This document shows positions 1 through 52,778 of a stretch of DNA of 52,778 nucleotides, in pieces. The DNA comes from Winogradskyella sp. (GTDB taxonomy: Bacteria; Bacteroidota; Bacteroidia; Flavobacteriales; Flavobacteriaceae), in the NCBI RefSeq assembly GCF_025210595.1, contig NZ_JAOARH010000047.1:1-52778 (forward strand), read 5' to 3'. The number at the start of each line of letters is the position of its first letter. Within the stretch, counting starts at the first letter, position 1. The position numbers and the translations under genes were made by a program. Under the pieces are notes generated by a model. That model saw nothing but the letters and a program-made list of their open reading frames with translations. It was not told where the DNA came from and did not search any database.

Positions 1-3000
1 TATGAAATTTAAAATAGCAGGATCAAATTGGTTTGCACCTGTGTTAACATCAAATGTTACATCCCCTGCTAATAATGCTGCTGTTGGATTTCCTGTTGGA
101 ATCACGTCAAGACAGGCATCATCACTACACTCATAGGGGGCAGTAAATACATTTGTATTATTTAACGTACAAGATACTTCATCAGAAAATGTTGCCATTA
201 AATCTATTGCTCCACCATCTGCAGGAAGAACTACATCGACAAATGTATGTGGTGAGGTTAATCCAACTACTGAAACCGATGCCGAACCATCACCAGAAAG
301 ATCTAGAGTTCCAGAAGATGGAGCGCCAACAAAGGTTACTGTTATATCAGCAGTAAAAGTATCATCTAATAAATTACTTGGTGTACTATTGTCGTCGCAA
401 GGATCAATATTTGAAGATGTAATATCGGAAATATTACAAATAACACAAGCAGACGTATTACTTGGGTCCGTAACACCAATATTTGTTCCAGGGTAAGTTG
501 CTGAAACCACTGTTCCATTAGCGTTAACCTCTCCTTCGCCTAAAGTTAATGGATCTCCTAGTCCATATTGTTCTCCATCACCTGCATCAGCAGTAGGGTC
601 TATATATGCTTCATTAGCATCGCTACAACCATCACCATCACTGTCTGTATCTAAATGGTTTGGCGTGCCATCATCATCTGAATCATACACGTCTGGTATA
701 CCATCATTATTAGTATCTGTATAATCTGTAGTTGATCCATCTCCGGTACCACCATTATCATTATTATCTGCAAAGTTTGGAACACCATCTCCATCTTCAT
801 CTCCTAAAGGATCATTTCCACCTTCGCTTTCAGCGGTATCGTAAATACCATCGTTATCATCATCTAAATCATCACTATCTACAACACCATCATTATCTGA
901 GTCCAAAACATCTCTAAAATCAACATCATTTATTCCATCTGTATTTTGTAAAATAGCAGTATCATTTATTATACCATTAGGGTCTTCTAATCCTGTTGTA
1001 ATATCAATGGCATCATCTAAACCATCAAAGTCTATATCATTTCCTGATAACGTAATTACCGCTTCAACTGTATCGCTTAAACCATCATTATCTGAATCTG
1101 GATCTAAATAGTCTGGAACAGTATCTGAATTTATTAATACTCCATCTGTATTAACTGGTGTAATACCATTACTACCTGCTGCTCCAGCTCCTGGAGTAGC
1201 ATCATAAGTATCCGCCAATCCATCATTATCTGTATCATCTGGAATACCGTCACTATTAGAATCTAAAGGCGGTGTATAACCTGTTGTAGTTTGTGCTTCA
1301 TTATTATCTGGCACACCATCACCATCAGAATCTAAATCATATCCATCTGGTATACCGTCACCATCTGTATCTGTAAAGTTTGTTAATGGATTATTGTCAC
1401 CATCTATATTTGCATCTTCCTCTGTATCTAAAATACCATCATTATCATCATCAATATCTACTGTGTCTAAAATTCCGTCACCATCCCAATCAAGAGGATT
1501 TGGACCAATTTCACAACCAAAACCATCATTTGTTCCTGATGGATCAGCTACTAATATTTTCGTAAAGGCTGTTCCTGTAGTTGCAGTAGCAACATCAACT
1601 ATTTGATAAATGTCACCATTACCATTGTTAAAGGCATAAAAATTTCCTTGAACATCTTGCCATACAGCACCAAATGTATTGGATGTCATTGGGTCTGTAT
1701 TTGTTGTAGCATTTGCTATAGTTAGATTGAATCTTTGAGAAACACCTGTAGTAACATCTATTTTAGTTAGTCTAGGTATACCGCTATTTCTGGTCATACC
1801 ATAAATATGGTTTCCTACTAAATCATAATCTGCTGCCGAACTAAACACCCCAGAGATGCTCACCTCATTAACAGGAATACTAGCTGGATAAGATGCAATA
1901 CCTGTTACATCAAAAGTTACAATGGTACCACCACCTCCGCCATTCACGTATCCCACTTCATTTCCTAGTGAGAATAAGGTATTGTTAGTATTAACAGAAG
2001 CTCCAGTTAAAGTAATTACACCTATTTGATTGAAATTATCTGCAGGATCATAAACTCTAATTTCATTTCCACCTGATGGAGATGAATACACTAACTGTGT
2101 TGCTGCATTATAAGCACTATTCGTTGCATTAGTATTAGTTGAGCCTTGTAAAGTTCCTACTTGAACATAAGCTTGTAAAAAAGGGTTTAATCTAAAAACC
2201 TCTGCTGTAGACCCAGTACCTCTTGTTTGATATAAAGAATTAATAACACCGCACTGCAAAACAGCCGCAGCACAAACTGAAGATATACCATCGGTAACGT
2301 TAAAATTTGTACCCAAAGAATAAACGACACCTACTTCTATAACCAAACCATTTCCATTTACAGTAGCAGGATCAGTAATACCAAATTGACCTCCATCACC
2401 ACCATCAGCTCCATTGTAACCATATGCCTCATTAGCATCACTACATCCATCGTTATCACTATCTAGATTTTGAAAATCATAACTACCATCTGTATTTGTA
2501 TCTATTGGAGTTGCCAATTCTGCAGTATCATCTGCACCATTTGTATTGGTATCTGAAAAGCCTACATCATTTGAATCTATTTCACCATCATTATTGGTAT
2601 CTTGTATACCATAGCCTGCTTCATCTACATCATAAATACCGTCATTATCGCTATCTAGATCTAAATAATCAGGAATACTGTCACCATCTGTATCTGTTGG
2701 GTTAGTTGTTGGATTATTATCACCATCTAAATCTTCATCTTCAACACTATCTAAAACACCATCATTATCATTATCTACATCACATATGTCGCTAACATTA
2801 TCAAAATCCATATCTGGATTACCAGAAGCTGAAGCATCACAAGGGTCTAATGCATTGACATTTAAAACAACACATTCAATATTTTCACATAAATTATTTG
2901 AATTAGTAATAACAACACAATATTGATTTCCATCTAACGATAGATTTGTAACAATATCTAAACTTGCTGTTGTTACACCTGAATATACTGCATCATTATT

Positions 3001-5022
3001 TAATGCTGTTCCACCAGATGATGGATCACCTAAATACCATTGATAACTAAATCCTGTTGACACAGTATTTGCTGAAGGATCTAAATAATCTGGTGTTGTA
3101 TTTGGCAATGCACCTGTATAAACAGCTGTGCTAGTTATAGTAGCACTGTTTACTTCTAAAGTAGCAGTATTACCTTCTGTTTCTGTCTGATTAGTTGGAG
3201 CTACATAATTTACTTGTGTAGCAACCGTCTCATCTCCAGAATACCCATCATAACCATCTGTAATACTTCCGCCTGTAGTTACTTGACCTGAAGTATTAAA
3301 ACCATCACCATCTAATATACCATCATCATTAGAATCTGTACCTCCAGATTCAATTGTATCAAAACATCCATCATTATCACTATCTAAATCTTGAAAATCT
3401 GGTGTTCCATCACCATCTGTATCATATACATCGTTTATACCATCACCATTAGTATCTACAAAAACAGGAACTCCTGGATCGCTCTGATCCAAGTAATTTG
3501 GAATACCATCAGCATCAGCATCTAAAGAAGGATCTATACCTGTCCCACCATCTTCAACTGAATCTAAAATCCCATCGTTATCAGAATCAAGATCACACAA
3601 ATCTGGAATACTGTCATTTAAAACAGAATTACTATCTGTATCTATAGTTTCAACTAAGTTATAATATGTAATTATACCTCCATTACTACCTGGTTGAGCA
3701 TTATGTGCGTTCCCTATATTAGGAGCGTTGTTATGTACACCAGCACTACCTCCAGAAAGCAAAACATTTATTCCTGCTGGTAAGCTAGACAAGTTGTGCA
3801 ATAGCACACCTCCACCACCTCCACCACCTGGACCATGGATTACACCTGTATTCAAACTTTGACCATCACCACCTGTAACGTCAATATTTAAATTTCCAGA
3901 ATAAGATTTTATATCAAAAGCAACTGAACCACCAGCGCCACCGCCACCACCACCATCAATTCCGGTAGCTGTTGGTGTAGCATCAATTCCTGATACGTCT
4001 ATTGTATTATTATTTCCTACTAAGGTTGTTGCTCTAATAACAACAATACCCCCTCCATTTGAAGCAATTGCAGAATTATTTGATGTTACAAAACCTGCTC
4101 CACCAGCACCACCAAAGAAAACTCGTCTTTGATTACTAATAAAAGGAGCAAGTGCATTTCCACCTATTCCTCCAGCTGTTGCGCCATTAACATCACACCA
4201 TCTATCTCCACCAATTCCACCAGCACCATAGTTGGCACCACCACCACCACCAGAATCTCCTGATACTCCAGCTCCACCACCATTTCCTAATGGTGATCTA
4301 CCTTTTTGGTTATTTACTCCTGGTACAGCAACACCTCCACCTTTAAACCAACTATCTGTATTAGCTACATTTAAATTATATTGAACATTTGGATTGATAA
4401 AACAATTATCTGGAGAGCCATTAGAAGTCATTTCAACACCTATATACCCAGAACCTGAAGCATTAACATTTGCATTAAGTGTTAGAGTGCCTTCAACAAA
4501 TAATGCAATAATACCACCTTCGCCAGTAGCTGGATTCCAAGGCTGAGCTTGTAATTCAGATATTACATTAACATCACCAGAATAATTTGGAACACGAACT
4601 AATTGAATCACTCCGCTTGAATCATATGCGTTTTTTAAGGGTGCGGAAGGAGAAATTGTATTTCCTACTATGGCTCCTACATCAAAAAACTCATAATTAC
4701 CAGCATTTCCTAAATCAATGATATCTCCACCTGTTGATGTATTAGTTTGATCTATTGTAGCACCTTTTAATTGTACTATTAAAACTTTGTCTCCAACAGA
4801 AAAAGCAGAGGCATCAGCAACATCAATATCATTAATACATAAAGGATTAGTGTCACATGTACCACATCCTGGATTAGTAATACTTGTAACAGATTCATAA
4901 TCATTGATTATACCTCCAATATTTGTTTGAGAATGTAAACTTGAAAATATTAAAACTGCAAAAAATACTATCTTATATTTTACAATTTTAAAATTTAACG
5001 AGAATCGAGTAGTGATTTTCAT
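1..5022 (-). CDS. Giant secreted adhesin-like protein with three TSP3 repeat blocks (3' end outside window)
   Basis: An open frame of 1674 codons runs from the ATG at 5022 off the left edge; no stop was seen when it was read through. Residues 1-31 form a signal peptide with a hydrophobic core ending before HSQ. A Gly-rich region (about 230-417) follows. Asp-rich thrombospondin type 3 calcium-binding repeats (DxDxDG type) come in three blocks, about 460-577, 730-860 and 1174-1474. The second and third blocks are separated by a region at about 894-1174 resembling the DUF6923 propeller-like domain (contains GMTRNSGIPRLTKID). The module CSDANEAY followed by a Gly/Asp-rich cap occurs twice (near 2430 and 620), so internal duplication is likely. 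The last 200 residues look like the start of an Ig-like beta repeat. By family, such proteins are exported by the type IX system and act at the cell surface; the expected C-terminal sorting domain lies outside the window. Ligand unknown. Confidence 0.85.
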   Translation of the reverse strand, partial: MKITTRFSLNFKIVKYKIVFFAVLIFSSLHSQTNIGGIINDYESVTSITNPGCGTCDTNPLCINDIDVADASAFSVGDKVLIVQLKGATIDQTNTSTGGDIIDLGNAGNYEFFDVGAIVGNTISPSAPLKNAYDSSGVIQLVRVPNYSGDVNVISELQAQPWNPATGEGGIIALFVEGTLTLNANVNASGSGYIGVEMTSNGSPDNCFINPNVQYNLNVANTDSWFKGGGVAVPGVNNQKGRSPLGNGGGAGVSGDSGGGGGANYGAGGIGGDRWCDVNGATAGGIGGNALAPFISNQRRVFFGGAGGAGFVTSNNSAIASNGGGIVVIRATTLVGNNNTIDVSGIDATPTATGIDGGGGGGAGGSVAFDIKSYSGNLNIDVTGGDGQSLNTGVIHGPGGGGGGGVLLHNLSSLPAGINVLLSGGSAGVHNNAPNIGNAHNAQPGSNGGIITYYNLVETIDTDSNSVLNDSIPDLCDLDSDNDGILDSVEDGGTGIDPSLDADADGIPNYLDQSDPGVPVFVDTNGDGINDVYDTDGDGTPDFQDLDSDNDGCFDTIESGGTDSNDDGILDGDGFNTSGQVTTGGSITDGYDGYSGDETVATQVNYVAPTNQTETEGNTATLEVNSATITSTAVYTGALPNTTPDYLDPSANTVSTGFSYQWYLGDPSSGGTALNNDAVYSGVTTASLDIVTNLSLDGNQYCVVITNSNNLCENIECVVLNVNALDPCDASASGNPDMDFDNVSDICDVDNDNDGVLDSVEDEDLDGDNNPTTNPTDTDGDSIPDYLDLDSDNDGIYDVDEAGYGIQDTNNDGEIDSNDVGFSDTNTNGADDTAELATPIDTNTDGSYDFQNLDSDNDGCSDANEAYGYNGADGGDGGQFGITDPATVNGNGLVIEVGVVYSLGTNFNVTDGISSVCAAAVLQCGVINSLYQTRGTGSTAEVFRLNPFLQAYVQVGTLQGSTNTNATNSAYNAATQLVYSSPSGGNEIRVYDPADNFNQIGVITLTGASVNTNNTLFSLGNEVGYVNGGGGGTIVTFDVTGIASYPASIPVNEVSISGVFSSAADYDLVGNHIYGMTRNSGIPRLTKIDVTTGVSQRFNLTIANATTNTDPMTSNTFGAVWQDVQGNFYAFNNGNGDIYQIVDVATATTGTAFTKILVADPSGTNDGFGCEIGPNPLDWDGDGILDTVDIDDDNDGILDTEEDANIDGDNNPLTNFTDTDGDGIPDGYDLDSDGDGVPDNNEAQTTTGYTPPLDSNSDGIPDDTDNDGLADTYDATPGAGAAGSNGITPVNTDGVLINSDTVPDYLDPDSDNDGLSDTVEAVITLSGNDIDFDGLDDAIDITTGLEDPNGIINDTAILQNTDGINDVDFRDVLDSDNDGVVDSDDLDDDNDGIYDTAESEGGNDPLGDEDGDGVPNFADNNDNGGTGDGSTTDYTDTNNDGIPDVYDSDDDGTPNHLDTDSDGDGCSDANEAYIDPTADAGDGEQYGLGDPLTLGEGEVNANGTVVSATYPGTNIGVTDPSNTSACVICNISDITSSNIDPCDDNSTPSNLLDDTFTADITVTFVGAPSSGTLDLSGDGSASVSVVGLTSPHTFVDVVLPADGGAIDLMATFSDEVSCTLNNTNVFTAPYECSDDACLDVIPTGNPTAALLAGDVTFDVNTGANQFDPAILNFI

Positions 5023-5062
5023 ATTTTTATATAGTTGATATGTAATTCATTATAACACAAAA

Positions 5063-5078
5063 GGCAGATGTATCTGCC
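5063..5078 (-). promoter_or_regulatory. Perfect inverted repeat in the adhesin 5' leader
   Basis: GGCAGAT-GT-ATCTGCC is a perfect 7-bp inverted repeat with a 2-base centre. It lies between the adhesin -7 box (5088-5095) and its ATG (5022), just downstream of the expected transcription start. It could be an operator for a dimeric regulator or a 5' mRNA stem; a 2-base loop makes an operator somewhat more likely than a simple RNA hairpin. No regulator is encoded next to it. Confidence 0.4.
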
Positions 5079-5087
5079 GATAAAATG

Positions 5088-5118
5088 CAAATATATTCGT
5101 TGAAATGTAAAAAACAAA
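5088..5118 (-). promoter_or_regulatory. Bacteroidota-type promoter for the adhesin gene
   Basis: Read on the minus strand, TTTG (5118-5115), a 19-base spacer and TATATTTG (5095-5088) match the Bacteroidota sigma-A consensus TTTG-N19-TAnnTTTG exactly. The -7 box is 65 bases upstream of the ATG at 5022, leaving a leader of about 60 bases that carries the inverted repeat at 5063-5078. Confidence 0.7.
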
Positions 5119-5377
5119 TTTTTTTAACAAGAATATTCTGTTGTAAACAATGTTAATTATCTAAAAATCAATTCAGACGTGTTAGGAAGTCTGTAGGTTA
5201 AAATTGGAACTAAACTGTTTTTGTAATGAAGAGATTTGCTATTAATCAACTCCATTTCTAGTATAGTAAAAAATTATAAAAATTTCTTAAGGTAAAATTA
5301 ATAAAAAGATTTATACAACAACAATAATTAAATAAATTAATCGATAACATACATCAAAAAAAAATGTTTTATACTAT

Positions 5378-5385
5378 TATATTTG
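5378..5385 (+). promoter_or_regulatory. Candidate -7 box for prfC
   Basis: TATATTTG matches TAnnTTTG and sits 23 bases before the prfC ATG. No convincing TTG/TTTG -33 element is seen 17-20 bases upstream, so only half of the promoter is supported. Confidence 0.45.
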
Positions 5386-5408
5386 CATCACCTTTTCAAA
5401 AAGTTTAA

Positions 5409-6998
5409 ATGAGTTTTATAGAAGAAATTAAAAGAAGAAGAACATTTGGTATCATTTCGCATCCAGATGCAGGTAAAACAACACTAACCGAAAAACTTTT
5501 ATTATTTGGTGGTGCTATACAAGAAGCTGGCGCTGTAAAAAGTAATAAAATAAAGAAAGGAGCTACCAGTGATTTTATGGAAATTGAGCGCCAACGTGGT
5601 ATTTCTGTTGCAACTTCTGTTTTAGCTTTTGAATATAATGGTGTAAAGATTAACATTCTTGATACGCCTGGGCATAAAGATTTTGCTGAAGATACATTCA
5701 GAACTTTAACTGCTGTAGATAGTGTTATCGTAGTAATTGATGTTGCCAAAGGTGTTGAGGAACAAACCGAAAAATTGGTAGAGGTGTGTAGAATGCGCAA
5801 CATACCAATGATTGTTTTTATAAACAAACTAGATCGAGAAGGTAAAGACGCCTTTGATCTTTTAGATGAAGTAGAACAGAAATTAGGTCTTAGAGTAACT
5901 CCCTTAAGTTTCCCAATAGGAATGGGTTATGATTTTAAAGGCATTTATAATATTTGGGAGAAAAATGTTAACCTCTTTAAAGGAGAAAGCAAACAACATA
6001 TTAATGACACCGTTGAAATTTCTGATTTAAATTCTGAAGAGCTAGATAAGTTAGTAGGCGAAAATGCTGCCCAAACACTTAGAGATGAAATAGAGTTGGT
6101 AGATGGTATTTATCCTGAATTTGACAAAGATGCTTATCTTAATGGTGAACTACAGCCTGTATTCTTTGGTTCTGCTTTAAATAATTTTGGTGTGAGAGAG
6201 CTATTAGATTGCTTTGTAGAAATCGCTCCTAAACCAAGACCTAAACATAGTGATGAACGCTTAGTAAAACCTGATGAGGAAAAATTCACAGGATTTGTAT
6301 TTAAGATTCATGCTAATATGGATCCTAACCACAGAAATCGTTTAGCCTTTGTGAAAATAGTTTCTGGTGAATTTAAGAGAAATACTCCTTATCTACACGT
6401 AAGACATAATAAAAAGCTTAAGTTTTCTAGTCCTAATGCGTTTTTTGCAGAAAAAAAACAAATTGTAGATGTATCGTATCCTGGAGATATTGTAGGTCTG
6501 CAAGACACCGGTAATTTTAAAATTGGCGACACATTAACAGAAGGCGAAATACTTAATTATAAAGGTATTCCAAGTTTTTCTCCAGAGCACTTTAGATACA
6601 TTAACAATGCCGACCCAATGAAATCTAAGCAGTTATACAAAGGTATTGACCAATTAATGGATGAAGGTGTTGCTCAACTTTTTACGTTAGATTATAATGG
6701 TAGAAAAGTAATAGGAACGGTAGGTGCTTTACAATATGAAGTTATTCAGTATCGATTAGAGCATGAATATGGTGCTAAATGCAACTATGAAAATCTAAAT
6801 GTTCATAAAGCTTGTTGGGTACAAACAGATGATGAAAAGAGCGAAGAGTTTAAAGATTTTATGAGAGTAAAACAACGCTACTTAGCTAGAGATAAACAAA
6901 ATCAATTGGTATTCTTAGCAGACTCTATGTTTACATTACAAATGACACAGCAAAAATACCCAAGCATTACCTTTCACATGACTTCAGAATTTGAATAA
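5409..6998 (+). CDS. prfC: Peptide chain release factor 3
   Basis: RF3 is a translational GTPase that recycles RF1/RF2 from the ribosome after peptide release. The 529-residue length is normal for the family. G1 is SHPDAGKTT (17-25), the switch region has ERQRGIS (60-66), G3 is DTPGHKDF (85-92) and G4 is NKLDRE (139-144), all of RF3 rather than EF-G type (HPDAGKTT; no EF-G domain IV/V extension). The C-terminal half continues into beta-barrel domain II and the RF3-specific domain III. It is transcribed alone and divergently from the adhesin gene; a candidate -7 box lies 23 bases before the ATG. No strong terminator follows. Confidence 0.96.
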   Translation: MSFIEEIKRRRTFGIISHPDAGKTTLTEKLLLFGGAIQEAGAVKSNKIKKGATSDFMEIERQRGISVATSVLAFEYNGVKINILDTPGHKDFAEDTFRTLTAVDSVIVVIDVAKGVEEQTEKLVEVCRMRNIPMIVFINKLDREGKDAFDLLDEVEQKLGLRVTPLSFPIGMGYDFKGIYNIWEKNVNLFKGESKQHINDTVEISDLNSEELDKLVGENAAQTLRDEIELVDGIYPEFDKDAYLNGELQPVFFGSALNNFGVRELLDCFVEIAPKPRPKHSDERLVKPDEEKFTGFVFKIHANMDPNHRNRLAFVKIVSGEFKRNTPYLHVRHNKKLKFSSPNAFFAEKKQIVDVSYPGDIVGLQDTGNFKIGDTLTEGEILNYKGIPSFSPEHFRYINNADPMKSKQLYKGIDQLMDEGVAQLFTLDYNGRKVIGTVGALQYEVIQYRLEHEYGAKCNYENLNVHKACWVQTDDEKSEEFKDFMRVKQRYLARDKQNQLVFLADSMFTLQMTQQKYPSITFHMTSEFE

Positions 6999-7138
6999 TT
7001 CGGAGTGTATTTCGTCGAAAATCGCATTAAATCAATGCATTTGGTCGATGTAATTTGTTTTTTGACGATATTTTAATTATACTTGAGTATCAATATCTAA
7101 TTTGATAATAAGATTAACCCCAAACTAATCTACTTATT

Positions 7139-7369
7139 ATGGATATAAATGCAAATGTTTTCAGTAATGAAGATATTACTGTTACCTACGAACCACGTTG
7201 CTGCGTAAATGCAGGTATTTGCGCTAAACAACTCTCTGAAGTCTTTAGAAATTCTGTTATTCCATGGATTGATCTTGATGGTGCTAAAACTAAAACTATC
7301 ATTAATCAAATAAAAAAATGTCCTTCTGGTGCATTAAAATACTATTCAAACAAAAAAGATGTCGCTTAA
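7139..7369 (+). CDS. Small (4Fe-4S) mono-cluster protein, Fer4_19 type
   Basis: This 76-residue protein has the arrangement of the divergent 4Fe-4S mono-cluster family (Fer4_19): YEPRCCVNAGIC near residues 17-28 and KCPSGAL at 60-66. Four cysteines (C21, C22, C28, C61) are present; three or four of these could hold a cluster, with the last in the usual CPSGAL motif. Such proteins are cytosolic and often lie beside redox or stress genes, but the partner is unknown. It lies 140 bases after prfC on the same strand, followed at once by a strong rho-independent terminator, so it ends a transcription unit. The start is the only ATG before the conserved TYEPRCC motif with suitable length. Confidence 0.82.
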   Translation: MDINANVFSNEDITVTYEPRCCVNAGICAKQLSEVFRNSVIPWIDLDGAKTKTIINQIKKCPSGALKYYSNKKDVA

Positions 7370-7386
7370 ATTTTAATTATGTGCTA

Positions 7387-7422
7387 AAAAAATCCTTAAG
7401 GATATACCCTAAGGATTTTTTA
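7387..7422 (+). terminator. Rho-independent terminator after the Fe-S gene
   Basis: AAAAATCCTTA (7388-7398) pairs perfectly with TAAGGATTTTT (7410-7420) around an 11-base loop, followed by a T-rich tail. A-runs on the opposite side could let it work on both strands. Confidence 0.85.
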
Positions 7423-7693
7423 TTTTATCGTCTATTTTTGGCCTAAATAGTAAAATACCTCAATTAAACTCTTTTAAGAGCGTTTTAAAATTATTACATC
7501 AGATTACAAAGCCTAAAAATTTAAATCTAATAAAAGCAAAATATACGACTCATTTTTAATTGACTAATTAAATAGTAAAATGATCTTACATAAATAATTT
7601 CTATGTTAATAAAATACTATATCTGACATGTAATTCCGAAAAAATTTAAAGGAATATCATTGAAAACATTTCTCTAAACCACAAATTATAAAT
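7423..7693. other. Gene-free AT-rich spacer
   Basis: Between the Fe-S gene terminator and the end of the DUF3467 gene (convergent) there is very AT-rich sequence with no convincing ORF, tRNA or repeat. It may hold the 3' end signals of the DUF3467 transcript, but no clear hairpin with a U-tract was found. Confidence 0.5.
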
Positions 7694-8011
7694 CTATGCC
7701 TGACCTGTTGGTCCGAAATTTAAAGGAATAGGTGGTTGATCGTAATCTTTGATTTCACCATGGGCTTTTTCGAAACGTTGTACATTATCGCCTAAAGCTT
7801 TTAATAATCGTTTTGCGTGTTGTGGAGTTAATATTATTCTAGATTTCACCTTACTTTTTGGTGTTCCTGGCATAATACTAACAAAGTCTACAACAAATTC
7901 TGATACGGAATGATTTATAATAGCTAAATTGGAGTACGTACCCTCAGCTACCTTTTCATCTAACTCTATATTTATCTGCCCTTTTTTCGGGTTGTTTTTT
8001 TCGTCTGCCAT
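7694..8011 (-). CDS. DUF3467 domain protein
   Basis: This small soluble protein of 105 residues matches the DUF3467 family: N-terminal INIELDE, central YSNLAIINHSVSEFVVDF, then ILTPQHAKRLLKALGDNVQRFE and a Pro-rich tail. Its biochemical role is not known. It lies downstream of rpoC on the same strand but is separated from it by a strong hairpin terminator (8107-8141), so it is probably expressed partly by read-through or from its own promoter. The same neighbourhood (rpoC then DUF3467) is, to my knowledge, common in flavobacteria, which hints at a link with gene expression. The start is the ATG at 8011; no signal peptide or membrane segment is seen. Confidence 0.85.
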   Translation of the reverse strand: MADEKNNPKKGQINIELDEKVAEGTYSNLAIINHSVSEFVVDFVSIMPGTPKSKVKSRIILTPQHAKRLLKALGDNVQRFEKAHGEIKDYDQPPIPLNFGPTGQA

Positions 8012-8106
8012 TGAAAATTTATTTTTGCTCCCAATACTAATTGAAAGCTTTATTAATGATTTATTTATAATTATACTTAGAAAAGCTCAGTACGAGCTAC
8101 AATTAA

Positions 8107-8141
8107 AAAAGCCTTCAATCTATACAAGAATGAAGGCTTTT
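8107..8141 (-). terminator. Rho-independent terminator of the rpoBC operon
   Basis: AAAAGCCTTCA (8107-8117) pairs with TGAAGGCTTTT (8131-8141) around a 13-base loop. On the minus strand the stem is followed by a U-run (complement of the A-run 8105-8110). It lies 40 bases after the rpoC stop codon. Confidence 0.85.
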
Positions 8142-8150
8142 ACTTTATTT

Positions 8151-8172
8151 AGATTTCTGCCTTCGCAGAAAT
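8151..8172 (-). repeat. Stop-codon-associated palindromic repeat, copy 1
   Basis: ATTTCTGC-CTTC-GCAGAAAT is a perfect 8-bp inverted repeat starting nine bases after the rpoC stop codon. Read on the minus strand it ends in AGAAATCT, as do the copies at 29811, 38334 and 40691. It has no U-tract, so it is not a standard terminator. Confidence 0.75.
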
Positions 8173-8180
8173 GAAAAATT

Positions 8181-11100
8181 TTAATTGAAATTCATTTCTT
8201 GCTTAGCCTTCATCATTTCATCAAACTCTTCTTTAGAACCTACAATAATGCTATCGTATTCTCTCACACCTGTACCTGCTGGTATTCTGTGACCTACAAT
8301 TACATTTTCTTTAAGTCCTTCTAAAGTATCTACCTTACCATTTACTGCTGCTTCGTTAAGAACTTTTGTAGTTTCCTGGAACGATGCTGCTGAAATAAAT
8401 GACTTAGTTTGTAATGAAGCTCTTGTAATACCTTGCAATATTGGAGTTGCAGTTGCTGGACTTGCATCTCTTGCTGTTACAAGATTTTTATCTTCTCTTC
8501 TTAAAATAGAATTCTCATCTCTTAATTGTCTTACAGAAACGATTTGTCCTGATTGTAAATTCTCAGAATCACCAGCATCTTCTACTACTTTCATACCGAA
8601 AATCTTATCATTTTCTTCTATAAAATCAGACTTATGTACTAATTGATTCTCTAAGAAAATAGTATCACCAGAATCCATAATCTTAACTTTACGCATCATC
8701 TGTCTTACAACAACTTCGAAGTGTTTGTCGTTAATCTTCACTCCTTGTAAACGATATACTTCTTGTACTTCATTTACTAAATATTGTTGTACTGCTGAAG
8801 GGCCTTTAATGTTAAGGATATCGTTTGGTGTAATAGAACCATCAGATAACGGCATACCAGCTTTTACATAATCGTTTTCTTGTACAAGAATCTGATTAGA
8901 TAACTTCACTAAGTACTTCTTAACTTCACCTAATTTAGACTCTATGATAATTTCTCGGTTACCACGCTTAATCTTACCGAATGACACAACACCATCAATC
9001 TCACTAACAACAGCAGGATTAGAAGGGTTACGTGCTTCAAATAATTCAGTTACACGAGGAAGACCACCAGTAATATCACCAGATTTAGAAGATTTACGTG
9101 GTATCTTAACTAAGATTTTACCAACTTCAATCTTTTCTCCATCATCGATCATAATATGAGCACCAACAGGTAAGTTATATGAACGAATTACATCACCGTT
9201 ATTATCCTCTATCAATAACGTTGGTATCAACTTCTTATTTCTAGATTCTGAAATTACTTTTTCTTGACGGTTAGTTTGTTCGTCTATCTCTACTTGATAA
9301 GTTATACCTTGCTCAATGTTTTCATACTTCACCTTACCAGCAAACTCAGAAATAATTACACCATTAAATGGATCCCATTGACATATAGTGTCACCTTTCT
9401 TAATTTTTGATCCTGGTTTTACGAAAATATGAGAACCATAAGGAATATTATCTGTACTAAGAACAATACCTGTTTTAGCATCAACTAATTTTAATTCTGA
9501 AGTTCTAGAAATAACTACATCTACCTCATTACCTTCATTATCTTTAGTTTTTACAGTTTTAAGATCTTCTATTTCTGCAATACCATCAAAATTAACGATA
9601 AGCTTATTTTCTGCTGAAATGTTAGAAGCAACACCACCAACGTGGAACGTACGAAGTGTTAACTGAGTACCTGGCTCACCAATAGACTGAGCAGCTACAA
9701 CACCTACAGCTTCACCTCGTTGTACCATTTTACCTGTTGCAAGGTTACGTCCGTAACATTTTACACAAATACCTTTTTTAGCTTCACAAGTTAATGGCGA
9801 ACGTACTTCAATAGATTCAATTGCAGAATCACCAATTTGTTTAGCAACAGTATCATTAATATGACCACCAGCTTCAACAATTAATTCCTCTGTATGAGGA
9901 TCGTAAACATCATTAAGTGATGTTCTACCAACTATTCTATCTTCTAGTTTTTCAACAACTTCATCTTTTTTCTTAAGTGCAGAAACTTCAATTCCTCTTA
10001 ATGTACCACAATCTTCTTCATAAACAATAACATCTTGAGACACATCTACTAAACGACGTGTTAAGTAACCAGCATCTGCTGTTTTAAGAGCGGTATCTGC
10101 AAGACCTTTACGAGCACCGTGAGTAGAAATAAAGTATTCTAAAATTGAAAGTCCTTCTTTAAAGTTAGAAAGAATTGGATTCTCAATAATCTCACCACCA
10201 CCTGCGTTAGATTTTTTAGGTTTTGCCATTAATCCACGCATACCGGTTAACTGACGAATCTGTTCTTTAGATCCACGAGCACCAGAATCTAACATCATAA
10301 ATACTGAGTTAAATCCTTGCTGATCTTCTCTAATACGCTTCATAGACAATTCTGTCAACTCAGCATTAGTAGAAGTCCAAATATCAATAACCTGGTTGTA
10401 ACGCTCGTTATTAGTAATAAGTCCCATATTATAGTTACCCATAATACCATCTACCTTCTTATTAGCAGCATCAATCATTCCGTGCTTTTCCGCTGGAATA
10501 ATAATATCACCTAAACTAAATGATAATCCGCCTTGAAATGCAAAATTATATCCTAAAGTTTTAATTTCATCTAAGAACTCAGCTGTTTCAGGAACAGATG
10601 TTACTTTAAGAATACCATGAATAATATCTCTTAAAGACTTTTTAGTTAAGACTTCATTGACATAACCTGCAGCTTCAGGCACTTTTTCATTGAAAAGTAC
10701 ACGACCAACTGTAGTTTCTATAATTTGAGTAGTTAACTCACCTTCTTCATTAAAATCTTTAGTTCTTACTTTAATACCAGCATTAAGATCTACTCGCTTC
10801 TCATTGTAAGCAATTGTAACTTCTTCAGGTGAATAGAACGTTAAGCCTTCTCCTTTTACTGTAAAATCTTTGTCAGTCTTACGTAACTTAGTCATATAGT
10901 ATAGACCAAGTACCATATCTTGAGATGGTACAGTTACTGGCGAACCGTTTGCAGGATTTAAAATATTATGGGAAGCCAACATTAATAATTGTGCTTCTAA
11001 AATAGCTTCTGGTCCTAATGGTAAGTGCACAGCCATTTGGTCACCATCAAAATCGGCATTAAATGCAGTACATACTAATGGGTGTAACTGAATTGCTTTA

Positions 11101-12482
11101 CCTTCGATAAGCTTTGGCTGGAATGCTTGAATACCAAGTCTGTGAAGCGTAGGAGCACGGTTTAGTAATACTGGATGTCCTTTAAGAACATTCTCTAAGA
11201 TATCCCAAACAACTGGCTCTTTTCTATCTATAATTTTCTTTGCAGATTTTACAGTCTTAACAATACCTCTTTCAATTAACTTTCTAATTATAAAAGGTTT
11301 GTATAGCTCTGCTGCCATATTTTTTGGCAATCCACATTCGAATAATTTTAATTCTGGTCCTACAACAATTACAGAACGTGCAGAATAATCAACACGCTTA
11401 CCAAGTAAGTTTTGACGGAAACGTCCTTGCTTACCTTTAAGTGAATCTGATAATGATTTTAATGGTCTATTAGAATCTGTTTTTACAGCTGATGACTTAC
11501 GTGTGTTATCAAATAAAGAATCAACTGATTCTTGTAACATACGTTTCTCATTACGTAAAATTACTTCTGGTGCTTTTATCTCAACTAATCTTTTAAGACG
11601 GTTGTTACGGATAATTACACGACGATAAAGATCATTTAAATCTGAAGTAGCAAAACGACCACCATCTAAAGGCACTAATGGTCTTAATTCTGGTGGAATT
11701 ACAGGAACAGCCTTCATGATCATCCACTCTGGTCTATTCTCTCTATTTAAATTAGACTCTCTAAATGCTTCAACAACTTGTAAACGCTTTAAAGCTTCTG
11801 TTTTACGTTGTTTAGACGTTTCATTATTTGCTTTGTGTCTTAAATCGTATGACAATTGATCTAAATCAATTCTTGCCAATAAATCAATTAAACACTCAGC
11901 ACCCATTTTAGCAATAAACTTGTTTGGGTCTGTATCTTCTAAATACTGATTTTCCTGAGGAAGAGATTCTAAAATATTAAGGTACTCTTCTTCAGTTAAG
12001 AAATCCATTTTTTGAACAGGTTCACCTTCTTCATTTAATGCACCACCTGGTTGAATCACCACATAACGCTCATAATAAATGATCATATCTAATTTCTTAG
12101 ATGGTAATCCTAATAGGTAACCTATTTTATTTGGTAAAGAACGGAAATACCAAATATGAGCTACAGGTACAACTAAATTAATATGACCTACTCTATCTCT
12201 ACGTACTTTCTTTTCTGTTACTTCTACACCACAACGGTCACAAACAATACCCTTGTAACGTATTCTCTTATATTTACCACAAGCACACTCAAAATCCTTT
12301 ACAGGACCAAAAATGCGTTCACAGAACAAACCATCACGTTCTGGTTTGTGTGTTCGATAATTAATAGTTTCCGGCTTTAGTACTTCACCACGAGATGCTG
12401 CTAAAACAGATTCAGGTGATGCTAAACCAATAGAAATTTTATTAAACTTCTGTACTGTATTCTTATCTTGTCTTCTTGCCAT
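8181..12482 (-). CDS. rpoC: DNA-directed RNA polymerase subunit beta'
   Basis: This 1433-residue protein is the beta' subunit of RNA polymerase, which holds the active-site magnesium and helps form the clamp. The N-terminal zinc site has C66, C68, C81 and C84 (CACGKY...CDRCG). The catalytic [12 protein letters not shown] motif is near residue 475 with all three Asp present. A second zinc site ([14 protein letters not shown]) is near residue 900. The bridge-helix and trigger-loop region around [20 protein letters not shown] is intact. It follows rpoB after a 76-base spacer made almost wholly of heptamer repeats. The next structure is the terminator at 8107-8141. Full length; nothing appears broken. 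Confidence 0.98.
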
Positions 12483-12493
12483 GTTTTTTTATA

Positions 12494-12556
12494 GTCTTGA
12501 GTCTTGAGCCGTTAGTCGATAGAAAGAATTCTACCGACTATTGACTACTAACTATT
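12494..12556. repeat. Heptamer-periodic repeat filling the rpoB-rpoC spacer
   Basis: The spacer divides into nine consecutive 7-base units in one phase. It starts with two identical GTCTTGA units and ends with GACTATT, GACTACT and AACTATT; seven of nine begin with G. The middle also forms an inverted repeat (TAGTCGaTAG against CTAcCGACTA). The unit takes up 63 of the 76 bases between rpoC and rpoB. Confidence 0.75.
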
Positions 12557-12558
12557 TT

Positions 12559-15500
12559 TTACTCTTCTAATCTAATATCTAATCCTAAACCTTTTAATTC
12601 ATGCATTAATACATTGAATGATTCAGGTAGTCCTGGTTCTGGCATTGGCTCACCCTTAACAATAGCTTCGTAAGTTTTTGCTCTACCAATAACATCATCT
12701 GATTTTACAGTTAAGATTTCTCTTAGAGTGCTCGATGCTCCATATGCTTCAAGTGCCCAAACCTCCATCTCACCAAAACGCTGACCACCAAACTGTGCTT
12801 TACCACCTAATGGCTGTTGTGTAATTAATGAGTATGGTCCTATAGAACGTGCGTGCATCTTATCATCAATCATGTGACCAAGCTTAATCATATAAATAAC
12901 ACCAACTGTTGCTGGTTGATCAAAACGATCACCTGTACCACCATCATATAGATATGTATGACCAAATCTTGGAATACCAGCTTCGTCTGTGTATGAATTA
13001 ATCTGATCTAAAGTTGCACCATCAAAAATTGGCGTAGCATAAGTTCTTCCTAAATCTTTACCTGCCCAACCTAAAACGGTTTCATAAATCTGACCAATAT
13101 TCATACGAGAAGGTACACCAAGTGGATTTAATACTATATCTACTGGAGTTCCATCTTCTAAGAATGGCATATCTTCTTGACGTACAATACGTGCCACAAT
13201 ACCTTTGTTACCGTGACGACCTGCCATCTTATCACCAACTTTAAGCTTACGTTTTTTAGCAATATAAACTTTAGCTAATTTGATAATACCTGCTGGTAAT
13301 TCATCACCTACAGAAATGGTAAACTTCTCACGTCTTAATGATCCTTGTAGGTCATTTTCCTTAATCTTATAATTGTGAATTAAGTCAGCAACCAACTCAT
13401 TTGTATGATCATCTGTAGTCCACTTACCAGATGTTAAATGTGTATAATCATCTACAGCATTAAGCATCTTTAATGTGTACTTTTTACCTTTAGGTATAAT
13501 TTCTTCACCTAAATCATTATAGATACCTTGAGCAGTTTTTCCGTTTACAATAGTAAATAGTTTATCTACTAATATAGCTTGTAAATCATCGAAACGATTA
13601 TCATAAGCATTTTCTAATGCTTCAATATCTTCTTTATCTTGTGCTCTCTTACGCTTGTCTTTTAAAGCTCTTGCAAATAATTTCTTATCTATAACAACAC
13701 CATTTAATGATGGAGAAGCTTTTAAAGATGCATCTTTTACATCACCAGCCTTATCACCAAATATGGCTCTAAGTAACTTCTCTTCTGGTGTTGGATCTGA
13801 TTCACCTTTTGGTGTAATCTTACCAATTAAGATATCACCTGGCTTAATCTCAGCACCAATACGAATCATACCATTTTCATCAAGATCTTTTGTTGCCTCT
13901 TCAGAAACATTTGGTATATCGTTTGTTAATTCTTCATTACCTAGTTTAGTATCTCTTACTTCTAATGAATATTCATCAATATGAATTGAAGTAAAAATAT
14001 CATCGCGAACAACTTTTTCTGAGATTACAATTGCATCCTCAAAGTTGTATCCTTTCCATGGCATAAAGGCCACTTTCATATTTCTACCAAGAGCTAATTC
14101 ACCGTTTTGCGTTGCATAACCCTCACAAAGTACTTGTCCTTTTGTTACCGTATCACCTTTTCTAACGATAGGCTTTAAGTTTATTGAAGTTCCTTGGTTT
14201 GTTTTTCTAAACTTAACAAGTGGATATTCTTTAATATCACTATCAAAGCTTACCATAGCTTCTTCTTCTGTACGTTCGTACTTTATAACTATCTTTTGTG
14301 CATCTACATACTCAACAACACCTTCTCCTTCAGCATTAATTAACACTCTAGAATCTGATGCTACCTGACGCTCTAAACCAGTACCTACAATTGGTGCTTC
14401 TGGGCGTAATAATGGAACTGCCTGACGCATCATGTTAGATCCCATTAAGGCACGGTTTGCATCATCGTGCTCTAAGAATGGAATTAATGACGCTGATATA
14501 GAAGCTATTTGGTTTGGTGCAACATCTGTATAGTTTACATTAACTGGATCTATAACAGGGAAATCACCTTCTTGACGAGCAATTACCTTATCGTGCTCAA
14601 TTTTACCATTATCATCAACTTCTACAGTTGCCTGTGCTATTAACTTTTCTTCTTCTTCTTCTGCACTTAAATATGTTGGTGCATTTTTAATATCAACAAC
14701 ACCATCTTCTACTTTTCTATATGGAGTTTCAATGAATCCCATTGAGTTCACTTTAGCAAATACTGAAAGTGAAGAAATTAATCCAATATTTGGTCCTTCT
14801 GGTGTTTCAATAGGACATAAACGTCCGTAGTGTGTATAGTGAACGTCACGAACCTCGAAACCTGCTCTTTCTCTTGATAATCCACCAGGTCCTAAAGCTG
14901 ATAAACGACGTTTGTGAGTAATCTCTGCTAATGGATTTGTTTGATCCATAAATTGAGATAACTGATTGGTTCCAAAGAATGAATTAATTACAGACGATAA
15001 TGTCTTTGCATTAATTAAATCTATTGGAGTAAATACTTCGTTATCGCGTACATTCATTCTTTCTCGAATTGTACGTGCCATACGTGCTAAACCAACACCA
15101 AACTGTGATGATAATTGTTCACCTACTGTACGTACACGACGGTTAGATAAGTGATCAATATCATCAATCTCTGCTTTAGAGTTGATAAGCTCAATTAAGT
15201 ATTTTATAATGGTAATAATATCTTCTTTGGTAAGTACTTGCTTATCCATTCCGATATCAAGACCTAATTTCTTGTTCATTCTGTAACGACCTACTTCACC
15301 TAGAGAGTAACGTTGGTCTGAAAAGAATAATTTGTCAATAATACCACGTGCTGTCTCCTCATCTGGCGGCTCAGCATTACGTAATTGACGGTAGATATGT
15401 TCAACAGCCTCTTTTTCAGAATTTGTTGGATCTTTTTGTAATGTATTGTGAATAATTGCGTAATCACCTTGTTGTGCGCTTTCTTTGTGTAAAAGAATTG

Positions 15501-16371
15501 TTTTAACACCAGCTTCTAAGATTTCTTCAATATTATCTTTATCAACAATAGTATCACGATCTAATACGATTTCGTTACGCTCAATAGATACAACTTCACC
15601 AGTATCTTCATCTACGAAATCTTCGTGCCATGTATTAAGTACACGTGCAGCTAATTTACGTCCTATAACTTTCTTTAAACCAGATTTAGAAACCTTTACT
15701 TCTTCTGCAAGGTCAAAAATTTCTAAAATATCCTTATCGCGTTCAAAACCAATTGCACGGAAAAGTGTTGTTACAGGTAATTTTTTCTTTCTATCAATGT
15801 ATGCATACATTACGCTATTGATATCAGTAGCAAACTCTATCCAAGATCCTTTAAAAGGAATTACTCTTGCAGAATATAACTTAGTACCATTAGCGTGAAA
15901 TGATTGGCTAAAGAATACACCAGGAGAACGGTGTAATTGAGATACAACTACACGCTCTGCTCCATTGATACAAAAAGTACCACTAGGAGTCATGTAAGGG
16001 ATTGTACCTAAATAAACATCTTGAACAATAGTTTCGAAATCTTCATGCTCAGGATCTGTACAGTATAACTTTAATCTAGCTTTTAAAGGAACACTATATG
16101 TTAATCCTCTCTCAATACACTCTTCTATAGTATAACGTGGAGGATCGATAAAGTAATCTAAGAATTCTAGTACGAATTGATTACGTGTGTCTGTAATTGG
16201 GAAGTTTTCCATGAAGGTATTGTATAAACCTTCATTTTCTCTTGCCTCTGATTTTGTTTCTAATTGGAAAAAATCCTGGAAGGATTTAATTTGAATATCC
16301 AAAAAGTCTGGGTAATCTGTTCTATTTACAATAGAAGAGAAATTAATTCTTTCAGCCTTTTTTGCTAACAT
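12559..16371 (-). CDS. rpoB: DNA-directed RNA polymerase subunit beta
   Basis: This 1270-residue beta subunit has the normal Bacteroidota length. The rifampicin-binding segment is recognisable in the region reading [23 protein letters not shown] followed by [15 protein letters not shown], with the usual residues at these positions. Later conserved segments such as [13 protein letters not shown] and the C-terminal [26 protein letters not shown] (clamp contact) are present. It lies 122 bases after rplL, a spacer that carries two hairpins (16409-16427 and 16435-16470) that could set the ratio of rpoB to ribosomal protein mRNA. It precedes rpoC. Confidence 0.98.
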
Positions 16372-16408
16372 TGATGAACGAGATTTTTATTATATAAAAA
16401 CTAAAAAT

Positions 16409-16427
16409 GTATATAACGGTTATATAC
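16409..16427 (-). promoter_or_regulatory. Second hairpin in the rplL-rpoB spacer, terminator-like
   Basis: GTATATAAC-G-GTTATATAC is a perfect 9-bp inverted repeat with a 1-base centre. On the minus strand it is followed by AUUUUUAGUUUUUAU, so it looks like a weak intrinsic terminator or attenuator just 38 bases before the rpoB ATG. Confidence 0.5.
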
Positions 16428-16434
16428 ACAAAAG

Positions 16435-16470
16435 GGTTTAGGTCTTAGAGTGCTACTCCAGACCTAAACC
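16435..16470 (-). promoter_or_regulatory. Long hairpin in the rplL-rpoB spacer (attenuator or processing site)
   Basis: GGTTTAGGTCT (16435-16445) pairs perfectly with AGACCTAAACC (16460-16470). The 14-base loop can itself form GAGT-AGC-ACTC. On the minus strand only CUUUUGU follows. By position it matches the rplL-rpoB attenuator/RNase III site known in other bacteria; function here is inferred. Confidence 0.65.
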
Positions 16471-16493
16471 ATATGTTGTAGGTTAAGCTAAGC

Positions 16494-16868
16494 TTACTTA
16501 AGCTCAACTTCAGCTCCAGCCTCTTCTAAAGAAGATTTTAAGCCTTCAGCTTCATCTTTAGAAACACCTTCTTTAATTGTACTTGGTGCATCATCTACTA
16601 AACCTTTAGCATCTTTTAAACCTAAACCAGTTAATTCTTTAACTAATTTTACTACTGCTAATTTAGAACCACCAGCGGCTTTAAGGATTACGTCAAATTC
16701 AGTTTGCTCTTCAGCAGCTTCTCCGCCACCTCCTGGTCCAGCTTGCACTACTGCAGCAGCAGCAGCAGGCTCAATACCATACTCATCTTTTAATATAGTT
16801 GCTAATTCGTTAACTTCTTTTACTGTTAAGTTAACTAATTGTTCTGCGAAATCTTTTAAATCTGCCAT
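16494..16868 (-). CDS. rplL: 50S ribosomal protein L7/L12
   Basis: This acidic 124-residue protein forms the multimeric ribosomal stalk that recruits translation GTPases. It has the N-terminal dimerisation helices ([21 protein letters not shown]), an Ala/Gly-rich hinge (about 35-52) and the C-terminal factor-binding domain with [31 protein letters not shown] in normal order. It follows rplJ after 57 bases and precedes the attenuator-like hairpins upstream of rpoB. Confidence 0.97.
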
Positions 16869-16925
16869 TTTTCTATTGTTTTAATCTGTGTGTTTTATAA
16901 TAAATTTTTGTGTGTAATTATGGAA

Positions 16926-17447
16926 TTATCCTTCTCTTTCAGATAATGTTTTTACTAAACCAGCGATTGTTCCACCACCTGACTTAAGTGCTGAAATAAC
17001 ATTCTTAGCAGGAGATTGTAATAATGTAATGATATCTCCAAGAAGTTCTTCTTTAGACTTAATTTCAACTAATGTATCTAATAAATCATCGCCGATGTAA
17101 ATTGCCTCTTCAATAAAAGCTCCTTTTAATAAAGGCTTTTCAGACTTTTTACGAAACTCTTTAATTACTTTCGCTGGCGCATTACCAGTTTCAGAATACA
17201 TTACAGAAGTATTACCTTTTAAAGTTGTTGGTAAGTCACCAAAATCTTTATCTGATGCTTCCATTGCCTTTTCTAAAAGTGTATTCTTTACTACAGCTAA
17301 CTTAATGTTAGACTTGAAACACGCTCTTCTTAAGTTTGAAGTTGTTACTGCATCTAATCCAGAAATATCTGTTAAATAGATATTAGTATTATCTGCTAAC
17401 TGAGCAGTCAACTCTTCAATTACTACCGATTTTTCTTCTCTTGTCAT
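16926..17447 (-). CDS. rplJ: 50S ribosomal protein L10
   Basis: This 173-residue protein anchors the L7/L12 stalk on 23S rRNA. The N-terminal MTREEKSVVIEELTAQL, the central LAVVKNTLLEKAM segment and the C-terminal helix that binds L12 (ISALKSGGGTIAGLVKTLSE) are typical. It starts 19 bases after the rplA stop. In other bacteria L10 represses its own mRNA through a leader; there is no room for a long leader here, so any such control would have to act inside rplA or elsewhere. Confidence 0.96.
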   Translation of the reverse strand: MTREEKSVVIEELTAQLADNTNIYLTDISGLDAVTTSNLRRACFKSNIKLAVVKNTLLEKAMEASDKDFGDLPTTLKGNTSVMYSETGNAPAKVIKEFRKKSEKPLLKGAFIEEAIYIGDDLLDTLVEIKSKEELLGDIITLLQSPAKNVISALKSGGGTIAGLVKTLSEREG

Positions 17448-17466
17448 AATATTCTAAGTTTAACTA

Positions 17467-18156
17467 CTATCCTATTTTTGTGTCTATTGCAATACTTGGA
17501 CTCATGGTACTAGACATGTAAATACTCTTCATGTATGTACCTTTTGCTGCAGTAGGCTTTAATTTCATTAATGTAGATAAAAGCTCATTAGCATTACCAA
17601 CTAATTTTTCTGGGCTAAAAGACGCCTTACCAATTGGTGCATGAACAATTCCTGTTTTATCTACTTTAAAATCAATTTTACCTGCTTTTACTTCACTTAC
17701 AGCTTTACCTATATCCATAGTTACTGTTCCTGTCTTAGGGTTTGGCATAAGACCTCTTGGCCCTAATATCCTACCTAATGGTCCTAACTTACCCATAACG
17801 CTTGGCATAGTAACGATAACGTCAACGTCTGTCCAACCGTCTTTTATTTTTTGTAAGTATTCATCTAACCCAACATAATCAGCACCAGCTTCTTTTGCTT
17901 CTGCTTCTTTATCTGGAGTTACTAATGCAAGAACCTTCATATCTTTACCTGTACCGTGAGGTAAAGAAACAACACCACGAACCATTTGGTTGGCTTTACG
18001 TGGATCTACACCTAATCTAACTGCTAAATCTACTGAAGCGTCAAACTTAGTGTATGTAATTTCTTTAAGTAAAGCTGAAGCTTCTTCTAAAGAGTAAAGT
18101 TTATTTTTATCAACTTTAGCTCTTGCTTCTTTTTGCTTCTTTGTTAATCTTGCCAT
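17467..18156 (-). CDS. rplA: 50S ribosomal protein L1
   Basis: This protein of 229 residues forms the L1 stalk at the ribosomal E site and in many bacteria represses the rplK-rplA mRNA. I start it at the ATG at 18156 ([10 protein letters not shown]), the family's usual N-terminus. A start at 18183 would add nine residues and overlap rplK by 17 bases. Conserved segments include [13 protein letters not shown], the PNPKTGTVT motif and the C-terminal [26 protein letters not shown]. It follows rplK by 10 bases and precedes rplJ by 19. Confidence 0.95.
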
Positions 18157-18166
18157 TTCTAAAAAT

Positions 18167-18607
18167 TTAGTTTGGAGCTTCACCTCCTTTAACAGTGATA
18201 CCCATCGATCTTGCTGTACCAGCTACCATTTTCATAGCTGATTCGATTTCAAATGCATTTAAATCTTGCATTTTATCTTCTGCAATTGCTTTCACTTGAT
18301 CCCAAGTTACTTTTGCTACTTTACGTCGGTTAGGTTCTCCTGATCCTTTCTTTACTTTGGCCGCTTCTAATAATTGTACTGCTGCTGGTGGAGTCTTAAT
18401 TACAAATTCAAAAGATTTGTCTTTGTAAACAGAGATTACCACAGGTAAAACTTTACCTGGTTTATCTTGAGTTCTTGCATTAAATTGCTTACAGAACTCC
18501 ATGATATTAACTCCAGCGGCACCTAAAGCGGGTCCAACCGGTGGCGATGGATTCGCAGCACCTCCCCGAACTTGTAACTTAACTACTTTGTCTAGTTCTT
18601 TTGCCAT
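18167..18607 (-). CDS. rplK: 50S ribosomal protein L11
   Basis: This 146-residue protein binds the GTPase-associated centre of 23S rRNA with L10. The N-terminal [22 protein letters not shown] has the conserved proline-rich loop, followed by [12 protein letters not shown] and the C-terminal RNA-binding domain ending [14 protein letters not shown]. It lies 69 bases after nusG and 10 bases before rplA, in the conserved nusG-rplKAJL order. Confidence 0.97.
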
Positions 18608-18676
18608 TTTTTAAAATTTAGTGCGATTGTCTATGTTGGAAGCTTAGACGTAACGCTATCTTTATTGTAACAATTA

Positions 18677-19222
18677 TTATAACTTTTCTACTTGCATATA
18701 GCTTAATTCTAATGGTGTCTTTCTTCCGAAAATCTTAACCATCACTTCTAGCTTACGCTTTTCTTCAAATATTTTCTCAATAGTACCATCAAAACCATTA
18801 AATGGCCCATCGATAACCTTTACAGTTTCTCCTTTTGTAAATGGTATTGCTATGTTTGCATCTGCTTCTATAGCCAATTCATCTACCTTACCTAACATCC
18901 TGTTTACTTCAGACTGCCTTAAAGGCACTGGATCTCCACCTTTTGTTTCACCTAAAAAACCGATTACATTAGTTATAGATTTTATAATGTGAGGAATCTC
19001 ACCGCTTAAATTAGCTTGAATCATAATGTAACCTGGAAAATAAACTTTTTCTTTATTTATTTTCTTTCCGTTACGTATTTGAATTACTTTTTCTGTTGGC
19101 ACTAAAACTTGATCAACATAATCTTCTAAACCTAACCTAGATATTTCATTCTCTATATAGGTCTTAATTTTATTTTCTTGACCACTTACCGCCCTAACAA
19201 CATACCATTTTTTATCTGACAT
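18677..19222 (-). CDS. nusG: Transcription termination/antitermination factor NusG
   Basis: NusG (181 residues) binds the RNA polymerase clamp and links it with Rho or the ribosome. The NGN domain starts KKWYVVRAVSGQENKIK and includes the conserved VYFPGYIMIQ; after a linker comes the KOW domain with FTKGETVKVIDGPFNGFDGTIEKI (about 126-150). The C-terminus ends LSYMQVEKL as usual. It starts 20 bases after secE, as in most bacteria. Confidence 0.97.
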   Translation of the reverse strand: MSDKKWYVVRAVSGQENKIKTYIENEISRLGLEDYVDQVLVPTEKVIQIRNGKKINKEKVYFPGYIMIQANLSGEIPHIIKSITNVIGFLGETKGGDPVPLRQSEVNRMLGKVDELAIEADANIAIPFTKGETVKVIDGPFNGFDGTIEKIFEEKRKLEVMVKIFGRKTPLELSYMQVEKL

Positions 19223-19242
19223 CTTCTTTCTTGTATTTGTTA

Positions 19243-19437
19243 TTAGCTTAAAATATCAAAATATGCTTTAACCGCTCTACTAAACACTGTATCCACACCC
19301 CAAATGGCTAAAGAAAAAATAATTGAAAAAACTGCAACAATAACAGTCAACCTTTGAGCCTCTGACCAAGGTGTCCAAGACACGTTGTTTTTCAACTCTT
19401 CAAATGATTCCTTTATGTATGTTATTAATCCTGCCAT
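19243..19437 (-). CDS. secE: Preprotein translocase subunit SecE
   Basis: This 64-residue single-pass membrane protein is the short form of SecE. The amphipathic segment (YIKESFEELKNNVSWTPWSEAQRLT) precedes one membrane helix at about 28-50 (VIVAVFSIIFSLAIWGV). It clamps SecY in the Sec translocon. It lies between tRNA-Trp and nusG, the conserved position. Confidence 0.95.
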   Translation of the reverse strand: MAGLITYIKESFEELKNNVSWTPWSEAQRLTVIVAVFSIIFSLAIWGVDTVFSRAVKAYFDILS

Positions 19438-19548
19438 TTGCTTCTAGTTTAAAAGATTAAATAATTAATCTATTGTATTTAGCACGAGAATAAAACTCTT
19501 TATTAAATCCTTTCTAACAAAGCTCTCTTCTCGTTGTATTTTTGATTG

Positions 19549-19621
19549 CACGGGTTGAGAGACTCGAACTCCCGACACCTGGTTTTGGAGACCAGTGCTC
19601 TACCAACTGAGCTAAACCCGT
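19549..19621 (-). tRNA. tRNA-Trp (anticodon CCA)
   Basis: The 73-base cloverleaf has acceptor ACGGGTT/AACCCGT, D-arm GCTCAGTTGGTAGAGC, anticodon loop CTCCAAA and T-arm with GTTCGAG. The 3' CCA is not encoded. It lies between tuf and secE in the same operon. Confidence 0.95.
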
Positions 19622-19632
19622 AAACAATAATC

Positions 19633-19660
19633 AAGGCATCCTGATATTTCAGGACACCTT
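19633..19660 (-). terminator. Hairpin between tuf and tRNA-Trp
   Basis: AAGG plus TCCTGA (19633-19644) pairs with TCAGGA plus CCTT (19649-19660) with a 2-base internal mismatch and a 4-base loop. No strong U-tract follows on the minus strand, so it may be a partial terminator or an RNA-processing signal that protects the tuf 3' end. Confidence 0.5.
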
Positions 19661-19686
19661 AATTAATTTATTTATAACTAATTTGT

Positions 19687-20874
19687 TTAGTCTAAAATTT
19701 CAGTTACCTGACCAGCACCAACTGTTCTACCACCTTCACGGATAGCGAAACGCAAACCTACGTTCATTGCAATTGGCTGAATCAACTCTACAGTAATTGT
19801 TAAGTTATCACCAGGCATTACCATCTCAACTCCATCAGGAAGCGCAATGTTTCCAGTTACATCAGTTGTACGAACGTAGAACTGTGGACGGTAGTTATTA
19901 TGGAATGGTGTGTGACGACCACCTTCTTCTTTCTTAAGGATATAAACCTCAGCTTTGAATTGTTTGTGTGGAGTTACAGATCCTGGCTGAGTAATTACCA
20001 TACCTCTAGAGATTTGGTTTTTATCAATACCCCTTAATAAAATACCAGCATTATCACCTGCCTCACCTCTATCTAAGATTTGACGGAACATCTCGATACC
20101 AGTAATTGTAGAAGTTAACTTCTCAGCACCCATACCAATGATCTCAACAGGATCACCTGTATTAGCAACACCAGTTTCAATACGACCTGTCGCTACAGTA
20201 CCACGACCAGTAATAGAGAACACATCTTCAATCGGCATTAAGAATGGCTTATCCATATCACGCACAGGCTCTTCGATCCATGCATCAACTTCTTTCATTA
20301 AGTCTAACACAGTATCAACCCACTTTTGCTCACCGTTAAGTGCACCTAAAGCTGAACCAGCAACAACAGGACCATTATCACCATCATACTCATAGAATGA
20401 TAACAAATCTCTAATTTCCATTTCTACTAACTCTAAAAGCTCTTCATCATCAACCATATCCACTTTATTCATGAATACAACGATACGAGGAATACCTACC
20501 TGACGACCAAGTAAGATATGCTCACGAGTTTGAGGCATAGGACCATCAGTTGCAGCAACCACTAAAATAGCACCATCCATTTGAGCAGCACCAGTAACCA
20601 TGTTCTTTACATAATCGGCGTGACCAGGACAATCAACGTGCGCATAGTGACGATTAGCTGTTTGATACTCAACATGAGATGTATTAATAGTAATACCTCT
20701 TTCTTTCTCTTCTGGAGCGTTGTCGATTTGATCGAAATCTTTAGCCTCAGACAAACCTGCATCTGCTAATACTTTTGTAATTGCAGCAGTTAACGTTGTT
20801 TTACCGTGATCTACGTGTCCAATAGTACCAATATTTAAGTGTGGTTTTGAACGATCAAAAGTTCCCTTTGCCAT
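19687..20874 (-). CDS. tuf: Elongation factor Tu
   Basis: EF-Tu (395 residues) delivers aminoacyl-tRNA to the ribosome. G1 is GHVDHGKTT (19-27), G3 DCPGHADY is near residue 80 and G4 NKVD near 135; the C-terminal beta-barrel domains end [13 protein letters not shown]. Codon use is strongly biased, as expected for a highly expressed gene. It follows four tRNAs and precedes tRNA-Trp and secE, so this copy corresponds to tufB of E. coli by position. Transcription probably starts from the strong promoter at 21549-21578. Confidence 0.98.
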
Positions 20875-20947
20875 GTTTAAATTTATTTAATCTTAATTTA
20901 ATATTAGTGTTCAATAATTATTCTAAAGTTTATTTCAGAAAAAAAAG

Positions 20948-21019
20948 AGCCAACGACGAGATTTGAACTCGTGACCTCTTCCTTACCAAGGAAACGCTCT
21001 ACCCCTGAGCTACGCCGGC
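20948..21019 (-). tRNA. tRNA-Thr (anticodon GGT)
   Basis: The 72-base cloverleaf has acceptor GCCGGCG/CGTTGGC (two G-U pairs), D-arm GCTCAGGGGTAGAGC and anticodon loop TTGGTAA. It is the last tRNA before tuf. CCA is not encoded. Confidence 0.94.
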
Positions 21020-21117
21020 GCAAAGTGCTTACATCCTCACTCCATAATGAGATTCTTACTTCCGCAAGAATATTAGAATAGAAGATCACGCTTTCCACAT
21101 GATGACATTCCTTTTTG

Positions 21118-21190
21118 AGCGGGAGACCGGGTTCGAACCGGCGACATTCAGCTTGGAAGGCTGACGCTCTACCAACTGAGCTACTCCCGC
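21118..21190 (-). tRNA. tRNA-Gly (anticodon TCC)
   Basis: The 73-base cloverleaf has acceptor GCGGGAG/CTCCCGC, D-arm GCTCAGTTGGTAGAGC, anticodon loop CTTCCAA and T-arm with GTTCGAA. CCA is not encoded. Confidence 0.95.
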
Positions 21191-21242
21191 ATTTATAATT
21201 AAGCTTACTTAATTAATGGTATTCAAAATTTCAAAATATTAA

Positions 21243-21262
21243 ATTTCCGCCTACACAGAAAT
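21243..21262 (-). repeat. Palindromic repeat copy between tRNA-Gly and tRNA-Tyr
   Basis: ATTTCCGC-ctaca-CAGAAAT is an imperfect copy of the palindrome seen after several stop codons (8151, 29811, 38334, 40691), here in a tRNA spacer. Minus-strand reading gives ATTTCTGTGTAGGCGGAAAT, in line with the consensus. Confidence 0.55.
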
Positions 21263-21267
21263 TTTAG

Positions 21268-21350
21268 TGGGGAGAGCAGGATTCGAACCTGCGAAGTTAA
21301 AAAACAACAGAGTTACAGTCTGTCCTCGTTGGCCGCTTGAGTATCTCCCC
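21268..21350 (-). tRNA. tRNA-Tyr (anticodon GTA)
   Basis: An 83-base class II tRNA with acceptor GGGGAGA/TCTCCCC, anticodon loop CTGTAAC, a long variable arm (positions about 21290-21306) and T-arm with GTTCGAA. CCA is not encoded. Confidence 0.94.
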
Positions 21351-21411
21351 TTCGCCTTAAATTCAAAAGTAAAAACATCTAGAAAACTCACAATTATCCT
21401 AAACATTTTAG

Positions 21412-21485
21412 AGCCGATAGAGGGACTCGAACCCACGACCTGCTGATTACAAATCAGCTGCTCTAGCCAGCTGAGCTATATCGGC
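21412..21485 (-). tRNA. tRNA-Thr (anticodon TGT)
   Basis: The 74-base cloverleaf has acceptor GCCGATA/TATCGGC, D-arm GCTCAGCTGGCTAGAGC, anticodon loop TTTGTAA and T-arm with GTTCGAG. It is the first gene after the promoter at 21549-21578. Confidence 0.95.
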
Positions 21486-21525
21486 TTTTTACTACTTTTA
21501 TAATGTCAAAAAACGCTTATAAAAA

Positions 21526-21547
21526 AGCCCGCTATTTCTAACGGACT
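21526..21547 (-). terminator. Terminator-like hairpin after hpf, abutting the tRNA operon promoter
   Basis: On the minus strand AGUCCGUU pairs with AGCGGGCU (8 bp with G-U pairs, 6-base loop AGAAAU), followed by a run of six U. It lies about 50 bases after the hpf stop and only two bases downstream of the -7 box at 21549-21556. Confidence 0.6.
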
Positions 21548-21548
21548 G

Positions 21549-21578
21549 CAAATGTAACGTTTTATTTTTTTATTCAAA
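21549..21578 (-). promoter_or_regulatory. Bacteroidota-type promoter for the tRNA-tuf operon
   Basis: On the minus strand TTTG (21578-21575), an 18-base spacer and TACATTTG (21556-21549) match the consensus. Transcription should start near 21543, about 58 bases before tRNA-Thr(TGT). Confidence 0.75.
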
Positions 21579-21595
21579 ACATTTTTCAAAAAAAA

Positions 21596-21904
21596 TTAAT
21601 TTTTTGTTCGAGATCTTAATTTTTCCTTTCGCTTTTTTATCTGTCTTTCTAAGGATGAAACGGCAATATCAGCCCCTTCTTCAAAAGTTTTACATTGCTT
21701 TTTTACCACGAAACTATCGCCTGGTACTAGCACTTTAGCTTCAAAAACCTTATTCTCTTTATCACTTGTGTTCTCTACTTTCAAATAAACATCGGACTGT
21801 ATTATTTTGTCATAAAATAAATCTAACTTATCCATTCTTCTTTGAATGAAATCTATCAACTTTTTGTCTGCTGTGAAATTAACAGATTGTGTGTTTACTT
21901 TCAT
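21596..21904 (-). CDS. hpf: Short-form ribosome hibernation promoting factor
   Basis: This 102-residue protein belongs to the HPF/YfiA family, which binds the 30S decoding site and silences ribosomes in stationary phase. The beta-alpha-beta layout is visible: SVNFTADKKLIDFIQRRMDKL, then DVYLKVENTSDKENKVFEAKVLVPG and the helix CKTFEEGADIAVSSLERQIKKRKEKL with a basic tail. There is no C-terminal dimerisation domain, so it is the short form. It lies 70 bases after xerC on the same strand and directly before the tRNA-tuf operon. Confidence 0.92.
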   Translation of the reverse strand: MKVNTQSVNFTADKKLIDFIQRRMDKLDLFYDKIIQSDVYLKVENTSDKENKVFEAKVLVPGDSFVVKKQCKTFEEGADIAVSSLERQIKKRKEKLRSRTKN

Positions 21905-21974
21905 ACGCTGTTTTTTTAGTTAAACAATAGCACTGAAAAATCTTCAATACTCATTTTTATGTTAAGACCTTTCC

Positions 21975-22865
21975 TTAACGTTTATTTCTTGGATGAGATT
22001 TAGCGTACACTTTTTTTAATTCTGCAATACTATTATGCGTGTACACTTGTGTTGCTGCTAAACTGGTATGTCCAAGAAGTTCTTTTACTGCATTTAAATT
22101 TGCTCCTTCATTTAATAGATGTGTTGCAAATGAGTGCCTTAACACATGTGGACTACATTTTGCCTTAGAAGATGCCATACTAAAATACTTATTTATTATT
22201 CTGTAAACAAGCATTTCGTAAACTTTAAGACCCTTTTTGGTTAAAAACAATGCATCTTTATCTTGCTTTTCTGATAAACTATCTCTAAAGCTTAAATACG
22301 TTTTTAATGTTTTTATTAAAGAATCTATTAATGGAATATATCGTTCTTTATTTCTTTTTCCTAGCACCTTTATTTGCTTATTGTTAAAATCGATATCAGA
22401 TAACCTTATATTAACCAACTCTATACGTCTAATCCCAGTTGCGTAGAACAACTCTATAATGAGTTGATTTCTCGCACTTTCAAAATCGTTAACATCAATT
22501 GTTTTTTCAAGCACTTGCTTCAACTCTTCTTTGGAAAACGGTAATTGCGCTTTCTTACCTACCTTTAAAGCTTTATGCCTTTTTAAAGGATTATTTTCTA
22601 TTTGTTGTGTCTTCTGTAAAAATTTAAAATAAGAATTTAAAGATGAAATTTTTCTATTAATCGTTCTATTAGAAATTCCGCTATTCACTAATTCTACGAT
22701 CCATTGTCTTATTTCAGAATAATTAACATTGTTTATCTGTTCTGAATCGTGATTCTCTTTTAAGAATTCTTGAAACATTTCTAAATCCCTTATATAAGCT
22801 AAGACTGTATGCTTAGAATAATTCTTTTCTAAGGATAAATACTCTGAAAACGCTTTTATACTCAT
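21975..22865 (-). CDS. xerC: Tyrosine recombinase, XerC/XerD type
   Basis: This 296-residue site-specific recombinase probably resolves chromosome dimers at dif. I choose the ATG at 22865 (MSIKAFSEYLSLEKNYS); an upstream ATG at 22889 would add eight atypical residues. The N-terminal SAM-like core-binding domain covers about 1-85. All catalytic residues are present: R146 (TGIRRIEL), K170 (LGKRNKERY), H240 and R243 (HVLRHSFATHLL), H266 (GHTSLAATQ) and the nucleophile Y275 (VYTH). There are no phage or integron neighbours, and it is next to hpf and the tRNA-tuf operon, so it is a housekeeping Xer rather than an element integrase. XerC versus XerD cannot be settled from one gene. Confidence 0.9.
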   Translation of the reverse strand: MSIKAFSEYLSLEKNYSKHTVLAYIRDLEMFQEFLKENHDSEQINNVNYSEIRQWIVELVNSGISNRTINRKISSLNSYFKFLQKTQQIENNPLKRHKALKVGKKAQLPFSKEELKQVLEKTIDVNDFESARNQLIIELFYATGIRRIELVNIRLSDIDFNNKQIKVLGKRNKERYIPLIDSLIKTLKTYLSFRDSLSEKQDKDALFLTKKGLKVYEMLVYRIINKYFSMASSKAKCSPHVLRHSFATHLLNEGANLNAVKELLGHTSLAATQVYTHNSIAELKKVYAKSHPRNKR

Positions 22866-22896
22866 ACCTCTACATGTAAAGTGATTCAAACTTTTC

Positions 22897-22924
22897 TAAT
22901 TTCTTAAAAGTTAAAAGTCACTTC
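22897..22924. repeat. Short heptamer repeat upstream of xerC
   Basis: TTAAAAG occurs twice in direct tandem (22904-22917), followed by TCACTTC in the same 7-base phase. It is a shorter and less certain relative of the heptad arrays at 12494 and 52351. Confidence 0.4.
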
Positions 22925-22972
22925 GATATGATTAAAAATAACTTTTTAGTTTGAATTATATGAATTCATGAC

Positions 22973-22998
22973 AAAAAAATCCTGCGAAAAGCAGGATT
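22973..22998 (-). terminator. Rho-independent terminator of the acyl-CoA dehydrogenase gene
   Basis: AATCCTGC (22978-22985) and GCAGGATT (22991-22998) form a perfect stem with a 5-base loop; on the minus strand seven U follow. It lies 25 bases after the stop codon. Confidence 0.88.
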
Positions 22999-23022
22999 CA
23001 AAATTCTTTTAAACTATTAAAA

Positions 23023-24189
23023 TTAAGTTGCTGGTTTATATGATTTCTTATCTATTATCATTTTAGATAAGATTTCTTTTAATATCTCTGAAGTTCCTCC
23101 TCCAATAGGACCAAGTCTGCTATCTCTAAACAACCTTGCTAAAGGATATTCTTCCATATAACCATAACCACCTAAGAACTGAAGACAGTTATACGCAACT
23201 TCATCTGCCATTTTTGTAGATTTTAATTTAGAAATTGTTGCTTCTTCAACTACATATGCTCCTTTATTGAGTTGATCTGCTACCATGTAATTATAATTTT
23301 TACACAGTTGCATATCTGCATGCATATCTACAAATCTGTGGCGTAGTGCTTGGTAAGTGTCTAAAGAATTACCAAAGGTTGTTCTTTCAGACATATATTG
23401 CAATGTATATTCTAAAGCATATTCTGCTCTTGCATGAGCATTTATTCCCATAACCAAACGCTCTAGAGCAAAATGTTGCATTATGTAAGGAAATCCTTTT
23501 CCTTCTTCTCCCATAAGTTGGCTTACAGGAACTTTAACATTATCAAAAGCTATTTCACCAGTATCTGAAGCTCTCCAACCTAACTTATCTAATTTAGTAG
23601 CCGACACTCCTTCTGTATCACTATCTACCACAAATATACTTATACCTTTATTACCTAACTCAGGATTTGTTTTTGCTGCAACAACCATATAATCACCATA
23701 AACACCATTAGTAATAAATGTTTTTGACCCATTTATTATATAGTAATCTCCTTCTTTAACAGCTGTAGTTCTCATACCAGCTACATCACTACCTCCAAAA
23801 GGTTCTGTAACACAAAGGCACCCTATTTTATCACCAGATATACTAGCTGATAAATATTTTGATTTTATAGCATCATCGCCTTCTTTATTAAGATGCGTCA
23901 TAGCCAAATAAGCATGCGCCCACATAGCTGCTGCAAAACCACCTGAATTAATTCGCTGTAATTCTTCAAGCAATATTACAGTATAGAACAAATCTAAATC
24001 TAAGCCGCCATATTTTTCTGGATAAGCCAAACCGAAATAACCCATATCTCCAAACTTTTTCCATATAAAACGTTCTATATAACCCGTTTCTTCCCATTTT
24101 TCAATATGTGGTACAACTTCTTTTTGTAAAAAGTCTCTAAGACTTTCTCTAAACAAATTATGTTCTTCTGTGAAATAAATACTAGACAT
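23023..24189 (-). CDS. Acyl-CoA dehydrogenase
   Basis: This 388-residue FAD enzyme catalyses alpha,beta-dehydrogenation of an acyl-CoA and passes electrons to ETF. The signature CVTEPFGGSDVAGM (about 126-139) and the C-terminal QFLGGYGYMEEYPLARLFRDSRLGPIGGGTSEI region with the catalytic glutamate area are intact. It resembles short/medium-chain and glutaryl-type members; substrate cannot be set by eye. It starts 15 bases after the helix-hairpin-helix gene, whose last codons include a possible -7 box (24214-24221), so it may be co-transcribed or have its own promoter. A strong terminator follows. Confidence 0.92.
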   Translation of the reverse strand: MSSIYFTEEHNLFRESLRDFLQKEVVPHIEKWEETGYIERFIWKKFGDMGYFGLAYPEKYGGLDLDLFYTVILLEELQRINSGGFAAAMWAHAYLAMTHLNKEGDDAIKSKYLSASISGDKIGCLCVTEPFGGSDVAGMRTTAVKEGDYYIINGSKTFITNGVYGDYMVVAAKTNPELGNKGISIFVVDSDTEGVSATKLDKLGWRASDTGEIAFDNVKVPVSQLMGEEGKGFPYIMQHFALERLVMGINAHARAEYALEYTLQYMSERTTFGNSLDTYQALRHRFVDMHADMQLCKNYNYMVADQLNKGAYVVEEATISKLKSTKMADEVAYNCLQFLGGYGYMEEYPLARLFRDSRLGPIGGGTSEILKEILSKMIIDKKSYKPAT

Positions 24190-24204
24190 TCAATTTAATT
24201 TTTT

Positions 24205-25080
24205 TTACAAACGCAAATATAACTTAATTATACCTATCTTTTTGATTGGAAAATCTTCAACTTTTGTTAATTCTTCTAAAGAATTAAAACCTTCCCTTAA
24301 AGTACGTTCTTCAATAATATTATTTGCTACTTCATAATCTATATACTTAACTGTAACCAACTCATCTCTTGTTGCTGTATTTAGATTATATGTTTTAATT
24401 ACTCGAGGTGTCTTAACTGTAAAGTCATTTTTTATTCGCTCTATAACCTCTGGCATTAAACCGTAAACTTCAGATAATTCTATGTCAGATACAAAACCTC
24501 CTTTATACTTATTCCTATACTTAATAATACGTTCCGAAAGTTTTTCACCTACACCATAAACCTTCTGAAGTTGAACTGCAGAAGCCGTATTTAAATCTAT
24601 CTTTTGCTCGAATGACTTTGACGTATTGTTATTAGAATAAGAATTGCTGTATGTTTTTGATTTTGGCTTTGGATTAATTACCCAATCTGGAAATTTAAAA
24701 TATGGTGAAATTTTCACCAATAATGAATCGGAAACTTTAGTAACCTCTTGAAACTGTTTAGCTGAATTCACCCATTGATTAGCTTTTCTAAACTTATGAA
24801 GTCTATCTATTTCTTCATTTGTCATGCCAAGTGAATAGCCTTTATAATCGGAGATATAATTTGGATTAAAGGGATAAATTTTGGGTTTAGAATTTTCAAT
24901 TTCAACCAAACGCAATGAATCTAACTCATTTCTAAAAGCGTTTAATTCATCAGTATTTACCGGAGTCTCATCCTTAGAAAAATCAACAAAAGCATATATG
25001 CATTGTAGCGCAACAATTATTAGTAATAACAAAAAAATCCCATTTCGCTGTTGATTAGAAAACTGAAAATGGGACTTCAT
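24205..25080 (-). CDS. Membrane-anchored ComEA-like helix-hairpin-helix protein
   Basis: This 291-residue protein has one N-terminal membrane helix (about 13-33) followed by an outward-facing chain. Helix-hairpin-helix motifs are seen at about 160-205 (DLNTASAVQLQKVYGVGEKLSERIIKYR) and 228-275 (YNLNTATRDELVTVKYI), and a degenerate one at about 75-125. By family it would bind double-stranded DNA, as ComEA does during uptake in natural transformation. It lies upstream of the acyl-CoA dehydrogenase and downstream of the symporter; no other competence gene is near, so a competence role is inference only. Confidence 0.8.
   Translation of the reverse strand: MKSHFQFSNQQRNGIFLLLLIIVALQCIYAFVDFSKDETPVNTDELNAFRNELDSLRLVEIENSKPKIYPFNPNYISDYKGYSLGMTNEEIDRLHKFRKANQWVNSAKQFQEVTKVSDSLLVKISPYFKFPDWVINPKPKSKTYSNSYSNNNTSKSFEQKIDLNTASAVQLQKVYGVGEKLSERIIKYRNKYKGGFVSDIELSEVYGLMPEVIERIKNDFTVKTPRVIKTYNLNTATRDELVTVKYIDYEVANNIIEERTLREGFNSLEELTKVEDFPIKKIGIIKLYLRL
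24214..24221 (-). promoter_or_regulatory. Candidate -7 box for the acyl-CoA dehydrogenase gene
   Basis: On the minus strand TATATTTG matches TAnnTTTG, 24 bases before the ATG at 24189 and inside the last codons of the upstream gene. No -33 element was seen. Confidence 0.35.
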
Positions 25081-25098
25081 ATTATTTTATATCGTTAA

Positions 25099-26973
25099 CT
25101 ACGCTTTTTTAGCTTTTATAGCATCCATATATCTTTTAAGTTCGGATTTAACTTTTGGAGCTAATAGAACTAAACCTATCATATTTGGTACCATCATCGC
25201 AAAAATCATAGCATCTGAAAAACCAATTACAGAACCTAAACTTGCAGCTGCACCTATGATTACAAAAACACAAAATATAACTTTGTATGTATATTCAGCT
25301 TTTTTCGTTCTTCCGAATAAATAAGCCCAACCTTGAAATCCATAATAAGACCAAGAGATCATTGTACTAAACGCAAATAATACCACTGCAATGGTTAACA
25401 CATAAGGGAACCAAGAAATTGCAGATTCAAAAGCACCAGACGTTAATAAAATTGCTTGCGCATCGTTTAACCCAGCATTTGCAGCAGTAACATTTCCTGT
25501 AATAATTAAAACTAAAGCTGTCATTGTACATACTACAACTGTATCTATAAATGGCTCTAACAACGCCACCATACCTTCACTAGCAGCATATTTTGTTTTT
25601 ACTGCAGAATGCGCAATTGATGCAGAACCAACTCCTGCTTCGTTAGAAAATGCAGCTCTTCTAAATCCTTGCACTAAAACTCCGATTGCTCCACCAGCAA
25701 CACCTTCTGGACTAAATGCACCATCAAAGATTTGCCCAAAAGCATCACCAATCATATTAAAGTTTGCGAAGATGACGAACAAAGAAGCCGCAACATAAAT
25801 CACTACCATAAAAGGCACAATCTTATCAGTTACCTTAGCAATTTTCTTAATACCTCCAATAATTACTATACCTACAAGTATTGCCATTACTAGACCAAAT
25901 GCCCATCCATATCCATGAAGAAATGATTTTTCTCCTCCTGTAATATTTTCTACTAATTGAAACGCTTGGTTAACCTGAAACATATTTCCTCCACCAAATG
26001 ACCCACCAATTACAAATACGGCAAATAAAGCTGCCAATACTTTTCCTAAACCTGTATAACCTTTAGATTTAAGTCCTTTTGTAAGGTAATACATTGGACC
26101 ACCATACACCGTTCCATCTTCAGCAATATCTCTATACTTAACACCTAAAGTACACTCAACAAATTTTGATGCCATACCCAGAAAACCTGCTACAATCATC
26201 CAAAACGTTGCGCCAGCACCACCAATAGAGACTGCAATTGCAACACCTGCAATATTACCTAAACCTACGGTTGCAGATAAAGCTGCTGTTAATGCTTGAA
26301 AATGCGAAACTTCACCTTCATGACCCTCAACTGCAATTGTCTCAATAGCATCTCCTCCTGGTGTAGAATCACCAGCACCTTCTAAAGATTCATGATGGTC
26401 TATTTCGTCATACTTACCTCTTACAATATTTACTGAAGTAAGAAAGCCTCTAAAATTGATAAACTTAAAATAAAATGTAAAGAATATCGCCCCAAGAATT
26501 AGAGGAAATAATACCCAAAAAACTTTGGTAAAAGGCGCATAAACCTTAATCTCAAATAAAGAATTATTATTTATATCGGAATTAGCAATAGATAACGAGC
26601 CACCATTTATACTAACTGGAATATCTTTTGAAATTAATTCAATTTTTTCAGCGACCTGATCACCTGTTAAAGATATATTGGATATATACAAAGAATCATT
26701 TTTTGAAAGATATCTGATTCCTTTTTCAGAAGCATAAGTCTTATCTCCATTATCGTCTACAGAAAGCTTGTTATTTATATCTACTAAATCAATAGCTACA
26801 TTATCATCAACTTCACCAATTGGTATTTGATAAAAAATGGCTTGTACAAACCAACCTGTTGCATTACCAAATGCTTGGTCTATTTTTTCATCAACGCCCA
26901 ATTCCTTAGCTTCTTGAGCAAAATTTAACAAGGGTAATATTAATGCAAAAAGTGATAGAAGAAATTTCTTCAT
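25099..26973 (-). CDS. Sodium:alanine/glycine symporter (AGCS family) with N-terminal extension
   Basis: This 624-residue protein carries the AGCS transporter core from about residue 150 on. The signature [42 protein letters not shown] is near 230-275, and the middle part has [21 protein letters not shown]. About ten membrane segments are visible. By family it imports alanine or glycine with Na+. Unlike typical 450-540 residue members it starts with a signal peptide (residues 1-19, ending FAQ) and a domain of about 130 residues before the first core helix. That domain is Asp/Ser-rich with no motif I recognise and should lie in the periplasm. It ends 18 bases before the next gene. Confidence 0.9.
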
Positions 26974-27207
26974 AAGAGTAGTTATTAGTTAGTTTTAGTT
27001 ATTTATAGCTGACAAGATGCTAAAAAAAATTGAGTTTTTAAAGTATCGCATCAAGTTAATCTCAAAATGCTATATTATAACATACTCATTTTAGGCTTTA
27101 TTTTATAAATAAAAAAATAAAGTAATCAAGGTTATAAAATTGGATATCAAAAAAGAAATTTTGCTTTAAAAAACTGTAAACCAATAATATTAAGAAGTAA
27201 AGAACAG

Positions 27208-28239
27208 TTAAGCTTCTTGCTCTATATTGTATTCTGAATTAAGTCTTTTAATTTGTTCTGGGCGACCTAAAACAATAATTTTTGAACTTGGCACTAACCT
27301 AGTATCTGCCTCAGGATTAACAATATATTCTCCATTTTCATTTTTAAAACCAATAACAGTACAGCCTGTTTTTTTTCTAAGGTCTAATTCTCTAATAGTT
27401 TTAATCTGCGCAACATCATAAAGTTGCTCAACTTTAACCTCTTCAATGTTAATATTTTTTTCTCCTACAATTCCTAAATTATCTATAAACTCAACTAAAT
27501 CTGGAATTACAACTAAAGATGCCATATGATCTCCTCCTATTCGATCTGGAAGTATAACATTGTTTGCGCCTGCTAACTTTAATTTATTATAAGACGTTTC
27601 TTGAGAAGCTCTACTTATTATACTCATAGAGTTATTTATCTGTCTTGCAGATAACACCACAAACAAATTATCTGCATCACTAGGTAGTGCACTTATTAAA
27701 GTACTGGCTCTTTCTATACCTGCTTCAATTAAAGTCTCATCTTCATTAGCATCACCTAAGACATAAGGCAAATCTTCTTCTTGCAAACGCTCAATAATTT
27801 CTTTATTACGCTCAATAATTACAAAGGGCTTTCCATAATCTTGTAATTTTTTTGCAGCTTGCTTTCCGTTTCTCCCAAAGCCACATATTATAATATGACC
27901 AACCATAGCTTCAATTTCCTTTTGCATCTTACGTTGTTTTATATCTTCAAAATTATTTTTACTTAATATATATTCTGTAATTATAGATATGGCATATCCT
28001 ACTATAACAACACTAGATAAAATTAAAAATATTGTAAATATTTTTGCTTCTGTATCTAAAGGCTGAACTTCCCCAAAACCAACAGTGGTTATGGTAATAA
28101 CAGTCATATAAACTGCATCAATCCATGTGTAGTTTGAAACAAATCTATAACCTATTATACCTACAAAAAGGACAAAAAGAAGCAGAAGTAATGCTGTATA
28201 AATTTTTGACCTAAAAAGTTTAATTAATGGATTATTCAT
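27208..28239 (-). CDS. Potassium channel with cytosolic RCK (TrkA) domains
   Basis: This 343-residue two-helix K+ channel has membrane helices at about 12-31 and 66-89 with a pore loop and selectivity filter TVGFGE at about 53-58. The RCK_N/TrkA_N Rossmann domain begins GHIIICGFGRNGKQAA (about 114-129) and the RCK_C domain spans about 255-343. It resembles the MthK/Kch group, gated by ligand bound to the RCK ring. The third-position Phe in the filter (GFG) is common in bacterial K+ channels. It starts 3 bases after the PspC gene, so it is translated in the same operon as PspC and the DUF2851 gene. Confidence 0.9.
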   Translation of the reverse strand: MNNPLIKLFRSKIYTALLLLLFVLFVGIIGYRFVSNYTWIDAVYMTVITITTVGFGEVQPLDTEAKIFTIFLILSSVVIVGYAISIITEYILSKNNFEDIKQRKMQKEIEAMVGHIIICGFGRNGKQAAKKLQDYGKPFVIIERNKEIIERLQEEDLPYVLGDANEDETLIEAGIERASTLISALPSDADNLFVVLSARQINNSMSIISRASQETSYNKLKLAGANNVILPDRIGGDHMASLVVIPDLVEFIDNLGIVGEKNINIEEVKVEQLYDVAQIKTIRELDLRKKTGCTVIGFKNENGEYIVNPEADTRLVPSSKIIVLGRPEQIKRLNSEYNIEQEA

Positions 28240-28242
28240 ATG

Positions 28243-28470
28243 TTATAAATCGAAAACAGATGTGCGTTTTGTATAAATTATATCTTTAATTCTTATCCAA
28301 AAAGCCAAAAACAAGTACAAGGCAAAACCAAATCCAACAGTTACAAAAGTAAGATACATAAAAGAGGTTCTTACAATTTTTGCTCTAATACCTAAACGAT
28401 CGGCAATTCGTTGACACACATAATACCCTCTTTTTTGAAAATAGTGTAGTAACTTATAGAATAAATTCAT
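28243..28470 (-). CDS. Small PspC-domain membrane protein
   Basis: This 75-residue protein has the PspC fold: a basic segment with RGYYVCQRIADRLGIRAKIVRTSFMYLTF, then a membrane helix at about 38-57. PspC-domain proteins of this size respond to envelope stress in other bacteria. It lies between DUF2851 (13 bases before) and the K+ channel (3 bases after), so a link between membrane stress sensing and K+ flux is possible but not shown. Confidence 0.85.
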   Translation of the reverse strand: MNLFYKLLHYFQKRGYYVCQRIADRLGIRAKIVRTSFMYLTFVTVGFGFALYLFLAFWIRIKDIIYTKRTSVFDL

Positions 28471-28483
28471 GACCGCAATTTAC

Positions 28484-29755
28484 TCAATTTTTAACGATTA
28501 GACTATTACCTATAGCACATTGCAAACATTTATTTTTTTCGCAATAACATGCTTTTAATTGCAAGAGTGCTTGAGAGGTTAATGCATTTTTTTCTAAAGA
28601 CCTTAGTTGCATATATTTTTTCACAATAACATTACTTTCTACATTTACTTCTTTAATTAGTTCAAATAATCCGTCTTCAATATTTTCTCCTCGTGATTTG
28701 GCATAGCTAAACTTTAGAGGGATTATAGTATTAATAATAAGCAAATCAACAAAAGCCTTTGTTAGTATTTTATTTGAATTAACAGAAGTTGAATTAAAAG
28801 TGTAATGTATTTTCCAATATGTTGTTACACCTTTATTAAAGAGCTTATAAAAATCATCTTTTGCATTTAAACTCATTATCTTAGAAAAAAGCTGATGTTC
28901 TGCTACATAGAGATTAGCAAATTGCGATAATCTTATAGTCGGAAAGTTTGATGGTCGTAATCTAAAGAATCGAATAGGCAAAACACCTTGATTATTCAAC
29001 TTAAATTTTTGTTTAAAAAACTGAAACCGTTTTTTTAAATCTAAAAAATATACCTCTTGAATATCTTCTTGCAAGAAACCTGCTTGTCCAAATAGTAAAG
29101 CTTCTAGATCTAAAACATTATTTTGAAGCTTTCTAACCAGTGAATAATCCACTGAATTCCCTAAACTTAAAAACGCTTCACCATTTACTTTTAGTCCAAA
29201 GTTCTTTAATAACATTTTAAACAAAACAGCTTCCCAATCGTTTCTAGACTGTTGTAATAATCTCGAAATATCTTTAGACTTTCGCTCTAAGCGTTCTACA
29301 AATAATCTTTCTAACCAATTATTTATTACAAAATCATCAACTTCAGACAAATTAGATTCACAATTTATCCAGAGTTTAGATTGCACTAATTTTTTATAAC
29401 TATAAAGTAAATCTTTATCTACATATTGTTTTAGTTGTAATGTAGGTATTTCGGTATTGTCTTTTCTGTAAATTGCTGTGTCGTGTTCCCAAACCACATG
29501 TAAAATAACATTGTCGTAGGCATTATCTTTTTCGTGCCCATGAATATACCAATCAGATGATTTTACATGAATTTCTACATTACCTGCCCAAAGTTGGCCA
29601 TTAATACTTAATTGCGCATTAAAAAAATCTGGACCAGAATTAAGATTATGAGCACCAAACTGTTTTATTACAACAACCTCACCTGTTGTGGTTTTAAGCG
29701 AGGAGGTTAAAAACGCTTTGTGTTTCCAGATATAATGAAGAAAATCTTCTTGCAT
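28484..29755 (-). CDS. DUF2851 family protein
   Basis: This protein of 423 residues matches the Bacteroidota DUF2851 family (N-terminal EDFLHYIWKHK, then GPDFFNAQLSINGQLWAGNVEIHVKSSDW). The latter segment resembles a nuclease-like or lipocalin-like beta core, but no function is known to me. Near the C-terminus several cysteines are close together (CYCEKNKCLQCAIG), which may bind metal. I start it at the ATG at 29755; a start at 29782 would lie inside the terminator hairpin of the upstream gene (29769-29795). It is the first gene of a DUF2851-PspC-K+ channel operon. Confidence 0.85.
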   Translation of the reverse strand: MQEDFLHYIWKHKAFLTSSLKTTTGEVVVIKQFGAHNLNSGPDFFNAQLSINGQLWAGNVEIHVKSSDWYIHGHEKDNAYDNVILHVVWEHDTAIYRKDNTEIPTLQLKQYVDKDLLYSYKKLVQSKLWINCESNLSEVDDFVINNWLERLFVERLERKSKDISRLLQQSRNDWEAVLFKMLLKNFGLKVNGEAFLSLGNSVDYSLVRKLQNNVLDLEALLFGQAGFLQEDIQEVYFLDLKKRFQFFKQKFKLNNQGVLPIRFFRLRPSNFPTIRLSQFANLYVAEHQLFSKIMSLNAKDDFYKLFNKGVTTYWKIHYTFNSTSVNSNKILTKAFVDLLIINTIIPLKFSYAKSRGENIEDGLFELIKEVNVESNVIVKKYMQLRSLEKNALTSQALLQLKACYCEKNKCLQCAIGNSLIVKN

Positions 29756-29768
29756 GCTCCTAAAATAA

Positions 29769-29795
29769 AAAATCCTGAGCAAAACTCAGGATTTT
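29769..29795 (-). terminator. Rho-independent terminator of the cysteine/cystathionine synthase gene
   Basis: AAAATCCTGAG and CTCAGGATTTT form a perfect 11-bp stem with loop CAAAA. It lies about 70 bases after the stop codon, beyond a palindromic repeat (29811-29863). Confidence 0.88.
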
Positions 29796-29810
29796 CTATT
29801 AAGTTGATTA

Positions 29811-29863
29811 AGATTTCTGCTTTGCGCCTCCGCTAAAGCTTCAGCGAACGCAGCCGCAGAAAT
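29811..29863 (-). repeat. Stop-codon-associated palindromic repeat, long nested copy
   Basis: ATTTCTGC (29813-29820) and GCAGAAAT (29856-29863) enclose a second inverted repeat (CGCT..AGCG) at about 29831-29845. It begins three bases after the stop codon of the PLP enzyme gene. It is GC-rich relative to its surroundings. Outer arms are the same as in the copy after rpoC. Confidence 0.75.
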
Positions 29864-29866
29864 TAT

Positions 29867-30847
29867 TTACTCTATATAACCCATCTCACGCATCCAATCG
29901 TCATTAAACATTTTACCGACATAACGGCTACCATGATCGTGAAACAATACCACAACCACATCATCTGGACCAAAATGTTCTTTAAGCTGAAGTACACCTT
30001 TAATTGCTGCACCAGCTGAATTTCCTAAAAACATGCCTTCTTCCTTAGCTAACCTCTGTGTATAAACAGCTGCATCTTTATCGGTTACTTTTGTAAAACC
30101 ATCAATAATATCGAAATCTACATTAGCTGGAAGAATATCCTCTCCTATACCTTCGGTGACATAAGGATAAATTTCATCTTCATCAAAAACACCTGTTTCG
30201 TGATATTTTTTAAACACAGAACCATAGGTGTCTACTCCCCAAACTTTTACATTAGGGTTTTGTTCTTTTAAATATTTACCTACTCCAGAAATAGTTCCAC
30301 CTGTACCAACACCAACTACAAAATGCGTTATCTTTCCATCGGTTTGTTCCCAAATTTCTGGCCCTGTGCTTTCGTAATGTGCTTTTGCATTACTCGGATT
30401 ATCATATTGATTTACATACCAAGAATTTGGTGTTTCTTCTCCTAATCGCTTAGATACAGAATAATAACTTCTTGGATCATCTGGCTCAACAGCAGTAGGG
30501 CAAACAATAACCTCAGCACCAACAGCACGCATCATATCTACTTTTTCTTTAGACTGTTTATCTGCCATTACAAAAATACATTTGTAACCTTTTATGATAG
30601 CTGCTAAAGCTAAACCCATACCTGTATTACCTGAAGTACCTTCTATAATAGTACCCCCTGGTTTTAAACGACCATCAGCTTCGGCATCTTCTATCATTTG
30701 TAATGCCATACGATCCTTTACCGAATTTCCTGGATTAAACGTTTCGTATTTAGCAAGTACTAAACATGGTAGCTCTTCTACCAACTTATTCATTTTTACT
30801 AATGGTGTATTACCAATTGTTCCTAGTATATTTTCTACGTATTCCAT
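29867..30847 (-). CDS. PLP-dependent cystathionine beta-synthase / cysteine synthase family enzyme
   Basis: This 326-residue fold-type II PLP enzyme has the Schiff-base lysine in NPGNSVKDRM (about 38-47), the phosphate loop GTSGNTG (about 70) and GTGGT (about 180). The sequence from SVKDRMALQMIEDAE to the C-terminal FNDDWMREMGY matches the catalytic core of cystathionine beta-synthase more closely than classic CysK, but it lacks the C-terminal CBS domains. It could therefore condense serine with homocysteine, or O-acetylserine with sulfide. It has its own strong promoter (30865-30894), a palindromic repeat directly after the stop, and then a terminator, so it is monocistronic. Confidence 0.88.
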   Translation of the reverse strand: MEYVENILGTIGNTPLVKMNKLVEELPCLVLAKYETFNPGNSVKDRMALQMIEDAEADGRLKPGGTIIEGTSGNTGMGLALAAIIKGYKCIFVMADKQSKEKVDMMRAVGAEVIVCPTAVEPDDPRSYYSVSKRLGEETPNSWYVNQYDNPSNAKAHYESTGPEIWEQTDGKITHFVVGVGTGGTISGVGKYLKEQNPNVKVWGVDTYGSVFKKYHETGVFDEDEIYPYVTEGIGEDILPANVDFDIIDGFTKVTDKDAAVYTQRLAKEEGMFLGNSAGAAIKGVLQLKEHFGPDDVVVVLFHDHGSRYVGKMFNDDWMREMGYIE

Positions 30848-30864
30848 AGTTTAATTTTGCTTTG

Positions 30865-30894
30865 CAAATTTAAGCTAAAAGCAAAAAGAACAAA
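30865..30894 (-). promoter_or_regulatory. Bacteroidota-type promoter for the PLP enzyme gene
   Basis: On the minus strand TTTG (30894-30891), an 18-base spacer and TAAATTTG (30872-30865) match the consensus. The -7 box is 17 bases before the ATG. Confidence 0.72.
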
Positions 30895-30953
30895 GTTAAA
30901 AATAGGTTATGATCTTAATGAGACTGAAATGACTCTATGTATTAATACTGCCT

Positions 30954-31151
30954 TTAAAAAAACAACATTACTAACCTGACTAGCGCAACAATAAAAATTA
31001 ATACAGCAATAATTGATTTTACAGATATTGATTCTTCAGAAATTGATTTTGGAGGTCCTGAAGAAGATGTATTGACAGTAGAACAAAAAGGACAAACTAC
31101 TTTTTGTTTATAAAATTTTTCTCCACAATTTTTGCATTCAATTACATCCAT
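30954..31151 (-). CDS. Small zinc-ribbon membrane protein
   Basis: This 65-residue protein has four cysteines in two pairs (C6, C9, C20, C23; CxxC-x10-CxxC), forming a zinc ribbon, a Ser-rich linker and one C-terminal membrane helix (about 45-64). The tail-anchored layout puts the zinc ribbon in the cytosol. I do not recognise a specific family or role. It lies between the lolC/E-like permease gene and the PLP enzyme gene on the same strand. Confidence 0.72.
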   Translation of the reverse strand: MDVIECKNCGEKFYKQKVVCPFCSTVNTSSSGPPKSISEESISVKSIIAVLIFIVALVRLVMLFF

Positions 31152-31213
31152 AATAATAAGTCTGAACTAATTAAAAAACTAAAGATAATAGAAAAGTTCT
31201 GAATTTAAAGGAC

Positions 31214-32455
31214 TTAATCAAACCGAATTGCTTTTGCTGGAGAAATCTTAGAAATAATAACAGAAGGAATTAAAAGCATAAACAAGCACGCAATAAAAGT
31301 TCCTATGCTCAATAACAGCACAAAATCTAAGCTTATATAAACTGGTGCTTCACTTACATAATAGGTGTCTGGATCTAAAGGGAATAGTTTAAAATATTTT
31401 TGAGCAAACAACAATCCTAAGCCAATAATATTTCCCCAAAGTAATCCTAAGCCAATTAAATAAGAAGCATTATAAAGAAATACTTTTCTTATTGACCAAT
31501 TTGAACTTCCTAACGCCTTTAAAAGCCCTATCATATTGGTACGTTCTAAGATAAGCACCAACAATGTTGTAATCATATTAATACCAGCAACAATTATCAT
31601 AATAGCTATAATTATGTTGGTGTTAGAATCAAAGATTTTAATCCATTCAAAAACCGTATAATATTTTCTATTAACTGGTGTTGCATTAAGTAATGAAGGA
31701 ATTTCTTGAAACACCTCACTATACTTTTCATCTATTTTAGAAAAATCATCAATATATACCTCAAAACTTCCTATTTGATCAGCTTCCCATTTATTGAGAC
31801 GCTGAATATGCCTTAAGTCAGCAATGCAAAATTTCTCATCCAATTCCTGAAAACCAGAATTGTATATTCCAACAATTGTAAAAGCCATTTGTCTTGGTCG
31901 GCTATTAAGGGTAGCTTCATTATCAGTAAATAATGTTTGAAATTTATCTCCAAGTTTAAAACCTAATCGATTGGCTAAATAATTAGAAATTAAAACTTCC
32001 TCATTACGCTTTCCTGAAAAATCAGGCACACGACCTTGCACTAAGAATTCTTCAAAATATTCCCAATTATAATCTCCACCAGCACCTTTAACAACAACAC
32101 CTTCAAAATCTGTTTCTGTTCTAATGACTGCAAATTTTGAAGCCACACCTTGAATATGTTTAATACCCTCTACTTTATTGAATTTAGGGTAAAATTCTTG
32201 ATTAATAGAAATTGGCACTTGAGATTCGTCTGAGGCATTGGTATCATAGTTGGTGATTTCTATATGACCACTAAATGCAACCACTTTATCTCTAATTTTT
32301 TGCTGCAAACCCAAACCTGTTGAAATAGCTACAAGCATTACAATAACACCTATAGCAATCGCAGCAATACCAATTTTAATTATTGGTGCCGAAACACTAT
32401 TTTTATACGCTTTATTACCAATAATGCGTTTAGCTATAAACAATTCAAAATTCAA
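31214..32455 (-). CDS. LolC/LolE-type ABC transporter permease (FtsX family)
   Basis: This 413-residue membrane protein has the FtsX/LolCE layout. One helix is at about 22-48 (IKIGIAAIAIGVIVMLVAISTG), a large periplasmic domain at about 50-270 and three more helices at about 277-300, 330-350 and 375-400. The characteristic ILERTNMIGLLKALGSSNWSIRKVFL lies after helix 2. By family it extracts lipoproteins to the outer-membrane LolA route with LolD; the ATPase is not in this window. Its ATG is only 9 bases from the divergent ATG of the NamZ-family gene. Confidence 0.87.
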   Translation of the reverse strand: MNFELFIAKRIIGNKAYKNSVSAPIIKIGIAAIAIGVIVMLVAISTGLGLQQKIRDKVVAFSGHIEITNYDTNASDESQVPISINQEFYPKFNKVEGIKHIQGVASKFAVIRTETDFEGVVVKGAGGDYNWEYFEEFLVQGRVPDFSGKRNEEVLISNYLANRLGFKLGDKFQTLFTDNEATLNSRPRQMAFTIVGIYNSGFQELDEKFCIADLRHIQRLNKWEADQIGSFEVYIDDFSKIDEKYSEVFQEIPSLLNATPVNRKYYTVFEWIKIFDSNTNIIIAIMIIVAGINMITTLLVLILERTNMIGLLKALGSSNWSIRKVFLYNASYLIGLGLLWGNIIGLGLLFAQKYFKLFPLDPDTYYVSEAPVYISLDFVLLLSIGTFIACLFMLLIPSVIISKISPAKAIRFD

Positions 32456-32464
32456 AACTAAAAT

Positions 32465-33748
32465 ATGAGTTTTAAGGTTTTCAAAAATACAGTTTTATTA
32501 TTTGTCTTGGTAGTGATTTCTTGTGCAGGAAAAGGAGGTTGTCCTGTGGTAGAAAATAATCGATCAGAAATTGATAGCATGCAAGTAAATGAAATTCTGA
32601 AACAAGTTCAGGATGACAATAATATTATTGTCGGTGCTAACCAAATCGAAGCTTATTTACCCTTACTTAAAGGAAAGCGTGTTGGTATTGTCGCAAACCA
32701 AACAAGCGTTATATTTTTAGAAATAAGAGACAAGAAGCAAGAAACAAAACGATATACACATATTGTTGATTCAATGCTAAACTTGAAGGTTGATATTAAA
32801 AAAGTATTTTCACCTGAGCATGGTTTTAGAGGCAAAGCTGATGCTGGCGAAAATGTAAAAGATGGTGTAGATACCAAAACAGGTTTACCTATTTTTTCGC
32901 TTCATGGAAAACATAAAAAACCTACTAAACAACAATTAGAAGATTTAGATATTGTTGTTTTTGATATTCAAGATGTTGGTGTACGCTTTTACACTTACAT
33001 TTCAACATTACATTATGTGATGGAAGCTTGTGCAGAAAATAATGTACAGCTACTTATTTTAGATCGTCCAAACCCAAATGGTAATTATATAGATGGTCCT
33101 GTTTTAGAAAAAGAACATCGTAGTTTTTTAGGAATGCACCCAATTCCTTTGGTTCATGGTATGACCATTGGTGAATACGCACAAATGATTAACGGTGAAA
33201 ACTGGCTTAACAATAGCATAACTTGCGACATTACAGTTGTTAAAATGGAACATTACATTCATAACAGTACTTATAGCCTACCTATTAGACCTTCACCAAA
33301 TTTACCAAATGACCAAGCTATAAGTTTATATCCTAGTTTAGGCTTATTTGAAGGCACCAACATTAATGCTGGTAGAGGCACTGAATTTCAGTTTCAACGT
33401 TATGGAGCACCATTTTTAGATAAAAATCATTATAAGTTTAACTACACACCTATTCCTAATTTTGGATCTAAACACCCAAAACATAAAAATGAAGTTTGCT
33501 TTGGCGCAGATTTATCTAAAATTAAAGCTAAAAGACGTTTTACTCTAAAGTATGTTATTGATGCTTACAAGAATGCAACGGATAAATCTAAAGTGTTTAA
33601 TACAGCTAATTTTACCAAACATGCTGGCACTGAAAAGCTACAACAGCAAATTGAAGCTGGCTTAAATGAAACTGAAATAAAAGCAAGTTGGAAAGAGGGT
33701 TTAAAGGCCTTTAAAAAAATTAGATCTAAATATTTAATCTATAATTAG
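32465..33748 (+). CDS. NamZ-family (DUF1343) exo-beta-N-acetylmuramidase-like lipoprotein
   Basis: This 427-residue protein has a lipoprotein signal (lipobox VISC, Cys20) and then a complete DUF1343 domain from IIVGANQIEAYLPLLKGKRVG to the end. It includes SPEHGFRG (116-123), VVFDIQDVGVRFYTY, ILDRPNPN and LFEGTNINAGRGTEFQFQRYGAP. DUF1343 includes NamZ of Tannerella, which removes MurNAc from peptidoglycan fragments, so a cell-wall recycling role is likely. Two stretches look like insertions of small DNA repeats: residues 44-52 (ILKQVQDDN) and 84-97 (FLEIRDKKQETKRY) between NQTSVI and THIVDSML, where the family normally has about two residues. Its stop codon abuts the stop codon of the convergent gene. 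Confidence 0.88.
   Translation: MSFKVFKNTVLLFVLVVISCAGKGGCPVVENNRSEIDSMQVNEILKQVQDDNNIIVGANQIEAYLPLLKGKRVGIVANQTSVIFLEIRDKKQETKRYTHIVDSMLNLKVDIKKVFSPEHGFRGKADAGENVKDGVDTKTGLPIFSLHGKHKKPTKQQLEDLDIVVFDIQDVGVRFYTYISTLHYVMEACAENNVQLLILDRPNPNGNYIDGPVLEKEHRSFLGMHPIPLVHGMTIGEYAQMINGENWLNNSITCDITVVKMEHYIHNSTYSLPIRPSPNLPNDQAISLYPSLGLFEGTNINAGRGTEFQFQRYGAPFLDKNHYKFNYTPIPNFGSKHPKHKNEVCFGADLSKIKAKRRFTLKYVIDAYKNATDKSKVFNTANFTKHAGTEKLQQQIEAGLNETEIKASWKEGLKAFKKIRSKYLIYN
32597..32621 (+). repeat. Intergenic-type repeat inside the NamZ-family coding sequence
   Basis: CTGAAACAAGTTCAGGATGACA is a repeat usually met between flavobacterial genes, with a CTGAA/TTCAG palindrome. Here it is read in frame as LKQVQDD. 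The 15-mer TTCAGGATGACAATA (32607-32621) recurs exactly in the intergenic repeat at 38316-38330. Confidence 0.7.
32713..32754 (+). repeat. Heptad repeat array inside the NamZ-family coding sequence
   Basis: Four consecutive 7-base units (GAAATAA, GAGACAA, GAAGCAA, GAAACAA; consensus GARRYAA) at 32720-32747, flanked by partial units in the same phase, span 42 bases. This coincides with the extra residues 84-97. Confidence 0.7.
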
Positions 33749-34180
33749 CTAATTCTTTATCATTGAGCTACTCTTTTTTAATTCTGTAGCCACCACTTTT
33801 TTAGAAGCAATCTTTACTGACTCTGGTTTTGGGATTTCTTTTAATATATTAACGACAAACACAATGCGTTTGGGTGATTGTACAGCAACAAAAATGTGTC
33901 TACCTTTTGGCAACTTATTAAGTGGTAACTTATAGAAAGTTGTATCTACATAAGCATCAAAATCTCTTCCGTAATCTTTGTTTATAGAATAGAGGTAGTT
34001 TATTTTTTTATCACTCTTAAGAATTAAAGTGTCTCTGGTATTGTTTAATTTATGTATTAAACCTTTAGCCTGAATATTTCTATTCATTTCAAGGTTTGCA
34101 TAATGCTCTTGAGCTTTTAAGGAAAAACTTAATAAAAAAACGAGGACAACGATGAGGAGAATTCGGATTAAATTTTTCAT
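33749..34180 (-). CDS. Uncharacterised small secreted protein
   Basis: This 143-residue protein has a signal peptide (residues 1-23, LLSFSLKAQ) and a small soluble domain with several beta-strand-like stretches (DTTFYKLPLNKLPKGRHIFVAVQSPKRIVFVVNI). The C-terminus is Lys/Ser-rich. I do not recognise a family. Its stop codon directly abuts that of the convergent NamZ-family gene, with no terminator between them. The next gene upstream on this strand (GDPD) lies 150 bases away. Confidence 0.7.
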   Translation of the reverse strand: MKNLIRILLIVVLVFLLSFSLKAQEHYANLEMNRNIQAKGLIHKLNNTRDTLILKSDKKINYLYSINKDYGRDFDAYVDTTFYKLPLNKLPKGRHIFVAVQSPKRIVFVVNILKEIPKPESVKIASKKVVATELKKSSSMIKN

Positions 34181-34330
34181 TACAGCAAAGCTTTAAGTTA
34201 AACATAAGGGTGTTTAGCTCAACGGTAATTAATTAATCCATAACAAACATAATTGGATAATTGATTGAGATGACAAAAAACCCATCAACTACGCAGAAAT
34301 TAGAGGAACGACGTTTTTGTTAGCAAACTA

Positions 34331-35200
34331 TTAATTAGAACGAATTTCTATAAGCCTATCTGGATAGTCTGTAATAATACCATCAACATTCCATCGCAAC
34401 ATCTTAAACAAATCTTGTTCATCGTTGACTGTCCAAGGAATTATTTGATAATCTTTAGCATGATATTGCTTTATCGTTTCAAACGTTAAGAGTTTAAAAT
34501 ATGGACTTATAATTTCAGGTTTGTATGACAACTTTGCCAGTTTCCCGGAAATAGTTTCGTCTTCATCTACCAGCAAAGCAACTGGCATTTTGGGTGACTG
34601 TTTTTTTATTTCTTCAAGAATAACCAAATCAAAAGACTGTAGGTTTACCTGATTGAACATTTTATTTTCTATAATTTCATCTAAAACAATTTTCACATAT
34701 TCCTTTGGATGTGGTGTGTAAACACCGTAATATCTTGGCTTAGACTTTATTTCTATATTCAGCTTAACTTTAGGATTCTTTGCTTTTACTAAATTAAAAA
34801 CTTCTACCAACAAGGGTTTATAGGTTTTTATTTTCTTTTGATTAGGATAGGTTGGATGGAATTTTGTCCCACAATCAAATTGCTTAATTTCTTTATGAGT
34901 CATTTCATAAAGATTGTACTTCATATCCATTTCTTCTGTAATAACAGTACCTTTTGGATTAAAACAAATGGTTCTACTCATAAAAGGCTCATGAGAAACC
35001 ACAACTTCTTTGCCTTTAGTAATAGCAATATCTAACTCTAAGGTGGTAACACCTAATTCTATTGCTTTTTCAAATGCTGGTAAAGAATTTTCAGGATATA
35101 AACCTCTACAGCCTCTGTGTCCTTGTATATCAAGTTGTTTATTAGAATTGCAGCTCATTAAAAAACTTATTAGAAGAAAAAGCATACTATTTTTCAACAT
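34331..35200 (-). CDS. Glycerophosphodiester phosphodiesterase-family lipoprotein
   Basis: This protein of 289 residues has a lipoprotein signal (lipobox LMSC) followed by the GDPD catalytic domain. GHRGCRGLYPENSLPAF carries the catalytic His and PEN motif, LELDIAITKGKEVVVSHEP the metal-binding and second His residues; the barrel closes with the WTVND and GIITDYPD motifs. It would hydrolyse glycerophosphodiesters to glycerol-3-phosphate outside the inner membrane. I use the ATG at 35200, which overlaps the stop of the upstream desaturase-family gene by 14 bases; an ATG at 35185 would avoid the overlap and leave a shorter signal. An ATG at 35224 gives a long charged lead and is unlikely. Confidence 0.85.
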   Translation of the reverse strand: MLKNSMLFLLISFLMSCNSNKQLDIQGHRGCRGLYPENSLPAFEKAIELGVTTLELDIAITKGKEVVVSHEPFMSRTICFNPKGTVITEEMDMKYNLYEMTHKEIKQFDCGTKFHPTYPNQKKIKTYKPLLVEVFNLVKAKNPKVKLNIEIKSKPRYYGVYTPHPKEYVKIVLDEIIENKMFNQVNLQSFDLVILEEIKKQSPKMPVALLVDEDETISGKLAKLSYKPEIISPYFKLLTFETIKQYHAKDYQIIPWTVNDEQDLFKMLRWNVDGIITDYPDRLIEIRSN

Positions 35201-36035
35201 CTGCTGAGAGTGTTGGTTTCTCATATTTTTGAAAAGGTTGCTTTAGTAATTCAACTATTTGGCCATTCTTTTTTTCATCAGGAAACACATCTACTCCATA
35301 CACAATATTTTCGCGATCCATATACATATAAGTGCCAAAAATACGATCCCAAATACTAAAAATATTACCATAGTTAGAATCTGTATATGGCAATCTATAA
35401 TGATGGTGAATCTTATGCATATCTGGTGAAATAATAAAATAACTCAGAACTCTATCTAAGCCTTTTGGCATTTTAATATTAGCATGTGTAAATTGCGTAA
35501 ACACTAAAGACATAGCTTGATACAACATCACCAAAGCAAAAGGTGTACCTACCACAAAAACACCCAATAATGTAAATGTAAACCTAATGATACTCTCTAT
35601 AGGATGGTGTCTATTTGCTGTTGTAGTATCTACCTTATGATCTGTGTGGTGCACCAAATGCACCATCCACAATGGTTTTACTTTATGCTCTACAAAATGC
35701 GCTAAATAGGCACCAAAAAAATCTAATAATAAAATACCAAGTAAAACATATAACCACAAAGGTTGTTCGTTTGAAAACAACCAATTAATAACTCCAAAAT
35801 TATTATCAGCTACCCATTTTGATGACCAGAACAACAAAGAAGCTAATGTAAAATTAATAATTACCGTAGTAAGGGTGAAAAACAAATTAGGCAATGCATG
35901 TTGCCATTTGTTGTATTTAAATTTAAACAAAGGTAAACCACCTTCTAATAACCAGAAAAAAGTTAATCCGCCAATTAAAATTAGGCTTCTGTGTAGCGAT
36001 GGAATATTTTCAAAATAATTAACTATACTTTCCAA
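35187..36035 (-). CDS. Sterol desaturase / fatty acid hydroxylase superfamily membrane protein
   Basis: This 282-residue protein has about four membrane helices and the di-iron histidine clusters of the family: HFVEH (113-117), HLVHHTDHKVD (126-136), HH near 143 and HKIHHHYRLPYTDSNYGN near 205. It would hydroxylate or desaturate a lipid chain with O2; the substrate is unknown. It is followed by the GDPD gene with overlapping ends and preceded after 5 bases by a secreted protein gene, so the three form one operon. Confidence 0.88.
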   Translation of the reverse strand: MESIVNYFENIPSLHRSLILIGGLTFFWLLEGGLPLFKFKYNKWQHALPNLFFTLTTVIINFTLASLLFWSSKWVADNNFGVINWLFSNEQPLWLYVLLGILLLDFFGAYLAHFVEHKVKPLWMVHLVHHTDHKVDTTTANRHHPIESIIRFTFTLLGVFVVGTPFALVMLYQAMSLVFTQFTHANIKMPKGLDRVLSYFIISPDMHKIHHHYRLPYTDSNYGNIFSIWDRIFGTYMYMDRENIVYGVDVFPDEKKNGQIVELLKQPFQKYEKPTLSADVEK

Positions 36036-36040
36036 AAAAA

Positions 36041-36940
36041 CTATGAATTAAGATTTATAAGCTTTTGGGCTTTCTTCAAATTTACTGAAGAAATTTTAGA
36101 TTTCCATAGCTCTGCTTCATCAGGCTTATCTAAACTCATATAAGCTGTGTAATATAAAAACGCTATAAAAATAGTATTGCTTTCATCTATATCTTCTTTT
36201 TTTAGTTTCTTCAGTAACCTAATTACTTTCTTTGGCTTTTTAAGAAGTAAATTCTCTTGAATTTTAAGCAAATGGCAACGTTGTTTTAATCTAGCTTTTT
36301 CCTCATCCCCTTGTTCATCAATTAATTCAACAGCTTCTTGAAGATATATGTTGGATAGCTCCACAATATTAGATCTTGTTTTCTTATTAACATACAATCC
36401 TGTATCTAAATATTTTGAAGCCAAAAAGTAAGCTGAATAAAACGTTTTTTCTTTTTTATAATCTTTGAGTTCTTGCGAGATAAAGGATGTATTAAGAGCA
36501 TAACGTTCAATAATCTCTGTAATATTCTCAAAGTCTTCCACTAAATAATCTACATTAAGAATGTTGCCATTAATGTCCATAATTTTTATGGAGTCATCGT
36601 TGAACTTATCTATATACTTTTGGGTTCGTTTTCCTTTAATTTTTTCAAATAAATCAGCGTATTTATACTCAGAAACAATAACTGGCACAAAGTGCTCCCA
36701 AATTAAAGGACTCACTTGTTCGTCTTCAAATAAATTATTAATAAAAATAGTTCTACCTCTATCATCTTTTACAAACACAGGATATTGATACTGGGTAGTA
36801 TCTTCCCAAACCATCAATATCATTTTGTTTTGCACATCTGCCAAACGTTGTGCAATTTCTAAGTTGGTCATCCAAGCTTGAGCAGAAGTCAGGTTAACTG
36901 CAAATAAGATGAATAAGGATTTTAATAGAACTTTTTTCAT
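36041..36940 (-). CDS. Uncharacterised secreted protein, possible thioredoxin-like domain
   Basis: This protein of 299 residues starts at the ATG at 36940 (MKKVLLKSLFILFAVN) with a signal peptide ending near SAQA. The first half has a segment like the start of a thioredoxin-like fold (NKMILMVWEDTTQYQYPVFVKDD), but no CxxC motif is present, so it would not be a disulphide exchanger. The second half is mostly helical and rich in Leu/Lys/Glu with possible TPR-like pairs. I do not recognise a specific family. It is the first gene of an operon with the desaturase-family and GDPD genes. Confidence 0.65.
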   Translation of the reverse strand: MKKVLLKSLFILFAVNLTSAQAWMTNLEIAQRLADVQNKMILMVWEDTTQYQYPVFVKDDRGRTIFINNLFEDEQVSPLIWEHFVPVIVSEYKYADLFEKIKGKRTQKYIDKFNDDSIKIMDINGNILNVDYLVEDFENITEIIERYALNTSFISQELKDYKKEKTFYSAYFLASKYLDTGLYVNKKTRSNIVELSNIYLQEAVELIDEQGDEEKARLKQRCHLLKIQENLLLKKPKKVIRLLKKLKKEDIDESNTIFIAFLYYTAYMSLDKPDEAELWKSKISSVNLKKAQKLINLNS

Positions 36941-36988
36941 TTTTAGTTTTCTCAAAATTGCATCAAAAATTATTCCGAAGCATTTGTA

Positions 36989-37483
36989 TTACAGGTTAAT
37001 TCTCTTTTTCATTTCCTCTACAATATTATAAGCTGCAGGACAAATAGCTACATTTTTGAGTGTTAAGTTAGAAATTTGCTGAAACTTTTTACGATCTGTA
37101 TGCGGAAATTCTCTGCAAGCTTTTGGCCTAACTTCGTAAATTGAGCAATAATTATCTGCATCTAAAAACGTACAAGGCACAGATTGTAGTACATAATCAT
37201 TCTCCTCATCTAATCTCAAATAAGTTTCAATAAACTGTTGTTCCTTCATTCTGAAAAATTTTGAGATTCGTTGAATATCTTTACCTGTAAACAAAGGTCC
37301 AGTAGTTTTACAACAATTAGCACACTCTAAACAATCTGTACGCTCAAACTCATCCTCATGCAACTCTTGCATAATGTAATCTAATTGCTTTGGTGGTTTT
37401 TTTCTAAGCTTTGTAAAAAAGGTTTTGTTTTCCTTATGCTTATCTTTGGCAAGCTTAGGCAGATTATTGATTTGGTTTTGCAT
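36989..37483 (-). CDS. YkgJ-type cysteine-cluster protein
   Basis: This 164-residue protein has the CxxCxxCC motif (DCLECANCCKTTGPLF, near 55-70) and a second group (CTFLDADNYCSIYEVRPKACREFP) as in the YkgJ/FliB-like zinc or iron-sulphur cluster family. By family it probably binds a metal cluster; some members act on rRNA or protein modification, but the role here is unknown. A TAAATTTG box (37488-37495) lies only four bases before its ATG, so the mRNA may be leaderless or the start lies further in. It is divergent from the methyltransferase gene. Confidence 0.8.
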   Translation of the reverse strand: MQNQINNLPKLAKDKHKENKTFFTKLRKKPPKQLDYIMQELHEDEFERTDCLECANCCKTTGPLFTGKDIQRISKFFRMKEQQFIETYLRLDEENDYVLQSVPCTFLDADNYCSIYEVRPKACREFPHTDRKKFQQISNLTLKNVAICPAAYNIVEEMKKRINL

Positions 37484-37500
37484 ATAACAAATTTAACTAA

Positions 37501-37545
37501 AGTTCTCGATACAATTTCGATAAATCGAAATCACTCGAACTGACA
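37501..37545. repeat. Palindromic intergenic repeat (TCTCGAT...CTCGAACTGACA type)
   Basis: The arms AGTTCTCGAT...ATTTCGAT and ATCGAAAT..ACTCGAACT pair imperfectly around a 2-base centre; the right arm is followed by GACA. This resembles a repeat often found between flavobacterial genes. It fills nearly all of the divergent spacer between the YkgJ-type gene and the methyltransferase gene. Confidence 0.6.
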
Positions 37546-37552
37546 ACTATTT

Positions 37553-38269
37553 ATGATTAGAGATATTTTTGGAAAGGCTTTAATAGACTATCAGAATGAT
37601 AATTATTCTGAAGACATCATCACTTGGACTAGCATTTCTGAGAAAGATATGTTACCGCTTCCTTATTTATTTAGAGACTATTCTGAAATGCCACAAATTG
37701 AAAAAAAGGCTTTACAACTATGTAAAGGAAACGTCCTTGATGTCGGTTGTGGCGCAGGAAGTCATAGTCTATACTTACAAAAAAAAGGGTTTAATGTAAA
37801 AGCGATTGATAATTCTAAAGGTGCTATTAAAGTTTGCAAACAACGTGGAATTACTAATACTGAATATAAAGCGCTTTTAGAAGAAAAAGAAGCTTTTGAT
37901 ACAATTCTTTTACTAATGAATGGTACTGGAATTTTTCAGAAATTAGAAAACATTACAACATACTTAAACCATTTAAAATCGCTTTTAAAGCCCAATGGAC
38001 AAATCCTCATTGACTCTTCAGATATACAATATATGTATGGCGATGAAGATGGAGGTATGTGGTTAGATTTAAATAATCACTATTATGGTGAACTAGATTA
38101 TTACCTCAGTTATAAAGGCGAAGAAGGACTTCCAATGAAATGGTTGTATCTAGATTTTGATACTTTAAAAACCGCATGCCAAACCGTTGGTCTTAACTGC
38201 GAAAAAGTAATGGATGGCGAACATTTTGATTATTTGGCCAAACTTTCACTTAATAAAACAAAGTCCTGA
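37553..38269 (+). CDS. Class I SAM-dependent methyltransferase
   Basis: This 238-residue soluble protein has SAM motif I VLDVGCGAGSHSLYL (61-75), an acidic motif II region at VKAIDNSKGAIK (80-91) and motif III-like FDTILLLMNGTGIFQKLENI. The substrate is unknown; no neighbour gives a pathway. The start is the first ATG after the palindromic repeat. It ends before a composite repeat region that separates it from the convergent outer-membrane gene. Confidence 0.85.
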   Translation: MIRDIFGKALIDYQNDNYSEDIITWTSISEKDMLPLPYLFRDYSEMPQIEKKALQLCKGNVLDVGCGAGSHSLYLQKKGFNVKAIDNSKGAIKVCKQRGITNTEYKALLEEKEAFDTILLLMNGTGIFQKLENITTYLNHLKSLLKPNGQILIDSSDIQYMYGDEDGGMWLDLNNHYYGELDYYLSYKGEEGLPMKWLYLDFDTLKTACQTVGLNCEKVMDGEHFDYLAKLSLNKTKS

Positions 38270-38271
38270 AA

Positions 38272-38355
38272 TAGCACTTCGACTACACTCAGCAAAGGCT
38301 TACTCAATGTGACAATTCAGGATGACAATAGAAAGATTCCTGCATTCACAGGAAT
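38272..38355. repeat. Composite repeat region between convergent genes
   Basis: It contains CACTTCGACTACACTCAGC, then TTCAGGATGACAATA (38316-38330, exact match to the NamZ coding repeat) and a palindrome ATTCCTG-cattca-CAGGAAT (38336-38355). The palindrome touches the stop codon of the barrel gene and follows the minus-strand consensus. At least three repeat types are joined here. Confidence 0.7.
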
Positions 38356-40082
38356 TAGAAATCAAACTGATAAGTAGCACCAGCTAATGCTTGAAAACCT
38401 TGTACTGGGAAATTTAAATAGCGTTGATAATCTTGATTTAAAATATTATTCACCTTTGCAAATACAGACAGTTGGTCATTAATCTTATAGCCTACATGTG
38501 CGTTGGCATCAAAATAACTATCTAAAGTTATTACAGAACTAGGATTTTGTGGTGTTAACACAGCAACTAAATCTTGCTGATCTTTTCTTTCACCAACATA
38601 AACAGCACTTGCGCCTGCAAACCATTGTTCTGAAATTTGAACATCCATAAATATAGAACCTGTAACATCTGGTAAATTCCAAGCTTCAGATTCATCATCC
38701 ATACTGTAATTAAAGTATTCTCCTTTAATACCCAAAGTAAAGTTTCTATTAATATCTATATTTAACTCACCAGCAACAGAAAATGTAGTCACATCATCAT
38801 AAACAACTCCAAATGAATTTCCATATTGATAATTTTCAGACGCATCTCCTCTAGCATCATTAGCTTTAAAAAGGGCTTTGTTTTCTTCAGCAAAATAATT
38901 TCCTTTTACATTATAACTTACATTATTAGACAGTTTTCCTTTTAACCCTAAAAAGCCATTATAACGTTGATCTGTTGGTGTTATAAATAATGTTGGTGAC
39001 ACAAACGGATTCTCATTAGCAAAATCGTAATACGAGTTTTGTTGCAATTGCCCTGTTATTCCACCATAGGCTATTAAAATCTCATCTACTAAACGATACG
39101 ATGCTTTAATATTTGGATAGATAAAAAACTTATTATCGCTCAATTCAGTATCATTAAGATATACTAATCGCAATCCTAAATTTACCGTTAAATCATCTTG
39201 CGTTAATTGGTAAGATGGTGACAAACCAAAGGTAACATTGCCATAATTGATGGCTTCATTAGAGAAATAATTCTCATCAAAACTTCCACCAATATAGTCG
39301 ATGTAAAATTCTGTTTTAATAATTTCATCTTGCACAGGAATATCAAAACCTGCTTTGGCAACAAATCTGTTTTCACCAGAATCTTGGTTATCTCCAAATC
39401 GTCTAAAACGTACACTACCATCATTGATAATAGCATCGTCAAATTTTAATTTTCCGCCTAAATAAAAACTATTAAATGTATGACTTGGATCTATATCATC
39501 TGCTTCGGTTTGCCCAAAGAAATTCTGTGGTAATCCATACCAATTGTAAGTCATTAAATCAAAGCCTCCATTAACTTTCCAAGAAAAATCTCTAAGTTTT
39601 TGCGAATAATGTGCATTAAGGTGTGTGTTAGAAAAATCATCATCTAAAAGCAAATCTTCAATACCACCTTGAGAGGAATGATGACTGAAATAGCCTCCTA
39701 CATTTTCGGTATTACTTAACTCATGGTTTAAATAAACCTCACCTAAAATAGTGGTGTAAGTACCAAAACCTAAAGACGCATAATTGTCGTACAATTTTAC
39801 TGATTTTGCCTTATCTACATTGGCAGCTTTACCTTTAGCTGGTGTGAATGTTGATGCCACAGGAATAGAAAAAATATTATACTTCACTTCTTTTTTCTTT
39901 ACCAAATTAGAGTCTTGCAATTTTGGTGTATCCTTAATTTTAAAGGCATCTGAAATTGTAGGCTTGTATGGTGTCACCACATTAACTACCTGATCGTCTA
40001 AACTATCTTTTGCGCGCTCTTGAGCAACTAATGATAAACTACTTGATATGGTGATTATAAAAATTAAAAATTTGATTTTCAT
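38355..40082 (-). CDS. Plugless outer-membrane beta-barrel protein (TonB-receptor-like)
   Basis: This 575-residue protein has a signal peptide (1-20, ending SLVAQ). A short periplasmic lead with VVNVVTPYKPTISDAFKIKDTPKL comes next, then a long chain of alternating hydrophobic strands with aromatic girdles, and a C-terminal Phe (QFDF) as in outer-membrane barrels. No TonB plug domain is visible. Many flavobacterial relatives are named TonB-dependent receptors by C-terminal similarity only. It is downstream of the giant TPR gene and the CHU_C-like lipoprotein on the same strand, so it may be the barrel of a three-part complex (inference). A palindromic repeat follows the stop. Confidence 0.82.
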   Translation of the reverse strand: MKIKFLIFIITISSSLSLVAQERAKDSLDDQVVNVVTPYKPTISDAFKIKDTPKLQDSNLVKKKEVKYNIFSIPVASTFTPAKGKAANVDKAKSVKLYDNYASLGFGTYTTILGEVYLNHELSNTENVGGYFSHHSSQGGIEDLLLDDDFSNTHLNAHYSQKLRDFSWKVNGGFDLMTYNWYGLPQNFFGQTEADDIDPSHTFNSFYLGGKLKFDDAIINDGSVRFRRFGDNQDSGENRFVAKAGFDIPVQDEIIKTEFYIDYIGGSFDENYFSNEAINYGNVTFGLSPSYQLTQDDLTVNLGLRLVYLNDTELSDNKFFIYPNIKASYRLVDEILIAYGGITGQLQQNSYYDFANENPFVSPTLFITPTDQRYNGFLGLKGKLSNNVSYNVKGNYFAEENKALFKANDARGDASENYQYGNSFGVVYDDVTTFSVAGELNIDINRNFTLGIKGEYFNYSMDDESEAWNLPDVTGSIFMDVQISEQWFAGASAVYVGERKDQQDLVAVLTPQNPSSVITLDSYFDANAHVGYKINDQLSVFAKVNNILNQDYQRYLNFPVQGFQALAGATYQFDF

Positions 40083-40114
40083 TATTTAATGTTTTGATTG
40101 AATCTTTTATTGAT

Positions 40115-40657
40115 TTATAGACCTGTAATTAAAGGATCAAATTCATCTGGTTGCAATGGATCACATTCTGAAAAATTTTGTTCTATAACTGGATTATTTG
40201 TAAACAAACAAAAGAAGCCAGATTTTGAAAAAACATTTTCACTCTCTACTACGACTTTATACTTATATGTTCCATCTGGAATACCATCAACACCGAACTC
40301 GTCATAGGGTACATTCGGAAAGAGCTCATCAAAATCACTCCCATAATTATTGCTCTCAAAAATCACATCATCGTTAATATTATAAATTGTTACAGTATGA
40401 TTGTCATACAATTCAATATTTTCGATTGCTAATCTATCGTTGAATCCATCATTATTTGGTGTAAATAAATTATCGACTATTATTTCTCCTTGAGATTGAT
40501 CTAAATTATCAACATCATCACCAAAAGCAGTCAATCCCGAGCAACAACCAGCAAACACATCTTCTTCTTGGTTATTATCATCATCTCCACATGAGGCAAA
40601 GGAAATAGTCATTAGTGTAATGATGAAAAATGATATATAATTCTTAAAGCTTTTCAT
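40115..40657 (-). CDS. Lipoprotein with CHU_C-like (gliding motility C-terminal) domain
   Basis: This protein of 180 residues has a lipoprotein signal (lipobox SFASC, then GDDDNN). The domain begins IIVDNLFTPNNDGFNDRLAIENIELYDNHTVTIYN, close to the CHU_C or type-B T9SS sorting domain (FTPNGDG...NI..Y.N..V.IYNRWG), and ends in SECDPLQPDEFDPLITGL. In this family the domain usually sits at the C-terminus of large secreted proteins; a lipoprotein made of it alone is less usual. I start at the ATG at 40657; a start at 40729 would read through the palindromic repeat (giving FLRRQESQ) and overlap the upstream gene. It lies between the TPR and barrel genes. Confidence 0.78.
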   Translation of the reverse strand: MKSFKNYISFFIITLMTISFASCGDDDNNQEEDVFAGCCSGLTAFGDDVDNLDQSQGEIIVDNLFTPNNDGFNDRLAIENIELYDNHTVTIYNINDDVIFESNNYGSDFDELFPNVPYDEFGVDGIPDGTYKYKVVVESENVFSKSGFFCLFTNNPVIEQNFSECDPLQPDEFDPLITGL

Positions 40658-40690
40658 GGCTAAAATATTGGTTTTGGAAATCCGATTTTG

Positions 40691-40712
40691 AGATTCCTGC
40701 CTGCGCAGGAAT
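40691..40712 (-). repeat. Stop-codon-associated palindromic repeat after the TPR gene
   Basis: ATTCCTGC-ctgc-GCAGGAAT is a perfect 8-bp inverted repeat that begins directly at the stop codon (40713-40715) of the TPR gene. Minus-strand reading ends GCAGGAATCT. Confidence 0.8.
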
Positions 40713-43700
40713 TTAGTTGTCAGTTTCAATTGATGAATTTGTTTTGGCTTCTTCGGTTTTAATCTTATTGAGCTCTATTTGTGCTTCTTCTACAACATCA
40801 TTAAACTCTGTGAAATTTGAAATAACACTTTCTAAAATATAATTTGCTTGAAACGCATCACCTAAAGCATAGAAATTCTTAGCCATAACCACCAAACCTT
40901 TAGCACTATAGTATTTATAACTACTATAATCTTTTGCTAAACGCTGTATGGTAGTATTTGAGGCTTCAAACTGTGATGCTTTATTCTGAAAATAACCTTT
41001 ATAAAACAAGGCTTCAGCAGCAACAACACCTGTTGCAATTTGCTCTACATCTGCATAAGCATCTTTAGCTTTTGCCTCATTGCCTGTTTTTATAGCAGAA
41101 CGCGCTATAATAATTTTAGCATCGCTTTTTATCTTATTATCTAAATTAGAATTACCTAAAACTTTTTCTGCATAGGCTTCCGCTTTAGTGTAATCTTCGG
41201 TTTGATAATAGGCATTCATTAAATTAGACTGGGCATATAATACATTTTGCGGATAGTCTGCTTCTGTCTCTAGAGTTTTTAACACAGGAATTGCCTGAAC
41301 CCAATCGGAATCTTTTAAATAAATCTCACACAACCTAACTGTAGCTTGTTCGGTATATTCACTTTTTGAAGTTTCAACAACATATTTGTAATGTGGTTGT
41401 GCATTTTCAAACAAGTCTTTTTTGTAATACAATTGTGCCAAATAGAAATGTGATTTTAAAGCATGTATCCCTTTCGGAAACTGATTTAAATACTTATTAA
41501 ATTGACGAATTGCCTTATCTGTATCATTATCTAAATACGGCTTTTCAGCTGCGAGATACATGGTATTATCTAACTCAACATCTGTTACCTCAACATAGTC
41601 TAACGATTTTACCCAATTTGCATATTCATCTACACGTCCTAAATCAATATAGATTAAACGCGCTGTTGATACTGCTTGCACAGCTTCAGCAGAGTTTGGA
41701 AAATCAGATGCTACTTTTTTAAATTTAGTAAGTGCATGCTCATTATCATTTGCATTATAATACACCAAACCTTGTCGTAATAATGCCTTAGATGCAAAAG
41801 CACCCTTTTTATATTCAGAATTTAAACGATCATACATTTTCATGGCCTTATCTGTATCGCTTGCTTTTACATAAGAGTTTGCCAACTCATACATAGCATC
41901 ATCTCTTAAAGCAGATTTTGGATACCCCTTTATAAATGTGTTTAACTCTGAAATTTTAGTAGATGATTTTCCTAAATAACCATGACTCATCGCTTTTTGA
42001 AATGACGCATAATCGGTTTCAATTTCATTAATTTGAATAGCTTTATCATAAGCATTTATAGCACTTTGATAATTACTAGATACAAAATAACCATCTGCCA
42101 ATCTTAAATAAGCATCATTTCTACGTGGTCTATCACTCTTATTTTTATCAATGAATTTTTGAAAATATTTAGAAGCATTACTGTAATCTTTAAGTTTAAA
42201 ATAGGTGTATGCTAAATTATAATCTAGGTTGTTATTTTCTATTAAGCTTGACGCTTCAGACATACCATTAAACTGTTTAAAGCCAATTAATGCATCATTA
42301 TAATTGGTAAGATTGTATTCGGTTTCTGCTTTCCAAAATGTAGCTTTAGCCACAAAAACAGGCTCTCTAGGTTCTTTAAGTGAATTATTAAACATCTCTA
42401 AAGCTTCACTATACTTAGTTTCGTTATATAGTTCTATTCCTCTAAAAAAGGCTACTTTTTGATAAGCTACTTTGTTTTCAAAACTGTTTTTTCCTTTTAA
42501 AAGCACAAGTGCTTCTTTATAGTTTTTTGAAGTAATGTAAGAATCAATCAACAGTGTTTCTATTTCTTCTCTATAACTTGTCTCTGGATATTTATCTAAG
42601 TAACCTGCTAAAACCTGTGGCACGGACTGATACGGATTACCAATCTCATAACTAATCTTTGCATAATTTAACCAAGCATCTTCCTGGATTTTAAGGTCGT
42701 AATCCATTTCTGAGGCATTTCTAAAGGCATTTAAGGCTTCTTGTTTTTTATCTAGATTGATATAACTTTCACCTAAATGGTAGTATGCGTTTTGGGCCAC
42801 TGAATTATTACCATCTATAATTTTATTGAATTCAGATATTGCTTTTTCAAAGTCGTTTTGCTTGTAATAAGCATAGCCTAATTGATAGTAGTCGGTATTA
42901 TTCCATTTGCCTTTTTTACCTTTATAGTCTTGAAGGTAAGGAATAGCTTCAGTGTACTTTTCGAGATTAAAATAGCTTTCTCCAATAATTTTTGAAAGTT
43001 CAGATTTTTCATCACCTCTACTATTTGGCAACTGCTCTAAAGCCAACTCAATAGCTTTTTCAAACTTTCCTAATTTAAAATTTAAATCTGCCTGATAATA
43101 AGACAGTTTCTCTTTATATTTTTCGTTATCACTTACTTGATCAAAGTATTCATTTGCCGTATCATAATCGTCTCCTTCATAAGCCATATAACCAATATAA
43201 TATTTGGCTTGAGAACCGTATTCTTTAGAATTCACTACTCTGTTTAAATACTTTGTAGCTTCTTTTTTACTCTTTGTTGAGTATAGTGTATAACCATAAT
43301 TAAAATTAAAACGGTCGCGCTCAGAACGTGATATACTTCCTTCTTCAACCTTCTGGTACCATTTGCGTGCATAGGCATATTTAGAATTCTCAAAATAATA
43401 ATCAGCAACATCTAAAAACGCGGTATTTCGTTTGGTACTTGTTGGGTATTCTTCAACAAACTCAGTAATTAAATCATCTGCGTTTCTCTGGTTTAATCGC
43501 ACTGCACAATTGGCTATATAATAGGAACAATCTGACTTTAACACCTCGTCTTTGGTATTGTATTTAATGTCATCAAATAAAGATTGTGCTGCTTTATATT
43601 GCTTATTATTATATAATGCTAATGCTTTTTGATAATCTTTTAAACCGCTAGTATAAACTGCAGACTTTTGCGCAAAACCCAAAAAGGAAAAGGCAAGATA

Positions 43701-43754
43701 AACGATAATTAATTGTCTTTTAAAAAGTAACATCAGTGTCGTTTTTTGATTCAT
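40713..43754 (-). CDS. Giant tetratricopeptide repeat protein
   Basis: This protein of about 1013 residues has a signal peptide (LLFKRQLIIVYLAFSFLGFAQ) and then more than 20 TPR-like helical pairs through nearly its entire length (for example ALALYNNKQYKAAQSLFDDI and AYYHLGESYINLDKKQEALNAFRNA). I start at the ATG at 43754 (MNQKTT); an ATG at 43799 would add 15 residues without a signal-like character. Proteins of this type serve as periplasmic scaffolds. It is followed by the CHU_C-like lipoprotein and the barrel gene on one strand, and is divergent from ftsE. A scaffold role for the neighbouring envelope proteins is inference. Confidence 0.85.
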   Translation of the reverse strand: MNQKTTLMLLFKRQLIIVYLAFSFLGFAQKSAVYTSGLKDYQKALALYNNKQYKAAQSLFDDIKYNTKDEVLKSDCSYYIANCAVRLNQRNADDLITEFVEEYPTSTKRNTAFLDVADYYFENSKYAYARKWYQKVEEGSISRSERDRFNFNYGYTLYSTKSKKEATKYLNRVVNSKEYGSQAKYYIGYMAYEGDDYDTANEYFDQVSDNEKYKEKLSYYQADLNFKLGKFEKAIELALEQLPNSRGDEKSELSKIIGESYFNLEKYTEAIPYLQDYKGKKGKWNNTDYYQLGYAYYKQNDFEKAISEFNKIIDGNNSVAQNAYYHLGESYINLDKKQEALNAFRNASEMDYDLKIQEDAWLNYAKISYEIGNPYQSVPQVLAGYLDKYPETSYREEIETLLIDSYITSKNYKEALVLLKGKNSFENKVAYQKVAFFRGIELYNETKYSEALEMFNNSLKEPREPVFVAKATFWKAETEYNLTNYNDALIGFKQFNGMSEASSLIENNNLDYNLAYTYFKLKDYSNASKYFQKFIDKNKSDRPRRNDAYLRLADGYFVSSNYQSAINAYDKAIQINEIETDYASFQKAMSHGYLGKSSTKISELNTFIKGYPKSALRDDAMYELANSYVKASDTDKAMKMYDRLNSEYKKGAFASKALLRQGLVYYNANDNEHALTKFKKVASDFPNSAEAVQAVSTARLIYIDLGRVDEYANWVKSLDYVEVTDVELDNTMYLAAEKPYLDNDTDKAIRQFNKYLNQFPKGIHALKSHFYLAQLYYKKDLFENAQPHYKYVVETSKSEYTEQATVRLCEIYLKDSDWVQAIPVLKTLETEADYPQNVLYAQSNLMNAYYQTEDYTKAEAYAEKVLGNSNLDNKIKSDAKIIIARSAIKTGNEAKAKDAYADVEQIATGVVAAEALFYKGYFQNKASQFEASNTTIQRLAKDYSSYKYYSAKGLVVMAKNFYALGDAFQANYILESVISNFTEFNDVVEEAQIELNKIKTEEAKTNSSIETDN

Positions 43755-43863
43755 AATTATTGATGTATTCCAATCACTTTCAAATATACTTGAATACAAA
43801 TGTTATAACGATATAATTTTACGTTAATTATAAACGGGCTTATTAAAATTTAAATTCAAGGCA

Positions 43864-43871
43864 TAGGTTTG
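43864..43871 (+). promoter_or_regulatory. Candidate -7 box for ftsE
   Basis: TAGGTTTG matches TAnnTTTG and lies 53 bases before the ATG of ftsE. No clear -33 element was found, so confidence is low. Confidence 0.35.
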
Positions 43872-43924
43872 GGTTTTGGAATTTTCCGCCATACATTTAC
43901 AGTTACCTAAATTTTAATTACAAT

Positions 43925-44608
43925 ATGTCCGAAACTATTTTACAACTCAAAGATGCTACAATTTATCAAGGAGGTAACATGGTACTATCTAACGTTAATT
44001 TTGAAATGCAAAAAGGCGACTTTGTTTACCTTATCGGAAAAACAGGAAGTGGTAAAAGTAGTTTTATGAAAACCCTTTATGGCGATTTAGAATTAAATGA
44101 AGGCGATGGTCATGTTGTGGATTTTAACTTAAGAACCATGAAAGAAAAAGACATTCCTTTTTTACGCAGAAAATTGGGTATTGTTTTTCAGGATTTTAAG
44201 TTATTACCAGATCGTACCATCAATGGTAATTTAGAATTTGTTCTAAAAGCTACTGGCTGGAAAGATAAAGACAAAATAAAGGAACGTATTGAAAAGGTCT
44301 TAGATAAAGTTGCCATGAAAACCAAAGGCTTTAAATTTCCGCACGAGCTTTCTGGTGGTGAACAACAACGTATAGCTATAGCCAGAGCTTTACTTAATGA
44401 CCCTGAATTGATTTTAGCCGATGAGCCAACCGGAAATTTAGACCCTCAAACCAGTATTGAGGTTATGGAAGTACTACAAGATATTAACAAAAACGGCAAT
44501 ACCATTTTAATGGCCACACACGATTATGCTTTGCTTTTAAAATACCCAAGCAAGACTTTAAAATGTGATGAAAATAAAGTTTTTGAAGTGGTGCAACGTA
44601 AAAGCTAA
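43925..44608 (+). CDS. ftsE: Cell division ATP-binding protein FtsE
   Basis: This 227-residue ABC ATPase has Walker A GKTGSGKS (38-45), Q-loop FQDFKLLPDRTI (near 88-99), signature LSGGEQQR (142-149), Walker B LILADEP (162-168) and H-loop THDY. It matches FtsE, which with FtsX activates peptidoglycan hydrolases at the septum. No ftsX follows; the next gene is a glycosyltransferase. In Bacteroidota ftsX is often elsewhere, so a lone ftsE is not a defect. It is divergent from the giant TPR gene. Confidence 0.92.
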   Translation: MSETILQLKDATIYQGGNMVLSNVNFEMQKGDFVYLIGKTGSGKSSFMKTLYGDLELNEGDGHVVDFNLRTMKEKDIPFLRRKLGIVFQDFKLLPDRTINGNLEFVLKATGWKDKDKIKERIEKVLDKVAMKTKGFKFPHELSGGEQQRIAIARALLNDPELILADEPTGNLDPQTSIEVMEVLQDINKNGNTILMATHDYALLLKYPSKTLKCDENKVFEVVQRKS

Positions 44609-44639
44609 CAATAACTACAAGGTTTTTTTGATATAAACC

Positions 44640-45533
44640 ATGCTTTCAATACTTATACCAACATACAATTACAATGTTAGTGAGCTTATTACTTCTCTCA
44701 ATAGAATATGCAACCAATTAGATTTTGATTATGAAATTTTATGCTGGGAAGATGGCTCTCATCTTTATTTAGAAGAGAATAGAAATGCATGCAATAATGT
44801 AAGATTTGCCACTCATCATATTTCAAAAAACAACAAAGGAAGTATAACATCTCGTCATATTTTAGCCAAAAAATCCAAATACGATTGGTTACTTTTTTTA
44901 GATGCTGATATAGAAATTATAGATAATCATTTTATTGAAAATTATTCAACCTATTTTAACAATAGATTAGATGCCATATATGGTGGTTGTTCTTATGATT
45001 TAAAAAAACCAAGGGCTTCTAAAATATTACGATGGAAGTATGGGAAAACCTACGAGGAAATTGAATCAAAAACCAGAAATAAAAACCCATATAAATTTAT
45101 TGTTTCGGTAAACTTTATAATAAAGAAAAACATATTCTTAAAATTAGTTTCTAAAATAAATGCTGATGACTATGGTTATGACATCTTTTTAGGTGCTCTA
45201 ATGAAAGATAGCAATACTAAAGTTTTACATATTAACAATCCAATAATTCACAAAGGTCTCGATGACAACTTTATTTTTCTAGATAAGGTAGAAAGAGCTG
45301 TAAAAACCAATTATAAATTGTTATCTGAAAAAAAAGTTAGCACTTCAGATAATAGCCTTTTAAAAGTATACAGATTGATTAAAACGTTGAAATTATTGAA
45401 AATCATCAATACGATTTTTAAATGGTTTAAAAAGTCAATTAAAAATCAATTATTAAGTAACAATCCAAATGTTAAACTACTTCAGTTTTATAAATTAGGC
45501 TACCTTTGTTCTTTAAGTCTTAAAAGAGAATGA
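44640..45533 (+). CDS. Glycosyltransferase family 2 protein
   Basis: This 297-residue protein has a GT2 fold: LSILIPTYNYNVSELITSL at the N-terminus, CWEDGS (near 35-40) and LFLDADIEI (DxD type, near 86-94). No membrane helix is needed; it would act on the cytosolic face of the inner membrane. Donor and acceptor are unknown. Its stop overlaps the next GT2 gene's ATG by four bases (45530-45533), so the two are translationally coupled. It starts the surface polysaccharide locus. Confidence 0.88.
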   Translation: MLSILIPTYNYNVSELITSLNRICNQLDFDYEILCWEDGSHLYLEENRNACNNVRFATHHISKNNKGSITSRHILAKKSKYDWLLFLDADIEIIDNHFIENYSTYFNNRLDAIYGGCSYDLKKPRASKILRWKYGKTYEEIESKTRNKNPYKFIVSVNFIIKKNIFLKLVSKINADDYGYDIFLGALMKDSNTKVLHINNPIIHKGLDDNFIFLDKVERAVKTNYKLLSEKKVSTSDNSLLKVYRLIKTLKLLKIINTIFKWFKKSIKNQLLSNNPNVKLLQFYKLGYLCSLSLKRE

Positions 45534-46468
45534 CTCCATTTTTTTCAGTTGTAGTAAGTGTTTACAACAAGGCCCATTTTGTTAAAAAAACCATAAAAAG
45601 TATTCTAAATCAATCTTTTAGAGATTTCGAATTAATAATTATTGATGATGGTAGTACTGATAACAGTCTTGAAATTTTACAAACTATAAAAGATGATAGA
45701 ATTTCTATTTACACTACAAAAAATCAAGGTGTTTCTAAGGCAAGAAATTATGGATTAAACAAAGCTAATTGTAATCATATAGCCCTATGTGATGGTGATG
45801 ATATTTGGTTAGAAAACCATCTGTTAGAATTAAAAACTTTAATAGAAAACTATCCTGATTGTGGTATATATGCAACAGCTTACGAAAAACATTTTTTCAA
45901 CAATTACATAACAAAGCCTAAATTTAACAATGTTGACCATCCTTTTTTTGGTATTGTTGAAGACTATTTTATGACTAGCCTCTCTGATAATATCCTTTGG
46001 ACATCTTCAGTTGCTATACCCAAGAGTATTATTAACAACGATTTTCAATTTGATGAAAATTTAGGATGGGGAGAAGATACAGACTTATGGATAAGAATCG
46101 CTAATAATTATAACGTTGCATTTTCTTCAACTTCTACAGCTCACAAAATGATTCACAGTGAAGAGAATCATCTGTCATTGACTAAAAACATTCCTAACTT
46201 AATGTTAATGATAAGCAAACATATAGAAGAGGAGAAAAAAAACCCTTCATTAAAAGCATTTATAGATACAAACAGGTTCATGATTGCTATGGAAGCTAAA
46301 CTGAGACATGACTTCAACAACTATAAAAAAGTAAAAAACGATATTAATCTAAAAAACTTAAACTCTTGGCGCAGGTTATTATTATATCTACCTACAAATG
46401 TTTTAATTTTTTTAAAACACTTAAAGTTTTATCTCCTTAAAAAGAAATTATACCGTTCGCCTTTGTAA
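45530..46468 (+). CDS. Glycosyltransferase family 2 protein
   Basis: This 312-residue GT2 has FSVVVSVYNKAHFVKKTI, LIIIDDGSTDNSLEIL (36-51), DGDD (near 86) and the acceptor-side GWGEDTDLWIRIA, which are all family hallmarks. It overlaps the preceding GT gene by four bases and its 3' end overlaps the convergent FdtA-type gene by 21 bases (46448-46468). Donor and acceptor are unknown. Confidence 0.9.
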   Translation: MTPFFSVVVSVYNKAHFVKKTIKSILNQSFRDFELIIIDDGSTDNSLEILQTIKDDRISIYTTKNQGVSKARNYGLNKANCNHIALCDGDDIWLENHLLELKTLIENYPDCGIYATAYEKHFFNNYITKPKFNNVDHPFFGIVEDYFMTSLSDNILWTSSVAIPKSIINNDFQFDENLGWGEDTDLWIRIANNYNVAFSSTSTAHKMIHSEENHLSLTKNIPNLMLMISKHIEEEKKNPSLKAFIDTNRFMIAMEAKLRHDFNNYKKVKNDINLKNLNSWRRLLLYLPTNVLIFLKHLKFYLLKKKLYRSPL

Positions 46469-46861
46469 TTTACAAAACAAATCATAATCTCTCACATATT
46501 CATTTTCATTATAATTTGTTGATGCTAGCACCAAACAAACAGCACCAGAAGAGAAATTATCTATTTCTCGCCAAATATTGGTTGGAACATACAATCCTTG
46601 AGTTGGCTTATTAAGCATAATTCTCTTGTGATCATTACCGTCATCTATAATTACTTCAAAACTACCACTAAGTGCTATAATTACAGATTCTTGTTCTTTG
46701 TGAGCATGTCCTCCTCTGAAGCTATCACTAGGCACATCGTATAAATAATAAACACGTTTCATTTCAAATGGAATAACATCTTTTTCCACAACAGCTAATG
46801 AGCCACGCTCATCATGTACTTTTGGTATTTCTATTAAAGTGGTATTATTTAAGGTATTCAT
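46448..46861 (-). CDS. FdtA/QdtA-type dTDP-sugar 3,4-ketoisomerase (WxcM-like cupin)
   Basis: This 137-residue cupin matches the WxcM-like/FdtA family: N-terminal IPKVHDERGSLAVVE, then RVYYLYDVPSDSFRGGHAHKEQE with the active-site H52 and H54, and a C-terminal half with GLYVPTNIWREI. It would convert dTDP-4-keto-6-deoxyglucose to a 3-keto sugar (gluco or galacto form), the step before FdtB/QdtB amination. An FdtB-type aminotransferase lies at the right edge, and WzxE-like flippases between them, so the pathway may feed the glycan made here. Its 3' end overlaps a convergent GT gene. Confidence 0.85.
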   Translation of the reverse strand: MNTLNNTTLIEIPKVHDERGSLAVVEKDVIPFEMKRVYYLYDVPSDSFRGGHAHKEQESVIIALSGSFEVIIDDGNDHKRIMLNKPTQGLYVPTNIWREIDNFSSGAVCLVLASTNYNENEYVRDYDLFCKLQRRTV

Positions 46862-46876
46862 CTAACTTTTAAAATT

Positions 46877-47971
46877 TTATTTTAATAAAGCTTGCCATTG
46901 TAAACCTATAACCTCGTTTGACAAATGCTTTACGCTAGATTTAGCGTTAGATTTGCAATGTTGGTATAATTCTTTATCCTCTATCATTCTATTCATTGCT
47001 TTAGCAAAAGCTTTAACATTATGATTTTCTACTAAAAGTCCGTTATATTCATTAATAATTATTTCATTTGGGCCAGATTTACAATCTACAGAAACTACTG
47101 GAACGCCTAAAGAGAGGCTCTCTGGAATCACCATAGGAAAACCTTCATATTTGCTTGTTAAAACCATAAAAAGACTATTTTTCACATACGGGTAAGGATT
47201 CTTTTCAAAACCCTGAAAAACAACACTTCCCATAACATTAATCTCTCTAGCATAATCTTTTAGCATTACTTCATCTAATCCATTGCCCAATATTAAGAGC
47301 CTTATTTTATTTTGATTAAGTTTTGACAACTTAAAGGCATTGAGCAACAATTTTAAATTTTTATGCTCATCATCCAACCTTCCATAGTAGATAATATAAT
47401 TATTAATACTGTTGCTCACTTCTTCATTAGCACAATTATTGATGTTTTCAAAATCAAAACCATTATAGATAGTTTTTATATCCTCTAATTGATAAATTTC
47501 CCTAAAATATGTTTCAGCTTCTTTAGAGACAGCAACCATTGTTGCTTTTCTATATAATATTTTATTTAACCATTTATAAGGTGTAAAAGCTTTTTTAGAA
47601 TTACAATTATGAATTACATAAACAACTGAAAATAATCTATATATCAATTTTGTTATTATAAATTCCCTATAAAATTGCACTCTTGTTCTTGCATCAATAA
47701 TATAATCAAACTTATGTTTATTAAGATAATTTTTAAAAACTTTTAATCTTTGTAATCTTCCTAAAACATAATCATTTTGAGCTTTGAACTTTCCTAAATT
47801 GAGCAACTTTCCTTTATAAGGATAATCTATTTGATCTAATACCGAAACAATATGAACATTATAACCCAAATCAAATAACATTTCAGACAACAAAGCTGAA
47901 GAACGTTCTGCACCACCACCACCAAGTGAAGACACTACGATACAGATTTTTTTAGCATTAGGTTTAATCAT
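46877..47971 (-). CDS. Glycosyltransferase family 4 protein
   Basis: This protein of 364 residues has the GT-B fold. The N-terminal motif is KICIVVSSLGGGGAERSSALL, and the donor-binding C-terminal half has IYYGRLDDEHKNLKLLLNAF, ILGNG and the EX7E-type segment KYEGFPMVIPESLSLGVPVVSVD. I start at the ATG at 47971; an ATG at 48016 would overlap the divergent gene (48009) and add a hydrophobic lead not typical of GT4. It lies 15 bases upstream of the FdtA-type gene on the same strand. Substrate unknown. Confidence 0.88.
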   Translation of the reverse strand: MIKPNAKKICIVVSSLGGGGAERSSALLSEMLFDLGYNVHIVSVLDQIDYPYKGKLLNLGKFKAQNDYVLGRLQRLKVFKNYLNKHKFDYIIDARTRVQFYREFIITKLIYRLFSVVYVIHNCNSKKAFTPYKWLNKILYRKATMVAVSKEAETYFREIYQLEDIKTIYNGFDFENINNCANEEVSNSINNYIIYYGRLDDEHKNLKLLLNAFKLSKLNQNKIRLLILGNGLDEVMLKDYAREINVMGSVVFQGFEKNPYPYVKNSLFMVLTSKYEGFPMVIPESLSLGVPVVSVDCKSGPNEIIINEYNGLLVENHNVKAFAKAMNRMIEDKELYQHCKSNAKSSVKHLSNEVIGLQWQALLK

Positions 47972-48008
47972 TAAAAAGTATATTTGAAAAGCAAATGTAA
48001 CTATATAA

Positions 48009-49154
48009 ATGAACATATTACTCGTAGGCGAATATAGCCGACTACATAATTCCTTAAAAGAAGGCTTAGAGAAACTAGATCACAATGTTACTATTGTAGC
48101 ACCATTTGATGGTTTTAAAAAATACAGCGTTGATTTACTTATTAGTAAAAAATATCAAAAAGGTTTTAAACAAAAAGTAAAAAATCTTTTATACCGATTA
48201 TTCGATTACGATTTAGAATCTAAAAATGTAAAAAGTCAAATTTTAAAATTATGTTCTCAACTTAGTAACTATGATATAGTACAATTCATAAATGAAGCTC
48301 CATTTGGTTGTACCTCCAAGATAGAAAAAGATATTTTTGATTTAATAACATCCTGGAACAAAACCACGTACTTGTTATCTTGTGGTACAGATTACATAAG
48401 TGTTTCTTATGCTAAGGAAGAAAAATTTAGATACTCCATTTTAACTCCTTATAAAAATGGAAAAGATAAAAATTCTATAAGTGCTTATGGTTTACAATAT
48501 ATAACACCTGAATTCAAAACACTTCATAAGCATATTTACAAAAACATTGAAGGAGTAATTGCTTCAGATATAGATTACCATTTACCTTTAAAGAATCATC
48601 CAAAATATTTAGGCTTAATTCCAAATCCAATAAACACAGAAATATTGCATTATAAAAAGCCAGAAATAAAAGGTAAGATTGTTATTTTTCATGGTATAAA
48701 CTCTCATAATTATTACAAAAAAGGCAATGATATTTTTGAAGAAGCTCTGGCAATAGTAAAAAAAACACACTCCAAAAGCATTATAATTACAACTGTAAGG
48801 AGCTTACCCTATAGCGACTATATTAAAGCTTATGATGAAGCTCACATTTTATTAGATCAAATCTATGCTTATGATCAAGGTTATAATGCCCTAGAGGCTA
48901 TGGCAAAAGGAAAAGTTGTTTTTACAGGCGCTGAACAAGAGTGGTTAGAGCACTATAATTTAGAAGAAGACACAATTGCTATAAATGCATTGCCAGACGC
49001 TAAAGCAATTGCAAAAAAGCTTGAATGGTTAATAACCAACCCTAATAAAATCATCGAAATTTCTAAAAACGCGAGACAGTTTATAGAAAAACACCATCAT
49101 TATATTAGCTCTGCTGAAAAGTATTTAAACACTTGGACTAATAATAAAAAATAA
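48009..49154 (+). CDS. Glycosyltransferase, GT-B (GT4-like)
   Basis: This 381-residue protein starts MNILLVGEYSRLHNSLKEGLEKLDHNVTIVA, has a central IPNPINTEILHYKKP and IVIFHGINSHNYYKKGNDIFEEAL, and ends with LDQIYAYDQGYNALEAMAKGKVVFTGAE, a pattern of GT4-like transferases with an acidic donor-binding motif. It is divergent from the GT4 gene with 37 bases between their start codons, and ends 3 bases before the convergent flippase gene. Donor and acceptor are unknown. Confidence 0.78.
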   Translation: MNILLVGEYSRLHNSLKEGLEKLDHNVTIVAPFDGFKKYSVDLLISKKYQKGFKQKVKNLLYRLFDYDLESKNVKSQILKLCSQLSNYDIVQFINEAPFGCTSKIEKDIFDLITSWNKTTYLLSCGTDYISVSYAKEEKFRYSILTPYKNGKDKNSISAYGLQYITPEFKTLHKHIYKNIEGVIASDIDYHLPLKNHPKYLGLIPNPINTEILHYKKPEIKGKIVIFHGINSHNYYKKGNDIFEEALAIVKKTHSKSIIITTVRSLPYSDYIKAYDEAHILLDQIYAYDQGYNALEAMAKGKVVFTGAEQEWLEHYNLEEDTIAINALPDAKAIAKKLEWLITNPNKIIEISKNARQFIEKHHHYISSAEKYLNTWTNNKK

Positions 49155-49157
49155 GAT

Positions 49158-50447
49158 TTATATTCCTTTTTCTGAACTGTTTTTAAAACCCATACCTATA
49201 ACAAATATTATAATTACAAAATATATAATATATCTCACAAGGTGAGCAATCACAACTCCTTCGGTATTAAAATAACTTATAAAAACAACGGTAAGCACAT
49301 AAAAAAGGATAAGCGATATAATCTCTGTAATCACAAAGCTTTTAACCATTTTTTTGGCTAAAAACTGATGTGCTATTACCAAAGCGCATAGACGCACAAA
49401 ATCACCCCACAACTGCCACTTAAATAGAGGTTCCATCCCTTTAAAATCTGGGTAAATAATATCTATAATAACATTACGTAAAAGATAAACCAATAGCATT
49501 CCTAAACCAAAAATTGGTAGTATGGTTTTATAAATCTTAAAAACTTCTTGCTTAAATGCTTCCTTAGTATGAATGTTAGCAAATCTAGGAATAACATAAA
49601 GTGTAAATAACCCAGAAGCAAATACCATATAATTTTTTGAAATAAAACTAACGGCTGTCCAATAACCTGCTTCATTAACACTAATCTTATGCTCTACAAG
49701 ACCAATAATATTTAACTCTATATAATTTAACAAAAAAGTGGAAATAAAAGACATTAACGTAAATGCCAATAAACTGTTTTTATAATCTAAACCAAAGCTC
49801 AAGCTTTTATAGCTAACATAGCGTTTTACTACTTTACCAAAGACAACAATTATTACAATTAGCTGAATAATTGGCGCAATAGCGATGGCTAACATTGCTG
49901 CTTTTAGATTAGCATTATATATAGCTAATACAAATACTGAAATTGACAAAACATAACTTAGCAATTCTATCTTAGCATAATTCTTATACTCAGACAAACC
50001 ATTTACAATACCATTTACAGACCTGTTTAAAGCTATAAAAGGTATGATGAATGAAATGATTCTAAGAACATAGCCAAACTCATCTGACTTAAAAATGAGT
50101 CTTGAAAAAAAATCTGCTCCAAAGAAAAGTACGATTCCAGATATTAAGGAGCCAACAATTATAAAGACTGTAGCTGTAGAAAATAATTTATTTAACTCTG
50201 GCTTATTTCCCTTATGCTCAGCAACATATTTTACAATACCGTTAAATATTCCTAAAGAAGAAATACTGGTTAACATTCCCATTATATTTCTAATCTGCCC
50301 TATACGTGCAATACCTACTTCACCTAATGTTGATGCTAACAACCATTGAACAAACCCAGAAATAACAAGTCTAATCGTAATTACTACAGCATTAAGAGAC
50401 GTAATTTTAAGAACAATATTTTCTCTAATAAATTTAGGAATCTTCAC
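49158..50447 (-). CDS. WzxE-like polysaccharide flippase, copy 2
   Basis: This 429-residue MVF-type protein has about 12 membrane helices. The middle contains NEAGYWTAVSFISKNYMVF and the later part WQLWGDFVRLCALVIAHQFLAKK, which match the WzxE family, where the E. coli protein flips the enterobacterial common antigen lipid carrier. It is similar to the next gene along its full length, so the pair are tandem paralogs. It lies 12 bases after the other copy in transcription order. Confidence 0.85.
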   Translation of the reverse strand: MKIPKFIRENIVLKITSLNAVVITIRLVISGFVQWLLASTLGEVGIARIGQIRNIMGMLTSISSLGIFNGIVKYVAEHKGNKPELNKLFSTATVFIIVGSLISGIVLFFGADFFSRLIFKSDEFGYVLRIISFIIPFIALNRSVNGIVNGLSEYKNYAKIELLSYVLSISVFVLAIYNANLKAAMLAIAIAPIIQLIVIIVVFGKVVKRYVSYKSLSFGLDYKNSLLAFTLMSFISTFLLNYIELNIIGLVEHKISVNEAGYWTAVSFISKNYMVFASGLFTLYVIPRFANIHTKEAFKQEVFKIYKTILPIFGLGMLLVYLLRNVIIDIIYPDFKGMEPLFKWQLWGDFVRLCALVIAHQFLAKKMVKSFVITEIISLILFYVLTVVFISYFNTEGVVIAHLVRYIIYFVIIIFVIGMGFKNSSEKGI

Positions 50448-50458
50448 AGTTGTTGTCT

Positions 50459-51766
50459 TTAAAATTCATCTACATCATCCACACTTATTACTCCAAACAA
50501 TGAGCTGCCAAAAATGAGTAAAACTATCGCAAAATGCATAAAATAGCTTAAACAATATCCCATTACAGCACCTTTTAACCCAAATGCATCTATAAGATAA
50601 ATACTAGAGAAATACATAATAACAAACAAAAAGGCTTCAATAATAATAAAATGCGCAAACATCTTCTTTGCCAAAAACTTATAAGCAATAACCATAGACA
50701 TTACACGAATAAGATCACCCAAGATCTGATACCCCATTAAGTCTTCTACAGGTCTAAATTCTTCAGTAAACAACAAATTAACCAATATACTTCTACTTAA
50801 ATAAATAACTCCTAAAATGGCAGCAAACAAAGGAAGTACGGTCTTATAAAAACCAAACACCTCTTTTCTAAATTCTGTTTTAGAGGTTAACTCAGCAAAT
50901 TTTGGTAAAAAATACAATGCCATTAATGAGTTAATAAACATTAAATAATAGTCTGAAACTCGGGTTACGGCTGTCCAATAACCAGCTTCCTTAATTCCTA
51001 TTTCTGTAATAATATAATTTCTAATAATGATATAAACAACAGGCAAAGCTATTGAAGACACCAAAGCCATAATCATAAAAGGGCATAAATTTCTTAAAAT
51101 AGCATTACTAACATCTGTAATTTTTATATAAGACATTAGGTTTTTTCTAAAAGCAATACCAACTATTGTAATTAAAAGATTAAGAGCTGGTGTAATTACT
51201 ACTGCGATTAATGCCCCGTCTATATTTTCTTGCTTAATTAAAAGCAACGTTATAAGTAATCCTAAAATTTGCCCTGTTATGTTTATTATTAACAGAATCT
51301 TGTACTTAGAAAAACCATTCATTATTGAAAACGCAAACATATTTAGCGAGTAGAATGGTAAGACTATAGCCAAAGTCTTTATAACATACGTGTAATTGTT
51401 ATTTAAAAAAATAAAATTATTAATATACTCTGCATTATAATAGCACAAAAATGCTAAAAGCACTGTAGAGAAAAATCCAAAATAAAATATAGTTGATAAC
51501 GTAGCAGTAAGTACCTTAATATCATTTTTACATTTACCAATGAATTTAACGGCACCATCATAAAGACCTAATATTGATAATGATTGAATTGCACTAAAAA
51601 AGTTTCTCAAATTACCAATGAGCGCCATACCTTCTGGCCCAATAAACAGGGCTATAAATTTAGATATTAAAATTCCGGCTATGATTTTAATACTAATATT
51701 AGCTGTATTAAGATTAGCGGCTTTTATTAAAACCTCAGTATTTATGTAGTGAAAAAACTTTTTCAA
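50459..51766 (-). CDS. WzxE-like polysaccharide flippase, copy 1
   Basis: This 435-residue MVF-type protein has about 12 membrane helices and the same landmarks as its neighbour: KEAGYWTAVTRVSDYYLMF in the middle and YQILGDLIRVMSMVIAYKFLAKK later. Such flippases move undecaprenyl-linked repeat units across the inner membrane. It starts directly after the aminotransferase gene (no spacing), so translation may be coupled. The pair raises the question of whether two different repeat units are moved. Confidence 0.86.
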   Translation of the reverse strand: MKKFFHYINTEVLIKAANLNTANISIKIIAGILISKFIALFIGPEGMALIGNLRNFFSAIQSLSILGLYDGAVKFIGKCKNDIKVLTATLSTIFYFGFFSTVLLAFLCYYNAEYINNFIFLNNNYTYVIKTLAIVLPFYSLNMFAFSIMNGFSKYKILLIINITGQILGLLITLLLIKQENIDGALIAVVITPALNLLITIVGIAFRKNLMSYIKITDVSNAILRNLCPFMIMALVSSIALPVVYIIIRNYIITEIGIKEAGYWTAVTRVSDYYLMFINSLMALYFLPKFAELTSKTEFRKEVFGFYKTVLPLFAAILGVIYLSRSILVNLLFTEEFRPVEDLMGYQILGDLIRVMSMVIAYKFLAKKMFAHFIIIEAFLFVIMYFSSIYLIDAFGLKGAVMGYCLSYFMHFAIVLLIFGSSLFGVISVDDVDEF

Positions 51767-52778
51767 TTAATAAGCATTTAAGACATCAATAACGGTTTGC
51801 GTTTCATTTTCCGTCATTACTGGACTGATTGGCAAACTTATAATTCTTTTATGAATTTGTTCGGTTATAGGTAATTTTAAATAAGAAAATTCTTGAAGTG
51901 CTTTTTGTTTATGTGGAGGAATTGGATAATGAATTAACCATCCTATTTTATGGTTATCTAAATAAGCTGTAAAGTTAGCCCTATCGTCTACTTCTATTAC
52001 AAAAGCATGAAAAACATGATTCTGTGAACCATCGTAAAAAGGTAAACTCAATTTAGGGTTTTTCACCTCATTTAAATAGCGCTTAGCAATATTTCGCCTT
52101 TTTGCATTATCTGAGTCTAAATGTTTTAGCTTTATACTTAAAAAAGCCGCTTGCATATCATCTAACCGACTATTATAACCTATAATTTCATTTTCATATT
52201 TTACTTTACTACCATAGTTTCTCATTAATGAAACTACTTCAAAAAGTGCTTTATCCTTAGTTGTGATAGCACCTCCATCACCAAGAGCTCCCAAGTTTTT
52301 ACTAGGATAAAAACTAAAAGCTGCTGCATCACCTAAATTTCCTGCTTTTAGCTGTTGGCTGTTGGGATTTAGTTCTTGGAATTGGGAATTTGTTACAGCT
52401 CCATGCGCTTGTGCAGCATCTTCAATTAATAATAAATTATGCTTAGCTGTAAAAGCTTTTAGTGCTTCTGCTTGTGATAACTGCCCATACAAATGCACCA
52501 TTAAAATTGCTTTAACATCTTCTGTTAATTTAGCATAAAGATTATCTATAGAAAGATTATAGGTTTTTGGATTAGGCTCCACCAACACCGGCTCTAAACC
52601 TGCATGTAAAACCGATAAAACACTGGCTATATATGTATTTGCAGGCACAATAACTTTGTCCTCTTTTTTAAGCTTACCTAATTCTATATAGCCTTTAAAA
52701 ATTAAGGTTAAAGCATCTAGACCGTTACCTGTACCAATACAATATTTTGTATCGCAATAATGCGCAAATTCAGTTTCA
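51767..52778 (-). CDS. FdtB-type sugar aminotransferase (DegT/DnrJ/EryC1/StrS), 5' end outside window
   Basis: The reading frame is open to the right edge; the visible part starts at about EFAHYCDTKYCIGTGNGLDALTL, so the ATG lies outside. A GTG at 52648 is internal and not a start. The PLP lysine is in AAAFSFYPSKNLGALGDGGAI and the family pattern AQAHGA and YNSRLDDMQAAFL is intact. The pattern fits FdtB/QdtB, which aminates the 3-keto sugar made by FdtA/QdtA. Between AHGAV and GNLGDAA lies TNSQFQELNPNSQQLKA, about 13-14 residues longer than usual in the family and matching a heptad DNA repeat (52351-52392). Confidence 0.88.
   Translation of the reverse strand, partial: ETEFAHYCDTKYCIGTGNGLDALTLIFKGYIELGKLKKEDKVIVPANTYIASVLSVLHAGLEPVLVEPNPKTYNLSIDNLYAKLTEDVKAILMVHLYGQLSQAEALKAFTAKHNLLLIEDAAQAHGAVTNSQFQELNPNSQQLKAGNLGDAAAFSFYPSKNLGALGDGGAITTKDKALFEVVSLMRNYGSKVKYENEIIGYNSRLDDMQAAFLSIKLKHLDSDNAKRRNIAKRYLNEVKNPKLSLPFYDGSQNHVFHAFVIEVDDRANFTAYLDNHKIGWLIHYPIPPHKQKALQEFSYLKLPITEQIHKRIISLPISPVMTENETQTVIDVLNAY
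52351..52392 (-). repeat. Heptad repeat array inside the aminotransferase coding sequence
   Basis: Six consecutive 7-base units, all beginning with G: GCTGTTG twice, then GGATTTA, GTTCTTG, GAATTGG and GAATTTG (plus-strand reading). Their total length of 42 bases equals 14 codons. The translation falls at a point where the family normally has a short turn. Confidence 0.75.

Follow-up and report, generated by a model that had tools for sequence, protein, structure and literature searches.

The window, i.e., the whole stretch of 52,778 nucleotides from a Winogradskyella species analyzed here, ends with a gene for a sugar aminotransferase, the 5' end of which runs past the contig edge (Table 1). 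With a match to PF01041 of 293.4 bits (gathering score 19.8), the protein belongs to the DegT/DnrJ/EryC1/StrS family. Its PDB relatives include 7n63; most similar is the 5u1z enzyme, with QdtB (3frk, E value 7e-92) at slightly greater distance. The first-pass annotation had spoken of an FdtB-type aminotransferase. Family membership and similarity to QdtB are borne out, but the protein does not qualify as an FdtB/QdtB equivalog, as all seven NCBIfam models that match it do so below the cut-off, and "FdtB-type" can only be taken as a resemblance by sequence similarity. The neighboring genes look like ones for two flippase-like membrane proteins and glycosyltransferases, a putative surface-polysaccharide context.

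Table 1 Features of the aminotransferase gene and its heptad array
Feature	Position	Strand	Basis
DegT/DnrJ/EryC1/StrS sugar aminotransferase gene, 336 codons present	51767..52777	(-)	PF01041; PDB relatives; open frame without stop
Variable turn between EDAAQAHG and AAAFSFY, 24 codons	52328..52399	(-)	13-15 codons in 45/60 Winogradskyella genes
Heptad array, six 7-base units (earlier phasing)	52351..52392	(-)	22/35 lag-7 matches; codon shuffles
Same array, AnnnCYA register, seven units	52342..52390	(-)	coding-strand reading; longer relative in L037
GCTGTTG GCTGTTG, sole identical adjacent pair	52351..52364	(-)	Tandem Repeats Finder: 52351-52365, 2.1 copies, 100%

The array lies in frame in the turn that separates AHGA from the LGDAA block (GNLGDAA), as originally described, and this turn is shorter in most relatives. 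By sequence, QdtB and the 5u1z enzyme belong to the same family, and the four PDB relatives that were aligned lack 11 residues at this position. The loop probably has no catalytic role. The letters confirm six units that all begin with G, the first two being identical (GCTGTTG, GCTGTTG, GGATTTA, GTTCTTG, GAATTGG, GAATTTG). Read on the coding (minus) strand from 52390 down to 52342, the array becomes one unit longer (AATTCCC, AATTCCA, AGAACTA, AATCCCA, ACAGCCA, ACAGCTA, AAAGCAG), every unit having A in first and C in fifth place. The units begin at codon position 2. The description of 42 bases or exactly 14 codons does not hold as an inserted length: compared with relatives having 13-15 codons, the net gain is 9-11 codons (27-33 nt). 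Likewise, the proposal that a repeat array entered the gene without breaking it stands as far as the frame is concerned, and entry is indistinguishable from growth in place.

Tandem Repeats Finder detects only the 15-base GCTGTTG doublet, and with no more than 2.1 perfect copies the array is not a strict heptanucleotide simple sequence repeat, i.e., a long perfect 7-nt run. It does qualify as a degenerate heptad array, defined by an excess of lag-7 identity over codon shuffles: identity in the loop is 0.477 as compared with 0.279 after shuffling (z 4.0). Heptad periodicity no higher than in shuffled sequence would have spoken against the proposal, but none of 500 codon shuffles scored as high. 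Within the 42 bases, 22/35 positions match at lag 7, 16/36 at lag 6, 14/34 at lag 8 and 16/28 at lag 14. The pattern (AnnnCYA)x3, which was derived from the very array it scores, has three overlapping matches in the window, all in the array (0.13 expected; 0/100 shuffles reach three). An own-genome count of (AnnnCYA)x4 was discarded as evidence, because its 34 matches at five sites compare with 28 for a reversed-pattern control.

On its own, the array is modest and unexceptional genome-wide by lag-7 score. Across 322 kb of the window genome, scores of at least 22/35 are reached at 20 places for lag 7, 24 for lag 6, 20 for lag 9 and 16 for lag 12, and scores of at least 27/42 at three places for lag 7 (the window array included), two for lag 6 and four for lag 9. 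Judged by this single array, one could suspect coincidence in a low-complexity loop rich in A and T. We give this next to no credence, given that such arrays recur in relatives and in further genes, where the remaining non-harmonic lags yield almost nothing. It is the comparative evidence that carries the case.

The window harbors two further elements of related appearance. Heptads (AGTCTTG twice, then related units; 20/28 at lag 7) are present outside open frames at 12488-12522, and a REP-like motif, CTGAAACAAGTTCAGGATGAC, occurs around 32597 within an open frame of 428 codons, where it encodes EILKQVQDD.

The variable turn in related aminotransferases

Among the Winogradskyella genes, the loop is readable in 60, and in these the turn comprises 13-15 codons in 45 cases and 17-58 in 15. 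Altogether, it is expanded to 17-58 codons in 24 of the 98 genes compared, the window gene included, which is not a frequency because L153-L162 were chosen from a family search, eight of them for their length. Expanded turns were seen in Winogradskyella, Flavobacterium and two further genera, and in 7 of the 29 named rows, L126 being one of the seven. The loop table leaves out L096, L125, L132 and L155, and contains the duplicates L086/L102 and L039/L126, the latter two being the same sequence. One of the omitted genes, L155 (genome G272), carries an in-frame CPELVSGA insert in another loop, upstream of TDSAQSHGA, that looks like another palindromic repeat. A family-wide search found the enzyme in 136 of 299 genomes at 137 places, six of which exceed 981 nt by our reading of the matches. 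The loop is expanded in four of these six (the window gene, G014, G105 and G109), whereas the loop of G133 spans 13 codons and the insert of G272 lies elsewhere.

Conserved extra residues common to the relatives would have spoken against a repeat array, but the relatives do not share any. The heptad units vary among species, and both orientations are present. In Winogradskyella, L038 has plain heptads (ACACCCA, ACACCTA, ATAACCA, ATGCCCA), L037 has AATTCCA, AAAGCCA and ATAGCTA unit types, and L095 CCAAAAG types. In the two further genera, perfect AATTCCA units are seen in G109. The arrays of L037 and the window gene have a similar unit order and align unit by unit, L037 being longer by exactly 21 nt (three units, 7 codons). 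L058, located elsewhere in the tree, has part of the same unit order. In Flavobacterium sp. 9AF and F. jejuense the loops are of the GTTAGAA type, in F. cucumis and a MAG of the AAGTTGG type with the opposite strand sense. The BAL38 and LMO8 loops, in which the KAGNLGD block is replaced, combine AGTGTTC heptads, a near-palindromic CTGAACTTGTTTCAG element that we take to be REP-like, and ACACCCA or ATACCCA heptads. Three loops (L044, L050, L053) are enlarged by 6-nt TCAAAT-type repeats, not by heptads, and that of L062 matches neither a 6- nor a 7-base period by eye.

Over 20 expanded loops, lag-7 identity amounts to 0.435, compared with 0.280 after codon shuffling (z 14.3, 0/500), with z values of 9.6 for lag 14, 4.6 for lag 6 and 3.5 for lag 8. 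When the window loop and the hexad cases are removed, ten non-redundant loops still give z 10.4 for lag 7 and 4.8 for lag 8. Of the 13 strong lag-7 clusters in 281 kb covering aminotransferase loci, 10 lie inside the loop, the window array falling just under the threshold for a strong cluster. Among the other lags from 4 to 13, only lags 6 and 12 place clusters in the loop, two each.

On a tree calculated in a quick version with the loop excised, the 24 expanded rows among 98 require 18 changes, at least seven of which are forced by well-supported branches. As labels shuffled over the tree need 21.6 changes on average, the expanded state appears only weakly clustered, and gains are indistinguishable from losses. 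Some distant rows resemble each other in unit order (L001/L058, L119/L131, L114/L116), which points to recombination or inheritance and not to independent birth. It is conceivable that recombination or gene conversion, either with arrays located elsewhere in the genome or with homologs of other species, replaces the sequence of the loops. Close pairs indeed differ across the whole loop (L116 and L130 with 95.7%, L131 and L107 with 92.5% DNA identity outside the loop), and L119 and L131 have a common composite loop, yet separate on the tree. REP-like palindromes occupy the same loops as the heptads, namely those of L119 and L131 among the 98 aminotransferases and those of five AroA genes. First-look candidates for KLEVGSW were most numerous where loops are of the AAGTTGG type (27 and 10 in the two genomes concerned, versus 1-6 in six others), but matches passing an E value of 0.01 are confined to one of the two. 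The difference of exactly 21 nt inside the arrays of the window gene and L037, on the other hand, fits gain or loss of units. We consider overwriting a possible, though rather unlikely, source of the arrays.

Heptad arrays in AroA, PrmC and between genes

EPSP synthase (AroA) and PrmC likewise contain in-frame heptad arrays at fixed loops and with clade-specific units. Tracing the places of heptads pointed to AroA of F. cheniae, which has them at four loops. In Flavobacterium, 37 lag-7 clusters were found at these four loops in 14 of 19 aroA genes, against a mean of 0.05 after codon shuffling. Lag 6 yielded two clusters, lag 8 one, lag 14 24-25 and the remaining scanned lags none. The set omits the fragment L208 as well as L209, an additional match from the LMO8 genome; L198 was missed in the first pattern scan and is included in the cluster count. 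The loops keep their positions while their units vary, the second loop containing AACTTCC, CACAACT, AACTCCC, CACCCAT and others. In five species the third loop is filled not by heptads but by the REP-like element or something close to it, namely TGTCATGCTGAACTCGTTTCAGCATCTCA in four of them and a more divergent version in F. cucumis. Heptad arrays and palindromic repeats are observed to coexist in such loops. L194 and L202 (AroA of G371 and G375) contain an additional in-frame HPLEGCPKGG or HPLEGCPKDG ahead of the TYQDHRM motif, which may be yet another repeat element. Outside Flavobacterium, the best 30 of 68 Winogradskyella AroA genes have nine lag-7 clusters in seven genes, that of the window genome included, and AroA of 20 other Bacteroidia (the best-scoring 20 of 72 genomes with a match, the window genome excluded) has four in three genes. 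These four are all in internal loops (the third loop has one and the fourth two, while another immediately precedes the YADHRM motif), and the three genomes are all outside the family of the window organism. At lags 4-13 except 7, neither the 30 Winogradskyella nor the 20 other Bacteroidia genes have a single cluster.

For PrmC, 19 lag-7 clusters were found in 20 genes, compared with none at lags 4-13 except 7. By eye, the units are of the type GTCAAAA in four genomes, CATCCAT/CACCCAT in nine, AACTTCC in three and AAGTCAG-like in one; three genomes have none. The peptides encoded in this loop are unrelated across species, as exemplified by KSKVQSQK, NSPITHHPSPI and SNFQLPASS, and arrays of one type are common to genes at 89-91% protein identity.

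These observations bear on two explanations that invoke function. If selection at the protein level favored polar loop peptides, the periodicity of the DNA could simply follow from codon choice. On visual inspection, N, S, Q, T, H and P abound in most loops, and the arrays in AroA and PrmC are mostly encoded from the A- and C-rich strand. However, a 7-base unit does not make up a whole number of codons, the lag-7 signal is lost when the same codons are shuffled, and the same PrmC loop is filled by unrelated peptides in different species, which makes such selection extremely improbable as the cause. Phase variation, in which a change in 7-nt copy number would flip a gene on or off via its frame, comes to mind because gain or loss of heptads shifts the frame unless three units are involved, and because of the putative surface-polysaccharide neighborhood. 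The window gene does not behave as a phase-variable contingency locus: a stop inside the gene was encountered in none of 61 genus matches and in none of the family matches listed, and the perfect repeat in its array spans only 15 bases. In addition, similar arrays sit in AroA and PrmC, and we count the sharing of one PrmC array type at 89-91% protein identity against a switch. Switching off either of these two enzymes would be costly. We regard phase variation as very improbable.

Single cases of heptad arrays were found in PabB, LipB and MnmE. Compared with PDB relatives, the array coincides with two gaps of 3 and 8 residues in LipB and with one of 4 in MnmE; PabB is of similar length. F. aquaticum MnmE (L297:14142-15557) contains an in-frame CCTTCGACAAGCTCAG element (DPSTSSEQAGK), located in a 7-residue insertion, together with a heptad stretch. 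In Flavobacterium sp. 9AF, a long TTGGTTG-type array is located in the gamma/tau linker of dnaX (L183:252-2050), the N- and C-terminal parts of which are in different frames joined at a run of A. The split frame was rejected as an effect of the array because the frames meet upstream of it; presumably, it reflects ordinary dnaX slippage.

A sample of 1.5 Mb without choice of genes was drawn from four genomes (that of the window, F. cheniae, F. aquaticum and Flavobacterium sp. 9AF), although for two of them it was not blind to AroA, since it comprised the whole AroA-bearing contig of F. cheniae and the first stretches of the AroA-bearing contig of F. aquaticum. Coding and non-coding DNA were distinguished by open frames without annotation (at least 120 codons in one scan, 90 in the other). 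Long open frames contain 17 lag-7 clusters (two in the window genome, four in F. cheniae, nine in F. aquaticum, two in strain 9AF). Nine of these are in AroA and one each in PrmC, PabB, LipB and MnmE, and four are of low complexity by eye. A clear coding array is absent from 400 kb of strain 9AF. Coding clusters at lags 4, 5, 8, 10, 11 and 13 number 3, 1, 3, 2, 2 and 3, and the 17 at lag 7 are not above the 14, 16, 19 and 14 at the codon-periodic lags 6, 9, 12 and 15. Outside open frames or at their edges, in under a tenth of the bases, there are 64 lag-7 clusters, as compared with 5, 11, 9, 14 and 4 at lags 5, 8, 10, 11 and 13. Coding arrays are therefore rare and confined to few places.

Long intergenic arrays in the window genome (L098 on C50, L100 on C81, L099 on C51, L097 on C43) are built from ATCACTA (two arrays), AATTCCA and ATGCCTA/ACACCCA units, and one begins at the stop codon of a putative trmD-like gene. 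In the long intergenic array L164, graded related units follow each other in one register, identity declining from 0.76 to 0.47 over lags 7 to 49; in three others identity is flat across lags. A proposed unit class, AAnnnCY (circular, one strand), accounts for 17 of 38 units (0.45 versus 0.21, 0/2000) in a set that includes the genomes suggesting the class, and for 11 of 29 heptads in held-out genomes (6.2 expected, 81/5000). It was dropped as a strict rule and is a tendency with only moderate held-out support. AATTCCA arrays were found in nine of 68 Winogradskyella genomes, one match (G022) being the loop itself. A link of such arrays elsewhere to expanded loops is not convincing, with three of the remaining eight genomes expanded versus 15/60 overall.

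Origin and significance of in-frame heptad arrays

We observe a 7-nt periodicity at the DNA level that recurs at fixed loops with lineage-specific units and orientations, is likewise seen in AroA and PrmC, and goes along with open frames. We think it likely that this represents a family-wide habit, in which heptad arrays that are mostly intergenic in Flavobacteriaceae also occur in frame in permissive loops of enzymes. Replication or repair would create units through 7-nt slippage or short duplications, and the units would then diverge by mutation and be gained or lost one by one. Selection would purge versions that break frame or fold, so that arrays would persist only at loops and with the frame kept. 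The best reading is that arrays form in, or land in, permissive loops and that selection retains those in frame. Concerning the window gene, the earlier interpretation was mostly right once the insertion length is corrected, and the wider pattern across genes is the interesting part. Differences of whole unit type between related species, such as GTCAAAA versus CATCCAT in PrmC, are not simple drift. These switches and the frequent hosting of arrays by AroA and PrmC are outside the reach of the explanation.

Related repeats are known. The available text of MacGregor 2015 (PMC4679880) describes arrays of the heptamer TAACTGA in five Bacteroidetes, mostly intergenic and in part accompanied by other heptamers, and quotes Mrazek et al. 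2007 on the abundance and slippage of heptanucleotides. According to the same source, these are likewise 7-nt direct repeats that are mainly intergenic, with slippage proposed and few copies in ORFs. There, however, one heptamer is found at many places, and coding copies lie mostly toward protein ends, whereas arrays of the type studied here involve many heptads, reside in the same internal loops of conserved enzymes and differ between related species. Among the papers listed by searches of the openly accessible full-text literature, judged by title and opening lines of the abstract, none describes housekeeping enzymes with recurrent heptad arrays in their internal loops.

A second parallel is provided by the Rickettsia palindromic elements (RPE), reportedly the subject of work by Ogata and colleagues in 2000. 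As far as the available text of PMC2229807 goes, RPE reside in frame in protein genes, and the product of a gmk gene bearing such an insert is active. The likeness consists in intergenic repeat DNA occurring in frame within conserved protein genes (PMC2229807). In the description available, RPE are palindromes of 105-146 bp and of one element kind, whereas heptad arrays are tandem, short and variable in their units. The window array is not RPE-like, as it is tandem and the palindrome motif is restricted to two of the 98 aminotransferase loops.

A more far-reaching idea, which we put forward as speculative and clearly unlikely, is that Bacteroidia possess an active, 7-nt-specific copying process, with a polymerase or repair system re-copying the last seven bases with errors, that keeps writing new heptad arrays both between genes and at certain loops of AroA, PrmC and other core enzymes. 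If this were true, loops of the AroA/PrmC type would be natural recorders of that process.

Repeats whose unit length is not divisible by three are expected to be kept out of coding sequence, yet within a single bacterial class several families carry heptad arrays time and again at set loops of conserved enzymes, with units that vary between related species. The old question of why repeats of seven bases prevail in numerous bacterial genomes now becomes testable under a filter of frame and fold. Heptad arrays account for odd, non-homologous loops in proteins of Flavobacteriaceae and caution against reading function into them.
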